From: a virus
Direction: 5' to 3' (one strand)
DNA: 38,843 nucleotides
Virus record (IMG/VR): IMGVR_UViG_3300010401_000054
Location: 1-38,843 of that record
The notes below the pieces were generated by a model, which was not told the origin of the DNA, searched no databases, and saw only the letters and a list, made by a program, of their open reading frames with translations. The translations under genes were made by a program, and so were the position numbers. Positions 1-38,843 of this stretch are shown here, piece by piece (the first letter of the stretch is position 1; every line of letters starts with the position of its first letter).

Positions 1-109
1 GCTTGCGCGGGTTGGCGGGGTCAACGGTGATCGAGACAACCGGGACAATTTCGACCGTCAGGTTTATGCCCATGCAATCCATTGAACCACTCGGGTTTAG
101 GAAATCCAT
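1..109 (-). CDS. ParB-like protein, N-terminal fragment (runs off the left edge)
   Basis: Only the first 36 residues are in the window. They read from an ATG at 109 (a second in-frame ATG is at 82) and end in VVSITVDPANPRK. That pattern resembles the start of ParB/sulfiredoxin-fold domains, in which a short strand leads into a loop of the form DPxNPR. In phages such domains occur in partition proteins and in proteins linked to DNA modification, so the role cannot be settled from the fragment. It is divergent from the amidoligase operon starting at 203, so 110-202 probably holds promoters for both directions. The upstream sequence is purine-rich but not a clear Shine-Dalgarno, so the start is uncertain. 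Confidence 0.45.
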   Translation of the reverse strand, partial: MDFLNPSGSMDCMGINLTVEIVPVVSITVDPANPRK

Positions 110-128
110 AAAAAATCTTTTTTCCCAT

Positions 129-156
129 TTGCTTTCGTTTTACAGCAGGTTAAACT
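129..156 (+). promoter_or_regulatory. Possible sigma70-like promoter of the left-arm operon
   Basis: TTGCTT (129-134) and TAAACT (151-156) are separated by 16 bases in the gap between the divergent genes, about 45 bases before the amidoligase start. Both boxes are imperfect. The placement in the divergent gap is the main support. Confidence 0.3.
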
Positions 157-202
157 ATTCCCGTTCGGTCAGCATGGTGTTGGCCGAGAAAGTGAGGCTG
201 GA

Positions 203-1357
203 ATGGCGGGTCGTAAGGCAAACGAAATCACCTTCGGAGTGGAGATCGAGTGCTTCATTCCCAACATTGTCGGAGTGACGGATTTTGCAATCGGGGCTTA
301 CCATAATGGAATTCAAATCCCTGGGCTTCCGGCGGGATGGAACTCGCAACGCGACGGCTCCATTTACACGCGGCGCGATGGGTTCCGGTCGATAGAAGTT
401 GTCTCCCCGGTTCTAAAAGGAACGGAGGGAATCGCTTCACTAATCCATGTGGCGGAAACGCTGAAAACCTGGGGCGCAAAGACGAATCCCACTTGCGGCT
501 TCCATGTCCACGTCGGGATGAATCTGTCCGATGAGGATTCCATTATCCGGCTCATCCACCAGGTGAGCAACCATGAGAAGGCTCTCTTCGCCGCTTCGGG
601 AACGCCGCGCCGCGAGCGGGGAAGCTACTGCCGCTCGATCAAAAAGAATTGGGAGCCGATTAAAGACAAAAAGCCACAGACGCTTCGGTCCGTGGGAAGA
701 AACTCCGAGCGGTATTTCGCGCTGAACCTTCAAACGCTTTTAGGTGGCGGGCGGCCGACGGCAGAATTCCGCGCTTTCAGCGGCACGATAGAGCCGCGAA
801 AGATGGCGGGCTATGTGTTCATGGCCCTGGCCTTTACCGAGAAGGCGGAGAATGCCGCTTGCGCTCCTTACGAGCCGAATAATGTTCGGACCTTTGAGAA
901 CCTTGCCAGCGACAATGCCGGGGAGCGAGAGATGAAAAGATTCTTCATCGACTTCGGTTGGGATGGAACTTATTGCCGCACGACCTATGGGCTCATGCCA
1001 ACGGGAGAAGAAATCACCTTAGAGGGAACGAAAAGAATTCTTCTTCGCTTGGCCCGCACTTACGACCGCAAGCTGAAGCCCGAGAGAGAAGAGATGAGGG
1101 TGCGCTTGCAAACAACCATCCAGCAAATGAACGAGCAGCAAGATAACCGGGTGAATCAGCGAACGAATGCCTACGCCGAAACTCTCATGCGTCGAGCCGT
1201 TGAATTGAGCAATCGCCTGGCCGGACGAGAGGCTTATCGAGGAATCAAGAACGATCAGGACAAATGGGTCATCGTGCAAATCGCCCAGATCCAGCGCGGA
1301 AGTCTTGGGCCGGGAGAGATTGATCGGTTGGCGCGAAACGAAATGGAGCCTTTCTAA
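203..1357 (+). CDS. Amidoligase_2-type ligase (COOH-NH2 ligase)
   Basis: This 384-residue protein matches the amidoligase family related to glutamate-cysteine ligase and glutamine synthetase. These enzymes use ATP to join a carboxyl group to an amine. Visible landmarks are FGVEIECF (residues 11-18, metal-binding acidic residues), Glu65 in IEVVSP, CGFHVHVG (98-105, paired histidines) and TAEFRAFSGT (186-195, family EFR motif). The C-terminal third is charged and helical. The start follows GAGG at about 8 bases. The stop overlaps the amidotransferase start in TAATG, so the two are probably made together: the partner would release ammonia from glutamine or act on the same product. The substrate is unknown; a cell-wall peptide, a phage or host protein, or a modified DNA base are all possible. 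Confidence 0.85.
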   Translation: MAGRKANEITFGVEIECFIPNIVGVTDFAIGAYHNGIQIPGLPAGWNSQRDGSIYTRRDGFRSIEVVSPVLKGTEGIASLIHVAETLKTWGAKTNPTCGFHVHVGMNLSDEDSIIRLIHQVSNHEKALFAASGTPRRERGSYCRSIKKNWEPIKDKKPQTLRSVGRNSERYFALNLQTLLGGGRPTAEFRAFSGTIEPRKMAGYVFMALAFTEKAENAACAPYEPNNVRTFENLASDNAGEREMKRFFIDFGWDGTYCRTTYGLMPTGEEITLEGTKRILLRLARTYDRKLKPEREEMRVRLQTTIQQMNEQQDNRVNQRTNAYAETLMRRAVELSNRLAGREAYRGIKNDQDKWVIVQIAQIQRGSLGPGEIDRLARNEMEPF

Positions 1358-2223
1358 TGTGTGGAATTTTTGGGTTTCTCGGCGCACGGCAAAACGCCCT
1401 AGACTTGCCGACGCTCAAAAAGATCGCCCTCGTGACCGAGGCCCGAGGGAAGCACGCTTTCGGTTGGGCCTGGGTGTCGAAAGATGGGCATATCCATTCT
1501 TACAAAATGCCGGGGGAAATTAGTAAGCACATGAATCTACTCGACATGGTGAAGGATGCCGAAGTGGTGATCGGCCACACGAGATGGGCCACGCATGGCG
1601 ACCCGAAGGACAACGCCAATAACCATCCCTTCGCGTGTGACGGCGGGTGGCTCGTTCACAACGGAATCGTTTCCAACTACGCGGCCCTAGCGAATGAGAA
1701 TGAGATCGTTCTGCAGAGCGAATGCGACTCGGAGATCATCGCCGCCCTCGCCGAACGCAGTAACGCGGCCACGGTTCTAGACCGAATGGCCGACGCCATA
1801 GCGCAAACGAATCCTGGCCCGCTGGCGGTGGCCGCTCTATGGGCGCGACCTACGCGCTTGGTGATCGCCAAAAGAGGCAACCCCCTTTCCTTTGGCCGCA
1901 CGCGCGGAGGGTCGATTTACTTTGCCTCTCTGCCGACCGGGTTGCCAGGAACGGTAAAGCCCGTGGGACAGGAATCAATTTATAGTTTCGAGTTGGTTTC
2001 ATGGAGAAAAGACAATGGAAAAGTTCGCTCCCGCAAGGCGTACGCAAATAATCGGAATTCGCATTTCTTCCGAACAAAGGGAAGCGCTGAATCATGCGGC
2101 CCGTTGTTTGAATGTGCCTCTGAGTCGAATCGTTCAGATGGCCCTAGACGATTGGTTCAGTCAGAGGGGCGATGGGAAGGGAAAACCGTGGCCGACGGAA
2201 ACGGCCATCAAGAGGAGGAATAA
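1357..2223 (+). CDS. Class-II glutamine amidotransferase
   Basis: An Ntn-hydrolase glutaminase domain of the GlmS/PurF type. It begins MCGIFGFLG, so Cys2 becomes the N-terminal nucleophile after Met removal. It keeps ARGKHAFGW (29-37), GHTRWATHGD (73-82, Arg77 binds the glutamine carboxylate), the oxyanion motif HNG (101-103) and ECDSE (122-126). The domain looks complete by about residue 214, and no synthase domain follows. The acceptor enzyme is therefore probably the amidoligase it overlaps by one base. From about residue 220 the reading frame runs through a ribbon-helix-helix gene in another frame. That 69-residue tail has no recognisable fold and may be a read-on after loss of an original stop, so the functional C-terminus is uncertain. 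Confidence 0.88.
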   Translation: MCGIFGFLGARQNALDLPTLKKIALVTEARGKHAFGWAWVSKDGHIHSYKMPGEISKHMNLLDMVKDAEVVIGHTRWATHGDPKDNANNHPFACDGGWLVHNGIVSNYAALANENEIVLQSECDSEIIAALAERSNAATVLDRMADAIAQTNPGPLAVAALWARPTRLVIAKRGNPLSFGRTRGGSIYFASLPTGLPGTVKPVGQESIYSFELVSWRKDNGKVRSRKAYANNRNSHFFRTKGSAESCGPLFECASESNRSDGPRRLVQSEGRWEGKTVADGNGHQEEE

Positions 2224-2230
2224 AAAGTGA
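2015..2230 (+). CDS. Ribbon-helix-helix (CopG/Arc-like) DNA-binding protein
   Basis: This 71-residue protein has the RHH layout: a strand at residues 11-18 (QIIGIRIS), helix A at about 19-32, helix B at about 35-48 (PLSRIVQMALDDWF), and a basic tail. RHH proteins bind DNA as dimers through the strand and usually act as repressors. The gene lies almost entirely inside the 3-prime end of the amidotransferase in another frame, with its own GGAG about 9 bases before the ATG. Of the two frames, this one has the recognisable fold. Its stop overlaps the next start in GTGA. A plausible target is the operator-like repeat array at 2882-2946. Confidence 0.75.
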   Translation: MEKFAPARRTQIIGIRISSEQREALNHAARCLNVPLSRIVQMALDDWFSQRGDGKGKPWPTETAIKRRNKK

Positions 2231-2646
2231 GCTACGATTCTTGGAAAACTGGCGGAGATTATCACCGCACGACAATTACTTATCGCTGTCCTTGCGGAAA
2301 CGAATGGGACGCCGACGGCTTCTCCGAATACGGAACCGTCTATCTGGTAAATGAGGACGGGGGGAATGTCTGTGAGGAATGCGGACGAATGATTTGCGAT
2401 ACCCGCGTTCTTTGTTCCTGCGCTACCGAGTGGTTCGATCTCAATTCCGAAAAAGAAACCAAAGCCTATACCCATTGGGAAGGATGCCAGTTCAAGGCCA
2501 AGCGCGAAGGATATTTTCTCTGCCCTAGCTGCAAGCTCGAATATCAGGATCTCCCCTTAGCCGAAAAGTATCGGCACGATTCTTATCGCTGTCGATTGAA
2601 CCTAAACCAAAAAGAAAGGAATGAATCTAATGTCGAAGGAAAATAA
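2227..2646 (+). CDS. Cysteine-rich zinc-binding protein, function unknown
   Basis: A 139-residue acidic protein starting at GTG, with a 4-base overlap with the RHH gene. Cysteine pairs occur as CPCG, CEECG, CSC and CPSC, giving at least two probable zinc knuckles: one near residues 21-57 and another near 100-104. The spacing resembles rubredoxin-like or treble-clef ribbons that pack small phage proteins. There is no catalytic motif, signal peptide or membrane segment. The family is not recognised. Confidence 0.6.
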   Translation: MSYDSWKTGGDYHRTTITYRCPCGNEWDADGFSEYGTVYLVNEDGGNVCEECGRMICDTRVLCSCATEWFDLNSEKETKAYTHWEGCQFKAKREGYFLCPSCKLEYQDLPLAEKYRHDSYRCRLNLNQKERNESNVEGK

Positions 2647-2872
2647 ATGCCTCATCCCCTCCTGCACGCGCCTCTCGGCAAGCCGAGGGCTTTGTATCTC
2701 CTGCCGCAACCACGCCACGAAACTGATTAAGGATGGCTCGGTAACCGAGGACGATCTCCTCAAGGCCGGGGCCATCAAGCCGTCGAATCGGTTTCTCGAT
2801 ATGGAGTCGACGCCGATGCACAAATTCCTAGTGACGGCGGGAGTGAAATTCCGTTCGGCTAAGAAGAGATAG
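2630..2872 (+). CDS. Small cysteine-rich protein, function unknown
   Basis: About 80 residues. The N-terminus has CLIPSC and CISC motifs with SASRGLC between them, as in small zinc-finger proteins sometimes seen in phages and in transposase-like finger domains. The C-terminus is basic. The ATG at 2630 is preferred over the in-frame ATG at 2621 because AAAGGA lies 9 bases before the former and only 1 before the latter. It overlaps the preceding gene by 17 bases. It is the last gene before the gap with the hairpin at 3058. Confidence 0.55.
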   Translation: MSKENKCLIPSCTRLSASRGLCISCRNHATKLIKDGSVTEDDLLKAGAIKPSNRFLDMESTPMHKFLVTAGVKFRSAKKR

Positions 2873-2881
2873 TCAATGAAT

Positions 2882-2946
2882 AATGGCCGCATAGCGCGTT
2901 ATGCAAACTGATGCAGCATTATGCGGCTATTACTGCGCCATTACGC
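2882..2946. promoter_or_regulatory. Operator-like inverted repeat and ATTAYGC half-site array
   Basis: Two 12-base arms, AATGGCCGCATA (2882-2893) and TATGCGGCTATT (2920-2931), are inverted copies with one mismatch. Inside and after them are further ATGC/GCAT units: GTTATGC at 2898, ATTATGC at 2918, ATTACTGC at 2929 and ATTACGC at 2940. Such clustered half-sites are typical of repressor operators. The nearby RHH protein and the HTH protein starting at 3151 are the candidate ligands. Confidence 0.45.
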
Positions 2947-3057
2947 ACCGAGACGCACAGAGTTGTGAATAGTTACGGGCAACATAACAGATAAGGTGAA
3001 AGAAGATGTTCAGGGAATGTCTTTCCGTTTCTTTCGATGCCGCAAGGTTGCCTGTGG

Positions 3058-3087
3058 CTGCGGGGTGTTTGTGTAAATACCCCGCAG
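3058..3087 (+). terminator. Hairpin, probable terminator or attenuator
   Basis: CTGCGGGGTGTTT pairs with AAATACCCCGCAG around a GTGT loop, giving 13 pairs including one G-U. A run of seven T follows at 3104-3110, about 16 bases after the stem. That is further than in a textbook intrinsic terminator. It separates the first operon from the HTH gene at 3151. Confidence 0.5.
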
Positions 3088-3150
3088 GCTTTAATCCTTT
3101 CGCTTTTTTTAGTTTCTTTTCGATCTTCTTAGGGCTTTAATATATCCACC

Positions 3151-3369
3151 ATGCCAGAAGAAACGAGTGACGTGTGGATGACTCCGAAGCAAGCCGGGGC
3201 TTACCTGGGCGTGAACCAGCAAACAATTAAGCGTTGGTATCGCGCCCATATGCTGACCGGACACCGAACGGGCCAAAAGCTCCTTCGGTTCAGGAAGCGC
3301 GACCTGGACTCTTTCGCGCTAGGAGGGAGGAACCGTGCAATCGGACCTAGATCCCGACCGCGAGCTTAA
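3151..3369 (+). CDS. Excisionase-like helix-turn-helix protein
   Basis: A 72-residue protein with a MerR/excisionase-type winged HTH: WMTPKQAGAYLGVNQQTIKR (residues 9-28) is the recognition fold and RFRKRDLDSF (46-55) the following wing and helix. Proteins of this type are excisionases or small regulators. No integrase is seen in the window, so regulation is as likely as excision. There is no Shine-Dalgarno before the ATG. An AT-rich TTTAATATAT lies just upstream, so the transcript could be nearly leaderless. The C-terminal end overlaps the next small gene. Confidence 0.7.
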   Translation: MPEETSDVWMTPKQAGAYLGVNQQTIKRWYRAHMLTGHRTGQKLLRFRKRDLDSFALGGRNRAIGPRSRPRA

Positions 3370-3490
3370 GGGTTTTGGCAACAAAGACGACCTTAAGAAA
3401 GCGGAAGAGGGCGAATTGATAGGCAAACTGGCGGCTGCCATGTTTTTGATTTTACTAATTTCTGCTCTGGCTGTTTGGTTGTTCTCATAA
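3335..3490 (+). CDS. 51-residue single-span membrane protein
   Basis: Read from a GTG at 3335 directly after a strong AGGAGGGAGG (3321-3330). The first 30 residues are charged (MQSDLDPDRELKGFGNKDD...). The last 20 are a hydrophobic segment (AAAMFLILLISALAVWLFS), so it is a tail-anchored or C-terminal-span protein. It overlaps the HTH gene by 35 bases in another frame. The function is unknown; size and topology would suit a small holin-like or host-membrane-interacting protein, but nothing decides this. Confidence 0.6.
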   Translation: MQSDLDPDRELKGFGNKDDLKKAEEGELIGKLAAAMFLILLISALAVWLFS

Positions 3491-3517
3491 ATCTGTTTCT
3501 AAAAAGGAGGCTGTCTC

Positions 3518-4633
3518 ATGTCGGAATCTCAAGCTATCGCAATCGTTCCCGGCGGTGACCTGTTCACCTTAGCGCAACAACTTCTTACGACCGGATTTCT
3601 CCCCAAGGCCGTAGACACCCCGGCCAAGGCCGTGGCCATCATCCTGACGGGCAAGGAAATGGGCCTAGGGCCGATGGAGTCTCTCAGGACCATTGACGTC
3701 ATCCAGGGCAAGCCCGCCCCTTCTGGCAAGCTCTTGCTGGCTATGGCGCGTCAGCGCGTCCCCGGTCTGGTGGTGAACTTCCCAGAGGCGACCGATGAGG
3801 CTTGCGAAGTGGAGGTAATCCGCCCCGAGCCTGGAGAAACGCCCTTCCGGTTCCGCTTCACTATCGACGATGCCAAGAAGCTCGACCTTGCCGGGAAGGA
3901 TAACTATAAGAAGCAGGCCCGGACGATGCTCATGTGGCGGGCTTGTTCCCAGGCCCTTCGCTTCAAATGCCCCGAGGCCCTTGGCGGGCTTTACGCGAAA
4001 GAGGAATTGGAATTCCAAGACGTTGCGCCCGTACAGGTGCGCGTATCTAATGTAGATAAGGGCAAGCCCGAGGCCGCGTTAACAGCGACGGCGGCTCTTG
4101 CTGATCCGGCTCCAGCTTCTCCGGGGGACCAGCCTCTCTCCGGGGAAGATGCTCACGAATCAGGAGAGGTTTTGGACTCGGGTTTGCCCTTTTCTTCCGA
4201 TGCCGAGGCTTCCATATGGCGATCCCTCCTTCGCATGGAGGCCGCTATTGTCCCTTCACGCCTTACGGAGCAGCAATTTTGGGGTCAGGTTACTTTTTAC
4301 AAAAACCCCAAGGACGGTAAAGAATCGGTAAACGAAACCCGCTCTAGCGCGGAAACGCGGATTCGCAAATGGGCCGAAAAGGGTTGGGAGAAAAAGTTCA
4401 TGGGCGCATGGATCGGTAACGCGCGCGATCTTTTCATGTCCGATGTGGAAAAGAAAGCAATCGCTTTCTTGCGGAAGAACGGCGTGGAGCAAAGTGTGGT
4501 GGAGGATTGTCTCGGCGCGGCCTTTGTGAATCTCACCGATGCGCAACGCGAACTAGTAAACCGCGCCGCGACGATGATGAAACAAGAGAGCATCAGCTTC
4601 AAGGATGCCTTTGCTGCGGCAAGCCGTGGTTAA
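3518..4633 (+). CDS. RecT-like single-strand annealing protein
   Basis: 371 residues with a strong AAAAAGGAGG before the ATG. The N-terminal part follows a phage recombinase pattern: PAKAVAIILTGKEMGLGPME (36-55), a GKPAPSGKLLL segment, a TIDDAKKLDLAGKDNYKKQ stretch and RTMLMWRACSQALRFKCPEA (about 136-155) leading to GGLYAKEEL. These proteins coat and anneal single-stranded DNA during phage recombination. The C-terminal 150 residues (after an acidic, Ala/Pro-rich linker near 190-220) are not recognised. A PD-(D/E)XK nuclease follows immediately, as expected for a two-component recombination system. The family assignment rests on motif recall rather than a search. Confidence 0.6.
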   Translation: MSESQAIAIVPGGDLFTLAQQLLTTGFLPKAVDTPAKAVAIILTGKEMGLGPMESLRTIDVIQGKPAPSGKLLLAMARQRVPGLVVNFPEATDEACEVEVIRPEPGETPFRFRFTIDDAKKLDLAGKDNYKKQARTMLMWRACSQALRFKCPEALGGLYAKEELEFQDVAPVQVRVSNVDKGKPEAALTATAALADPAPASPGDQPLSGEDAHESGEVLDSGLPFSSDAEASIWRSLLRMEAAIVPSRLTEQQFWGQVTFYKNPKDGKESVNETRSSAETRIRKWAEKGWEKKFMGAWIGNARDLFMSDVEKKAIAFLRKNGVEQSVVEDCLGAAFVNLTDAQRELVNRAATMMKQESISFKDAFAAASRG

Positions 4634-4634
4634 T

Positions 4635-5225
4635 ATGGAAACCGCGCGAACTCCTGTTCGGTTCGAGGCCAGCACCCATAGCTATTGGTGCGGCGATAGA
4701 CGGCTTCCGTCCATTACCGCCATCATTAGGAAGGCTGGCCTCTCGCCGACGATGGCCTTTGCGAGTCCAGTAAAGGGAACGGCGGTCCACGACATTACCG
4801 CCCTTTACGATTTAGGCGAAACGATTGCCGGACTGAACCCGGAGCAATCGGCCTATCTCGGTGGCTGGATCAAGGCGAAGGCATTTTTGGGAATCACGCG
4901 GTTCGATGAAGTGGAGCAACCTCGGGCCGATCTGGAGTTTGGTTTTGCCGGAACGCCCGACCGCGTGGTGAAGGATACGGTGATCGAGATAAAGACGGGC
5001 GAAGAAAAACCCTTCCACCGCATCCAGACGGCAGGGCAGCGAGTCCTAGTCGGGCGATGGATCAGAAAGCGTCTGGCCGTTTACCTAAAGCCGGATGGAA
5101 CTTTCCGAATCGTCAATCACGATGAGCGTCCGGCGATGTGGTTGCCGGACATGAATGCGTTTCTCAATGCGTTGGGCTGTGCGGCGTGGCGGATTAAGAA
5201 TGAAGTTTTTTGGGAGGCTGACTAA
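4635..5225 (+). CDS. PD-(D/E)XK nuclease, RecB/Cas4-like
   Basis: 196 residues counted from ATG 4635, one base after the stop of the annealing protein. The core is visible as FGFAGTPDRVV (Asp in GTPD), VIEIKTGEE (the E-x-K pair) and a following IQTAGQ helix. This is the order expected for a RecB-family exonuclease that produces single strands for the annealing partner. No Shine-Dalgarno is visible before 4635, so the start probably depends on ribosomes finishing the previous gene. Confidence 0.75.
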   Translation: METARTPVRFEASTHSYWCGDRRLPSITAIIRKAGLSPTMAFASPVKGTAVHDITALYDLGETIAGLNPEQSAYLGGWIKAKAFLGITRFDEVEQPRADLEFGFAGTPDRVVKDTVIEIKTGEEKPFHRIQTAGQRVLVGRWIRKRLAVYLKPDGTFRIVNHDERPAMWLPDMNAFLNALGCAAWRIKNEVFWEAD

Positions 5226-5884
5226 TGAGCGAACTTTCTAGCGAAAAGATTGTGACCGAGGTGGAAACGAAACTGGTCGAGTTGCTGCCCATCGTGGACA
5301 GCTTAGCCGTCTACGACGCGCCGAGCTATGAAGCGGCGGCGGCGTTCCTTGTCGTAGCGCGGCAACGGCGCAAGGAGATCGACGCGGCCTTCGAGCCGTC
5401 GATCACCGCCGCGTATTCGGCGCATAAAAAGATTGTCGCCCTAAAGAGGCAAGCGACCGAGAAGCTCGATACGTTTGAATCGACGGTAAAGAAGCGCATG
5501 GTCGATTTCCAAATAAGCCAGAGGCGAATCGCCCAGGCTAAGGAAGAGGAATTGAAGGCGACGCTAAAGAGCCGCGCCGAGGACGAGCAGCTTGCCGTGG
5601 CGATGGAGCTTGACAATGCCGGGGAAACCGAACAGGCCCATGAGATCCTAAGCCAAGAGGTTTCCATTCCTTCGATTGTCGTCGCCCCGGAGATTCCCAA
5701 GTCCGAGGGAATTAGCATGAGAAAGGTTTGGAAGTTCCGCGTGGATGATCCCGAGGCCGTGCCGAGGGATTTCCTTTGCCTCGATGAAAAGAAGCTCGGT
5801 GCCTATGCGCGGGCGATGAAGGAAATGGCTAAGGTTCCGGGCGTCACCTTCTACTCCGAAGATTCGGTGGCGGTGCGGTCGTGA
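5225..5884 (+). CDS. Coiled-coil protein of the recombination operon
   Basis: 219 residues, start overlapping the nuclease stop in TAATG. Residues about 60-145 are strongly helical and charged (RRKEIDAAFEPSI, then many K/E/Q heptads), forming a probable coiled coil. A short globular C-terminal part has VWKFRVDDPEAVPRDFL. Proteins of this layout commonly sit next to phage annealing proteins, but their role is not established. There is no nuclease or ATPase motif. Confidence 0.6.
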   Translation: MSELSSEKIVTEVETKLVELLPIVDSLAVYDAPSYEAAAAFLVVARQRRKEIDAAFEPSITAAYSAHKKIVALKRQATEKLDTFESTVKKRMVDFQISQRRIAQAKEEELKATLKSRAEDEQLAVAMELDNAGETEQAHEILSQEVSIPSIVVAPEIPKSEGISMRKVWKFRVDDPEAVPRDFLCLDEKKLGAYARAMKEMAKVPGVTFYSEDSVAVRS

Positions 5885-6231
5885 GCCTAGACATTCCCGC
5901 CGAACCTTACGAGCCTCACGACTTCGTGAACGAGCCTAGGAATTTACTAGAACTTCGGTTCGCGCAATTCCACCTAGCTAACCCAGGAATTTACGACACG
6001 GTTCTGAAATACACTCTACAGGCCCGAGCGCGGGGCTACCGCAACTTTGGAATCAAAGCCATTTGGGAAGTGATCCGTTGGGAATGCGGGACGCCGAATA
6101 ATCCGACCGATGAATTCAAGGTGAACAATAACCATTGTCCCTACTATGCCCGCCTCGTCATGCGGAATCATCCCGAGCTAAAAGGATTCTTCCGGGTGCG
6201 CGGCACGGCATCAGAAAAGGAGGAAGAATGA
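5881..6231 (+). CDS. Conserved phage hypothetical protein
   Basis: 116 residues from a GTG overlapping the previous stop in GTGA. It has the pattern IWEVIRWE, FKVNNNHCPYYARLVM and GFFRVRG, which I recall in many phage proteins of unknown function encoded near replication or recombination genes. It is small, globular and without cysteine pairs or membrane segments. Confidence 0.6.
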   Translation: MSLDIPAEPYEPHDFVNEPRNLLELRFAQFHLANPGIYDTVLKYTLQARARGYRNFGIKAIWEVIRWECGTPNNPTDEFKVNNNHCPYYARLVMRNHPELKGFFRVRGTASEKEEE

Positions 6232-6635
6232 TCCGCGAGAAGTATTGGAAATGGTTCGGCTTGGTCGGGCATTTTATTTGTGGCCGCTGGTGCCGATTCC
6301 ACATGGCTACCCAGATCGGCGATCACTTCATTTCTACCGTTGGGCTTTACGTTCACCCTCGCCATTCGCAGGGAAGCGAGCAGGCCGAGATAAAGTTTCT
6401 AGCCGAGAATCCTAATGGAGAACAAATCGGTTACGACAGAACTTACGAGACAATGGTTTTCCGGGCAGGCTTAGCTTGCACCGCTACGGATTGCGACTGC
6501 GGGATGCCGCAGATTGACGGGCATGAATTGGATTATCTCCCCGCGAATTCCATTAAAGAGGCGCAGGACAATCACATGATGCTTTGTAAGAAATGGGCTA
6601 ATCCGGCCCTAGCGATGAGGAGCTTAGGAAAATGA
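6228..6635 (+). CDS. Hypothetical protein
   Basis: 135 residues from ATG 6228, which overlaps the previous stop in ATGA and follows AAAGGAGGAAGA. The same frame is open further upstream, but this start has the ribosome site. An aromatic N-terminus (YWKWFGLVGHF) and a CTATDCDCGM motif near residues 86-95 are the only landmarks. No family is recognised. Confidence 0.55.
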   Translation: MIREKYWKWFGLVGHFICGRWCRFHMATQIGDHFISTVGLYVHPRHSQGSEQAEIKFLAENPNGEQIGYDRTYETMVFRAGLACTATDCDCGMPQIDGHELDYLPANSIKEAQDNHMMLCKKWANPALAMRSLGK

Positions 6636-6898
6636 CTACCCAAAAGAAATGCGACACTTGCGGAGTTACGGAGCAAGAAATTCTTTCCACCTTTCAGCAA
6701 AGGCATTTTTGGAGCGTGATAAAGGGCAACGTCATTCATCTCGATATTTGCCAGCCATGCATGAATGCCTTTTCTAGGTTCCGCAGGCTGGAGGCGGAAG
6801 GTATTTTCCAGAAGATTGAGAAGCTAGAAACGGAGAATAAAAATCTCTGGGAGAAAATTAATGACGCGACGCGGACTCTGCTTTCGGTGAAGCCATGA
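6632..6898 (+). CDS. Small zinc-finger-like protein with coiled-coil tail
   Basis: 88 residues, overlapping both neighbours by 4 bases. CDTC at residues 7-10 and CQPC at 40-43 are a likely zinc site. The C-terminal third (KIEKLETENKNLWEKI) is a predicted short coiled coil. The function is unknown. Confidence 0.55.
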   Translation: MTTQKKCDTCGVTEQEILSTFQQRHFWSVIKGNVIHLDICQPCMNAFSRFRRLEAEGIFQKIEKLETENKNLWEKINDATRTLLSVKP

Positions 6899-7053
6899 CT
6901 ATCGAATCCGACCGAGCGAGGATTGATGAGATCCGGGCTGACCATGCAGAGTGCAAACAGGAGGAGTGCCATTTAAATCTTGAAAACAACGAAACAGCGT
7001 GGCTCCTCTCCCGCCTAGAGGCCGCGCTGAAAGTTGTCGAGGCGGAGAAGTGA
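6895..7053 (+). CDS. Small hypothetical protein (52 residues)
   Basis: ATG overlaps the previous stop in ATGA, and its own stop overlaps the next GTG start in GTGA. It is acidic and helical (MTIESDRARIDEIRADHAEC) with two cysteines and a C-terminal LLSRLEAALKVVEAEK. The exact 4-base junctions on both sides are the main evidence that it is expressed. Confidence 0.5.
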   Translation: MTIESDRARIDEIRADHAECKQEECHLNLENNETAWLLSRLEAALKVVEAEK

Positions 7054-7169
7054 GGCGAATCCTGTGTTGGCTTGGATGGCACAAGTGGAGACATTTAATA
7101 ATACATTCAAGCCGCGATGAACATGATGAATTTTATCTATGTTTCCGCTGCAAAAAGAGGAAGCCATGA
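7050..7169 (+). CDS. Small cysteine/tryptophan-rich protein (39 residues)
   Basis: GTG start in a GTGA junction and stop in an ATGA junction. It begins MRRILCWLGWHKWRH and ends YLCFRCKKRKP. This is the layout of tiny phage and prophage proteins that have CxxGHKW near the start and a CxxC near the end, probably a zinc knuckle. The role is unknown. Confidence 0.55.
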   Translation: MRRILCWLGWHKWRHLIIHSSRDEHDEFYLCFRCKKRKP

Positions 7170-7660
7170 AAACGCCGGAAGAATTGGCCGATAAATTCTA
7201 TGAAGAGCTTAGAGGTTTCGGATCGGAAGAAACCTACCTGAAAATTGAGGATGTAAAAAAAGCCGTCGCCAAAGCTGTCCGCATCGGGCAATTAGAAGCA
7301 TATCGAGAGGCGGCAAATATAGCCATTGAAGAAGTCGCTATGAATCAAGAATATGAAATCACGAAAAGCCCAATGAAGCTCGGCCATAAAATAGAAAAAA
7401 GGATTCGAGATAAGGCCGACGCCATCGAGAAACTTGAATTTGGAAAACCAGTTCAAGCCGATCTCCGTCTCAACTGCGAAGGCCACCAGAGAGAGATTAT
7501 CGACTACGAAATCGGGCTTTGGAAATGTCCGAAATGCGGGCAGCTTGGTCAGCGTGGGATTTGCTTGCCGATGGAAGATTGCCCAAAATGCGGCAGCGGA
7601 ATTTTGGTCGAATCACATGGCCTGTGCCCAACTTGTCACATAAAGGAAAAATCCAAATGA
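7166..7660 (+). CDS. Zinc-ribbon protein
   Basis: 164 residues from ATG 7166, in ATGA overlap with the small gene before it and with AGAGGAAG upstream. The N-terminal 100 residues are helical and charged. The C-terminal 50 carry three cysteine pairs, CPKCG, CPKCG and CPTCH, forming one or two zinc ribbons. The function is unknown. Confidence 0.6.
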   Translation: MKTPEELADKFYEELRGFGSEETYLKIEDVKKAVAKAVRIGQLEAYREAANIAIEEVAMNQEYEITKSPMKLGHKIEKRIRDKADAIEKLEFGKPVQADLRLNCEGHQREIIDYEIGLWKCPKCGQLGQRGICLPMEDCPKCGSGILVESHGLCPTCHIKEKSK

Positions 7661-7686
7661 TCTCCCGCGCCGAAGGTGGAAGATGA
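7657..7686 (+). other. Nine-codon mini-ORF bridging two genes
   Basis: It reads MISRAEGGR. Its ATG overlaps the preceding stop in ATGA and its TGA overlaps the following ATG in ATGA. It may serve only to carry ribosomes between neighbours. The following gene also has AAGGTGGAAG before its ATG, inside this mini-ORF. Confidence 0.35.
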
Positions 7687-7859
7687 AACCAAGTAAGAGA
7701 ATCCCATTGAAATACACAACGCTTTGGATTCAGCCGATTTCTCTTGGCGGGAAGAAAGGAAACCGCATTACCTATACGATCTTGGTGGATGTTCCTGTGA
7801 AACTTTTTGGAAAATCAAAATATAGAACAAGAATCGGCGTTTATCTGGTGAAGCCATGA
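7683..7859 (+). CDS. Small basic hypothetical protein (58 residues)
   Basis: ATG 7683 follows AAGGTGGAAG, and the stop overlaps the next ATG in ATGA. It is beta-rich and basic (KYTTLWIQPISLGG, YTILVDVPVKLFGK). No family is recognised. Support comes from the ribosome site and the conserved junction type. Confidence 0.5.
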   Translation: MKPSKRIPLKYTTLWIQPISLGGKKGNRITYTILVDVPVKLFGKSKYRTRIGVYLVKP

Positions 7860-8191
7860 CCCCATTTCGCGAAGAGGCAGAGAGGCTTGGATTCCACGAC
7901 AGCCAATGTCGCTCCAACGATGGCGTCTGGTCCTGCAACTGCGATTTCAAAGGGCAGGTCGATGCCATTGAAAGGGCCCTCGCTCGGGTCGCGGCGCGGC
8001 ATTTGTTTGAATTGAAGAAGCGCTTCGAGGCCAGGATGAATGAACAATGCTCCGAAGAAAAGGGCTGCGATTCCTATGAACACGGTTACGAATGTCTACG
8101 CGGTTGGGAAGGAACGGCCATTCTCTGGGATTACATGAAAGAGCTTGGATTGCTCGAAGCCAAGGCCCGATCTCTGGAGGAGGGGAAATGA
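7856..8191 (+). CDS. Hypothetical protein
   Basis: 111 residues, in 4-base overlap on both sides. It begins with an aromatic, cysteine-containing segment (CRSNDGVWSCNCDF) followed by a helical stretch with a second cysteine group (CSEEKGCDSY...YEC). Possibly a small zinc- or disulfide-stabilised protein; no family is recognised. Confidence 0.55.
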   Translation: MTPFREEAERLGFHDSQCRSNDGVWSCNCDFKGQVDAIERALARVAARHLFELKKRFEARMNEQCSEEKGCDSYEHGYECLRGWEGTAILWDYMKELGLLEAKARSLEEGK

Positions 8192-8307
8192 GCGAGGAGA
8201 CAATCAATTTTCTTTTAGTTCTCTCCAAGATCCTTCTCGCGGCAACGATCTTAGTCGCCATTATCGTTTGGCTGATTAGTCGAAAAATTGGCAGGGGGCC
8301 GATGTGA
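8188..8307 (+). CDS. 39-residue single-span membrane protein
   Basis: ATG at 8188 follows GGAGGAGGGGAA. The stop overlaps the next GTG in GTGA. After MSEETIN come about 24 hydrophobic residues (FLLVLSKILLAATILVAIIV) and a short basic end (SRKIGRG), giving an N-out/C-in single span. The same frame is open further upstream, but the ribosome site and junction support this start. Function unknown. Confidence 0.55.
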   Translation: MSEETINFLLVLSKILLAATILVAIIVWLISRKIGRGPM

Positions 8308-8516
8308 GCGAGAAAAAGCCGACCGTCTATTTAGGAAATCATCATTGGGAAATCGGCAAGCCCATAGCTGCTGTGGTTGGAAAATGGAATCTCGAAACCG
8401 CCTTCACCGAGCTAGAGAGGCTTGGTTATGAAGTAAAGAATTTCGAGGTCGTTCCCATCGAGCCGACGTTTCTGATCTTTGCCGTTCCAGCAGAAAAGGA
8501 AAAACATGGAATTTGA
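8304..8516 (+). CDS. Small hypothetical protein (70 residues)
   Basis: GTG start in a GTGA overlap with the membrane protein. It is an alternating alpha/beta sequence (FTELERLGYEVKNFEVVPIE) without motifs. It overlaps the next gene by 11 bases. Confidence 0.5.
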   Translation: MSEKKPTVYLGNHHWEIGKPIAAVVGKWNLETAFTELERLGYEVKNFEVVPIEPTFLIFAVPAEKEKHGI

Positions 8517-8841
8517 TCAACTCCGTTGGGACCAGGAACAAAGGGCGCAACTTCTCATTCCCTATCTCCTGGCTCTGGAAGGGCTGAAAGAACTTCATCG
8601 AAAGCAGGCTTGGGAAGAAGTCGCTAGGCTGCGCACCGAAGTTTACAATCTAAATTATTACGGCAAAAAGAATCGGATCAACGCAGAGATCGAAACTTTC
8701 CAAACCGCCCTAGCAATCCTTCAATCCATTTTCGAGAAGCAGCCTTGCAATGTCACCAATGAGCCATGCGATTGCTACCTGAAGGAATTTGAAAAACGAA
8801 TCAAGGGTCGAATAAATGACCTGGAGAAACAAAATGGATAA
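8506..8841 (+). CDS. Helical hypothetical protein
   Basis: 111 residues from ATG 8506, preceded by AAAAGGAAAAAC. It is almost all helical with long charged segments and two cysteine pairs near residue 85-92 (CNVTNEPCDC). An earlier in-frame ATG at 8479 lies inside the previous gene and has no ribosome site. Confidence 0.5.
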   Translation: MEFDQLRWDQEQRAQLLIPYLLALEGLKELHRKQAWEEVARLRTEVYNLNYYGKKNRINAEIETFQTALAILQSIFEKQPCNVTNEPCDCYLKEFEKRIKGRINDLEKQNG

Positions 8842-9136
8842 CTGTCAGCATCACCACATTGGCGCACGACACGATTCTATCAGCCACAAGACTTTCGTTT
8901 GCTGCGCCGATTGCGGAAAGATTTTGGAGGATCTTAAGGCCGATGGCTATTGCGTTGATTGCGAAAAGGAATTCTATCCTTTCAAATCCATCGAAGAGGC
9001 CGCAGAAAAAAGAGGACGAAGGGAAGGGGCTTTTGCTACCCTGACGCACATCATCGAAGCCTTTGAAAAGAGTGGCATATTCGACGAAGGACAATTAAAG
9101 ATCCTTCGCCAAAAAGCAGAGGAGTTGAAGAAATGA
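8834..9136 (+). CDS. Zinc-finger-like protein
   Basis: 100 residues from ATG 8834, placed 7 bases after GGAGAAAC; an in-frame ATG at 8816 lacks such a site. CQHHH at the start, CCADCG near 27 and CVDC near 43 suggest a zinc site. The C-terminal half is a helix-rich tail. The stop overlaps the next start in ATGA. Confidence 0.55.
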   Translation: MDNCQHHHIGARHDSISHKTFVCCADCGKILEDLKADGYCVDCEKEFYPFKSIEEAAEKRGRREGAFATLTHIIEAFEKSGIFDEGQLKILRQKAEELKK

Positions 9137-10287
9137 GTTATCAAAATATCAATCCAGATATTAACGCCATCGCCGCTGCGCAGGGAATCGAAGTCGGCTC
9201 GGCGCTTTGGAAATCCGGCGGTCCCGCTGCGCTTGCTTCTTCTACTGGCGGGCAGCCTTCCTATGGATGGAACCACGACTACAAGCTGACCCAATCGAAC
9301 GCGGCGAATTGGGTGCGGGCGGTGATTGCGAACTACGCGAGCCGCCGCTGCTATTACATCAATGCCCCTTTGCGCCAGAACGGTTATCCCAACGCCGGGC
9401 GTCCGGTGGGCTGGATTCCAGAGGACAGCCTAGACCAAGCGAACGGCCAAACGATTTACCAAACCTCCAACGGCCCGGTAACGATGAGTGGGCCTGACGT
9501 TCTGCATTTCCAAATCAACCCGCTATTCACCGTGTTCGACAGCAAGGGCTTCACGGTGAAAGCGAAGGGAAAAGATTGGGACGCGAGCTATGTGGCGGGG
9601 ATTCTAATTCGCCTTCTCATGGCTTCTCTCGCCGGACAGATGCGCGCGAACACGGGCTATCTCTGGGGAGATCGCGGTGCGTGTCAGATCACCATGAACT
9701 TCACCCGCGCTATTAAGCGTGGACTCGTCAATCCCGAGGACATCAAAACATTTCAGGACTGGCTTGCGAATGCCTATCTCGATGAGTATGAGAAAGCTCC
9801 CGGCCTGAATGTCAACCAGTTCAAAGATAATGGGATGCCCCCGCCGAATATCCAAACCTATAACGGCCTCTTTTGGGTTTTGGGTGGCTCCTATGAGCTT
9901 TGGTCTGTCACTCCCGACTCGGCTCCTTGGAAGCCTCGCTTCGAGCAAATCATTCGCCGATGGGCGCAGTTCCTTGTCGATCTCGACGAAGTGCAGCCCG
10001 AGGCATTTCTCGACATTGATTGTTTCGCGGCTACGCCGGAGATCCTTGCGGGGATCAATGGCCTGCCTTTGGAAACCTTGGACGGCAAGCTCACTCCCGA
10101 TCAGATCCTTGTTCAAGGATCGACCGATTGGGGCTTGTGGGGATTCCGCGCTGCGATGACGGCGGAGAAGCTTCTAGGCGCAGCAGCAAAGCCCTTGGCC
10201 GATAAGATGAAGGCGAAGTGGCTTCCGAAGGTCGGAGTGTCAGACAATAAAGTTTGGCTGGTCGACGCGGAGAATAAATATCTCTAG
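9133..10287 (+). CDS. Unidentified 384-residue protein at the end of the left arm
   Basis: Starts in an ATGA overlap after GAGGAG. It is much larger than the genes before it, rich in Trp, Tyr and Asn, and lacks signal peptide, membrane segments and cysteine pairs. The N-terminal part has Gly/Ser-rich loops (GGQPSYGWNHDY). The middle has CQITMNFTRAIKRGLVNPED and a WVLGGSYELWSVTP segment, suggesting an alpha-helical enzyme or binding domain. I do not recognise it. A carbohydrate-active enzyme, an accessory virion protein or an endolysin-like enzyme would all fit the place, but no catalytic motif is assigned. The stop TAG lies in a CTAG that is also the stop of the convergent gene. Confidence 0.7.
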   Translation: MSYQNINPDINAIAAAQGIEVGSALWKSGGPAALASSTGGQPSYGWNHDYKLTQSNAANWVRAVIANYASRRCYYINAPLRQNGYPNAGRPVGWIPEDSLDQANGQTIYQTSNGPVTMSGPDVLHFQINPLFTVFDSKGFTVKAKGKDWDASYVAGILIRLLMASLAGQMRANTGYLWGDRGACQITMNFTRAIKRGLVNPEDIKTFQDWLANAYLDEYEKAPGLNVNQFKDNGMPPPNIQTYNGLFWVLGGSYELWSVTPDSAPWKPRFEQIIRRWAQFLVDLDEVQPEAFLDIDCFAATPEILAGINGLPLETLDGKLTPDQILVQGSTDWGLWGFRAAMTAEKLLGAAAKPLADKMKAKWLPKVGVSDNKVWLVDAENKYL

Positions 10288-10562
10288 GCCAAGCTGATAT
10301 AGTAAACGACCGTCCCGGTCATCTTCACGAAAAGGCCAGTATTGAAGGGCGTATTCACCAATTCTCCCTGGCTGGGATTGGCGGCATCCAGCGTGCCTAG
10401 CAAGGTTCCGGTGTCGTCAAAGCCGTCATAGAGGCTGATGGTGCCGACGCCAATTTTCCAGGTGATGCTGAGAATGGTTCCCTTCTGACCAGAAACAATA
10501 AACCCGGCGCTTGAGGGGACGGTGACAACTGCTTTCGGTTCGGCGAGATGTACGAGAGGCAT
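10284..10562 (-). CDS. Small beta-rich virion protein
   Basis: 92 residues, last gene of the late operon, with AAGGAGAAAAGAA before its ATG. It alternates short strands (TILSITWKIGVGTISLYDGF) and ends GLFVKMTGTVVYYISLA, a layout typical of small phage beta-sandwich proteins found near tail fibres or hubs. Its stop shares CTAG with the convergent left-arm gene, leaving no space for a terminator between them. Confidence 0.55.
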   Translation of the reverse strand: MPLVHLAEPKAVVTVPSSAGFIVSGQKGTILSITWKIGVGTISLYDGFDDTGTLLGTLDAANPSQGELVNTPFNTGLFVKMTGTVVYYISLA

Positions 10563-10574
10563 TTTCTTTTCTCC

Positions 10575-11438
10575 TTAAACTGGCTGGTACTCCACAATGC
10601 AAATGACGTCAGCCGCCGAGAGATCCGTCGGTGATCCCGTCTTGGTAATCTCCAAGCGGATCGCATCGTTGGCGGCAATCGTTTGATTCTGGTTCGGCGT
10701 GAGGTCGTAGAAAGTATTGGCGGCGATCTCTGCGCCGTTCGTCGTCTTGGCGGCGGAAAGTAAATTCAATGACGCCGTAATATTTCTCACTTGAAAGTCC
10801 CATCGCGTGCCCGCGCCCGAACCCGTCGTCGCCGTGTCCGAAAGCAGGGTGACTTGGGTGATCTTGCAGTTCGAGAAAGGCCCGTTCAGGATCAAGCGAT
10901 TATGCGTGGCGTTCGTAAAGACAAAGGCCCGCACAAAGGTTTGGGTGAATTGGGCGTCGCGGGAAATGCCGCGCGGGTTGAAGAGTAAAATTCCCGACGC
11001 TCCGGTAACGATCACCTTTCCAACGGGAGGCTGGCCCGTATTGGGCGTAGCGGTAATTGCGCCCGACGTTGAGGGATCGACCCATACTAAGCTGCCCGCG
11101 CCGATGCCCGTGTTGATTTTGACATGGCCACCGATCTGGACGAAACAGAGATCATTATTGGCTACCGAAGTGCCGCCGTTCTCATCCATCGTAGCCATAC
11201 CGCAAAGATCCCCAAAGTCGGCGGCTAGGGCCTTGGCGATGGTGGGAACGATGTGGTCGTCGACCGTGGCGCGGTTCACGAGCTTCACCACGGCTGGAAG
11301 CGTGATGCTGCCGCCCGAAGTGTTCTGGGCGATAATGGCCGTGCCTTCGCATAACATTCGCTGCATATTGCGAAGTGCGGCTTGAGAGGCAGAAAGATTA
11401 TCGGTCGCGTCGATTGCCAGCGTTTCGGTCGTTGCCAT
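10575..11438 (-). CDS. Probable tail-associated structural protein
   Basis: 287 residues with GGAGTAAGCG before the ATG. The first half has a compact beta domain with GHVKINTGIGAGSLVWVDPS and PPVGKVIVTG, resembling phage cement or decoration domains. The second half (SNCKITQVTLLSDTATTGSG to the C-terminus) is a jelly-roll-like beta domain. It lies directly after the receptor-binding J-like gene, so a place at the tail tip is more likely than the capsid. It is identified only by composition and place. Confidence 0.5.
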   Translation of the reverse strand: MATTETLAIDATDNLSASQAALRNMQRMLCEGTAIIAQNTSGGSITLPAVVKLVNRATVDDHIVPTIAKALAADFGDLCGMATMDENGGTSVANNDLCFVQIGGHVKINTGIGAGSLVWVDPSTSGAITATPNTGQPPVGKVIVTGASGILLFNPRGISRDAQFTQTFVRAFVFTNATHNRLILNGPFSNCKITQVTLLSDTATTGSGAGTRWDFQVRNITASLNLLSAAKTTNGAEIAANTFYDLTPNQNQTIAANDAIRLEITKTGSPTDLSAADVICIVEYQPV

Positions 11439-11447
11439 CGCTTACTC

Positions 11448-14400
11448 CTACACGGGCGTAGCCGTGATGTGCAGAGAATTCAGTATACCAAGGAAATCGG
11501 GATCAGAGGAAGATGCCAAGATTCGGACCTTCAGGTAACGGAAATTGTATTGCCCCGCGATGAAAGTCGAATATGGCGAGTAGGTCACATTATCGGTGGA
11601 GAGGGAAATCTGGATCGTATAGGTAATGTGGTTCCCGTCCGTCACCGTACCGAGCCAGGTTGAGTTTTGCCCGGTCAGCGAATTCCAGGCGAAGGTCGCT
11701 GTGTTCCATTTCAGCGTGGAATCGAATTCGTTGACCGAGAGGCCGATCTGAAGGATGTAGTCGTCAATCGCAGCGGCATCCAGAACTCCGGTTTCATAAA
11801 CCGCAGCGCCACCATTCCATTGAGTCGTTTGGGCCGTGGCCGAATTCCAAGAAAAGGTGGCTGCGTTCCATTTCAGGATCACCCCGCCGTTCATCTTCAG
11901 AGTGCCGTTGGGCTGGACGGTGAAATTCGTTTTCGTTCCCGCCCAGGCCGGGGCCTCTTGGTCGTCAATCGCCGGGGTGCCCACAATGGTCGGGGTGATG
12001 GAAACCGAAGAAGCGTTCTGGGAATAATTGCCGATGGTGTTCTTGGCTTTGATCCAGAAAGTATTCAGCACGTTTGGGCTGTAATTGACGGTCGTAAATG
12101 TCGTCGCCGTAATGTCCGAGCCGATGACCGTCCCGCCTTGCCAGCTACTTCCCGAGCGGATTTCATAGCCTTGTAGGTTGGTGATGAGGACGCCATTCCA
12201 GGTGAACACCAAGGAGTTTCCATTTTGCGCCACGGCAAATCCGCTGACGTCGGGGGGCTTGGCTTGGCTCCCGGTAATGGAGATGGAGACAAAGGGGACA
12301 TCCTCGGGCGCGGTATATTGCACGCCGTTACCGGCAACGGAAACTACCGCTATGTCATAGCTGTCTCCCAAGGCCACATAGTCCTGTCCAATCGTAAAGG
12401 TGTTGTCGGTCGTCTCACCAACGAGGCCAAAGCCAATGTCTGGTTGGCTGGTGAGCTTGAGGTAGATCCTATTCGTGTATGGAGAATTCGCCTCGGGCTT
12501 CACCCAGGAAATATTGACCTGGATAATCAGCGTGCCGTCGGCCTGGATCTGATCTATCTCCTCGGCGGCAAGATTCGTAACTACCGGGGGAACTTCATTG
12601 GAGCTTGGATTAGCGTCGCCGCCCACTTCGGCAACGAAGCCGGGGTCGTCATCGTAGACCGCTGCGTTGTATTCGAAGGCTTTGATCTGGGTGACCAAAT
12701 CGGAATCCCGAATAATCTCAGAGATTCGATAGAGCTTCGCCGCGAAGCCTGCGGTGGTGGAAGTAGCCGCCGACCAGGGATCGCCCTTCTTGGGCAGGTC
12801 GCTTGTGTTCCACGCCGCACTTACCGTGAGGCTGGTTCCCGGCGCGTAGGTTCCTGGCGCGGTGCTAATGGTACGGGTCTGGAAAACGTCCACTCCAGTT
12901 CCAGAAGTGCGAACGGTAATTTGCAAAGTCCCTGAGCCGGGAACCGTCACTTCGCTGTCGAGCTTGATGGTCGTCGTCGATCCCGCATCTTCGAATGTCC
13001 GGCCCGAAGCCGTACCCCAGAAAGGCATATCGTGGGCGACGGCGATAATGTCTCCCGGCTCGGCGGCCAGGGAGTCTACCGGGACAGAGAACTGGACCTG
13101 GCGCGAGATGAGATCGGCCTGGTTGAAAAAGAATTGTGCCTGCCGCGCGGCTTGATAGGAGCGCGTAATGCAGGGCATACGGATCTGATCGTTGCGGTAG
13201 AGATTGGAAATGTTCGGATCAAACGCCGTCTGCGTATCCGGGTTCCAATGGTCGGCCTCGTTCAGATAATCGACGTCGATGTGATTCGGCTTCTCCTGGC
13301 GCGAACTGATAGAGAAAGAAAAGCTATCTCTCACAATATTGCCCATCGTGAAAAGCTGGACCGGATTTCCGGTCTGGTCGATCTTCACTCGGATCTTCGA
13401 TCCGGCGCGAACAAAAGCCCCGCGAGCGCAGACACCAATTTTCTGCACCTCATCCCAGAGGCGATCCTGCGTGTCGAAAACGGTATTGCAGGTGAATCGT
13501 TCTTTCAGCGTTCCTAGGCCATCGCCGATGTCAATCTGGGTGACGCAGAAATCTGCCCAATCTTTGAAGCTCTGCAAGTCAATATCGCAAAGCGTCATGT
13601 CCGTTCCCCCGCCGTAGCGCGGATTCATAAAGGCATCGAGCGCACACCAAGCCGGAGAGTCGGACCAGAGAAGAGAAAACACCGGGGCCGTGACGAGGCC
13701 GCTTGTCCAAATGTAAACGAGCTTACCTAGGATCTCGGTATTGATATTCGGCAGGTCGCCCTGGAAGTTCTCCGCCGCGACGCCCTTGATGGCAAGCAGC
13801 GCTACGTTGGGATAAGAGAAGCTGTCGCCATAGGTAATTTCATTCACCGAATCGAATTCAAACTGGGTGGAGAATCCTCCGAATGCCGGGTCGTCATAGG
13901 TTTGAAGCCTAACGAGCTGGATGGCATAGAAGCCTGGATCGACATTATCGAAACGGATCTCTCGGCTAAATTGATTGCTCGTCTTGTTGGTGACGATGAA
14001 ATCGTAGTCAATCCAGTTCGCTTCTACGGCGGGCGCGTTTTTGAAAGCAAGTTTCTGGTAACGAATCCGCATTTGCTGGTGGACGTAGTGAACAATGCTG
14101 CCGATGTAGATAAGGCCGTTGGGCCAGGTGATGATGACCGAGAAGCCTTCCACCGATTCGGTCGTGGAATTGTAAGTAACGGGCGAGGCCGCGTAGACAA
14201 TTTGCCCGACATTAATGCTATTGACCGTATCTGAGAATCCGCCGATCACCGTTTGATCGGGATACCCAAGCCGCCAGGAAACGGAAAGCCCGTCGATATC
14301 TTTCGCCTCCACGTCGCCGATGCGGATTCCTTCTGGGATGCGTGTTCCCGTCAGCCCGTCCACGTCGCCCGATTGATTGGCTATGGCAGCGATGGGGCCT

Positions 14401-14987
14401 TCGCAGAGAGCAATAAGGGCCGAGAGGGTGACCTTGCCGGATTTGGGGTCAACGGTTTTGAAAGAGTTGATGTACTGCCCGCCGACGACGTGCTTGCCGT
14501 AACAAACGGCGATGGGTGTTCCGTTCTTTAACGTCGTCTGGATCTTGCCGAAGTTGTAGGTCGGCGATTCGATTCCCGTCTTCGATGGCCGCAGGCTGGA
14601 ATAAAGCGTCGCCAGCAACCACATCGGAAACCAGCTTGCGAACGTGACGACGCCGATAGCCGCATTGAGGAACTTGTTCTTCCCCAAATGCGGCGGAGCG
14701 AAAGGATTTTTCTGTCCTTTCCCGAGAGAAGAAAAATAAGTGAGATCGTCGCCGGGCTCTACCGGATAGCGCGGCCAGTTCTTTTCTTCAACCTGAAGTC
14801 CGTTAACGATGCAGCAAGCATTACCGCCGTTGGCGAGGGTGAGGCGAATTTCTTCGGGAATGAAATCCTGAACCGTACAGCCCGCCATCCAGAGGTGCTT
14901 GCTCTCTGCGCCCCGCTCCCGGCTGATGGGGTCGAGCAGGACGTGGACCTTGATAAGCGGATCGCTCTCAATCAAGGAAACTGTCAT
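11448..14987 (-). CDS. J: Tail tip / central fibre protein, lambda gpJ-like
   Basis: 1179 residues, the largest protein in the window. The N-terminal third has gpJ-type tail-hub features, including a hydrophobic stretch near 115-130 and GTPIAVCYGKHVVGGQYINS (about 155-174), followed by the hub domain with CALDAFMNPRYGGG. Residues about 790-1010 hold fibronectin-III-like repeats (PPDVSGFAVAQNGNSLVFTW). The C-terminus has two related Trp-rich units (LKWNAATFSWNS and LKWNTATFAWNS) and a final RYLKVRIL beta unit of the sort that binds surface sugars. It should set host range. It overlaps the NlpC gene by 20 bases. A gpI-like gene, between K and J in lambda, is not seen. Confidence 0.85.
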   Translation of the reverse strand: MTVSLIESDPLIKVHVLLDPISRERGAESKHLWMAGCTVQDFIPEEIRLTLANGGNACCIVNGLQVEEKNWPRYPVEPGDDLTYFSSLGKGQKNPFAPPHLGKNKFLNAAIGVVTFASWFPMWLLATLYSSLRPSKTGIESPTYNFGKIQTTLKNGTPIAVCYGKHVVGGQYINSFKTVDPKSGKVTLSALIALCEGPIAAIANQSGDVDGLTGTRIPEGIRIGDVEAKDIDGLSVSWRLGYPDQTVIGGFSDTVNSINVGQIVYAASPVTYNSTTESVEGFSVIITWPNGLIYIGSIVHYVHQQMRIRYQKLAFKNAPAVEANWIDYDFIVTNKTSNQFSREIRFDNVDPGFYAIQLVRLQTYDDPAFGGFSTQFEFDSVNEITYGDSFSYPNVALLAIKGVAAENFQGDLPNINTEILGKLVYIWTSGLVTAPVFSLLWSDSPAWCALDAFMNPRYGGGTDMTLCDIDLQSFKDWADFCVTQIDIGDGLGTLKERFTCNTVFDTQDRLWDEVQKIGVCARGAFVRAGSKIRVKIDQTGNPVQLFTMGNIVRDSFSFSISSRQEKPNHIDVDYLNEADHWNPDTQTAFDPNISNLYRNDQIRMPCITRSYQAARQAQFFFNQADLISRQVQFSVPVDSLAAEPGDIIAVAHDMPFWGTASGRTFEDAGSTTTIKLDSEVTVPGSGTLQITVRTSGTGVDVFQTRTISTAPGTYAPGTSLTVSAAWNTSDLPKKGDPWSAATSTTAGFAAKLYRISEIIRDSDLVTQIKAFEYNAAVYDDDPGFVAEVGGDANPSSNEVPPVVTNLAAEEIDQIQADGTLIIQVNISWVKPEANSPYTNRIYLKLTSQPDIGFGLVGETTDNTFTIGQDYVALGDSYDIAVVSVAGNGVQYTAPEDVPFVSISITGSQAKPPDVSGFAVAQNGNSLVFTWNGVLITNLQGYEIRSGSSWQGGTVIGSDITATTFTTVNYSPNVLNTFWIKAKNTIGNYSQNASSVSITPTIVGTPAIDDQEAPAWAGTKTNFTVQPNGTLKMNGGVILKWNAATFSWNSATAQTTQWNGGAAVYETGVLDAAAIDDYILQIGLSVNEFDSTLKWNTATFAWNSLTGQNSTWLGTVTDGNHITYTIQISLSTDNVTYSPYSTFIAGQYNFRYLKVRILASSSDPDFLGILNSLHITATPV

Positions 14988-15492
14988 GCCGTAGCACCCT
15001 CCTGAGGCGGGAACGATAATCGGAAACCCGCCCGCGCACCACCCCCAAGGGCTTTAGGCAATGAACCATCCAGCCGTCATCAAGGAAAACCCCAATGTGG
15101 TCGATGGCCGGGCCGGGGAAGGCGAATAGAAGAAGATCCCCAGGGGCCAAATGGCGCGGGGAAACAGGCCGCCAGGAGGCTTTATAGGGCTCAATAAGAG
15201 TTTCCCCCCCGGCTTCGATAACGTCGCGCTGGAAGGATTCTAGGGGGTCTGGAATGGTGACGCCATAACCCCTTAGAACAAAGTCGATTGCGAAGCCGAA
15301 ACAGTCTAGCCCTTTCTCCGGGTCGCGCCCGAAATCAACGAAAGGGATGCCTATCATCCGATTGGCTAAACGGTTAAGCCAATCAGCGTTAGGAATGGCT
15401 CTGGGGGATTCCGGGGAATCCTCCGAACCTGTTGGGGTGGATTTTGGGTAGGGCATTTGCTGTTTCGTCGTCCCCATGGAAGCGGCATCCAT
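14968..15492 (-). CDS. Tail NlpC/P60 hydrolase, lambda gpK-like
   Basis: 174 residues from the first ATG. The peptidase core is visible: GLDCFGFAIDFV with nucleophile Cys64, DHIGVFLDDGWMVHC with His132, and His144 as the likely third residue. NlpC/P60 domains cleave cell-wall peptides during entry or act in tail assembly. The first 35 residues are Pro/Ser-rich, overlap the end of the gpL gene in another frame, and have no good ribosome site. ATGs are available at 15492, 15477 and 15456. The real start is uncertain; the domain begins near residue 36. Confidence 0.82.
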   Translation of the reverse strand: MDAASMGTTKQQMPYPKSTPTGSEDSPESPRAIPNADWLNRLANRMIGIPFVDFGRDPEKGLDCFGFAIDFVLRGYGVTIPDPLESFQRDVIEAGGETLIEPYKASWRPVSPRHLAPGDLLLFAFPGPAIDHIGVFLDDGWMVHCLKPLGVVRGRVSDYRSRLRRVLRHDSFLD

Positions 15493-16030
15493 TCGGCCCG
15501 TCGAGCGTCAAATCGCAAGTTGGCAGGCCCCCGATGTAGCCACAGTTGCCGGATTTATAGACCCATCGGCAACGATTTCGGCTGAAGCGATTTGCCGGGA
15601 AAGGGCGCAAGAGAAGGTCGGAATGGGAAAGCTGAATCGCCAGGGTCGTAAAGGTCGCCTGGATTGCCAGGACGTTGAACTTGTATTCGATGACGTTTGT
15701 TACCGTTCCGCTCGTGCGGTGAACGAGCCGTACCCACGCCTTCGTGTCGATGAGCGTAAGATTCTCTACCAAGTCCATCACTTCGCGGCTGATGTTGGAA
15801 ACAGCGACGTCGAGCGATTCTATCGACCCGTCGCTAGAGGCGCGGTTCTGGCCGATCTGCAAGGCGACGGGGTAGTAGAGTTTGCTGTTCCAGGTGAACT
15901 GCGCCGTGTCATCGACGATGCGAATGGAATTGGAATCGTCGATCACTAGCTCCAAAAGAAAAAGCCAGCCCGTCGTCGAGTGGAGCTTGTTCTTCTCGGT
16001 AACAAAAAGCGAAGTAAGCGGCTCGGCCAT
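15389..16030 (-). CDS. Minor tail protein, lambda gpL-like
   Basis: 213 residues. The N-terminal beta domain has GWLFLLELVIDDSNSIRIVD and the C-terminal part four cysteines (154, 163, 172, 182) in RCRWVYKSGNCGY, PTCDLTLDGPNGCRFHG and then FGGFPGIP. Lambda gpL is reported to hold an iron-sulfur cluster through C-terminal cysteines, and the same number and order are kept here. It belongs to the tail tip with the K- and J-like proteins. The final GFPGIP motif lies in the overlap with the NlpC gene, so the overlap is real on this side. Confidence 0.82.
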   Translation of the reverse strand: MAEPLTSLFVTEKNKLHSTTGWLFLLELVIDDSNSIRIVDDTAQFTWNSKLYYPVALQIGQNRASSDGSIESLDVAVSNISREVMDLVENLTLIDTKAWVRLVHRTSGTVTNVIEYKFNVLAIQATFTTLAIQLSHSDLLLRPFPANRFSRNRCRWVYKSGNCGYIGGLPTCDLTLDGPNGCRFHGDDETANALPKIHPNRFGGFPGIPQSHS

Positions 16031-16036
16031 ATTAGG

Positions 16037-16144
16037 CTACCAGTATCGCACAAGGATAAAGATCAGCACAATCGCCGCCGCGATAGCGAGAAAGAAAACT
16101 CCATTCACCAAAATCTCCATCACCTGATCCCAGAGGCCGCGCAT
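16037..16144 (-). CDS. 35-residue single-span membrane protein
   Basis: ATG 16144 overlaps the previous stop in TAATG and follows GAGGAGCTTTTC. It reads MRGLWDQVMEILVNGVFFLA followed by more hydrophobic residues and ends VRYW. The hydrophobic segment covers about residues 10-32. It sits between the gpM-like and gpL-like genes, where lambda has no gene. Function is unknown; a small membrane or pore-related protein is possible. Confidence 0.5.
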   Translation of the reverse strand: MRGLWDQVMEILVNGVFFLAIAAAIVLIFILVRYW

Positions 16145-17838
16145 TAGAAAAGCTCCTCAAGCTCAAGGCGAATCGTGTAGACGTTCGGCTCGTGCTTGAT
16201 AGGGGAAATCTTGTCCGAAAGGAAATGCACCTTGATCGTCGCCCCGGTTTCGGGGTGCGTGAAGTTGAAGGCTTCCACCGGACCCTGACGCGCGTTGAAG
16301 AAGTTCACCACCGTATCGCGCTGCGTCTTGGTGATGTTGCGGTGTTCGATTCTCCAGCGACGGCGGTTGGTTGCCCGATGGGGCCAAGTCGTATCGTAAC
16401 CGTGATCGCTGGAGGCGATGATGGTGTCGAATCGCGCCATCTCGTTAAAGACGAAGTCCGGCCCTAGAGGATAGGAAAGCGACGCCGTTCCTTCTCCGGC
16501 GAAAACCTTAGAGGCTCGATCCGGTTCGGCTTGGCAGGAGGGAGGGCCTTCATTGACTAGATCGGCAGCCGAAGCAAACTCGAAATCCGTCGTGATGCCG
16601 AAGAAGATTTTCATCGGATTCGTTAGCGCCTCATGCCACATGAGGGCGAATCCCTTTCCTGGAATTCCGGCAGGCGCACCGAGAAAGGGAATGATGTGAT
16701 GAAGCGCGATAACCGAGGTTTGCTGAGAATTTGAATGCTGCGCGTTGTTGTCTTGAATCAAAATCTGTGCGCTTGGAACGCTAACCCCAGGAACAAAAGT
16801 TTGATAAACGGGCTGCTGTTGAGTCGGGAATGTGCCGATTTTATTTGAGGTATAGCAAATGAAATGCGTTCCCTCTTCGTCGATTGCCAGAGATGGGGCG
16901 GAATAGTTATAGCTGGAGTCTGCCCCGGTTTGGAGATTTTGCTGAGTCCAAGTTCCGCCGAAGTTTCTTCTAAAATGATTTACCTGCTTTATTGTGGGCT
17001 CTAATGTTTGAGCGATAAAAACGCCGGAGCCAGTATCACAGTTGATCGAGGGCTGCGCAGCTACGTTGAAATTTCCTGATGTGGTTGAAAAGACTACTTC
17101 ATAATTCCCCGAGGTTTTCCAATCCTTCCATGCCTCGCCAGCGAACTTTTTTCCATATTCCAGGCGGTCGGCAGAAGGAGAGGCCCTTCTGATAGCGGCA
17201 GCCACATGAAGCGTATCATTTCCGTCAGCCGTAATACTTCCGCCATGCTGCCACGCGGGGCTTGTGCTGGAAAGCAAATCGGTCGTCATGCGAACGGTAA
17301 CGAAAGAGCCAGATTCATTGGTGATGTAAAAAGGGTGCCTTGGACTCACCCCTCCCGTTGCAGCGACGCAGGTAAAGATATGAATCTTCTGGTCTGAAGT
17401 GACCGCGAAATCCAGAGTGTCAGAATGGTCATTGATGAGGTTCGTAGGGATGATTTGAGAATCTTCGCATTGAACCGCAGCGGTCCAGGTATTTGGCGAT
17501 ATTCTTTTCGTGTAAAAGATATGCGCCCCAGAACCGGGGTTGTTACAATAGACCATGTGAACAACGCCGGAAGAATCCAAACGGATAATCGGTCCGTGGA
17601 TTGATGCGGCTTGGGGAATTGTCAGCAAAGAATCCGAAGTCCAATTCGCCCCGAAGTCGGTGGAATAAAGAACCTCAATCCGATGAGTTCCTGCGGGCTT
17701 CTCACGCGCAAATGCCATCCAAATAATATTTCCAGACGGCAAAGCGCACATCGCTCGCGGGCCGCCCATAAAAACGCCAGCCGTGGAAGAAGGCCCGGTA
17801 ACGATTGAATTCTCAATCTCCGTGATGTTCAACGTCAT
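16144..17838 (-). CDS. Beta-propeller (BNR-like) fused to a gpM-like minor tail domain
   Basis: 564 residues. The last roughly 100 match the lambda gpM type: RRRWRIEHRNITKTQRDTVV, FFNARQGP, an FNFTHPETG loop and NVYTIRLELEELF at the end. The first 430 residues form a long repeat of beta blades with an Asp-box-like YSTDFGANW and repeated phrases such as SLAIDEEGTHFICYTS and GVVHMVYCNNPG, as in sialidase or glycan-binding propellers. Lambda gpM has only the short domain (about 110 residues). The propeller probably projects from the tail tip and binds or cuts a surface sugar. The catalytic residues of a sialidase are not identified. Confidence 0.78.
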   Translation of the reverse strand: MTLNITEIENSIVTGPSSTAGVFMGGPRAMCALPSGNIIWMAFAREKPAGTHRIEVLYSTDFGANWTSDSLLTIPQAASIHGPIIRLDSSGVVHMVYCNNPGSGAHIFYTKRISPNTWTAAVQCEDSQIIPTNLINDHSDTLDFAVTSDQKIHIFTCVAATGGVSPRHPFYITNESGSFVTVRMTTDLLSSTSPAWQHGGSITADGNDTLHVAAAIRRASPSADRLEYGKKFAGEAWKDWKTSGNYEVVFSTTSGNFNVAAQPSINCDTGSGVFIAQTLEPTIKQVNHFRRNFGGTWTQQNLQTGADSSYNYSAPSLAIDEEGTHFICYTSNKIGTFPTQQQPVYQTFVPGVSVPSAQILIQDNNAQHSNSQQTSVIALHHIIPFLGAPAGIPGKGFALMWHEALTNPMKIFFGITTDFEFASAADLVNEGPPSCQAEPDRASKVFAGEGTASLSYPLGPDFVFNEMARFDTIIASSDHGYDTTWPHRATNRRRWRIEHRNITKTQRDTVVNFFNARQGPVEAFNFTHPETGATIKVHFLSDKISPIKHEPNVYTIRLELEELF

Positions 17839-17841
17839 CGT

Positions 17842-19470
17842 TCACCCTATGGCTTCTCGGATTCGATTCCGAGTCGGGTAGTCGTAGCGGATGGCGTTGT
17901 TGACGATATCCACGATGGTTCGACGGTGATCGTCGAGGGCTTCGGAAACCGAACGCGTGTCGATGGCGTTGATGGCTAAATTGACATTGACCACCGAGCG
18001 ACCGCGCCCGCCTTGATCTTTGAGGGTGACGGGAACGGAACGATTATCGGGAAGGGGAATAACGGCTTCGGCGTTCTTTCCTTCGCCCACAAGGAAGAGA
18101 GGCTCGGTAGCAATACCGCCCCCGGCATAGCCCTTAAAGGTTCCCGTCTTTTGCGTTACCCCGCCTTTAGCTCCGGCGGCAGCGGCAAGAAATCCGGCCC
18201 CAGGGAAAATGGCATTTAGCCCGGCGGCTACACCAAAACGAATAATGGCCCGAGTGAGATCCTCGGCAATTTGCTTGGTAAGGGCTTTTACGGCATCGCC
18301 CACTTTTTCGAATTCAAAAATCGCCTTCGTTGCTCCGTCAGCTATGCCGTTGACCAAAGCATTGCGGGCATTTTTCCCTAATTCTTTGAAGGCTTTCGCT
18401 TGCTCGTCTAGGCCAGCAATCGCCTTGTCTCGCGCCAGCTCATTCTCTTCAAGAGCTTTCTTCTGTTTATCCGCGAGAGAGGCCGCATCGCCCTCATTCT
18501 GGTTGGCAATATCGGTCAGGTTTGCAATCGTCTCTGCCCGTTTATCATACAGAAGATTGATCTTCTTAAGCGGATCGGCTAATTCAGTTTCCGATTGGAA
18601 AATGGAATCGTTCAGTCCTTTGTAGGATTCTTTGAAGTCGGCGGTGGATTTCTTCGTGGCCTCGTCGACGCGCTTATATTCTTTGAGGATGGAATCGGCA
18701 TAAGCCTTCCAATCTTCAATGGCCTGCTTCTTAGCCTCTTCTTCGCTCTGCAATCCTTTGAGAACAATCTCGGGAGACACGTTGGCGAAAGTCTTTCGCG
18801 CCTCGAAGAATCCGCGCGCGAGGTCATCAGTAAGGTCAACTGTCGGCTCTAAGAGGCCGTCCAGCTTCTTGATGTTCTTTAGCCCCTCTTCGCCAACGAG
18901 GGTAAAGGCCGCGCGATTGGCGGAGGATTCATCCTTGGCTTTTTTAACGGCCTTGGAAATATCTTGAAGGACTTCCGTAAGGTCGCGTGCGTTGCCCTCG
19001 GCGTCGACAAAGGAAACCCCCAGGCTGATGAATGCCGCCTTTGCCGCATTAGTTCCTTGCTGAGCCTGGATCGTAGAGGCGTAGAGCTGTTTTAGGGCCG
19101 CAGCCGATTCATTCGCCGGAACGCCAACACTCTTTTCTAAAGTAGCGGCGAATTGGGAAAAGAGAGTCGTCGTGCCAGAGGTGACAAGCTGGAGAGTATT
19201 GAGAGAATCTTTAAGCTCTTTGGCCTTTTTATTGCCTTCAGTAAAGGATTCGATCAAGGAACCGATGGCTCCGGCGGCAAGGCCAATCACCGCCCCGGTG
19301 AGGAGATGAGTTCCAATGCGCAGCGCGGCCATCGCCGTTTTGGATTGTTCGGCCCCTTCGCTGGCTTCATGGGCAAAGCGGCGGAACTCATTCCCTGCGC
19401 CGCGTAGCCCGTGGGAGAGCGTGTCGTGAAGGACGAGATCGACGGAAAGTTCTTTGCTGAAAGAAACCAT
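17842..19470 (-). CDS. Tail tape measure protein
   Basis: 542 residues, with AGGTAGGATA before the ATG. It is mostly helical with coiled coils (about residues 230-380), a hydrophobic segment near 55-70 (LLTGAVIGLAAGAIGSLIES) and another near 415-440 (AAGLNAIFPGAGFLAAAAGA). Close to the end is AEAVIPLPDN after GGGIATEPLFLVGEGKN, a tape-measure signature. It sets tail length: at about 0.15 nm per residue it predicts a tail of roughly 80 nm. It follows the G/T chaperone pair as in lambda. Confidence 0.88.
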   Translation of the reverse strand: MVSFSKELSVDLVLHDTLSHGLRGAGNEFRRFAHEASEGAEQSKTAMAALRIGTHLLTGAVIGLAAGAIGSLIESFTEGNKKAKELKDSLNTLQLVTSGTTTLFSQFAATLEKSVGVPANESAAALKQLYASTIQAQQGTNAAKAAFISLGVSFVDAEGNARDLTEVLQDISKAVKKAKDESSANRAAFTLVGEEGLKNIKKLDGLLEPTVDLTDDLARGFFEARKTFANVSPEIVLKGLQSEEEAKKQAIEDWKAYADSILKEYKRVDEATKKSTADFKESYKGLNDSIFQSETELADPLKKINLLYDKRAETIANLTDIANQNEGDAASLADKQKKALEENELARDKAIAGLDEQAKAFKELGKNARNALVNGIADGATKAIFEFEKVGDAVKALTKQIAEDLTRAIIRFGVAAGLNAIFPGAGFLAAAAGAKGGVTQKTGTFKGYAGGGIATEPLFLVGEGKNAEAVIPLPDNRSVPVTLKDQGGRGRSVVNVNLAINAIDTRSVSEALDDHRRTIVDIVNNAIRYDYPTRNRIREAIG

Positions 19471-19474
19471 TATC

Positions 19475-19828
19475 CTACCTCTCCGCCGCCAAGCCCGCGC
19501 ATCTCGCTAGTAAAGACATCGCATCGAGGAATGCCGGGGACTGATCCATCACTCCGCCGGAATCGGGGAGAAGTCCATTCTTCCAGGCCGTGAAAAGCGG
19601 GATCAGTTGAGCGGATTGTGAAGTGACTAGCGCAAGTGGGCAGCGGAAGATTTTGGTTTTGTTTTCCCCTAAACAACTTTGACAGGCCGAATCGCCTCCG
19701 AAACAAGCGACGCAGAAAGGAAGCTCGTACTGCGGAAAGGAAGTTTCCGTTTCGCATCCCCAAGCCTTTCTCGCCTCCGCATCTACCTTGCAGACCCTAC
19801 ACGACCTCTTCACTTCGCCCAGGGCCAC
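19475..19828 (-). CDS. Tail assembly chaperone, gpT-like part of a frameshift product
   Basis: 117 residues if started at GTG 19828, but that GTG has no ribosome site. The reading frame is open from the slippery site at 19846, so a -1 shift from the G-like gene would add 123 residues, giving a 255-residue fusion. The C-terminal part fits gpT-like tail chaperones: RCPLALVTSQ, then GLLPDSGGVMDQSPAFLDA. Between the shift site and that part is a cysteine-rich linker (CRVC, FCVACFGGDSACQSC), a probable zinc site. In lambda the GT fusion recruits the tape measure and major tail protein. Confidence 0.75.
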   Translation of the reverse strand: MALGEVKRSCRVCKVDAEARKAWGCETETSFPQYELPFCVACFGGDSACQSCLGENKTKIFRCPLALVTSQSAQLIPLFTAWKNGLLPDSGGVMDQSPAFLDAMSLLARCAGLAAER

Positions 19829-19842
19829 AGCGAAGGAGAGAA

Positions 19843-20241
19843 CTATTTTTTTTTATCTTCCTCCGTGAGAAAGGAATTATTCACCGCTGCGATAGAGAGG
19901 GCAAAGAGATCGTTCGTTCCTAGGCAATCTATCGTGTCGTCCGTTGCCCCACCATCATAGGAATTGCCGAAAAATTGTAAGGGCTGTCCTTCAGAGTCTT
20001 TGAAGTTCTCCCATCCTACGAGGCATTCTTTCAAGATCCGGATCGACCATTTCGCTAGGCCATCCATGAGCTTTATTTTCTCCGGATCGGTGGGAAGGGA
20101 AGAACGATATTCCGTATACTCCCCGCGCGTGAGGGCAGAAAGGCTGCGGAGGTAAAAAATAGTCTGCTGCTCCTTAGGAAGCTCGCGCTCGCGCGGGAGG
20201 ATAAAAGAGATCCGCGTTTTTCTCGAAATGCCTATTGCCAT
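19843..20241 (-). CDS. Tail assembly chaperone, gpG-like
   Basis: 132 residues ending EEDKKK. It sits between the major tail and tape measure genes, the standard position of the lambda G gene. It is globular with helices (KIKLMDGLAKWSIRILKECL) and no membrane segment. Its last codons, GAT AAA AAA AAA TAG, form a slippery run just before the stop. About as in lambda, the product should be mainly the short form, with a minority of the long GT-like form. Confidence 0.8.
   Translation of the reverse strand: MAIGISRKTRISFILPRERELPKEQQTIFYLRSLSALTRGEYTEYRSSLPTDPEKIKLMDGLAKWSIRILKECLVGWENFKDSEGQPLQFFGNSYDGGATDDTIDCLGTNDLFALSIAAVNNSFLTEEDKKK
19846..19854 (-). promoter_or_regulatory. Programmed -1 frameshift site (A9 before TAG)
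   Basis: In the coding sense the run reads A-AAA-AAA with the zero-frame codons AAA and AAA followed at once by UAG. This fits the X XXY YYZ rule for -1 slippage. The -1 frame continues without stop from here to 19475. The direct stop after the slippery codons can promote the shift. No clear downstream pseudoknot was looked for in detail. Confidence 0.75.
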
Positions 20242-20250
20242 AATTCACTC

Positions 20251-20316
20251 AAAAAAAAGATGACGGCTATGGGCCATTTAGCCCCCAACAGCCTGCCTGG
20301 ATTTCACTCGCCGTCA
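20251..20316 (-). terminator. Probable terminator after the major tail gene
   Basis: On the minus strand TGACGGC (20316-20310) pairs with GCCGTCA (20267-20261), with an inner GGGC/GCCC stem, and is followed by eight T (20258-20251). It lies in the 78-base gap between the major tail protein and the G-like gene, where strong and weaker expression must be separated. Confidence 0.5.
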
Positions 20317-20319
20317 AGC

Positions 20320-21501
20320 CTAGATCATCACTAAGGAAAACTCGTTTTCGTCCGTCTGCGTCGAGGGGCTGGTAAACGTGCAGCCAATGTTATTGACCAA
20401 GATCCCGCTGCGATCCGCATCACCTAAACTCTCGATCTGGAACGCCGGGGCGTAGAGTTTCAGCTTATTGCCCGCCGCTGCGTTGGCCCCGATCACCGTT
20501 TCCATGTAGGACGCATTGGGATTTAACCAATCCGTGTACCAGTCCTTCTGCGCGATGAGAGAAGATTCCGGGTCGAATGTGCCCTTGGGCTTTCTCTTGG
20601 GTACGCGATAGCTCGCTCCGCCCGAGGCGTCATTGGCGTTCTCGCGGAGGGCCACTTCGTTACCGCAATCCAGAGTGAGCGATTTGAACACGGGGCTAAA
20701 GGAGCCGAGCAAAAGGCCAGCCGAAAGATAAGCCGAAGGGATCGTAGTTTCAAAGGTTGGCGCGAGATTCGTCGCGTCCGTAGCCGAGACAAAGACGCCT
20801 TTGAAATCGAAGTCCATGAAAACGATTTCCCCGTCGACCATGTTGAGGACGAAGTTTCCACGGCACCCCTTGGCGAGAATCCTCATATTGTCCGAGCCGC
20901 CCGCCGAAGGGTCGCGCGAATTCAGCGCCATCGTCAGCGAGGGGACCGAGAGAAAGCCGGGCTTATACTCGAAGCCCACGTTATTCGTCGGGCCAGAGGT
21001 GGAAGAAGCGGAGCCTGCGGGCGTGTCGTTTGACGTGATGGTTTCCGCGTTCTGAAAGGTTCCCGTGAGTGGAATGTAGAGAATGGTCGTAGTCGCGCCC
21101 GAGTACTGACCGATCACCCGGCCCGTCGCCGTGGATGTGCCTCCGGTAATTGTCGAGCCGTGCTTGAAGGTGTTCGTGATCGTCCCGACGGTGATCTTCG
21201 AAATGGCCGACTCGACCATCGAGCAACCGCGCAAGAACTTGCCCCAGGCCGGAGCCGTGGCGATAGCGCCAGAGCCGCGCACTTCTACGCGGAATTTGAA
21301 ATTCACCGTGCGAATGCCCATGACCGAGGGGAGATTCGACAGGGAGCCGCGCGCGAGGAGTCGCTCATTGAGCGTGACGTCCATTTGCGCCGTGGGATCA
21401 ATGACGCCCAGGGTAAAGTCGCCAACGGCCAAAGATTCCGCCGTCCCCTCGACGGCCTCGACCTTGGCCCCCACTTGACGCAGTTGTTTGAGAAGAACCA
21501 T
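20320..21501 (-). CDS. Major tail protein (tail tube)
   Basis: 393 residues with AGGAGGTTTACTGAA before the ATG. It is beta-rich and begins with a tube-type domain (FKFRVEVRGSGAIATAPAWG). An inserted segment near 115-160 has GGTSTATGRVIG and NAETITSNDTPAG, a repeat-like Thr/Gly-rich module that probably sits on the outside of the tube. The C-terminal part is again tube-like (YAPAFQIESLGDADRSGILV). Its place between the tail terminator region and the G/T chaperones supports the call. No catalytic motif. Confidence 0.8.
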   Translation of the reverse strand: MVLLKQLRQVGAKVEAVEGTAESLAVGDFTLGVIDPTAQMDVTLNERLLARGSLSNLPSVMGIRTVNFKFRVEVRGSGAIATAPAWGKFLRGCSMVESAISKITVGTITNTFKHGSTITGGTSTATGRVIGQYSGATTTILYIPLTGTFQNAETITSNDTPAGSASSTSGPTNNVGFEYKPGFLSVPSLTMALNSRDPSAGGSDNMRILAKGCRGNFVLNMVDGEIVFMDFDFKGVFVSATDATNLAPTFETTIPSAYLSAGLLLGSFSPVFKSLTLDCGNEVALRENANDASGGASYRVPKRKPKGTFDPESSLIAQKDWYTDWLNPNASYMETVIGANAAAGNKLKLYAPAFQIESLGDADRSGILVNNIGCTFTSPSTQTDENEFSLVMI

Positions 21502-21502
21502 T

Positions 21503-21838
21503 TCAGTAAACCTCCTCTATCAGACGGCATTCGAATTCGTAGGTATTGCCCGTAACCTGACGGAATTCGATGTCGTCGTCGGCGAATCTTACCGTAACCG
21601 CGCTCCCCTCGTCTACGGGCGTGTACGATGTGGTGCCTGCACCGCCCTTTGCGGCCAGGAATTCGGTTCTCAATGCGTCGCGGTCGGCGACGGGAACATT
21701 GACGTAGCGAAGAACGAAAGTGCGTAGTCGTTTCTTAAAGCGGCTCGCCCGCTGAATGTTGGCGGCGGGAAATCGGTCTTGGAGGGTGTCGAAGAAATCC
21801 TCCTCAACAAATTCCAGGCTCGGGCTAGGGATCGTCAT
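21503..21838 (-). CDS. Small gpM-like-domain virion protein
   Basis: 111 residues, in ATGA overlap with the tail terminator. The pattern FKKRLRTFVLRYVNVPVADR, then VRFADDDIEF and NTYEFECRLIEEVY follows the C-terminal domain of the propeller/M protein (RRRWRIEHRNITKTQRD, then NVYTIRLELEELF). That points to two copies of one domain in different genes. The place between tail terminator and major tail protein suggests a tail role, but lambda has no M-like gene here. Confidence 0.6.
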   Translation of the reverse strand: MTIPSPSLEFVEEDFFDTLQDRFPAANIQRASRFKKRLRTFVLRYVNVPVADRDALRTEFLAAKGGAGTTSYTPVDEGSAVTVRFADDDIEFRQVTGNTYEFECRLIEEVY

Positions 21839-22314
21839 ACGGCCACCGTAGGGTCGGAAGCCAAGAAACGATAATGGATGCGAAGGCTCAGCTCCAAGAA
21901 TCCATTCGGCTCCGAGGCGTGATCGACGATGGAGGTGGAGGAAATGAGGCTCGTCATCACCGCGACGCCCCCGCGCGTGCGGTCGGCGAGGACGGCCTTA
22001 ATCACTTCGCCCAAGATCACCGATAGATCCGTAGAGAGCTTCGTCGTCCCGTCGGCTAGGCCGTGGTTCCAAATGGAGATGGAAACGGTCATAAAGGTCG
22101 GAATGCGCTGTAGGCCCGCCTGGGAAAGCTCCTCGTCATAAACTTCGTCCGGCTCTCCGACGACGGCAAAAGGCAGCGCGGCGGCGTCAAATCCTTCCAG
22201 GCCCATGCGGTAAACGCGGCCATTGAAATTGGTCGTGTAGCCACCCGTGCCATCTAGCGCGGCCAGCGTGGTGACCAAGTTTTTCAGAATGGTTTCTTTT
22301 ACCGTATCGGCCAT
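21835..22314 (-). CDS. Tail terminator / completion protein
   Basis: 159 residues. It has the alpha/beta pattern of phage tail terminators: a helical N-terminus (KETILKNLVTTLAALDG), strands around PFAVVGEPDEVYDEE, PTFMTVSISIW, a helix with LSVILGEVIKAVLADRT and a final ELSLRIHYRFL. It follows the minor tail/connector gene and precedes the tail tube, matching lambda gpU position. Start in a 1-base overlap. Confidence 0.7.
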   Translation of the reverse strand: MADTVKETILKNLVTTLAALDGTGGYTTNFNGRVYRMGLEGFDAAALPFAVVGEPDEVYDEELSQAGLQRIPTFMTVSISIWNHGLADGTTKLSTDLSVILGEVIKAVLADRTRGGVAVMTSLISSTSIVDHASEPNGFLELSLRIHYRFLASDPTVAV

Positions 22315-22901
22315 TAGATTTTCGCCACCTCCGCCACGGCAGACTGAGCGGCGGATTCGAGCGCGGCATTGATAAACGTCTGGTTCGCCTGGGAAGCCCA
22401 GGACTCAAAGAACTTCAATCGCGGCGGGATCTTTACCGACTTCACAAACCGCACGCCCATAATGCTGCTCGCCTTCGAGAGCTTGCCGAAAGAAAGCGGA
22501 AGGGCATTTTTCGAATGAGCCGCAAATGCTCCGCCCTTGAAAACCGGGATCGCCAGATACTTTTTGTTCCTCGCGCGAATGACCGCGCCATATTCCTGCA
22601 CCGCCGCATAGGAGCCGCCTCCTGGTAGGGCTGTGGCCGTAGTGTCGAAGAAGATGGTGGATTTCAGCGTAGCGAGAGAGCCGCCCGTAACCGCAAAGGT
22701 TAGAGAACGGCGCAGCGTTCCGCTGATGACTCGCAGGCCCGGCCTTCCGCTCATCTGGGCGGTGCGCATAAAGCGTTGAAAGCGGGTGGAGATGTCGATG
22801 AAGGCGCGGCGGTATTTGCGGTAGAAAACTCCGGGAGCCTTTTGGAAAGCGGCTTCTATCTCCGTGGCGTTATAAACCTTGATCTCGACTTCAGACGGCA
22901 A
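22314..22901 (-). CDS. Head-tail joining protein (HK97 gp10 / gpZ-like)
   Basis: 195 residues. The pattern helix-rich start (YRKYRRAFIDISTRFQRFMR), GRPGLRVISGTLRRSLTF and YAAVQEYGAVIRARNKKYLA is that of the HK97 gp10 family. These proteins join or complete the tail end. It overlaps the connector gene by 11 bases. A final FINAALESAAQSAV helix is typical. Confidence 0.75.
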   Translation of the reverse strand: MPSEVEIKVYNATEIEAAFQKAPGVFYRKYRRAFIDISTRFQRFMRTAQMSGRPGLRVISGTLRRSLTFAVTGGSLATLKSTIFFDTTATALPGGGSYAAVQEYGAVIRARNKKYLAIPVFKGGAFAAHSKNALPLSFGKLSKASSIMGVRFVKSVKIPPRLKFFESWASQANQTFINAALESAAQSAVAEVAKI

Positions 22902-23532
22902 TGGGGATTCTCCTGTAACGGTTAAGCGTGTCCTTCGTTTCAGGCAGAAGTTCCCAAGGATCTAGCCCGACCGATGCGCCCCCCTCGGCGACGCTCGCGG
23001 TCGGTAGCGTGGTGCGGCGCTTATGGATAAAGGCCACCTGGAGATCGGCCTTCTCTGCGATGTCGGGGTAGAGAGCCACAAACTCATCAGTCGTCGCGGC
23101 CATGCCACCGGAATAATTCACTTGCAGCGTTCGCGGCCCAGAGGTGAGGCGCGTGCGATCTACGAGTAGCAATCCGTCGGGCGAAGTATTTTGATTGTCA
23201 GAAGAGGGCGTGTACACGCTCGGGTCTAGTTCCGTCCCGGCTCCGAAGGTGCGGAGAGAGTCATTCTTCACCGACGTCACAAAGACGACCGGGAACGCAT
23301 AGAGATCAAACGATTTCCGCCCCACGAGAACATCGAAGTATTCGATGCGCGAGGCGACGGTAATTCCTCGATCCAAGTATTTCTCAAACCGCTGAGAGAT
23401 GGATTTTATGGCCGAGGCGAGAAAAGTGTCGTATTTCGTTTCCGACCCCAAGCCAAGAATGACCTTCACGCGCGCGAGAGTGGTGAGGTCGATGAGGGTT
23501 GGCGTAGAGATCGGATCGAGGACGACGACCAT
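22891..23532 (-). CDS. Head-tail connector, HK97 gp6-like
   Basis: 213 residues. The N-terminal half has the adaptor helix pattern LTTLARVKVILGLGSETKYD followed by ASAIKSISQRFEKYLDRGI. The second half is beta-rich with LLLVDRTRLTSGPRTLQVNY. gp6-like adaptors form a ring under the portal. The gene is the first of the connector set after the decoration/membrane module. Confidence 0.75.
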   Translation of the reverse strand: MVVVLDPISTPTLIDLTTLARVKVILGLGSETKYDTFLASAIKSISQRFEKYLDRGITVASRIEYFDVLVGRKSFDLYAFPVVFVTSVKNDSLRTFGAGTELDPSVYTPSSDNQNTSPDGLLLVDRTRLTSGPRTLQVNYSGGMAATTDEFVALYPDIAEKADLQVAFIHKRRTTLPTASVAEGGASVGLDPWELLPETKDTLNRYRRIPIAV

Positions 23533-23533
23533 T

Positions 23534-24283
23534 TTACACCACCGTTAGAAGTTTCGTTGTCGGGCCGTAAATTCCCTGCTTGTGGTAGAGAAGTGTATAG
23601 GCCCCTGGGTCGAGCGCCATAGGATTCTTCAACCGACCATCGGCCTTCGTGGAAGTCTTGGCCTGCACATGGGCATCGGATTGGTTTCCGGCATCGTAGT
23701 CTGAGGTGAGGAAGGCTTTGATGATGACGTTATCCACTCCGAAGCCCCCGCCATCTACGGCGCGGAGATTGTCGGTGCCGCCATAGTTGTTGTCTACGGA
23801 AACGGAGCCATCGCCAAAGATTCCCGCGCTTGCCTGGGAAGCATCAAAGAGAGCCTTGCCCATCGTCCCGGCGGTAAGGTGAGAGGCGACTAGCTCATTC
23901 CAAATAGCATTCACCGAAGCGCCTCCGCCCGCTGCGGCGGTGGCGAACGAGTAGGTATAGGAATCAATCAGCGCATTGGTGCCGACCATGATGAACTCAA
24001 TGACGGCGCTGAATCCATCGACCACAGCGGCGGCGAGTGCCGTGTTCCATGTGTCTCGGTAACGACCCGTTTCTCCCGTAACGGCGACGAGGTTCTTTTG
24101 CTTCGTCGTCCAGCCGGAAGTCTTGAACGTATTGTCGGCGAAGTCGAAATAGGAATTCCCCGTAGCCGCGTTGCGGATTTGGTAGGTGATCGTCAGCGAA
24201 CCGACACCGCCCGTACCGAGTCGAGCGAACTCGAAATCAATCGGTACGGTGGTGGCGGGAGCGAAATTGAACTGAACGCCCAT
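23534..24283 (-). CDS. Structural protein, unknown
   Basis: 249 residues with TAGGAG before the ATG, the TAG being the stop of the gene before. Two beta-rich halves: the first with a TITYQIRNAATGNSYFDF sandwich, the second with GAYTLLYHKQGIYGP. Between them is VNAIWNELVASHLTAGTMG, a linker seen in several phage structural proteins. A head fibre or decoration protein is the best guess. Confidence 0.55.
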   Translation of the reverse strand: MGVQFNFAPATTVPIDFEFARLGTGGVGSLTITYQIRNAATGNSYFDFADNTFKTSGWTTKQKNLVAVTGETGRYRDTWNTALAAAVVDGFSAVIEFIMVGTNALIDSYTYSFATAAAGGGASVNAIWNELVASHLTAGTMGKALFDASQASAGIFGDGSVSVDNNYGGTDNLRAVDGGGFGVDNVIIKAFLTSDYDAGNQSDAHVQAKTSTKADGRLKNPMALDPGAYTLLYHKQGIYGPTTKLLTVV

Positions 24284-24289
24284 GCTCTC

Positions 24290-24442
24290 CTAAGCTGCCT
24301 GCATCCAGGCGGGCAAGAACCAATGGAAAAGGAAATGCAGCCCGATGGAAGCGACGCCGATCAGAAAGCACCATTTGACCCCGGCGACTGCGCCGGACCA
24401 AACTGCTCCAACAACCTCTGTCACTTTAGGGTCCATAGTCAT
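24290..24442 (-). CDS. 50-residue membrane protein
   Basis: ATG 24442 follows GGAGGAAAG. One or two hydrophobic segments between residues 8 and 44 (WCFLIGVASIGLHFLFHWFL). It lies with the two membrane proteins upstream (24451-25168), so a lysis or membrane role is possible. No family is recognised. Confidence 0.55.
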   Translation of the reverse strand: MTMDPKVTEVVGAVWSGAVAGVKWCFLIGVASIGLHFLFHWFLPAWMQAA

Positions 24443-24450
24443 CTTTCCTC

Positions 24451-24852
24451 CTACTCTTCTGTTTTTGGTGGGAACACGAAATTGAGCGGATTGAGCTTCG
24501 AAGGCTTTTTCTTCGGCGGCTTTTTGAGAATCGTTTTATCCATCGCAATATGGTCGGCGATGGCCTCGATGTTTTGCGCGTTGATGCCGCTCGACTGATC
24601 GCCTTGGCGAAGCTTGGAATAGATTTTTATTCCTAGGCCGATCAATGCCCCGGCTCCACCGAGAATTACCCCTAGCGGCGTTCCCGAAGTGGCCTCTCCT
24701 GCCACGGTGAGAACCTCTCCCGTGTCGGTAATGACCTTAACCACCTTCACCTCACCGGGAGACATCTTCCCGCCCGGAGCCATGCAGCCGAAACAGAGCA
24801 TGGCCGCGAGAAGCGCGAAAGCAAAGAAGGGCCAAATAGGGCGAGTTTTCAT
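24451..24852 (-). CDS. Lipoprotein-like protein with a second hydrophobic segment
   Basis: 133 residues counted from ATG 24852, one base after the previous stop. The start MKTRPIWPFFAFALLAAMLCF then GC resembles a lipoprotein signal with Cys23, but the -3 and -2 residues (Cys, Phe) make the lipobox imperfect. Residues about 52-75 are a Gly-rich hydrophobic segment (GTPLGVILGGAGALIGLGIK). The C-terminus is Lys/Pro-rich (KKPPKKKPSKLNPL). A TTG at 24861 could add three residues. An outer spanin or other envelope protein is possible, but the second hydrophobic segment is unusual for one. Confidence 0.5.
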   Translation of the reverse strand: MKTRPIWPFFAFALLAAMLCFGCMAPGGKMSPGEVKVVKVITDTGEVLTVAGEATSGTPLGVILGGAGALIGLGIKIYSKLRQGDQSSGINAQNIEAIADHIAMDKTILKKPPKKKPSKLNPLNFVFPPKTEE

Positions 24853-24853
24853 T

Positions 24854-25168
24854 TCAATCAACCTTTCTTCGGTCGATCCCGATGACCTGGATTTTCTCTA
24901 TGGCCCCGTCGAGAACCTTTTCCATCCGGCCCATAGCGATAGTGTTGCGGTCGATAATGGCGGTGGCCCGCTCTTGAACCGTGCGGTAATCGTTTCCGAG
25001 CTGCTGAAATCGCTCTTGCTGTTCGCTGATGAAGTTCATCAGCCGCTCGTCTCGTTTCTCGGCCTGTTCGCTGCGGCTATTGAGGTACTTCAAAAAGGCA
25101 AATACGATCAGCAGCAGGGCGAAAATCGCCGGAATCTGCTTTGCCAATTCTTTGAGGAAATCGTCCAT
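24854..25168 (-). CDS. BhlA/holin-like or inner-spanin-like protein
   Basis: 104 residues. A single membrane segment (IPAIFALLLIVFAFLKYL, residues 12-29) is followed by a charged coiled coil (RSEQAEKRDERLMNFISEQQ and beyond). This topology fits BhlA-type holins and inner spanins. It is followed at once by the lipoprotein-like gene, as in inner/outer spanin pairs. Choosing between holin and spanin needs experiment. Confidence 0.55.
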   Translation of the reverse strand: MDDFLKELAKQIPAIFALLLIVFAFLKYLNSRSEQAEKRDERLMNFISEQQERFQQLGNDYRTVQERATAIIDRNTIAMGRMEKVLDGAIEKIQVIGIDRRKVD

Positions 25169-25171
25169 GTT

Positions 25172-25414
25172 CTATTTCTTGAACCGATTCTTCGTCACGT
25201 CGCCATTCCTCTCGGGCGGCACGATGAGCTTCATAAGATCGGGTGCGACACCCAGAGCGGCCATATAGCCATTGAGATATTGAATGCGGTCACGCACGAG
25301 CTTGAGGCCCGTTTCGTATTCGGCCTCTTGGGTTTTGCGTTCTTTAAGCTCGGCTTGGGCTGCGGCAATCTCAGTCGCAACCGGGTCGAGAGTGATCTTC
25401 TTTGTTTCGGTCAT
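25172..25414 (-). CDS. Small coiled-coil protein
   Basis: 80 residues, start in an ATGA overlap. A helical stretch (EIAAAQAELKERKTQEAEYE) and a short tail with LIVPPERNGD. Four bases before the holin-like gene, so probably co-expressed with it. Function is unknown. Confidence 0.5.
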   Translation of the reverse strand: MTETKKITLDPVATEIAAAQAELKERKTQEAEYETGLKLVRDRIQYLNGYMAALGVAPDLMKLIVPPERNGDVTKNRFKK

Positions 25415-25734
25415 TTGAAATCAATATCCTTTCCTTCAAAAACAAGATCGGTGCCGTCAACGAAAATAGCTCCGGTTTCTTTTCCAATGTTCTGGATAAT
25501 CTCGGGGAACTGAGCCTTCACGTCATCGGTGGGGATGAGGATGAAAGGATTTTTCTCCGCCACACCCGTTCCGTCGTTAGGAGAAAGAATCTGCGGCAAG
25601 TCGATGCGAAGCCACAAACCAAAGATCGACGCATTGGTTCCGTCCTTCACGTCGGTATTCGCTAGCTTGGTGGAAACCGTTTGAAGTGGAATCCGGTAGC
25701 GAGGGAGCATTTTCTTTTCGGTTCCGCTCATCAA
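25411..25734 (-). CDS. Hypothetical protein
   Basis: 107 residues, beta-rich and without motifs: PRYRIPLQTVSTKLANTD near the start and AIFVDGTDLVFEGKDIDF at the end. It follows the beta-propeller gene by 5 bases and overlaps the coiled-coil gene by 4. A small structural protein is likely from the location. Confidence 0.5.
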   Translation of the reverse strand: MMSGTEKKMLPRYRIPLQTVSTKLANTDVKDGTNASIFGLWLRIDLPQILSPNDGTGVAEKNPFILIPTDDVKAQFPEIIQNIGKETGAIFVDGTDLVFEGKDIDFK

Positions 25735-25739
25735 TTCTC

Positions 25740-26450
25740 CTAAGTCATCGACACGGCAAAACGCCCGTCGCCGAGGTTACAAAGATCCCGCGCGGTGCCG
25801 CTGTGGGTAAGCGTGGCCTGATCGGTCGTCATTTCGTTTCCGTCTTTATTAAAATGCCTGATAACATTCGACGCGTCTATGGTCCAGAATCCTCCGCCCT
25901 GCTCGTCGATGCAAATACCCGTCATTCCCGAGGGCTGGATATTGAGGTTCTCTCCCGTGTTTCCGGTGTTGAAGCGCAGGCGCACCAGGCGCGTATTCGT
26001 CGCGTCGCCATTCACCTGGTAGAGAGCGAGAAGTTGCTCGCCATCGTAGTCCATGCCCTTGAAGCGGTTGGAGTTATCCGAAGCTGAAGTATCGAAAGCT
26101 ATGGCAAGGGCGGTGGCCTTGATCGCCTTGGTGAATTGAAGGACGTTATTCTTATGGGTGCCGCTGCGGAAATTGTGGTTGTTGATGAAGAGATTGAATC
26201 CGTCCGTGCAAATTCCCCAAGCCGCCGAGTCGAAGCCTGTAGAGGTGCCGCCCTCGGTGGTGAGTTTTCGAAGAGTATTTCCCGGTACGTCTAGGTGATA
26301 GCGAACGAGAAGATTGGGATCTCTCTGCGCCCAGAAGAAACCGCCCCCCTCATAGCAAAGGCCGCGCAGATCAGTCCCCGTATCGACATCGAGTGGGTAT
26401 TCCACGCCCGTCGTTTGGCCCTTGGCAACGATGACGATCTTATTCGCCAT
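25740..26450 (-). CDS. Beta-propeller protein
   Basis: 236 residues with repeated blades of the NHL/SMP-30-like type: DLRGLCYEGGGFFWAQRD, FDSAAWGICTDGFNLFINNH, RFKGMDYDGEQLLALYQVNG, GMTGICIDEQGGGFWTIDAS and a last RDLCNLGDGRFAVSMT. These are about five blades of 45-50 residues. It is probably a surface or fibre-associated binding protein. It begins at the stop of the repeat protein (CTAGCATG), so it should be coupled to it. This is a second propeller gene, of another type than the one fused to gpM. Confidence 0.65.
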   Translation of the reverse strand: MANKIVIVAKGQTTGVEYPLDVDTGTDLRGLCYEGGGFFWAQRDPNLLVRYHLDVPGNTLRKLTTEGGTSTGFDSAAWGICTDGFNLFINNHNFRSGTHKNNVLQFTKAIKATALAIAFDTSASDNSNRFKGMDYDGEQLLALYQVNGDATNTRLVRLRFNTGNTGENLNIQPSGMTGICIDEQGGGFWTIDASNVIRHFNKDGNEMTTDQATLTHSGTARDLCNLGDGRFAVSMT

Positions 26451-26451
26451 G

Positions 26452-28170
26452 CTAGACCGCAGTTCCTAGGCCAATTTTCGCATTGGCGAGGGTGAAGGTT
26501 TTCGATGCGTCGGTTCCATTCGCCACGACTCGGAGACGGATATTAATCATTCCCTCAGGAATCGGGCACCGCGCCCAGGTGTATTTTTGCTGCGATCCTA
26601 TTTCGGTGGCCGGGATGCGAAGGCGACCCCAGAAGTCATTTTGGATCGGGCGATAGTCCGTATCCTCTTCATCTTTTCCTTCCATGATGAATTGAATGTC
26701 TGTAGGCGTGGAAGCGGCCTGCACTTCGAGACTAAGAGAGGCCCAAGCGTAACCATCGCAAGCTTGGTCGCTGGAAGATGCGGTGGTCGTCGTGTTGTTG
26801 TAGGTCGTATTGACGTTATCCAAATCCGCGCTGATGGACTGGAGGCGACCAATACCCAAGGCGCGGAGTTTATTCATCCTCACCGATTGGGCATTATTCT
26901 CGGTGACGGCAACCGTAGAAGTGTCGTCGTACACCGCACCGACAACCGCGTATTTCGAAAGCGTCGCATCGCCCGAGTGGATCATGTCGTCGATCAACTG
27001 CAGCGCGGTAAGGGCTGCGCCGCTCTCCTGCACGGCAAAGGTTCCCGCGTTGGTAACGGCATGGGACGGGACCGAGGCGAGGGCCACACGAAGGTCGCCC
27101 GTGGTATTAAGAGAAAGCGGGCTGATCTGTCCCGTGGTGTAAGTAGGCGCACCCGTAGTGACAGACGCCCCAATAAGCGCCTGCGTATTCGTTCCCAGGG
27201 CCGCGCCCTGCGCCACGGTGAGCTTCGCTAACGTAGCATCGAGGGCCAAGGAGCCGCTCGTTCCGATGTTAGCGGTAACCGAGCCGGAAATCGGCTGCGT
27301 CACTCCGGAATTATCCACGCGCAGCAGGCCCGCCGTAGTCAAAGACAAGGGAGAGATTTGCCCCGTCGTATAAGTGGGTGCTGCTGTAGTTACCGAACCA
27401 CCCATAAGAGCTTGGGTATTGGTTCCCAGCGCAGCGCCTTGCGCGACCGTGAGCTTGGCGAGCGTGGCATCCAGAGCGAGTGATCCGCTAGTGCCAATAT
27501 TGGCCGTTACCGTTCCCGAAATTCCCTGAGTCGTACCCGAAGCGTCAACCCGCAGAAGCCCGGCGGTCGTCATGTTGAGCGGGGAAATTTGCCCGTTGGT
27601 ATAGGTCGGGGCTGCGGTAGTAACCGACGCGCCCATCAACGCCACCGTATTCGACCCGAGGGCAGTTCCTTGGGTTATGGTTAACTTCGCAAGCGTCGCG
27701 TCTAGGGCCGCGCCATTGAGCGTGCCTAGGTTTGCGGTAACGCTGCCGGAAATGGGCTGAGTGACATTGGACCCGTCTACGCGTAAAAGCCCCGTGGTGG
27801 TCAACGTGGGCGGGCTGATCTGCCCGTTGGTGTAGGTGGGAACCGAAGTGGTGACCGATGCACCGATAAGAGTTTGGGTATTGCTGCCGAGTGCAGCGCC
27901 CAGAGCGATGGTGGTTTTGGCCTGCGTAGCTTCTAGGGCGAGAAGCGAAGTATTGAGGTTTGTCCCTGCATTGGCCGTTACCGAACCGGTAATAGCCTGG
28001 GATGCCGTGGATTCAACAATGGCGACCTTGAGATTGCCCGATCCCGTGAGCGCGGCGGGTAGGCCGCCAGCCAGAAGGGTGCCGAGCGCTTGGACGGATT
28101 CAATGGTGGCGGGATTGATGGGCGAAAGGGCAACATTCTTCAGCCCTACCGGATCAGCTACGAGAACCAT
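26452..28170 (-). CDS. Tandem-repeat fibre-like structural protein
   Basis: 572 residues. Residues about 78-364 are four copies of a 77-residue unit (the last partial), rich in Thr, Ala and Gly, each with TLAKLT-like, ASVTTxxPTY and QISP-LxxTTxGLLRVD segments. The C-terminal 180 residues are a separate beta domain (WASLSLEVQAASTPTDIQFI) that may be a receptor or capsid-binding head. The N-terminal 77 include a degenerate copy. The product is probably a long fibre or surface protein on the capsid or tail. A purine-rich AGAGAAA precedes the ATG. Confidence 0.65.
   Translation of the reverse strand: MVLVADPVGLKNVALSPINPATIESVQALGTLLAGGLPAALTGSGNLKVAIVESTASQAITGSVTANAGTNLNTSLLALEATQAKTTIALGAALGSNTQTLIGASVTTSVPTYTNGQISPPTLTTTGLLRVDGSNVTQPISGSVTANLGTLNGAALDATLAKLTITQGTALGSNTVALMGASVTTAAPTYTNGQISPLNMTTAGLLRVDASGTTQGISGTVTANIGTSGSLALDATLAKLTVAQGAALGTNTQALMGGSVTTAAPTYTTGQISPLSLTTAGLLRVDNSGVTQPISGSVTANIGTSGSLALDATLAKLTVAQGAALGTNTQALIGASVTTGAPTYTTGQISPLSLNTTGDLRVALASVPSHAVTNAGTFAVQESGAALTALQLIDDMIHSGDATLSKYAVVGAVYDDTSTVAVTENNAQSVRMNKLRALGIGRLQSISADLDNVNTTYNNTTTTASSSDQACDGYAWASLSLEVQAASTPTDIQFIMEGKDEEDTDYRPIQNDFWGRLRIPATEIGSQQKYTWARCPIPEGMINIRLRVVANGTDASKTFTLANAKIGLGTAV
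27079..27939 (-). repeat. Tandem 231-base coding repeats (4 units, last partial)
   Basis: Units start at residues 78, 155, 232 and 309 of the fibre-like protein, exactly 77 codons apart. Units 3 and 4 are nearly identical in protein but differ at many third codon positions in DNA: about 18 differences in the 100 bases I compared. Confidence 0.8.
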
Positions 28171-28242
28171 TTTCTCTTACCTCTCTCGGGTCGAGTAGCG
28201 CGCGGTTCGCGCGGCGGTAATTTCTTTTGCCTTTCTTTTTCT

Positions 28243-28317
28243 TGGTAGCGGGTGGGGGAATCGAACCCTCGTCCTGCGGATTATGAATCCGCCGCTCGGC
28301 CTCTGAGCTAACCCGCG
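28243..28317 (-). tRNA. tRNA with anticodon CAU (Met or Ile2)
   Basis: Folds to a cloverleaf on the minus strand. Acceptor arms are CGCGGGT and ACCCGCT, followed by ACCA. The D arm is GCTC/GAGC, the anticodon stem GCGGA/TCCGC around TTCATAA, and the T loop TTCGATT. The 3-prime CCA is encoded. Position 1-72 is C opposite U, and 50-64 is A opposite C, so both are unpaired. An initiator tRNA also lacks the 1-72 pair, but the anticodon stem here lacks the three consecutive G:C pairs of initiators. Anticodon CAU can mean Met, or Ile if lysidine-modified. It lies on the late strand, downstream of the terminator at 28327. Confidence 0.82.
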
Positions 28318-28326
28318 TCGAAGGGG

Positions 28327-28379
28327 AAAAAGAGGGTGACGGCAAGCGGGGAAAGGAAAAAACCCTCTCACCGTCACCC
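28327..28379 (-). terminator. Intrinsic terminator with an alternative hairpin
   Basis: On the minus strand GGGTGACGG pairs with CCGTCACCC across about 28 bases, then TCTTTTT follows. The shorter pair AGAGGGT/ACCCTCT uses part of the same 3-prime arm, so the two hairpins exclude each other. This follows the small gene after the capsid gene. Confidence 0.7.
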
Positions 28380-28403
28380 ATTTTGCAACACTCCTGCTAA
28401 GGA

Positions 28404-28832
28404 CTAACCAGAAGCCAGGGGATTGCCTACGGGCATCTTGATCGAGCCAGCGATCAGGTAGGCCGCGACGTCGATGACGGGCGAGCCTCCTCCAATCGTT
28501 CCGACTAGACGCAAGAACCGCCGCAGCGATCCATCGAGATTGACCTGCAAGGCGTAGAGCTTGTCGGTCGTGGTCACCTGGGCCAGCGTCGCGCCCGCTA
28601 CGTCGGCATAGGTGCCCGCCGTATTAGGGGTAGACGTCGACTCGGGTGCGTCCTGCAACTTCCAATCTAGGGTTGGCGTGCCGGAGATGAAGTTGGAATC
28701 GACGATGAAGAACGCCCGGCCCGTGAGGGTTTGCGTGTCGACGTCGAGTCCGGTAATGGTGGTCGTTCCGCGCTGGGCTTGAACGGCCTGAACAACCTTC
28801 ACCTCGTTGTAGGTATCTAAGACAGTACTCAT
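28404..28832 (-). CDS. Small virion protein after the capsid gene
   Basis: 142 residues with GGAAAGGAGAAACAGAG before the ATG. It is a beta-rich, Thr-rich protein (RAFFIVDSNFISGTPTLDWK then ALQVNLDGSLRRFLRLVG). Its position after the major capsid gene and before a terminator suggests a decoration protein or stoichiometric capsid component. No family is assigned. Confidence 0.6.
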   Translation of the reverse strand: MSTVLDTYNEVKVVQAVQAQRGTTTITGLDVDTQTLTGRAFFIVDSNFISGTPTLDWKLQDAPESTSTPNTAGTYADVAGATLAQVTTTDKLYALQVNLDGSLRRFLRLVGTIGGGSPVIDVAAYLIAGSIKMPVGNPLASG

Positions 28833-28856
28833 TTTCTCTGTTTCTCCTTTCCTGGT

Positions 28857-30146
28857 TTACGTTACGACAAAGTCGCCCACGACGAAGCTCGCGCCTCGGG
28901 GAATGGCGACGTCGTTCATGTGGATACCGCGAATCCAAGTCTGGTCGTCCGCGAACGCTGTGCCCGCCAGGTTGGAAGCGAGAACCATGATGCTGCCCCA
29001 CTCCGGCAAGTGGAGATCGTCCCACGCGCCGAAGAACACTTCCGACAACGTCGTGCCCGATCCCTTCGCCAAATTCGAGGGAATTTGGGTCGTGGTGTAA
29101 ACCGGGTAACCCAGAAGCCTTTGCTGGTAGGTGTTGCCCGCGCTTCCCGATCCCGAGGTAGGATCGAGCGGATAGAGAACGAGCGCCGAGGTCGGCAGGT
29201 TGAGGATTTTGTTCTCGGCCTCCGGCGACATGATCCACGCCAACTTCGCCCCCGGACGCTGAAGCGCATTGGCCTGGGCCAGCTTCAACCGCAGAGAGAG
29301 AAGGAAAGCGTAGTCAAGGGTGTCGCCGTTCGTTCCGGGGTGAACCAGGGTCACGTCGGGATGGTTAACAACGCCGACCGGGTCGCGCCCGATGCCGTCG
29401 CCGCGAAGGGCGGAAATGTCCCACTTCAACCCGAGCGCGGAAAGAAGACGTCGATTGATCGACGCTTCTGCCGTGCCGGGAGAGGCGAGCTTCAACCACT
29501 CGTTCGACATCTTCGTCATCGCCGCGAGCTTGCGAGCCTGAGCGAGGATCTCGCCATAGCCCACATCGGAAGCGGTAATAGTCGTGTTTTCCCCCACATA
29601 GGCCGCCGTTTGCTGGCTGGTTTCTTTGGGGTACGGCACGGGAGAACCGGAGAAGGAATCAATCTGCGCTCCGGCTTGCTTGGTCACCATGTTGGCCGTG
29701 AGCAACTCGGTAACGGGCTGCATGGCTTCGACCGGGACAAGGAACCCACCCGAAGGGCCAACGCCAGCGGCGGCGTCGCGTTTTTTGGCGTCCTTGTACA
29801 CGTCGAACGTAAAGGCCAGGTCCAAGTTCTTCCGCATATTGGAAGGCTCTTGAAACTGCCCGGTGGCCATTTTGATGGCCTGGGAAATGAGAAAGCGCCG
29901 TCCCTTCTTCACTTCGTCCTCTGCGCCGGGGAGAGAGAAAACTTTCTCCTCACCGGAGCCATCGGGCTTGGCGGAGCGGGTCTTTAGGGCTTCGGAAATT
30001 CCTCGCATCTGCTCATCGAGCAGGTCCAGTTTCTTGGTCGTCGCTTCGAAGTTCTCTTTCGTCACAAAGAGCTTTTCCGCTTTATCGACCGAACCCTGGA
30101 ACTCGTCGAGGCGTTTTTGTAACGCTGCGATTTCTTCGGGAGTCAT
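28857..30146 (-). CDS. Major capsid protein, HK97 family
   Basis: 429 residues from ATG 30146, with GAGGACGC upstream. In-frame codons upstream of it belong to the tail of the protease gene. The N-terminal coiled coil (EEIAALQKRLDEFQGSVDKA) is the scaffolding delta domain, which the protease next door would remove. The body has the HK97 elements VPVEAMQPVTELL, the E-loop region near PYPKETSQQTAAYVGEN, MTKMSNEWLKLA (P-domain helix), DPVGVVNHPDV and a final PRGASFVVGDFVV. Place after portal and protease is standard. Confidence 0.9.
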   Translation of the reverse strand: MTPEEIAALQKRLDEFQGSVDKAEKLFVTKENFEATTKKLDLLDEQMRGISEALKTRSAKPDGSGEEKVFSLPGAEDEVKKGRRFLISQAIKMATGQFQEPSNMRKNLDLAFTFDVYKDAKKRDAAAGVGPSGGFLVPVEAMQPVTELLTANMVTKQAGAQIDSFSGSPVPYPKETSQQTAAYVGENTTITASDVGYGEILAQARKLAAMTKMSNEWLKLASPGTAEASINRRLLSALGLKWDISALRGDGIGRDPVGVVNHPDVTLVHPGTNGDTLDYAFLLSLRLKLAQANALQRPGAKLAWIMSPEAENKILNLPTSALVLYPLDPTSGSGSAGNTYQQRLLGYPVYTTTQIPSNLAKGSGTTLSEVFFGAWDDLHLPEWGSIMVLASNLAGTAFADDQTWIRGIHMNDVAIPRGASFVVGDFVVT

Positions 30147-30169
30147 TTGTGCGTCCTCTTCTACGTCAG

Positions 30170-31039
30170 CTATGTTTTCTTGACCTTGGCTAAGGCTGCT
30201 GTGGCCTTTTCCACCTGGTCGAGAAGCGTCGCGTGAAGGTCCGCACCCCAAAGGTCCGGCGGCGTAAAGCCGTCCTTCCCTTCGGGCCGACCGCGTTCCT
30301 CTCCGGCGAGCTTCTCTACTTTGCCGGAAAGAGAACGGATTTCCGTTTGAATCGCCGAGAGGGTATCAAATAGCTTTTCTTCCTGTCTAGCCCCCTCCTG
30401 ACAAGAACAGGAGGATTTTTCCTGCGCCGGGCAAGCGACATGGCGAATGTCGACGCCGAAGCGCTGCTCTATTTCGTCGATAAAGTTCATCACCCGATTC
30501 TGTTCCCGGTCGGTGATGACGCCCTTTTGGTACGCGTCCTGTACGGCATTGGGGTTCGCCGGGACGGGAACGAGGGACACTTCGAGAAGATCCTGTCCTT
30601 CGTAAATGACCCCGCGCTCGCCCATGCCGAGGGCTTTGCGCTCGTCGGCGTCGGGCACTTTTATCTTATCCTGGTGGGGGTCGAAGCCGACCGACACCGT
30701 TCGCATAAAGGCATCAGGAGGCTTAGACAGCTTAAACATCGTGGCAGCGAAGGGGTAAACGTCCTCGGTGGCGTATTGGACGGGGCCGCCGATGGCGAGT
30801 TTCCCACGGTAGTTCTTTTGCACGTCCAAGACTTTACCAATCGCCGGAGCGCGGTAGTCATGGGCAAAGAGAAACGAAGGCCCTTTTTGGACGAAATCGC
30901 GGAGGTTTTTCCACCCGGCCATCCGGATAATGTCACCGTAACGGTCAACGCTTTCGTCCGAGAACGTGAAGCCGAGGATTTGTTTTTTCTCATCGTCTAG
31001 ACTTACCGAAGCATTTCCTAAAGCGCGAAACTTTCCCAT
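30170..31039 (-). CDS. Prohead protease, HK97 U35 type
   Basis: 289 residues from ATG 31039, preceded by AGGAG. The core has FTFSDESVDRYGDII, FLFAHDYRAPAIGKV (His in AHD) and MRTVSVGFDP (Ser), then LLEVSLVPVPANPNA, the usual catalytic region of the family. Residues after about 200 are a long charged, cysteine-bearing C-terminal extension (CPAQEKSSCSCQEG, then a coiled coil), which may act as scaffold. It cleaves the capsid delta domain during maturation. Confidence 0.85.
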   Translation of the reverse strand: MGKFRALGNASVSLDDEKKQILGFTFSDESVDRYGDIIRMAGWKNLRDFVQKGPSFLFAHDYRAPAIGKVLDVQKNYRGKLAIGGPVQYATEDVYPFAATMFKLSKPPDAFMRTVSVGFDPHQDKIKVPDADERKALGMGERGVIYEGQDLLEVSLVPVPANPNAVQDAYQKGVITDREQNRVMNFIDEIEQRFGVDIRHVACPAQEKSSCSCQEGARQEEKLFDTLSAIQTEIRSLSGKVEKLAGEERGRPEGKDGFTPPDLWGADLHATLLDQVEKATAALAKVKKT

Positions 31040-31044
31040 GTTTT

Positions 31045-33291
31045 CTATTCTCCTACTTCCACCGCATTCAACACGCAGCGGCAATTAATGACTTCCTCGG
31101 GCGGGCCGCCAATTTCCAGCGGGTAGCGCAGACCATTGGAAAATGGCGAACCGTAGGGGCGAGTTTCTCCGTCCTGTTCGGCGTGGGATTCGCGCACGGC
31201 TTCATCCCCTGCGGTTTGCCAAGCTACTTCTTTCACGTTCTCTTCTTTGTACAAAATGGCCTGCGCCCCGGACGAGGCGATGCCCGTTTCGGTGCGGGCT
31301 ATTACATTCGCCCATCCGTTTGACCATTGGTTGAAGCTCGACCGGATGACCTCGGAGAGATCGTTAACGTTTGTACCCTGCGTAAGTTCTTCCGTGAGGA
31401 TGGACCGCAAGCGCATCTGCATCGTTCGGTTGACGCCTACCAGAGTGGCCAGTTTTTGACCCATGAATTCCAGCACGCGCGGGTCTTTTAGATTAAAGGC
31501 CGCATCCGATCCCATCGCTTCGGCTGCGTCGACCCAAGAGGTTTTCATAATCGACTGGTAGGCGGGTTGGGCTTCGTTCTTTAGTTTGGCGTCCCACTTG
31601 TATTTGTCGAACAGGAGAAGATGGAGATCGTCGGGGGAAAGTTCCCGCGTCTTGGCGATGCTGCGTTTGGCGTCGGCCTGCTCGATGAGGTGAAGTTCCT
31701 CGGCGCGGAGCTGGTAAAGGTAACGCTTCATCTTGCCGAGGAAGAGTTTCTCCCCCGGCACGAGGACGCGCACGAGACGACGACGCCAAATAGGACCGCC
31801 CGCAGAGCGAGTTTTCGATTGTTGGGAATCGTTTGGTGTGTTGTTGTTGGCGGATGAAGGATTGTCCACGGGCGGTGGGGAGGGAGCCGCATCTCCGCTA
31901 TTGGGGTCAGGCTGTAAGTAAGAAGCGTCGAGTCCCCCGGCGGGAACCAGGGACGAGGGCAGATAGGCTATGTCGCCTTCTTCCGAAGGGTCGAAACCGA
32001 GGTCCAGCCGCTCGTTCACTTGGTTCCTGGTAAAGCCAATGTTGAAAAGCTTTACCGCGATGTCCGTCTTGGCGGTGAGATCTTCCCTAAGAGCTTCGAC
32101 ATCAGAAACGTCAAAGATGCCGAACTCATCCTCCGAAGTGAGCGGGACAAAAAGCCGCGCGAGAATAGTGTCCTCGAAGTAGTTCAACATCGGCAACACG
32201 GGGCCTTGCCAGAACAAGCGAAACTCGGTGATCGAAGAGGCGTAGTTCACTTGATCGGTAATGCCGACGACGATTTTAGGAACGTGCCAAATGGCCAGCA
32301 ACTCGGACAGACTCCATTTCCGTTGCTCTAAGAACTGCATCTCCGTATGGGTGTTGCCCGTGACGGTATACTTTGCGCCCGAGTGGAGAATAGCGACGCG
32401 GAAAGCCTTGCCCTGCCCTGCATGAGTGTCTTCCCAAACGCGACGGATCTTGTTCGCTTGCTCTTGGGTAAGCTCGCCCTGGTGTTCTATGACTCCGCCG
32501 GGGTCGCCCGAGTTGTCGAAGAATGATTCGTTATAAATGGCGGCCTTGAAGTCTTGCCGCAACGTGGACATGGCGGCTTCTAGGGGAGCCAACCCGCGAA
32601 TGGGGTTGCTGGGGTTGGGCTTTTTGAACTGGATAATCTGAAATGGTTCGTACGGAATCGTCTGCTCGACGCCATAGGCGTCCTTCACTTTGAGGAACCA
32701 CGTCTTTACCGTCTGCGTTTCGGGGTCTTTCTCATAGGTAAAGAGTTTCCCCGACATGGGCCATATCTCGGTGGGCACCTCGTTGGGCGAGAGAGGGCCA
32801 TTCTTCCCTTCGAGAACCCAAAAGCATTCGCCCTCTAGCTGGTAAAGCCCGGCGGTAATTTCCCAAAGCTGGGCGTGGGAGATCGTGGGATTGGGCGAGC
32901 GGAAGAGTTCATATAGCGGGCCGCTCTCTACCGGGGTGTAGTCTCCCTCGGCCACCGAGTAGGACGAGCGCTTCCGTTGCCAATCGGGAAGAACCGTTTT
33001 CCGCGCGGCCTTTATTTTATCCTGCATCCTCTCGCGCCGTCGCACAGCCGAGGCGCTCGGCTTCGTGGAGCGCATGATCTGAAAGGGAACGCAAGAAGCG
33101 GCGGTGGAAATGGCGGAGATGATGGAATAAACAAAGGCGTGCTGCGAGTAGGGATCGGTGAGCTTGAGATTCGTGTAGTCCATGCCTAGAGACGAGGACC
33201 ACGGAGACATGAAGAAATCGGTAAACGCCGGATTTGTCACGGGAGCGGATTTAGTCTTTGACCCGAACGCAGCGAGAAGGCGTTTTAGCAT
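31045..33291 (-). CDS. Portal protein fused to a MuF-like domain
   Basis: 748 residues. The first 460 are an HK97-type portal: SQHAFVYSIISAISTAASCV, FRSPNPTISHAQLWEIT, the hinge FKKPNPSNPIRGLAPLEAA and WHVPKIVVGITDQVNYAS. A Pro/Asn linker follows (about 455-490). The C-terminal 200 residues have the MuF/SPP1 gp7 pattern: VIARTETGIASSGAQAILY, RESHAEQDGE and EEVINCRCVLNAVE. MuF proteins are usually separate minor head proteins encoded just after the portal. Here the two are one gene, so every portal subunit carries a MuF domain. Confidence 0.85.
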   Translation of the reverse strand: MLKRLLAAFGSKTKSAPVTNPAFTDFFMSPWSSSLGMDYTNLKLTDPYSQHAFVYSIISAISTAASCVPFQIMRSTKPSASAVRRRERMQDKIKAARKTVLPDWQRKRSSYSVAEGDYTPVESGPLYELFRSPNPTISHAQLWEITAGLYQLEGECFWVLEGKNGPLSPNEVPTEIWPMSGKLFTYEKDPETQTVKTWFLKVKDAYGVEQTIPYEPFQIIQFKKPNPSNPIRGLAPLEAAMSTLRQDFKAAIYNESFFDNSGDPGGVIEHQGELTQEQANKIRRVWEDTHAGQGKAFRVAILHSGAKYTVTGNTHTEMQFLEQRKWSLSELLAIWHVPKIVVGITDQVNYASSITEFRLFWQGPVLPMLNYFEDTILARLFVPLTSEDEFGIFDVSDVEALREDLTAKTDIAVKLFNIGFTRNQVNERLDLGFDPSEEGDIAYLPSSLVPAGGLDASYLQPDPNSGDAAPSPPPVDNPSSANNNTPNDSQQSKTRSAGGPIWRRRLVRVLVPGEKLFLGKMKRYLYQLRAEELHLIEQADAKRSIAKTRELSPDDLHLLLFDKYKWDAKLKNEAQPAYQSIMKTSWVDAAEAMGSDAAFNLKDPRVLEFMGQKLATLVGVNRTMQMRLRSILTEELTQGTNVNDLSEVIRSSFNQWSNGWANVIARTETGIASSGAQAILYKEENVKEVAWQTAGDEAVRESHAEQDGETRPYGSPFSNGLRYPLEIGGPPEEVINCRCVLNAVEVGE

Positions 33292-33292
33292 T

Positions 33293-34897
33293 TCAGAAAA
33301 TTCCTAGTCTCGAATCGGCTGTCCCCGCTCTCAAGGCTGCGGCCTCGCAATACACTAGGGCGTGGGCAAAGTGATCGGGACCGGACTCGCGCCATCGCCC
33401 CACGGCGTTTCCGGTTCGGGTGTCAATTTCGTTTACCCGGACTATGGCGCGCAAGTGTAAGCGAAACTCTTCGGGCGTGTCTACGGGTAACTCTATCGTT
33501 CCGTTGCGAAACCGCCCCACGACGGAATCTAGCGCCTCGGTCCGGTGAAGATCCACGGTGCCCTGTGCGTGGTTCCATCGTACGGGGCCTTTCATCTCGG
33601 GATAAAAGGCGAGCCACGCCATTTTGTACCGCCGCGCGTTTAGTTCTATCTGGAACTCCCGCGCCATCTGTCGCTCGGGGTTGGCGTCGATCACAAGAGA
33701 GGTGACCTGGTAACGGTCCACCAGCTCCATGAGCGAGCGGATGGTGGGGTTGCTCACCATGCGGAGAATCTTTAAGTGGCCATTCTCCTGCATCTGCCCG
33801 ATGACGACGTGTTGCCGACCGCCCACGTCGACACCCATCGACACGCCAAAGGCCGAGGAATCGCCCGCCGCAGGTTGACGATAGCCCCCGCCCCGTACCA
33901 CGGCGGCGGTAATAAGATCGTCGGTAATGCGCGTGCCCTCGGGCGAGTAGGCTTCGCCGAGAACAGAGTTGTGGAAAACCTGGAGCTGCGTTTCGTTCGC
34001 TTGGCACTCGATGAAGCGACGAGCAAAGTCGGCTGCCGTGCGCTCGGGCGAGTAGAGCGAAGGAAGATGATAACCGTGGATCTTGGCTTGGGGCGCGGAA
34101 GCGACCCAGCGGCCCTGGGATTGGAGGATGAGTTTATCGGCCTCGCCCCAGGGCATACCGCAGCCCGAGCAGCGCCATCGCGCGGCGTCTGCGTCGGCCT
34201 CGCGGAACTCCACGGACGACCAAGACAGAGGAAGCCAGGATTTACACGAGGGACACTCAATGAGAAAGCGACGTTGATCGGTTAACGCGAACTGTTCATC
34301 AATTCCCAAACCCGGATGTGTTGGCGTAGAGATGTCGAATTCAAAGTATCGTTTCTGGCCCTGTAAGCGGTCGCGCGCGAGGCCGAGGTTGTTGAGGTCC
34401 ATACGGTCGAACTCATCGACGATGAGGAGCGACACCGGGATTGAAATGAGCTGAGCTTCCGAGTTGCTGCCCCTAAAGTAGAGGTTAGCCTCACCAGCGC
34501 GTTTGTGAGTGACCGAGTCCAAATCCGTAAAGAGACTTCGTAATTGCGGAGATCGCAGCAGTATTGGATCGAATCGGCCAGATGAGTATTCAGACGCCAC
34601 TCCACCCGTAGGGAAGAGGCAGAGGACATCTTTTCTCCAGGTATCGACAAAGTGGCAAGCGCGTGAAGTGACGAGCGTTTCAGTTGCGCCAATTTGAACG
34701 CCTTTCTTAAACACAATTCGCGGAGCCGTATCCGCGAGGGGCTGTTGTAAGAAAGTCCGTGGGCCGTCAAGTTGAAGCTCCGGACGGTGAAGGCGGGTCC
34801 ACTCCAACGGGTGCCACGCTAGGAGAGCCGTTTCCAGATCCGCTTCCGTTTCGCCCAACGAGCTGGGCAAGGAACTTGGTGGCAACGAGTCGCTCAT
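33293..34897 (-). CDS. Terminase large subunit, GpA-like
   Basis: 534 residues. The ATPase motor is visible as FKKGVQIGATETL (Walker-A-like, residues 63-75) and LLIVDEFDRMD (Walker B, 157-167). A zinc pair follows (CPSC, then CSGCG), as in GpA-type terminases. The nuclease half has MGVDVGGRQHV (first Asp), SLVIDANPERQ and SGPDHFAHALVYCE. It packages DNA and cuts the concatemer. The start lies 131 bases inside the end of the small subunit gene, in another frame, with AGGATGAACGGCG before it. Confidence 0.88.
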   Translation of the reverse strand: MSDSLPPSSLPSSLGETEADLETALLAWHPLEWTRLHRPELQLDGPRTFLQQPLADTAPRIVFKKGVQIGATETLVTSRACHFVDTWRKDVLCLFPTGGVASEYSSGRFDPILLRSPQLRSLFTDLDSVTHKRAGEANLYFRGSNSEAQLISIPVSLLIVDEFDRMDLNNLGLARDRLQGQKRYFEFDISTPTHPGLGIDEQFALTDQRRFLIECPSCKSWLPLSWSSVEFREADADAARWRCSGCGMPWGEADKLILQSQGRWVASAPQAKIHGYHLPSLYSPERTAADFARRFIECQANETQLQVFHNSVLGEAYSPEGTRITDDLITAAVVRGGGYRQPAAGDSSAFGVSMGVDVGGRQHVVIGQMQENGHLKILRMVSNPTIRSLMELVDRYQVTSLVIDANPERQMAREFQIELNARRYKMAWLAFYPEMKGPVRWNHAQGTVDLHRTEALDSVVGRFRNGTIELPVDTPEEFRLHLRAIVRVNEIDTRTGNAVGRWRESGPDHFAHALVYCEAAALRAGTADSRLGIF

Positions 34898-35417
34898 CGC
34901 CGTTCATCCTGTCGAGCGCCTCGCCAACGCGCAAGATTAATTCCTGCCGCTGGTTGACGTTCTGATTGAGGTTGATGTCGAGCGTGTCGGGTCCGGCTGC
35001 CTTGGCGATATCGACGAGGATGGAGAGTTGTTGTTGAAGTAAGCGATGCCACTCTTTGTCTCTTTGGGCGGTTTGGAGCTGAGCGAGAAGCCGCATCAAC
35101 TCGTCGTTGGCGTAGTGCCAGCAAATGGTGAGGCCGATGGAGCGTTGAACAATCTTCGTCGTTCCCCATTCGCCCTTGGCCTGTTTCCAAATCTCCCATC
35201 CCTGGCGTTCGCTCAGGCCGTCTCTTTGTGAAAGAGTCTGCACGGCGAGCGTGGGAGAGCAGGCTTTCGTAGCGACGAGCTTCCAAAGGAACTCCATCCG
35301 TTCGATGGTCGTTTCGCGCGGCCCGCGCTTTTCTATGGTCATTTGCTGAGGGGTGGCTGCTACGGAGAGAGAGGAATCTTTCCCTGCGGAATGACCGTTG
35401 CCTTCGAGACTAACCAT
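34767..35417 (-). CDS. Probable terminase small subunit
   Basis: 216 residues. A helix-turn-helix-like segment near 50-80 (SPTLAVQTLSQRDGLSERQG) would bind packaging sites, followed by a long helical stretch (LMRLLAQLQTAQRDKEWHRL and after), suited to ring formation. The C-terminal 35 residues are Gly/Ser/Pro-rich and overlap the large subunit gene by 131 bases. Small subunits vary greatly in sequence, so place before the large subunit is the main support. Confidence 0.65.
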   Translation of the reverse strand: MVSLEGNGHSAGKDSSLSVAATPQQMTIEKRGPRETTIERMEFLWKLVATKACSPTLAVQTLSQRDGLSERQGWEIWKQAKGEWGTTKIVQRSIGLTICWHYANDELMRLLAQLQTAQRDKEWHRLLQQQLSILVDIAKAAGPDTLDINLNQNVNQRQELILRVGEALDRMNGDERLVATKFLAQLVGRNGSGSGNGSPSVAPVGVDPPSPSGAST

Positions 35418-35892
35418 CGATTTCTATTCCAAGAGAAGAATCCCCTCTTCCCCCTTCGGCTCTCGCGGCCTCACGGGGGTTTCTCCCCTTAATCTTTTTT
35501 TCTTTCTTTGTCAATGGACCCGTGGGTAGGTCCAGTTCGCCGCAGGCGAGAAGATCGCCCGCTAAGTAGAGCCGGGTAATGCGGCGCAGAGGATTCCACG
35601 AAACGATGTGGATTTCTTTTCCTCGCATCATCGCTTCGATGGATTTCGGCTCGGCCATGATCTTTCGGATTCTCGCATTGTGGTTGCCGTTTCCCTTGCC
35701 TTCGGTCGCCTGGATGATGACGTCGGAATAGTCTGCGTCGCCAATGGCGTAGAGATCGCCAAAGCCCAGGAAGTCGCGCCGGAAGCTGATGCGGGTTTTC
35801 CCTCGGGGGAAAGAATATTGCCTCTCGACGATGTCGCAGAGATAGCCCACCGATTCGTAAAGCTCTTGCGCTCGGGCGATGGATGATTTCAT
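35410..35892 (-). CDS. Possible PD-(D/E)XK-like nuclease
   Basis: 160 residues. The segment DFLGFGDLYAIGDADYSDVI followed by QATEGKGNGNHNARI and EIHIVSWNP follows the Asp ... Q-x-T order of some resolvase-like PD-(D/E)XK nucleases. The C-terminus is a basic Lys/Arg-rich tail. If correct, it may process concatemers or nick at packaging. The catalytic lysine of the canonical motif is not seen, so the call is tentative. Confidence 0.4.
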   Translation of the reverse strand: MKSSIARAQELYESVGYLCDIVERQYSFPRGKTRISFRRDFLGFGDLYAIGDADYSDVIIQATEGKGNGNHNARIRKIMAEPKSIEAMMRGKEIHIVSWNPLRRITRLYLAGDLLACGELDLPTGPLTKKEKKIKGRNPREAARAEGGRGDSSLGIEIDG

Positions 35893-36344
35893 TATGCGCC
35901 CCTCCTTTTTCCGATGATCCCTTTTACCGGACCGCGCATTTCGGCTTGGCCCTGCTGATACTCCATCGCCGCTTGGGAAACTTTCGTAGGCTCAAGAAAG
36001 AGGGAGCCGCAGTTCGGACATTTTGCTCGGCCTCGCTTCATGAGTTGGAGCGGGTGCCAATAGGAATTGGCCTTACAGTCGGGACAGAACATTTCCATTT
36101 TCGCCCTATTGCCGATGGCGGCCTTTCGTTGATGGGCCAGCTTGGGGTAGCAACATCGATGGCCGAGCCTGGGGGAGCTGGAAAAGATGAGCTGCTTCCC
36201 TCGGCCCACCATTTTGCGGACGCTGCGGAGAACACGTTTTCCAAACATCGAGCGCCCCTGGTGAACGAGGGCGTGACAATGGCGGCATGGAAACACTTCG
36301 AAGTCCCGGACGAGATAAAAGCCGAGAGGCAACACGCGGCCCAT
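35892..36344 (-). CDS. Zinc-ribbon protein, possibly a DNA-binding late regulator
   Basis: 150 residues. Cysteines come as CRHCH near the start and as CPDC and CPNCG near residues 87-113, two zinc sites, with a basic region (GKRVLRSVRKMVGRGK) and a basic tail (IIGKRRGA). This suits nucleic-acid binding. It has a 1-base overlap with the nuclease-like gene. No family is recognised. Confidence 0.5.
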   Translation of the reverse strand: MGRVLPLGFYLVRDFEVFPCRHCHALVHQGRSMFGKRVLRSVRKMVGRGKQLIFSSSPRLGHRCCYPKLAHQRKAAIGNRAKMEMFCPDCKANSYWHPLQLMKRGRAKCPNCGSLFLEPTKVSQAAMEYQQGQAEMRGPVKGIIGKRRGA

Positions 36345-36346
36345 GT

Positions 36347-36742
36347 TTATTCGTCTTTCCTGGCTCTCATCATCGCATCGGCAAATCTATAGGCTTCTTC
36401 CGCAGCCGTTTCAGCGAAAAGCGTTTTAAGCTCTCCCTCGGTGTCCTCGGCCTGCATATCCAAATACTGAACCGCATGATTGTTTTCATCCTCTGTATTC
36501 CAAATTTCTGGCTTCAAAGTTTTCAGAATCGCTTCCAGCGCCTTGGCCGCAAATAAATCCCGCAGGTTAATAATGCCTTCCTCGAAACAATCTGTGACGC
36601 TTGGAAAGGCGGACCCGCTTTTCTTCCCGCATTCGTAGCAGAGAATCGTCGCGTCCTTGGAGTGACCGTGCTTAGCACATTTGTCGGGACGGCATTGGCA
36701 GCAATGCTTAAGAAGTTCTTCTATGGATTTTTCTTCGCTCAT
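36347..36742 (-). CDS. Cysteine-rich hypothetical protein
   Basis: 131 residues from ATG 36742, in ATGA overlap with the gene before and following AAGGAAAAAGAG. The start has CCQCRPDKC and CYECGKKSG, a probable zinc module. The rest is helical and acidic (AKALEAILKTLKPEIWNTED). The same frame is open further upstream, but the ribosome site supports this start. Confidence 0.5.
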   Translation of the reverse strand: MSEEKSIEELLKHCCQCRPDKCAKHGHSKDATILCYECGKKSGSAFPSVTDCFEEGIINLRDLFAAKALEAILKTLKPEIWNTEDENNHAVQYLDMQAEDTEGELKTLFAETAAEEAYRFADAMMRARKDE

Positions 36743-36927
36743 CTCTTTTTCCTTTTCTTTCTTTTTGGTTTGTCCTGAGATTCTAAAATTCGCACGCACA
36801 TTAGCGCCAGCCACATGAGATCGCGGCCTAAAACCAGATGTTCCATGTAAAGATATTCCCGAGATTCAGCCGATTGTTTGATCAATTCCAGCCGCTCTTT
36901 TTCTTCATGGGAGAGAATTGGCTTCAT
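36739..36927 (-). CDS. Small basic helical protein (62 residues)
   Basis: Starts after AAAGGAAAACC and stops in ATGA with the next gene. It is helical with an acidic first half (HEEKERLELIKQSAESREYL) and a Lys/Arg-rich end (KPKRKKRKKR) suited to nucleic-acid contact. Unknown function. Confidence 0.5.
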   Translation of the reverse strand: MKPILSHEEKERLELIKQSAESREYLYMEHLVLGRDLMWLALMCVRILESQDKPKRKKRKKR

Positions 36928-36939
36928 GGTTTTCCTTTC

Positions 36940-37464
36940 CTAAAACGGCGTTTCCTGATCTTCCGCTGCTATAGCCAAAGGCTCGTTCATTCCGAGATCT
37001 TTTTCTATCTCTGAGAGATATTCCAAAATCCACTCTTGGCGTCCGTTGTTTAGGCTTCTGGATAAAGCCCAGACGCGCGTTTCCATCACGAGGTCGAGCT
37101 TTTTGGTTTTTGAAAATTCCACCATTGCGGCGAAGCGTTCGTAAAATTCCTCCGGCCACGGGCCGCCATAAGGCTCGCGCGGAGATTCATCCGGTCGCCG
37201 AGAGCGAAGCTCCTCGCCTTTCGCTAGGGCGCGAAGGCGAACTGGAAAATCCTCGGCGCTGCGCGGTTTGCTCTCTTCTAGAAGTAGCGCGGCGATGGCC
37301 TTAGAAGCCCCTTCTTTGGAAACGTCCTCTAAAACTTTGTACCAAATCTCCATGAGCGATTCTTCCCGGCCCGGCGTTTCCCGCATTTCCTCTAGCCGAT
37401 GCTGAACGCGCTCGAAGGCGATTTCCATTTCGGAGACTACTCCCTTGAACTCAAACCGATTCAC
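36940..37464 (-). CDS. Hypothetical protein, possible replication accessory
   Basis: 174 residues. Helical and acidic, with SEMEIAFERVQHRLEEMRET at the start and ETRVWALSRSLNNGRQEWIL later. It overlaps the replication-initiator-like gene by 14 bases and has no motif. Helicase loaders often sit here, but nothing in the sequence proves that role. Confidence 0.5.
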   Translation of the reverse strand: MNRFEFKGVVSEMEIAFERVQHRLEEMRETPGREESLMEIWYKVLEDVSKEGASKAIAALLLEESKPRSAEDFPVRLRALAKGEELRSRRPDESPREPYGGPWPEEFYERFAAMVEFSKTKKLDLVMETRVWALSRSLNNGRQEWILEYLSEIEKDLGMNEPLAIAAEDQETPF

Positions 37465-38245
37465 TTTTTTTCTCCTTCGCTAAAAAGGCTTCCATTCCCG
37501 GCGTTATTTCCGGGCGGCGGGTCACTTCGTCGTCCCAGCGGCCCTGGTTCAGAAACGTGGATAGGTGGGGAATGTATTGGCCGTGGTCTTTCATCCATTC
37601 GGGCATCGTCCGGTGGGCTTCCACGGAGGCGAAGACGCTTGCGAAAAAGGCCCCGTTGAGGCCGCTGGCGGTCTTGGCGCGTTGAAAGCTTCGGTAAGCG
37701 GCCCATTTCCCCACTTTCCTGGGATAGGCCATCCAGAGCCTTTCGAACTCTTCGCTGTATCGTAAAGCGGGTCGGTCAAGACTCGTCCCCTTGGGGACTA
37801 GAGGGGTATCTTTCTCTTTCTCTTTCTCTTCTTCTTTCTCTAGAGAGAGGTGTGAAACGTTACTTAGTTTCATTTTCTCTCTATGCCTTTGTACACGTTC
37901 GGTGCTTTCTGATGGTGCCTGTGAATTCTCCCAACCTATTACCTGGAAATTACTTTCATCAATAAATTCTATCCAGCCTTTTTCCCTAAGTGATAAAAGA
38001 AGGCGATCTATTTTTTGCCTTACAAGGCGTCTACCAGAGCCGTACTGAGCGGCTACAACCGTGCCGTAGACAGCGCACAAGGGGATTGTAGCCGGGCTAC
38101 AAGGCCCTTGTAGGGCGCTTGTAAGGCGGGCGTTCAAAAGCCAGGAAACGAATAAAAGGCCCGTTTCGTCTAGGGTTAAATCCTTGAACTTTGGGTCGGA
38201 AAGAATCCGGTCCTGCCAAACCTTAAACCAAGGTCGATGCTTCAT
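37451..38245 (-). CDS. Replication initiator / DnaT-like protein
   Basis: 264 residues from ATG 38245 (GGTGAGGG just before it); an in-frame GTG at 38275 would add ten residues. The N-terminal half has a winged-helix layout (RPWFKVWQDRILSDPKFKDL, then VRQKIDRLLLSLREKGWIEF). After a Lys/Glu/Ser-rich linker (KEEEKEKEKD) comes a C-terminal block typical of phage replication proteins: FERLWMAYPRKVGKWAAYRS and YIPHLSTFLNQGRWDDE. It would start DNA replication, perhaps loading host helicase. It is the first gene of the long late-strand operon. Confidence 0.7.
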   Translation of the reverse strand: MKHRPWFKVWQDRILSDPKFKDLTLDETGLLFVSWLLNARLTSALQGPCSPATIPLCAVYGTVVAAQYGSGRRLVRQKIDRLLLSLREKGWIEFIDESNFQVIGWENSQAPSESTERVQRHREKMKLSNVSHLSLEKEEEKEKEKDTPLVPKGTSLDRPALRYSEEFERLWMAYPRKVGKWAAYRSFQRAKTASGLNGAFFASVFASVEAHRTMPEWMKDHGQYIPHLSTFLNQGRWDDEVTRRPEITPGMEAFLAKEKKSESV

Positions 38246-38285
38246 TCCCTCACCGCCTGAAAGGAAATCTCCCACCCGCCGCGTT

Positions 38286-38375
38286 GTGCTGACCGAGACA
38301 AGGGACGAGGTTGACCCTTATGGCTTGATCCGCAACGGGCGGGAGTTTCGATGTTTTGTTTTTCTCAGTCAGCAC
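38286..38375. promoter_or_regulatory. Long inverted repeat upstream of the replication gene
   Basis: GTGCTGACCGAGA (38286-38298) and TCTCAGTCAGCAC (38363-38375) are inverted copies with one mismatch, 64 bases apart, in the gap between the glycosyltransferase-like gene and the replication gene. Paired operators or a looping site are possible. Confidence 0.45.
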
Positions 38376-38423
38376 GGGGGGCAATTAAACTCTTTTGAAA
38401 GTCGAAAAAAAAGAGAATTTTTT

Positions 38424-38843
38424 TCAGGCCCGCCCCGGTCGGACCAAACTTAGCTCATGGGGCCTCTTTCCATGAGGCCGGAGCCAGCCGCGATGCCTCT
38501 GCAGCAACACCGCGCAGCTTTCTTTTTCTATCTCCTCGGTGCGGTAGGCTTTGCAGCCGCCCGGCGCGGTGTAGTGGTTGAAGGTTGCCAAGATGTCGTC
38601 GCACCGCACCACGCCCCCATAAGTTTTTAAGTGGGCCACGGTGTGGTCGTAGTCCTCTTTTAGCTTTAAATCGGGATCGAACCAAAGCATGGAGTCGGGT
38701 AGCTCGACCATAAAGCTAGCGATGATGAATCCAAAATTGGTAATTTCGCGCCGCGAGAAATAGGCGTTGTCCGTCGGGGCGACGCCCGCCAGCCTATAGG
38801 CCGAGGAGCGCAGGCGGTTCAGCATCAGCGAGGCGGCAAAGAA
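38424..38843 (-). CDS. Glycosyltransferase-like protein (TAGT/GREB1-like), C-terminal part
   Basis: 139 codons run in from the right edge without a start; an internal ATG is at 38825. The segment MLWFDPDLKLKEDYDHTVAH then LKTYGGVVRC and NHYTAPGGCKAYRTEEIEK (about residues 51-105 of the fragment) resembles the TET-associated glycosyltransferase / GREB1 family: LKEDYDHT, a glycine-rich turn, and PGGCKAYRTEE before a final basic tail. Family members are predicted to add sugar to modified DNA bases in phages. The rest of the protein is outside the window, so completeness and activity are unknown. Confidence 0.55.
   Translation of the reverse strand, partial: FFAASLMLNRLRSSAYRLAGVAPTDNAYFSRREITNFGFIIASFMVELPDSMLWFDPDLKLKEDYDHTVAHLKTYGGVVRCDDILATFNHYTAPGGCKAYRTEEIEKESCAVLLQRHRGWLRPHGKRPHELSLVRPGRA

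Follow-up and report, generated by a model that had tools for sequence, protein, structure and literature searches.

What reaction might be carried out by the two enzymes that this phage locus encodes side by side, a predicted amidoligase and a glutamine amidotransferase (GATase), and what could a phage gain from it? The window, which is the whole stretch of DNA analyzed here, is IMG/VR virus record IMGVR_UViG_3300010401_000054 (38,843 nucleotides), a 38.8-kb linear contig without terminal overlap or end repeats, and the pair lies at its left end. The amidoligase gene (positions 203-1357, plus strand) and the GATase gene (1357-2223, plus strand) are coupled by a TAATG stop/start overlap (1355-1359, plus strand), as an earlier note on this DNA had described. 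Its reading of an operon in a phage is borne out by this overlap and by the phage genes in the contig. Rightward early-type genes (HTH/excisionase-like, RecT-like, and exonuclease) extend up to approximately 10.3 kb, past which leftward genes encode tail fibre J, tape measure, capsid, protease, portal, and terminase. Both genes proved genuine and complete. PADLOC returned no match, and hence no defence or anti-defence assignment of the window. Elsewhere in the contig, a tRNA-Met (CAT) gene (28243-28317, minus strand) lies between late structural genes, and the 748-aa portal (31045-33291, minus strand) is an apparent portal-head-morphogenesis fusion, its C-terminal part matching head-morphogenesis families. 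The intergenic stretch at 2881-2962, upstream of the HTH_17 gene at 3151, contains a 13-nt inverted repeat (TAATGGCCGCATA / TATGCGGCTATTA) and a tandem ACGCACCGAG/ACGCACAGAG, and is a possible operator.

The first protein (384 aa) belongs to Amidoligase_2, a COOH-NH2 ligase family of the GCS/glutamine-synthetase superfamily. It matched PF12224 with 74.2 bits (E 2e-20, curated gathering cut-off 22) and the PHROGs amidoligase family phrog_2443 (E 3.6e-28), and GCS2 was a sub-threshold Pfam match. The core motifs that the earlier note had listed as complete were all located in the translation (FGVEIEC at residues 11-17, FHVHVG at 100-105, and EFR at 188-190). In an alignment of 55 amidoligases, residues E14, E16, D51, E65, G99, H101, N175, E188, and R190 are invariant and present in the window copy, which also has H103 (kept in 48 of the 55 relatives). 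The protein has the acidic, HxH, and ExR residues that are conserved in the GCS/GS active site. Its AlphaFold model (pLDDT 87.6) gave YbdK and its Salmonella homologue, GS, and GCS as the best Foldseek matches in the PDB (E <0.001). YbdK and the plant and bacterial glutamate-cysteine ligases resemble the model in fold (E 4e-5 to 3e-4), but the TM-scores are low (0.31-0.44), identity is 11-13%, and their substrate is not transferable. The predicted fold and the conserved acidic, His, and Arg residues are those of the YbdK/GCS/GS carboxylate-amine ligases, and the family assignment supports a predicted chemistry in which a carboxyl group is modified, in line with the earlier note. The catalytic core covers approximately residues 6-290 and is followed by a C-terminal extension (1067-1354, plus strand; residues ~289-384), which lies beyond the conserved core and is missing from the closest relative, L008. 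A single helix of 68 residues is predicted at residues 273-340, mostly within this extension. Among the structural matches, the Mycobacterium phage Tesla protein A0A2L1J0D3 (BFVD) matches the amidoligase fold and is labelled "glutamine amidotransferase domain protein", a possible misannotation or fusion.

The second protein (288 aa) is a stand-alone class-II (Ntn) GATase of the GlmS type. Pfam matches were GATase_6 (PF13522, 54 bits, cut-off 27) and GATase_7 (PF13537, 28.3 bits, cut-off 25), with GATase_4 as a weaker related match, and PHROGs assigned it to the glutamine amidotransferase family phrog_14519 (E 3e-23). These profile searches, proposed in the earlier note as a check on both family names, leave little room for doubt that the two ORFs are Amidoligase_2 and class-II GATase. 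The GATase motifs (Cys2, TRWATHG, and HNG) are complete as well; the catalytic Cys2 follows the start (MCGIFG), HTRWATHG occupies residues 74-81, HNG 101-103, and DSE 124-126. The glutaminase domain of Escherichia coli GlmS (PDB 1xff) aligns with the protein (E 9e-15), and the catalytic Cys, the TRWATHG loop, the HNG oxyanion pair, and the glutamine-binding Asp are all present. C2, R76, N102-G103, and D124 are conserved in relatives, and every residue that is invariant in 30 relatives is present, so the alignments with relatives and with 1xff revealed no loss of catalytic residues. Foldseek matched the model to GlmS, PurF, and EgtC. These comparisons of sequence and model indicate a complete GlmS-type glutaminase site in the second protein. 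The match is to the glutaminase domain only; the C-terminal SIS (isomerase) domains of GlmS are absent from the 288-aa ORF, which scored 101 bits against TIGR01135 (GlmS, cut-off 418). Against the EgtC equivalog TIGR03442 it scored 37 bits, below the cut-off of 219.

The 3' end of the GATase ORF is less regular. The ORF is supported to approximately residue 235 (position ~2060), and its last ~50 codons (after ~2070) are unsupported. Most relatives end near residues 205-235, and from residue 239 onward the AlphaFold model shows disorder. The tail beyond approximately residue 235 is probably a run-on. Another ORF (2015-2230, plus strand, 71 aa) shares the final 209 nt of the GATase ORF, read in a different frame, and is preceded by a good Shine-Dalgarno sequence, GGAGAAAAGACA, with a GGAGA ribosome-binding site. 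It matched RHH_3 with 13.9 bits (E 0.056), below the cut-off of 21.6; it is a probable ribbon-helix-helix protein and possibly a candidate regulator. Either the overlap is an unusual gene arrangement, or the GATase gene has lost its stop or carries an indel at its end.

The pairing of amidoligase and GATase is not new, and the module has already been described in many phages. It has been recognized since 2009, going by the citations in later papers, which attribute the "peptidoglycan modification cassette" to Iyer/Aravind and Hardies; the term covers amidoligase and GATase together with ATP-grasp and GGCT genes (PMC5498523). In the cassettes of LUZ24-, RIO-1-, and phiEco32-like phages (PaP3 orf42-48), an Amidoligase_2 gene is directly followed by a GATase_6 gene, as in the window (PMC5498523). 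In the PaP3 annotation, amidoligase orf46 adjoins GATase orf45, and the two are flanked by a COOH-NH2 ligase, a RimK-like ATP-grasp protein, and GGCT. In contrast, no COOH-NH2 ligase, RimK/ATP-grasp, or GGCT was matched among the window ORFs scanned, although the contig is linear and begins just before the pair, so that such genes may lie upstream of it. Furthermore, the PaP3 GATase is longer (517 aa), and the PaP3 amidoligase is remote (E 3e-10 to the profile of the window's amidoligase family). The Arthrobacter phages Ottawa (genes 65-66) and Waltz (95-96) carry both families in the same order and strand arrangement as the window, but with 23-27% identity and with the genes 77-123 nt apart rather than overlapping; in Waltz, a GGCT gene lies just upstream of the pair. 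Both genes have also been described in UFV-P2, which is LUZ24-like as PaP3 is (PMC3890496), in OM43 phages (PMC10580990), and in RIO1-like podoviruses (PMC5498523). The planctomycete Phage-ZRK32 has amidoligase, GATase, glutathione synthase, and GGCT genes (PMC10945688), and Clostridium clostridioforme prophages have an amidoligase with GGCT (PMC11318856). The earlier note knew of no characterized phage system of this kind. This holds for biochemistry, since no substrate, product, target, or phenotype of any module member was found in the published descriptions consulted, but the pairing itself is annotated and published (PaP3, UFV-P2, OM43, and Arthrobacter phages). The window genes are best explained as the core ligase-amidotransferase pair of this known phage amidoligase cassette, with none of its usual extra genes matched among the ORFs scanned on the contig.

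How constant the pair is was examined in two sets of loci, the best 80 of at least 477 confirmed amidoligase relatives from a profile scan of IMG/VR and 80 genome-contig loci, with GATases sought beside the amidoligases by an iterated GATase profile. Single-sequence scans of IMG/VR with the amidoligase or the terminase each returned one distant locus and no near kin. The survey of other phages for adjacent copies that the earlier note had suggested found a class-II GATase at 43 of the best 80 viral loci (of at least 477), in addition to PaP3 and the Arthrobacter phages; the count was 22 of 80 for genome contigs. In the viral and genome loci, each of the 71 GATase ORFs found shares the strand of its amidoligase and comes after it, without a single case upstream, and the gap is at most 130 nt in 45 of 65 loci. 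Pairwise amidoligase and GATase distances across 30 loci were correlated (r=0.79, reached by none of 5000 permutations), in part because of shared phage ancestry; the comparison indicates that the two genes are co-inherited. No amidoligase-GATase fusion was seen among the surveyed loci. Long GATase ORFs that overlap the amidoligase at L003, L028, and L149 were considered as fusions and rejected, as their starts fall within the amidoligase gene but in a different frame. In an approximate FastTree phylogeny with several long branches, the window amidoligase falls in a clade of 62 rows (support 97) together with Planctomycetota, Verrucomicrobiota, and one Armatimonadota contig, and these clade mates hint at the phage host. 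The closest relative among the matches listed, L008 (IMGVR_UViG_3300013372_005428), has the genes adjacent and in the same order, with 44% identity for the amidoligase in its best segment and 41% for the GATase, but its proteins are shorter (GATase 215 aa; amidoligase 300 aa, lacking the extension). On these sequence comparisons, the window pair is a divergent member of the known module, its best relative among the matches listed being ~44% identical.

What might such a pair do? The account put forward here as the most likely, tentatively and at close to an even chance, is that the two enzymes form an amide on the carboxylate of a peptide, probably in the cell envelope, at the expense of ATP and coupled to glutamine. 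The amidoligase would activate a carboxylate with ATP as an acyl-phosphate; the likeliest candidate for this group is the gamma-carboxyl of a peptide that contains Glu. The GATase would hydrolyze glutamine and pass its nitrogen to the amide. With less confidence, a peptide of the cell envelope is the presumed target, and the phage could profit through superinfection exclusion or through remodelling of its host, as proposed in the literature. MurT-GatD, which amidates the stem peptides of peptidoglycan, would be a functional parallel and not a homolog; MurT is a Mur-ligase and GatD a class-I GATase (PMC5871853, PMC3267633). The profiles, motifs, and folds of both proteins argue for this account, as do the coupling of the genes across loci, their co-varying distances (r=0.79), and published proposals (PMC5498523, PMC10580990). 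Roles proposed in the literature are peptidoglycan modification against superinfection or nitrogen metabolism, and no experimental demonstration of altered host peptidoglycan or of superinfection exclusion by the cassette was found in the published descriptions consulted. Lack of any observed fusion counts against amidation, as does the silence of those descriptions on substrate, target, and phenotype. GlmS is a true ammonia-donating glutaminase, and the closeness of the window GATase to GlmS favours amidation.

The genes that replace the GATase in related loci complicate this account. At five of the best 80 viral loci (of at least 477; L013, L027, L035, L048, and L049), the amidoligase has a Peptidase_C26 gene downstream of it, and no class-II GATase turned up. 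This partner has a class-I-type GATase fold, which is compatible with amidation, but it scores far better as a gamma-glutamyl hydrolase (146 bits) than as a class-I GATase (67 bits). GGCT/AIG2 occurs at 21 of the best 80 viral loci (of at least 477), six of them with a GATase too, and near the amidoligase at 47 of 80 genome-contig loci, mostly from Clostridia (within L101-L167). In some close relatives (L082, L100, L105, L112, L122, L124, and L126), a small MCII-type class-II GATase was observed in place of GGCT. The GGCT reaction donates no ammonia, and the simple reading in which the GATase feeds the ligase therefore does not cover the whole family. The earlier note's statement that the glutaminase would supply ammonia is plausible for a GlmS-type enzyme, but it is one of several readings because enzymes of the gamma-glutamyl bond substitute for the GATase in sister lineages. 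The replacement pattern is compatible either with a GATase that feeds ammonia or with one that cleaves a gamma-glutamyl product.

In the second case, the amidoligase would couple the gamma-carboxyl of glutamate to an amine, which could be an amino acid, a polyamine, or a peptide. The gamma-glutamyl group would later be cleaved off or transferred by the Ntn enzyme, for which EgtA/EgtC, PuuA/PuuD, and BtrJ/BtrG are models. This reading, the second most likely, is somewhat doubtful. GATase, Peptidase_C26, and GGCT share the gamma-glutamyl amide bond in their chemistry, and all three act on gamma-glutamyl amides. GATase and GGCT occur together more rarely than expected in the viral set (six loci, odds ratio 0.24, Fisher P 0.01, with relatedness ignored), and the partner type switches at least nine times on the amidoligase tree, which is approximate and has several long branches. 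The sub-threshold GCS2 match and the YbdK/GCS fold of the amidoligase, and the presence of EgtC among the profile and fold matches of the GATase, point the same way. However, the window GATase resembles GlmS/PurF more closely than EgtC (101 vs 37 bits), and its glutamine-site residues are preserved. In some phages, GATase and GGCT occur alongside two ligases, and because of this the partners may serve different ligases. The stronger form, in which the Ntn GATase, Peptidase_C26, and GGCT are interchangeable enzymes of unrelated folds and the window GATase hydrolyzes or transfers the gamma-glutamyl group of the amidoligase product in a reversible gamma-glutamylation instead of donating ammonia, is unlikely.

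Two further readings appear improbable. The first, proposed for the planctomycete Phage-ZRK32 (PMC10945688), is that the pair serves as auxiliary genes of nitrogen metabolism and tilts the glutamine/glutamate pools of the infected host toward the synthesis of amino acids. The nearest cellular relatives of the window genes are planctomycetal and verrucomicrobial, but that study tested the whole Phage-ZRK32 and not these genes, and a ligase-amidotransferase pair that is dedicated and inherited together points to a specific product more than to a bulk flow of nitrogen. The other, of about the same low probability, is that an amino acid or amine is placed on phage DNA bases, or on a protein such as the host polymerase or a virion protein. 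This is chemically possible, and amino-acid-decorated phage bases exist. However, nucleotide-modification and base-hypermodification families had no match among the window ORFs scanned on this linear contig without end repeats, no companion gene was found among them, and a base intermediate with a carboxyl group is not predicted. The DNA base that the earlier note had listed among the possible targets thus found no support in the window, although companion genes may lie beyond the contig because it is linear and lacks end repeats.

The window adds to a recurrent phage module a divergent two-gene member of a planctomycete/verrucomicrobial-like lineage, and its compactness, with two genes and an overlapping stop/start, makes it a convenient minimal version for biochemistry. 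The partner replacements are the addition of this analysis, and they turn the vague label of "peptide modification" into two distinguishable chemistries. If the make-and-break chemistry is true, the module would be a phage-encoded system for the reversible gamma-glutamylation of a host metabolite or peptide.
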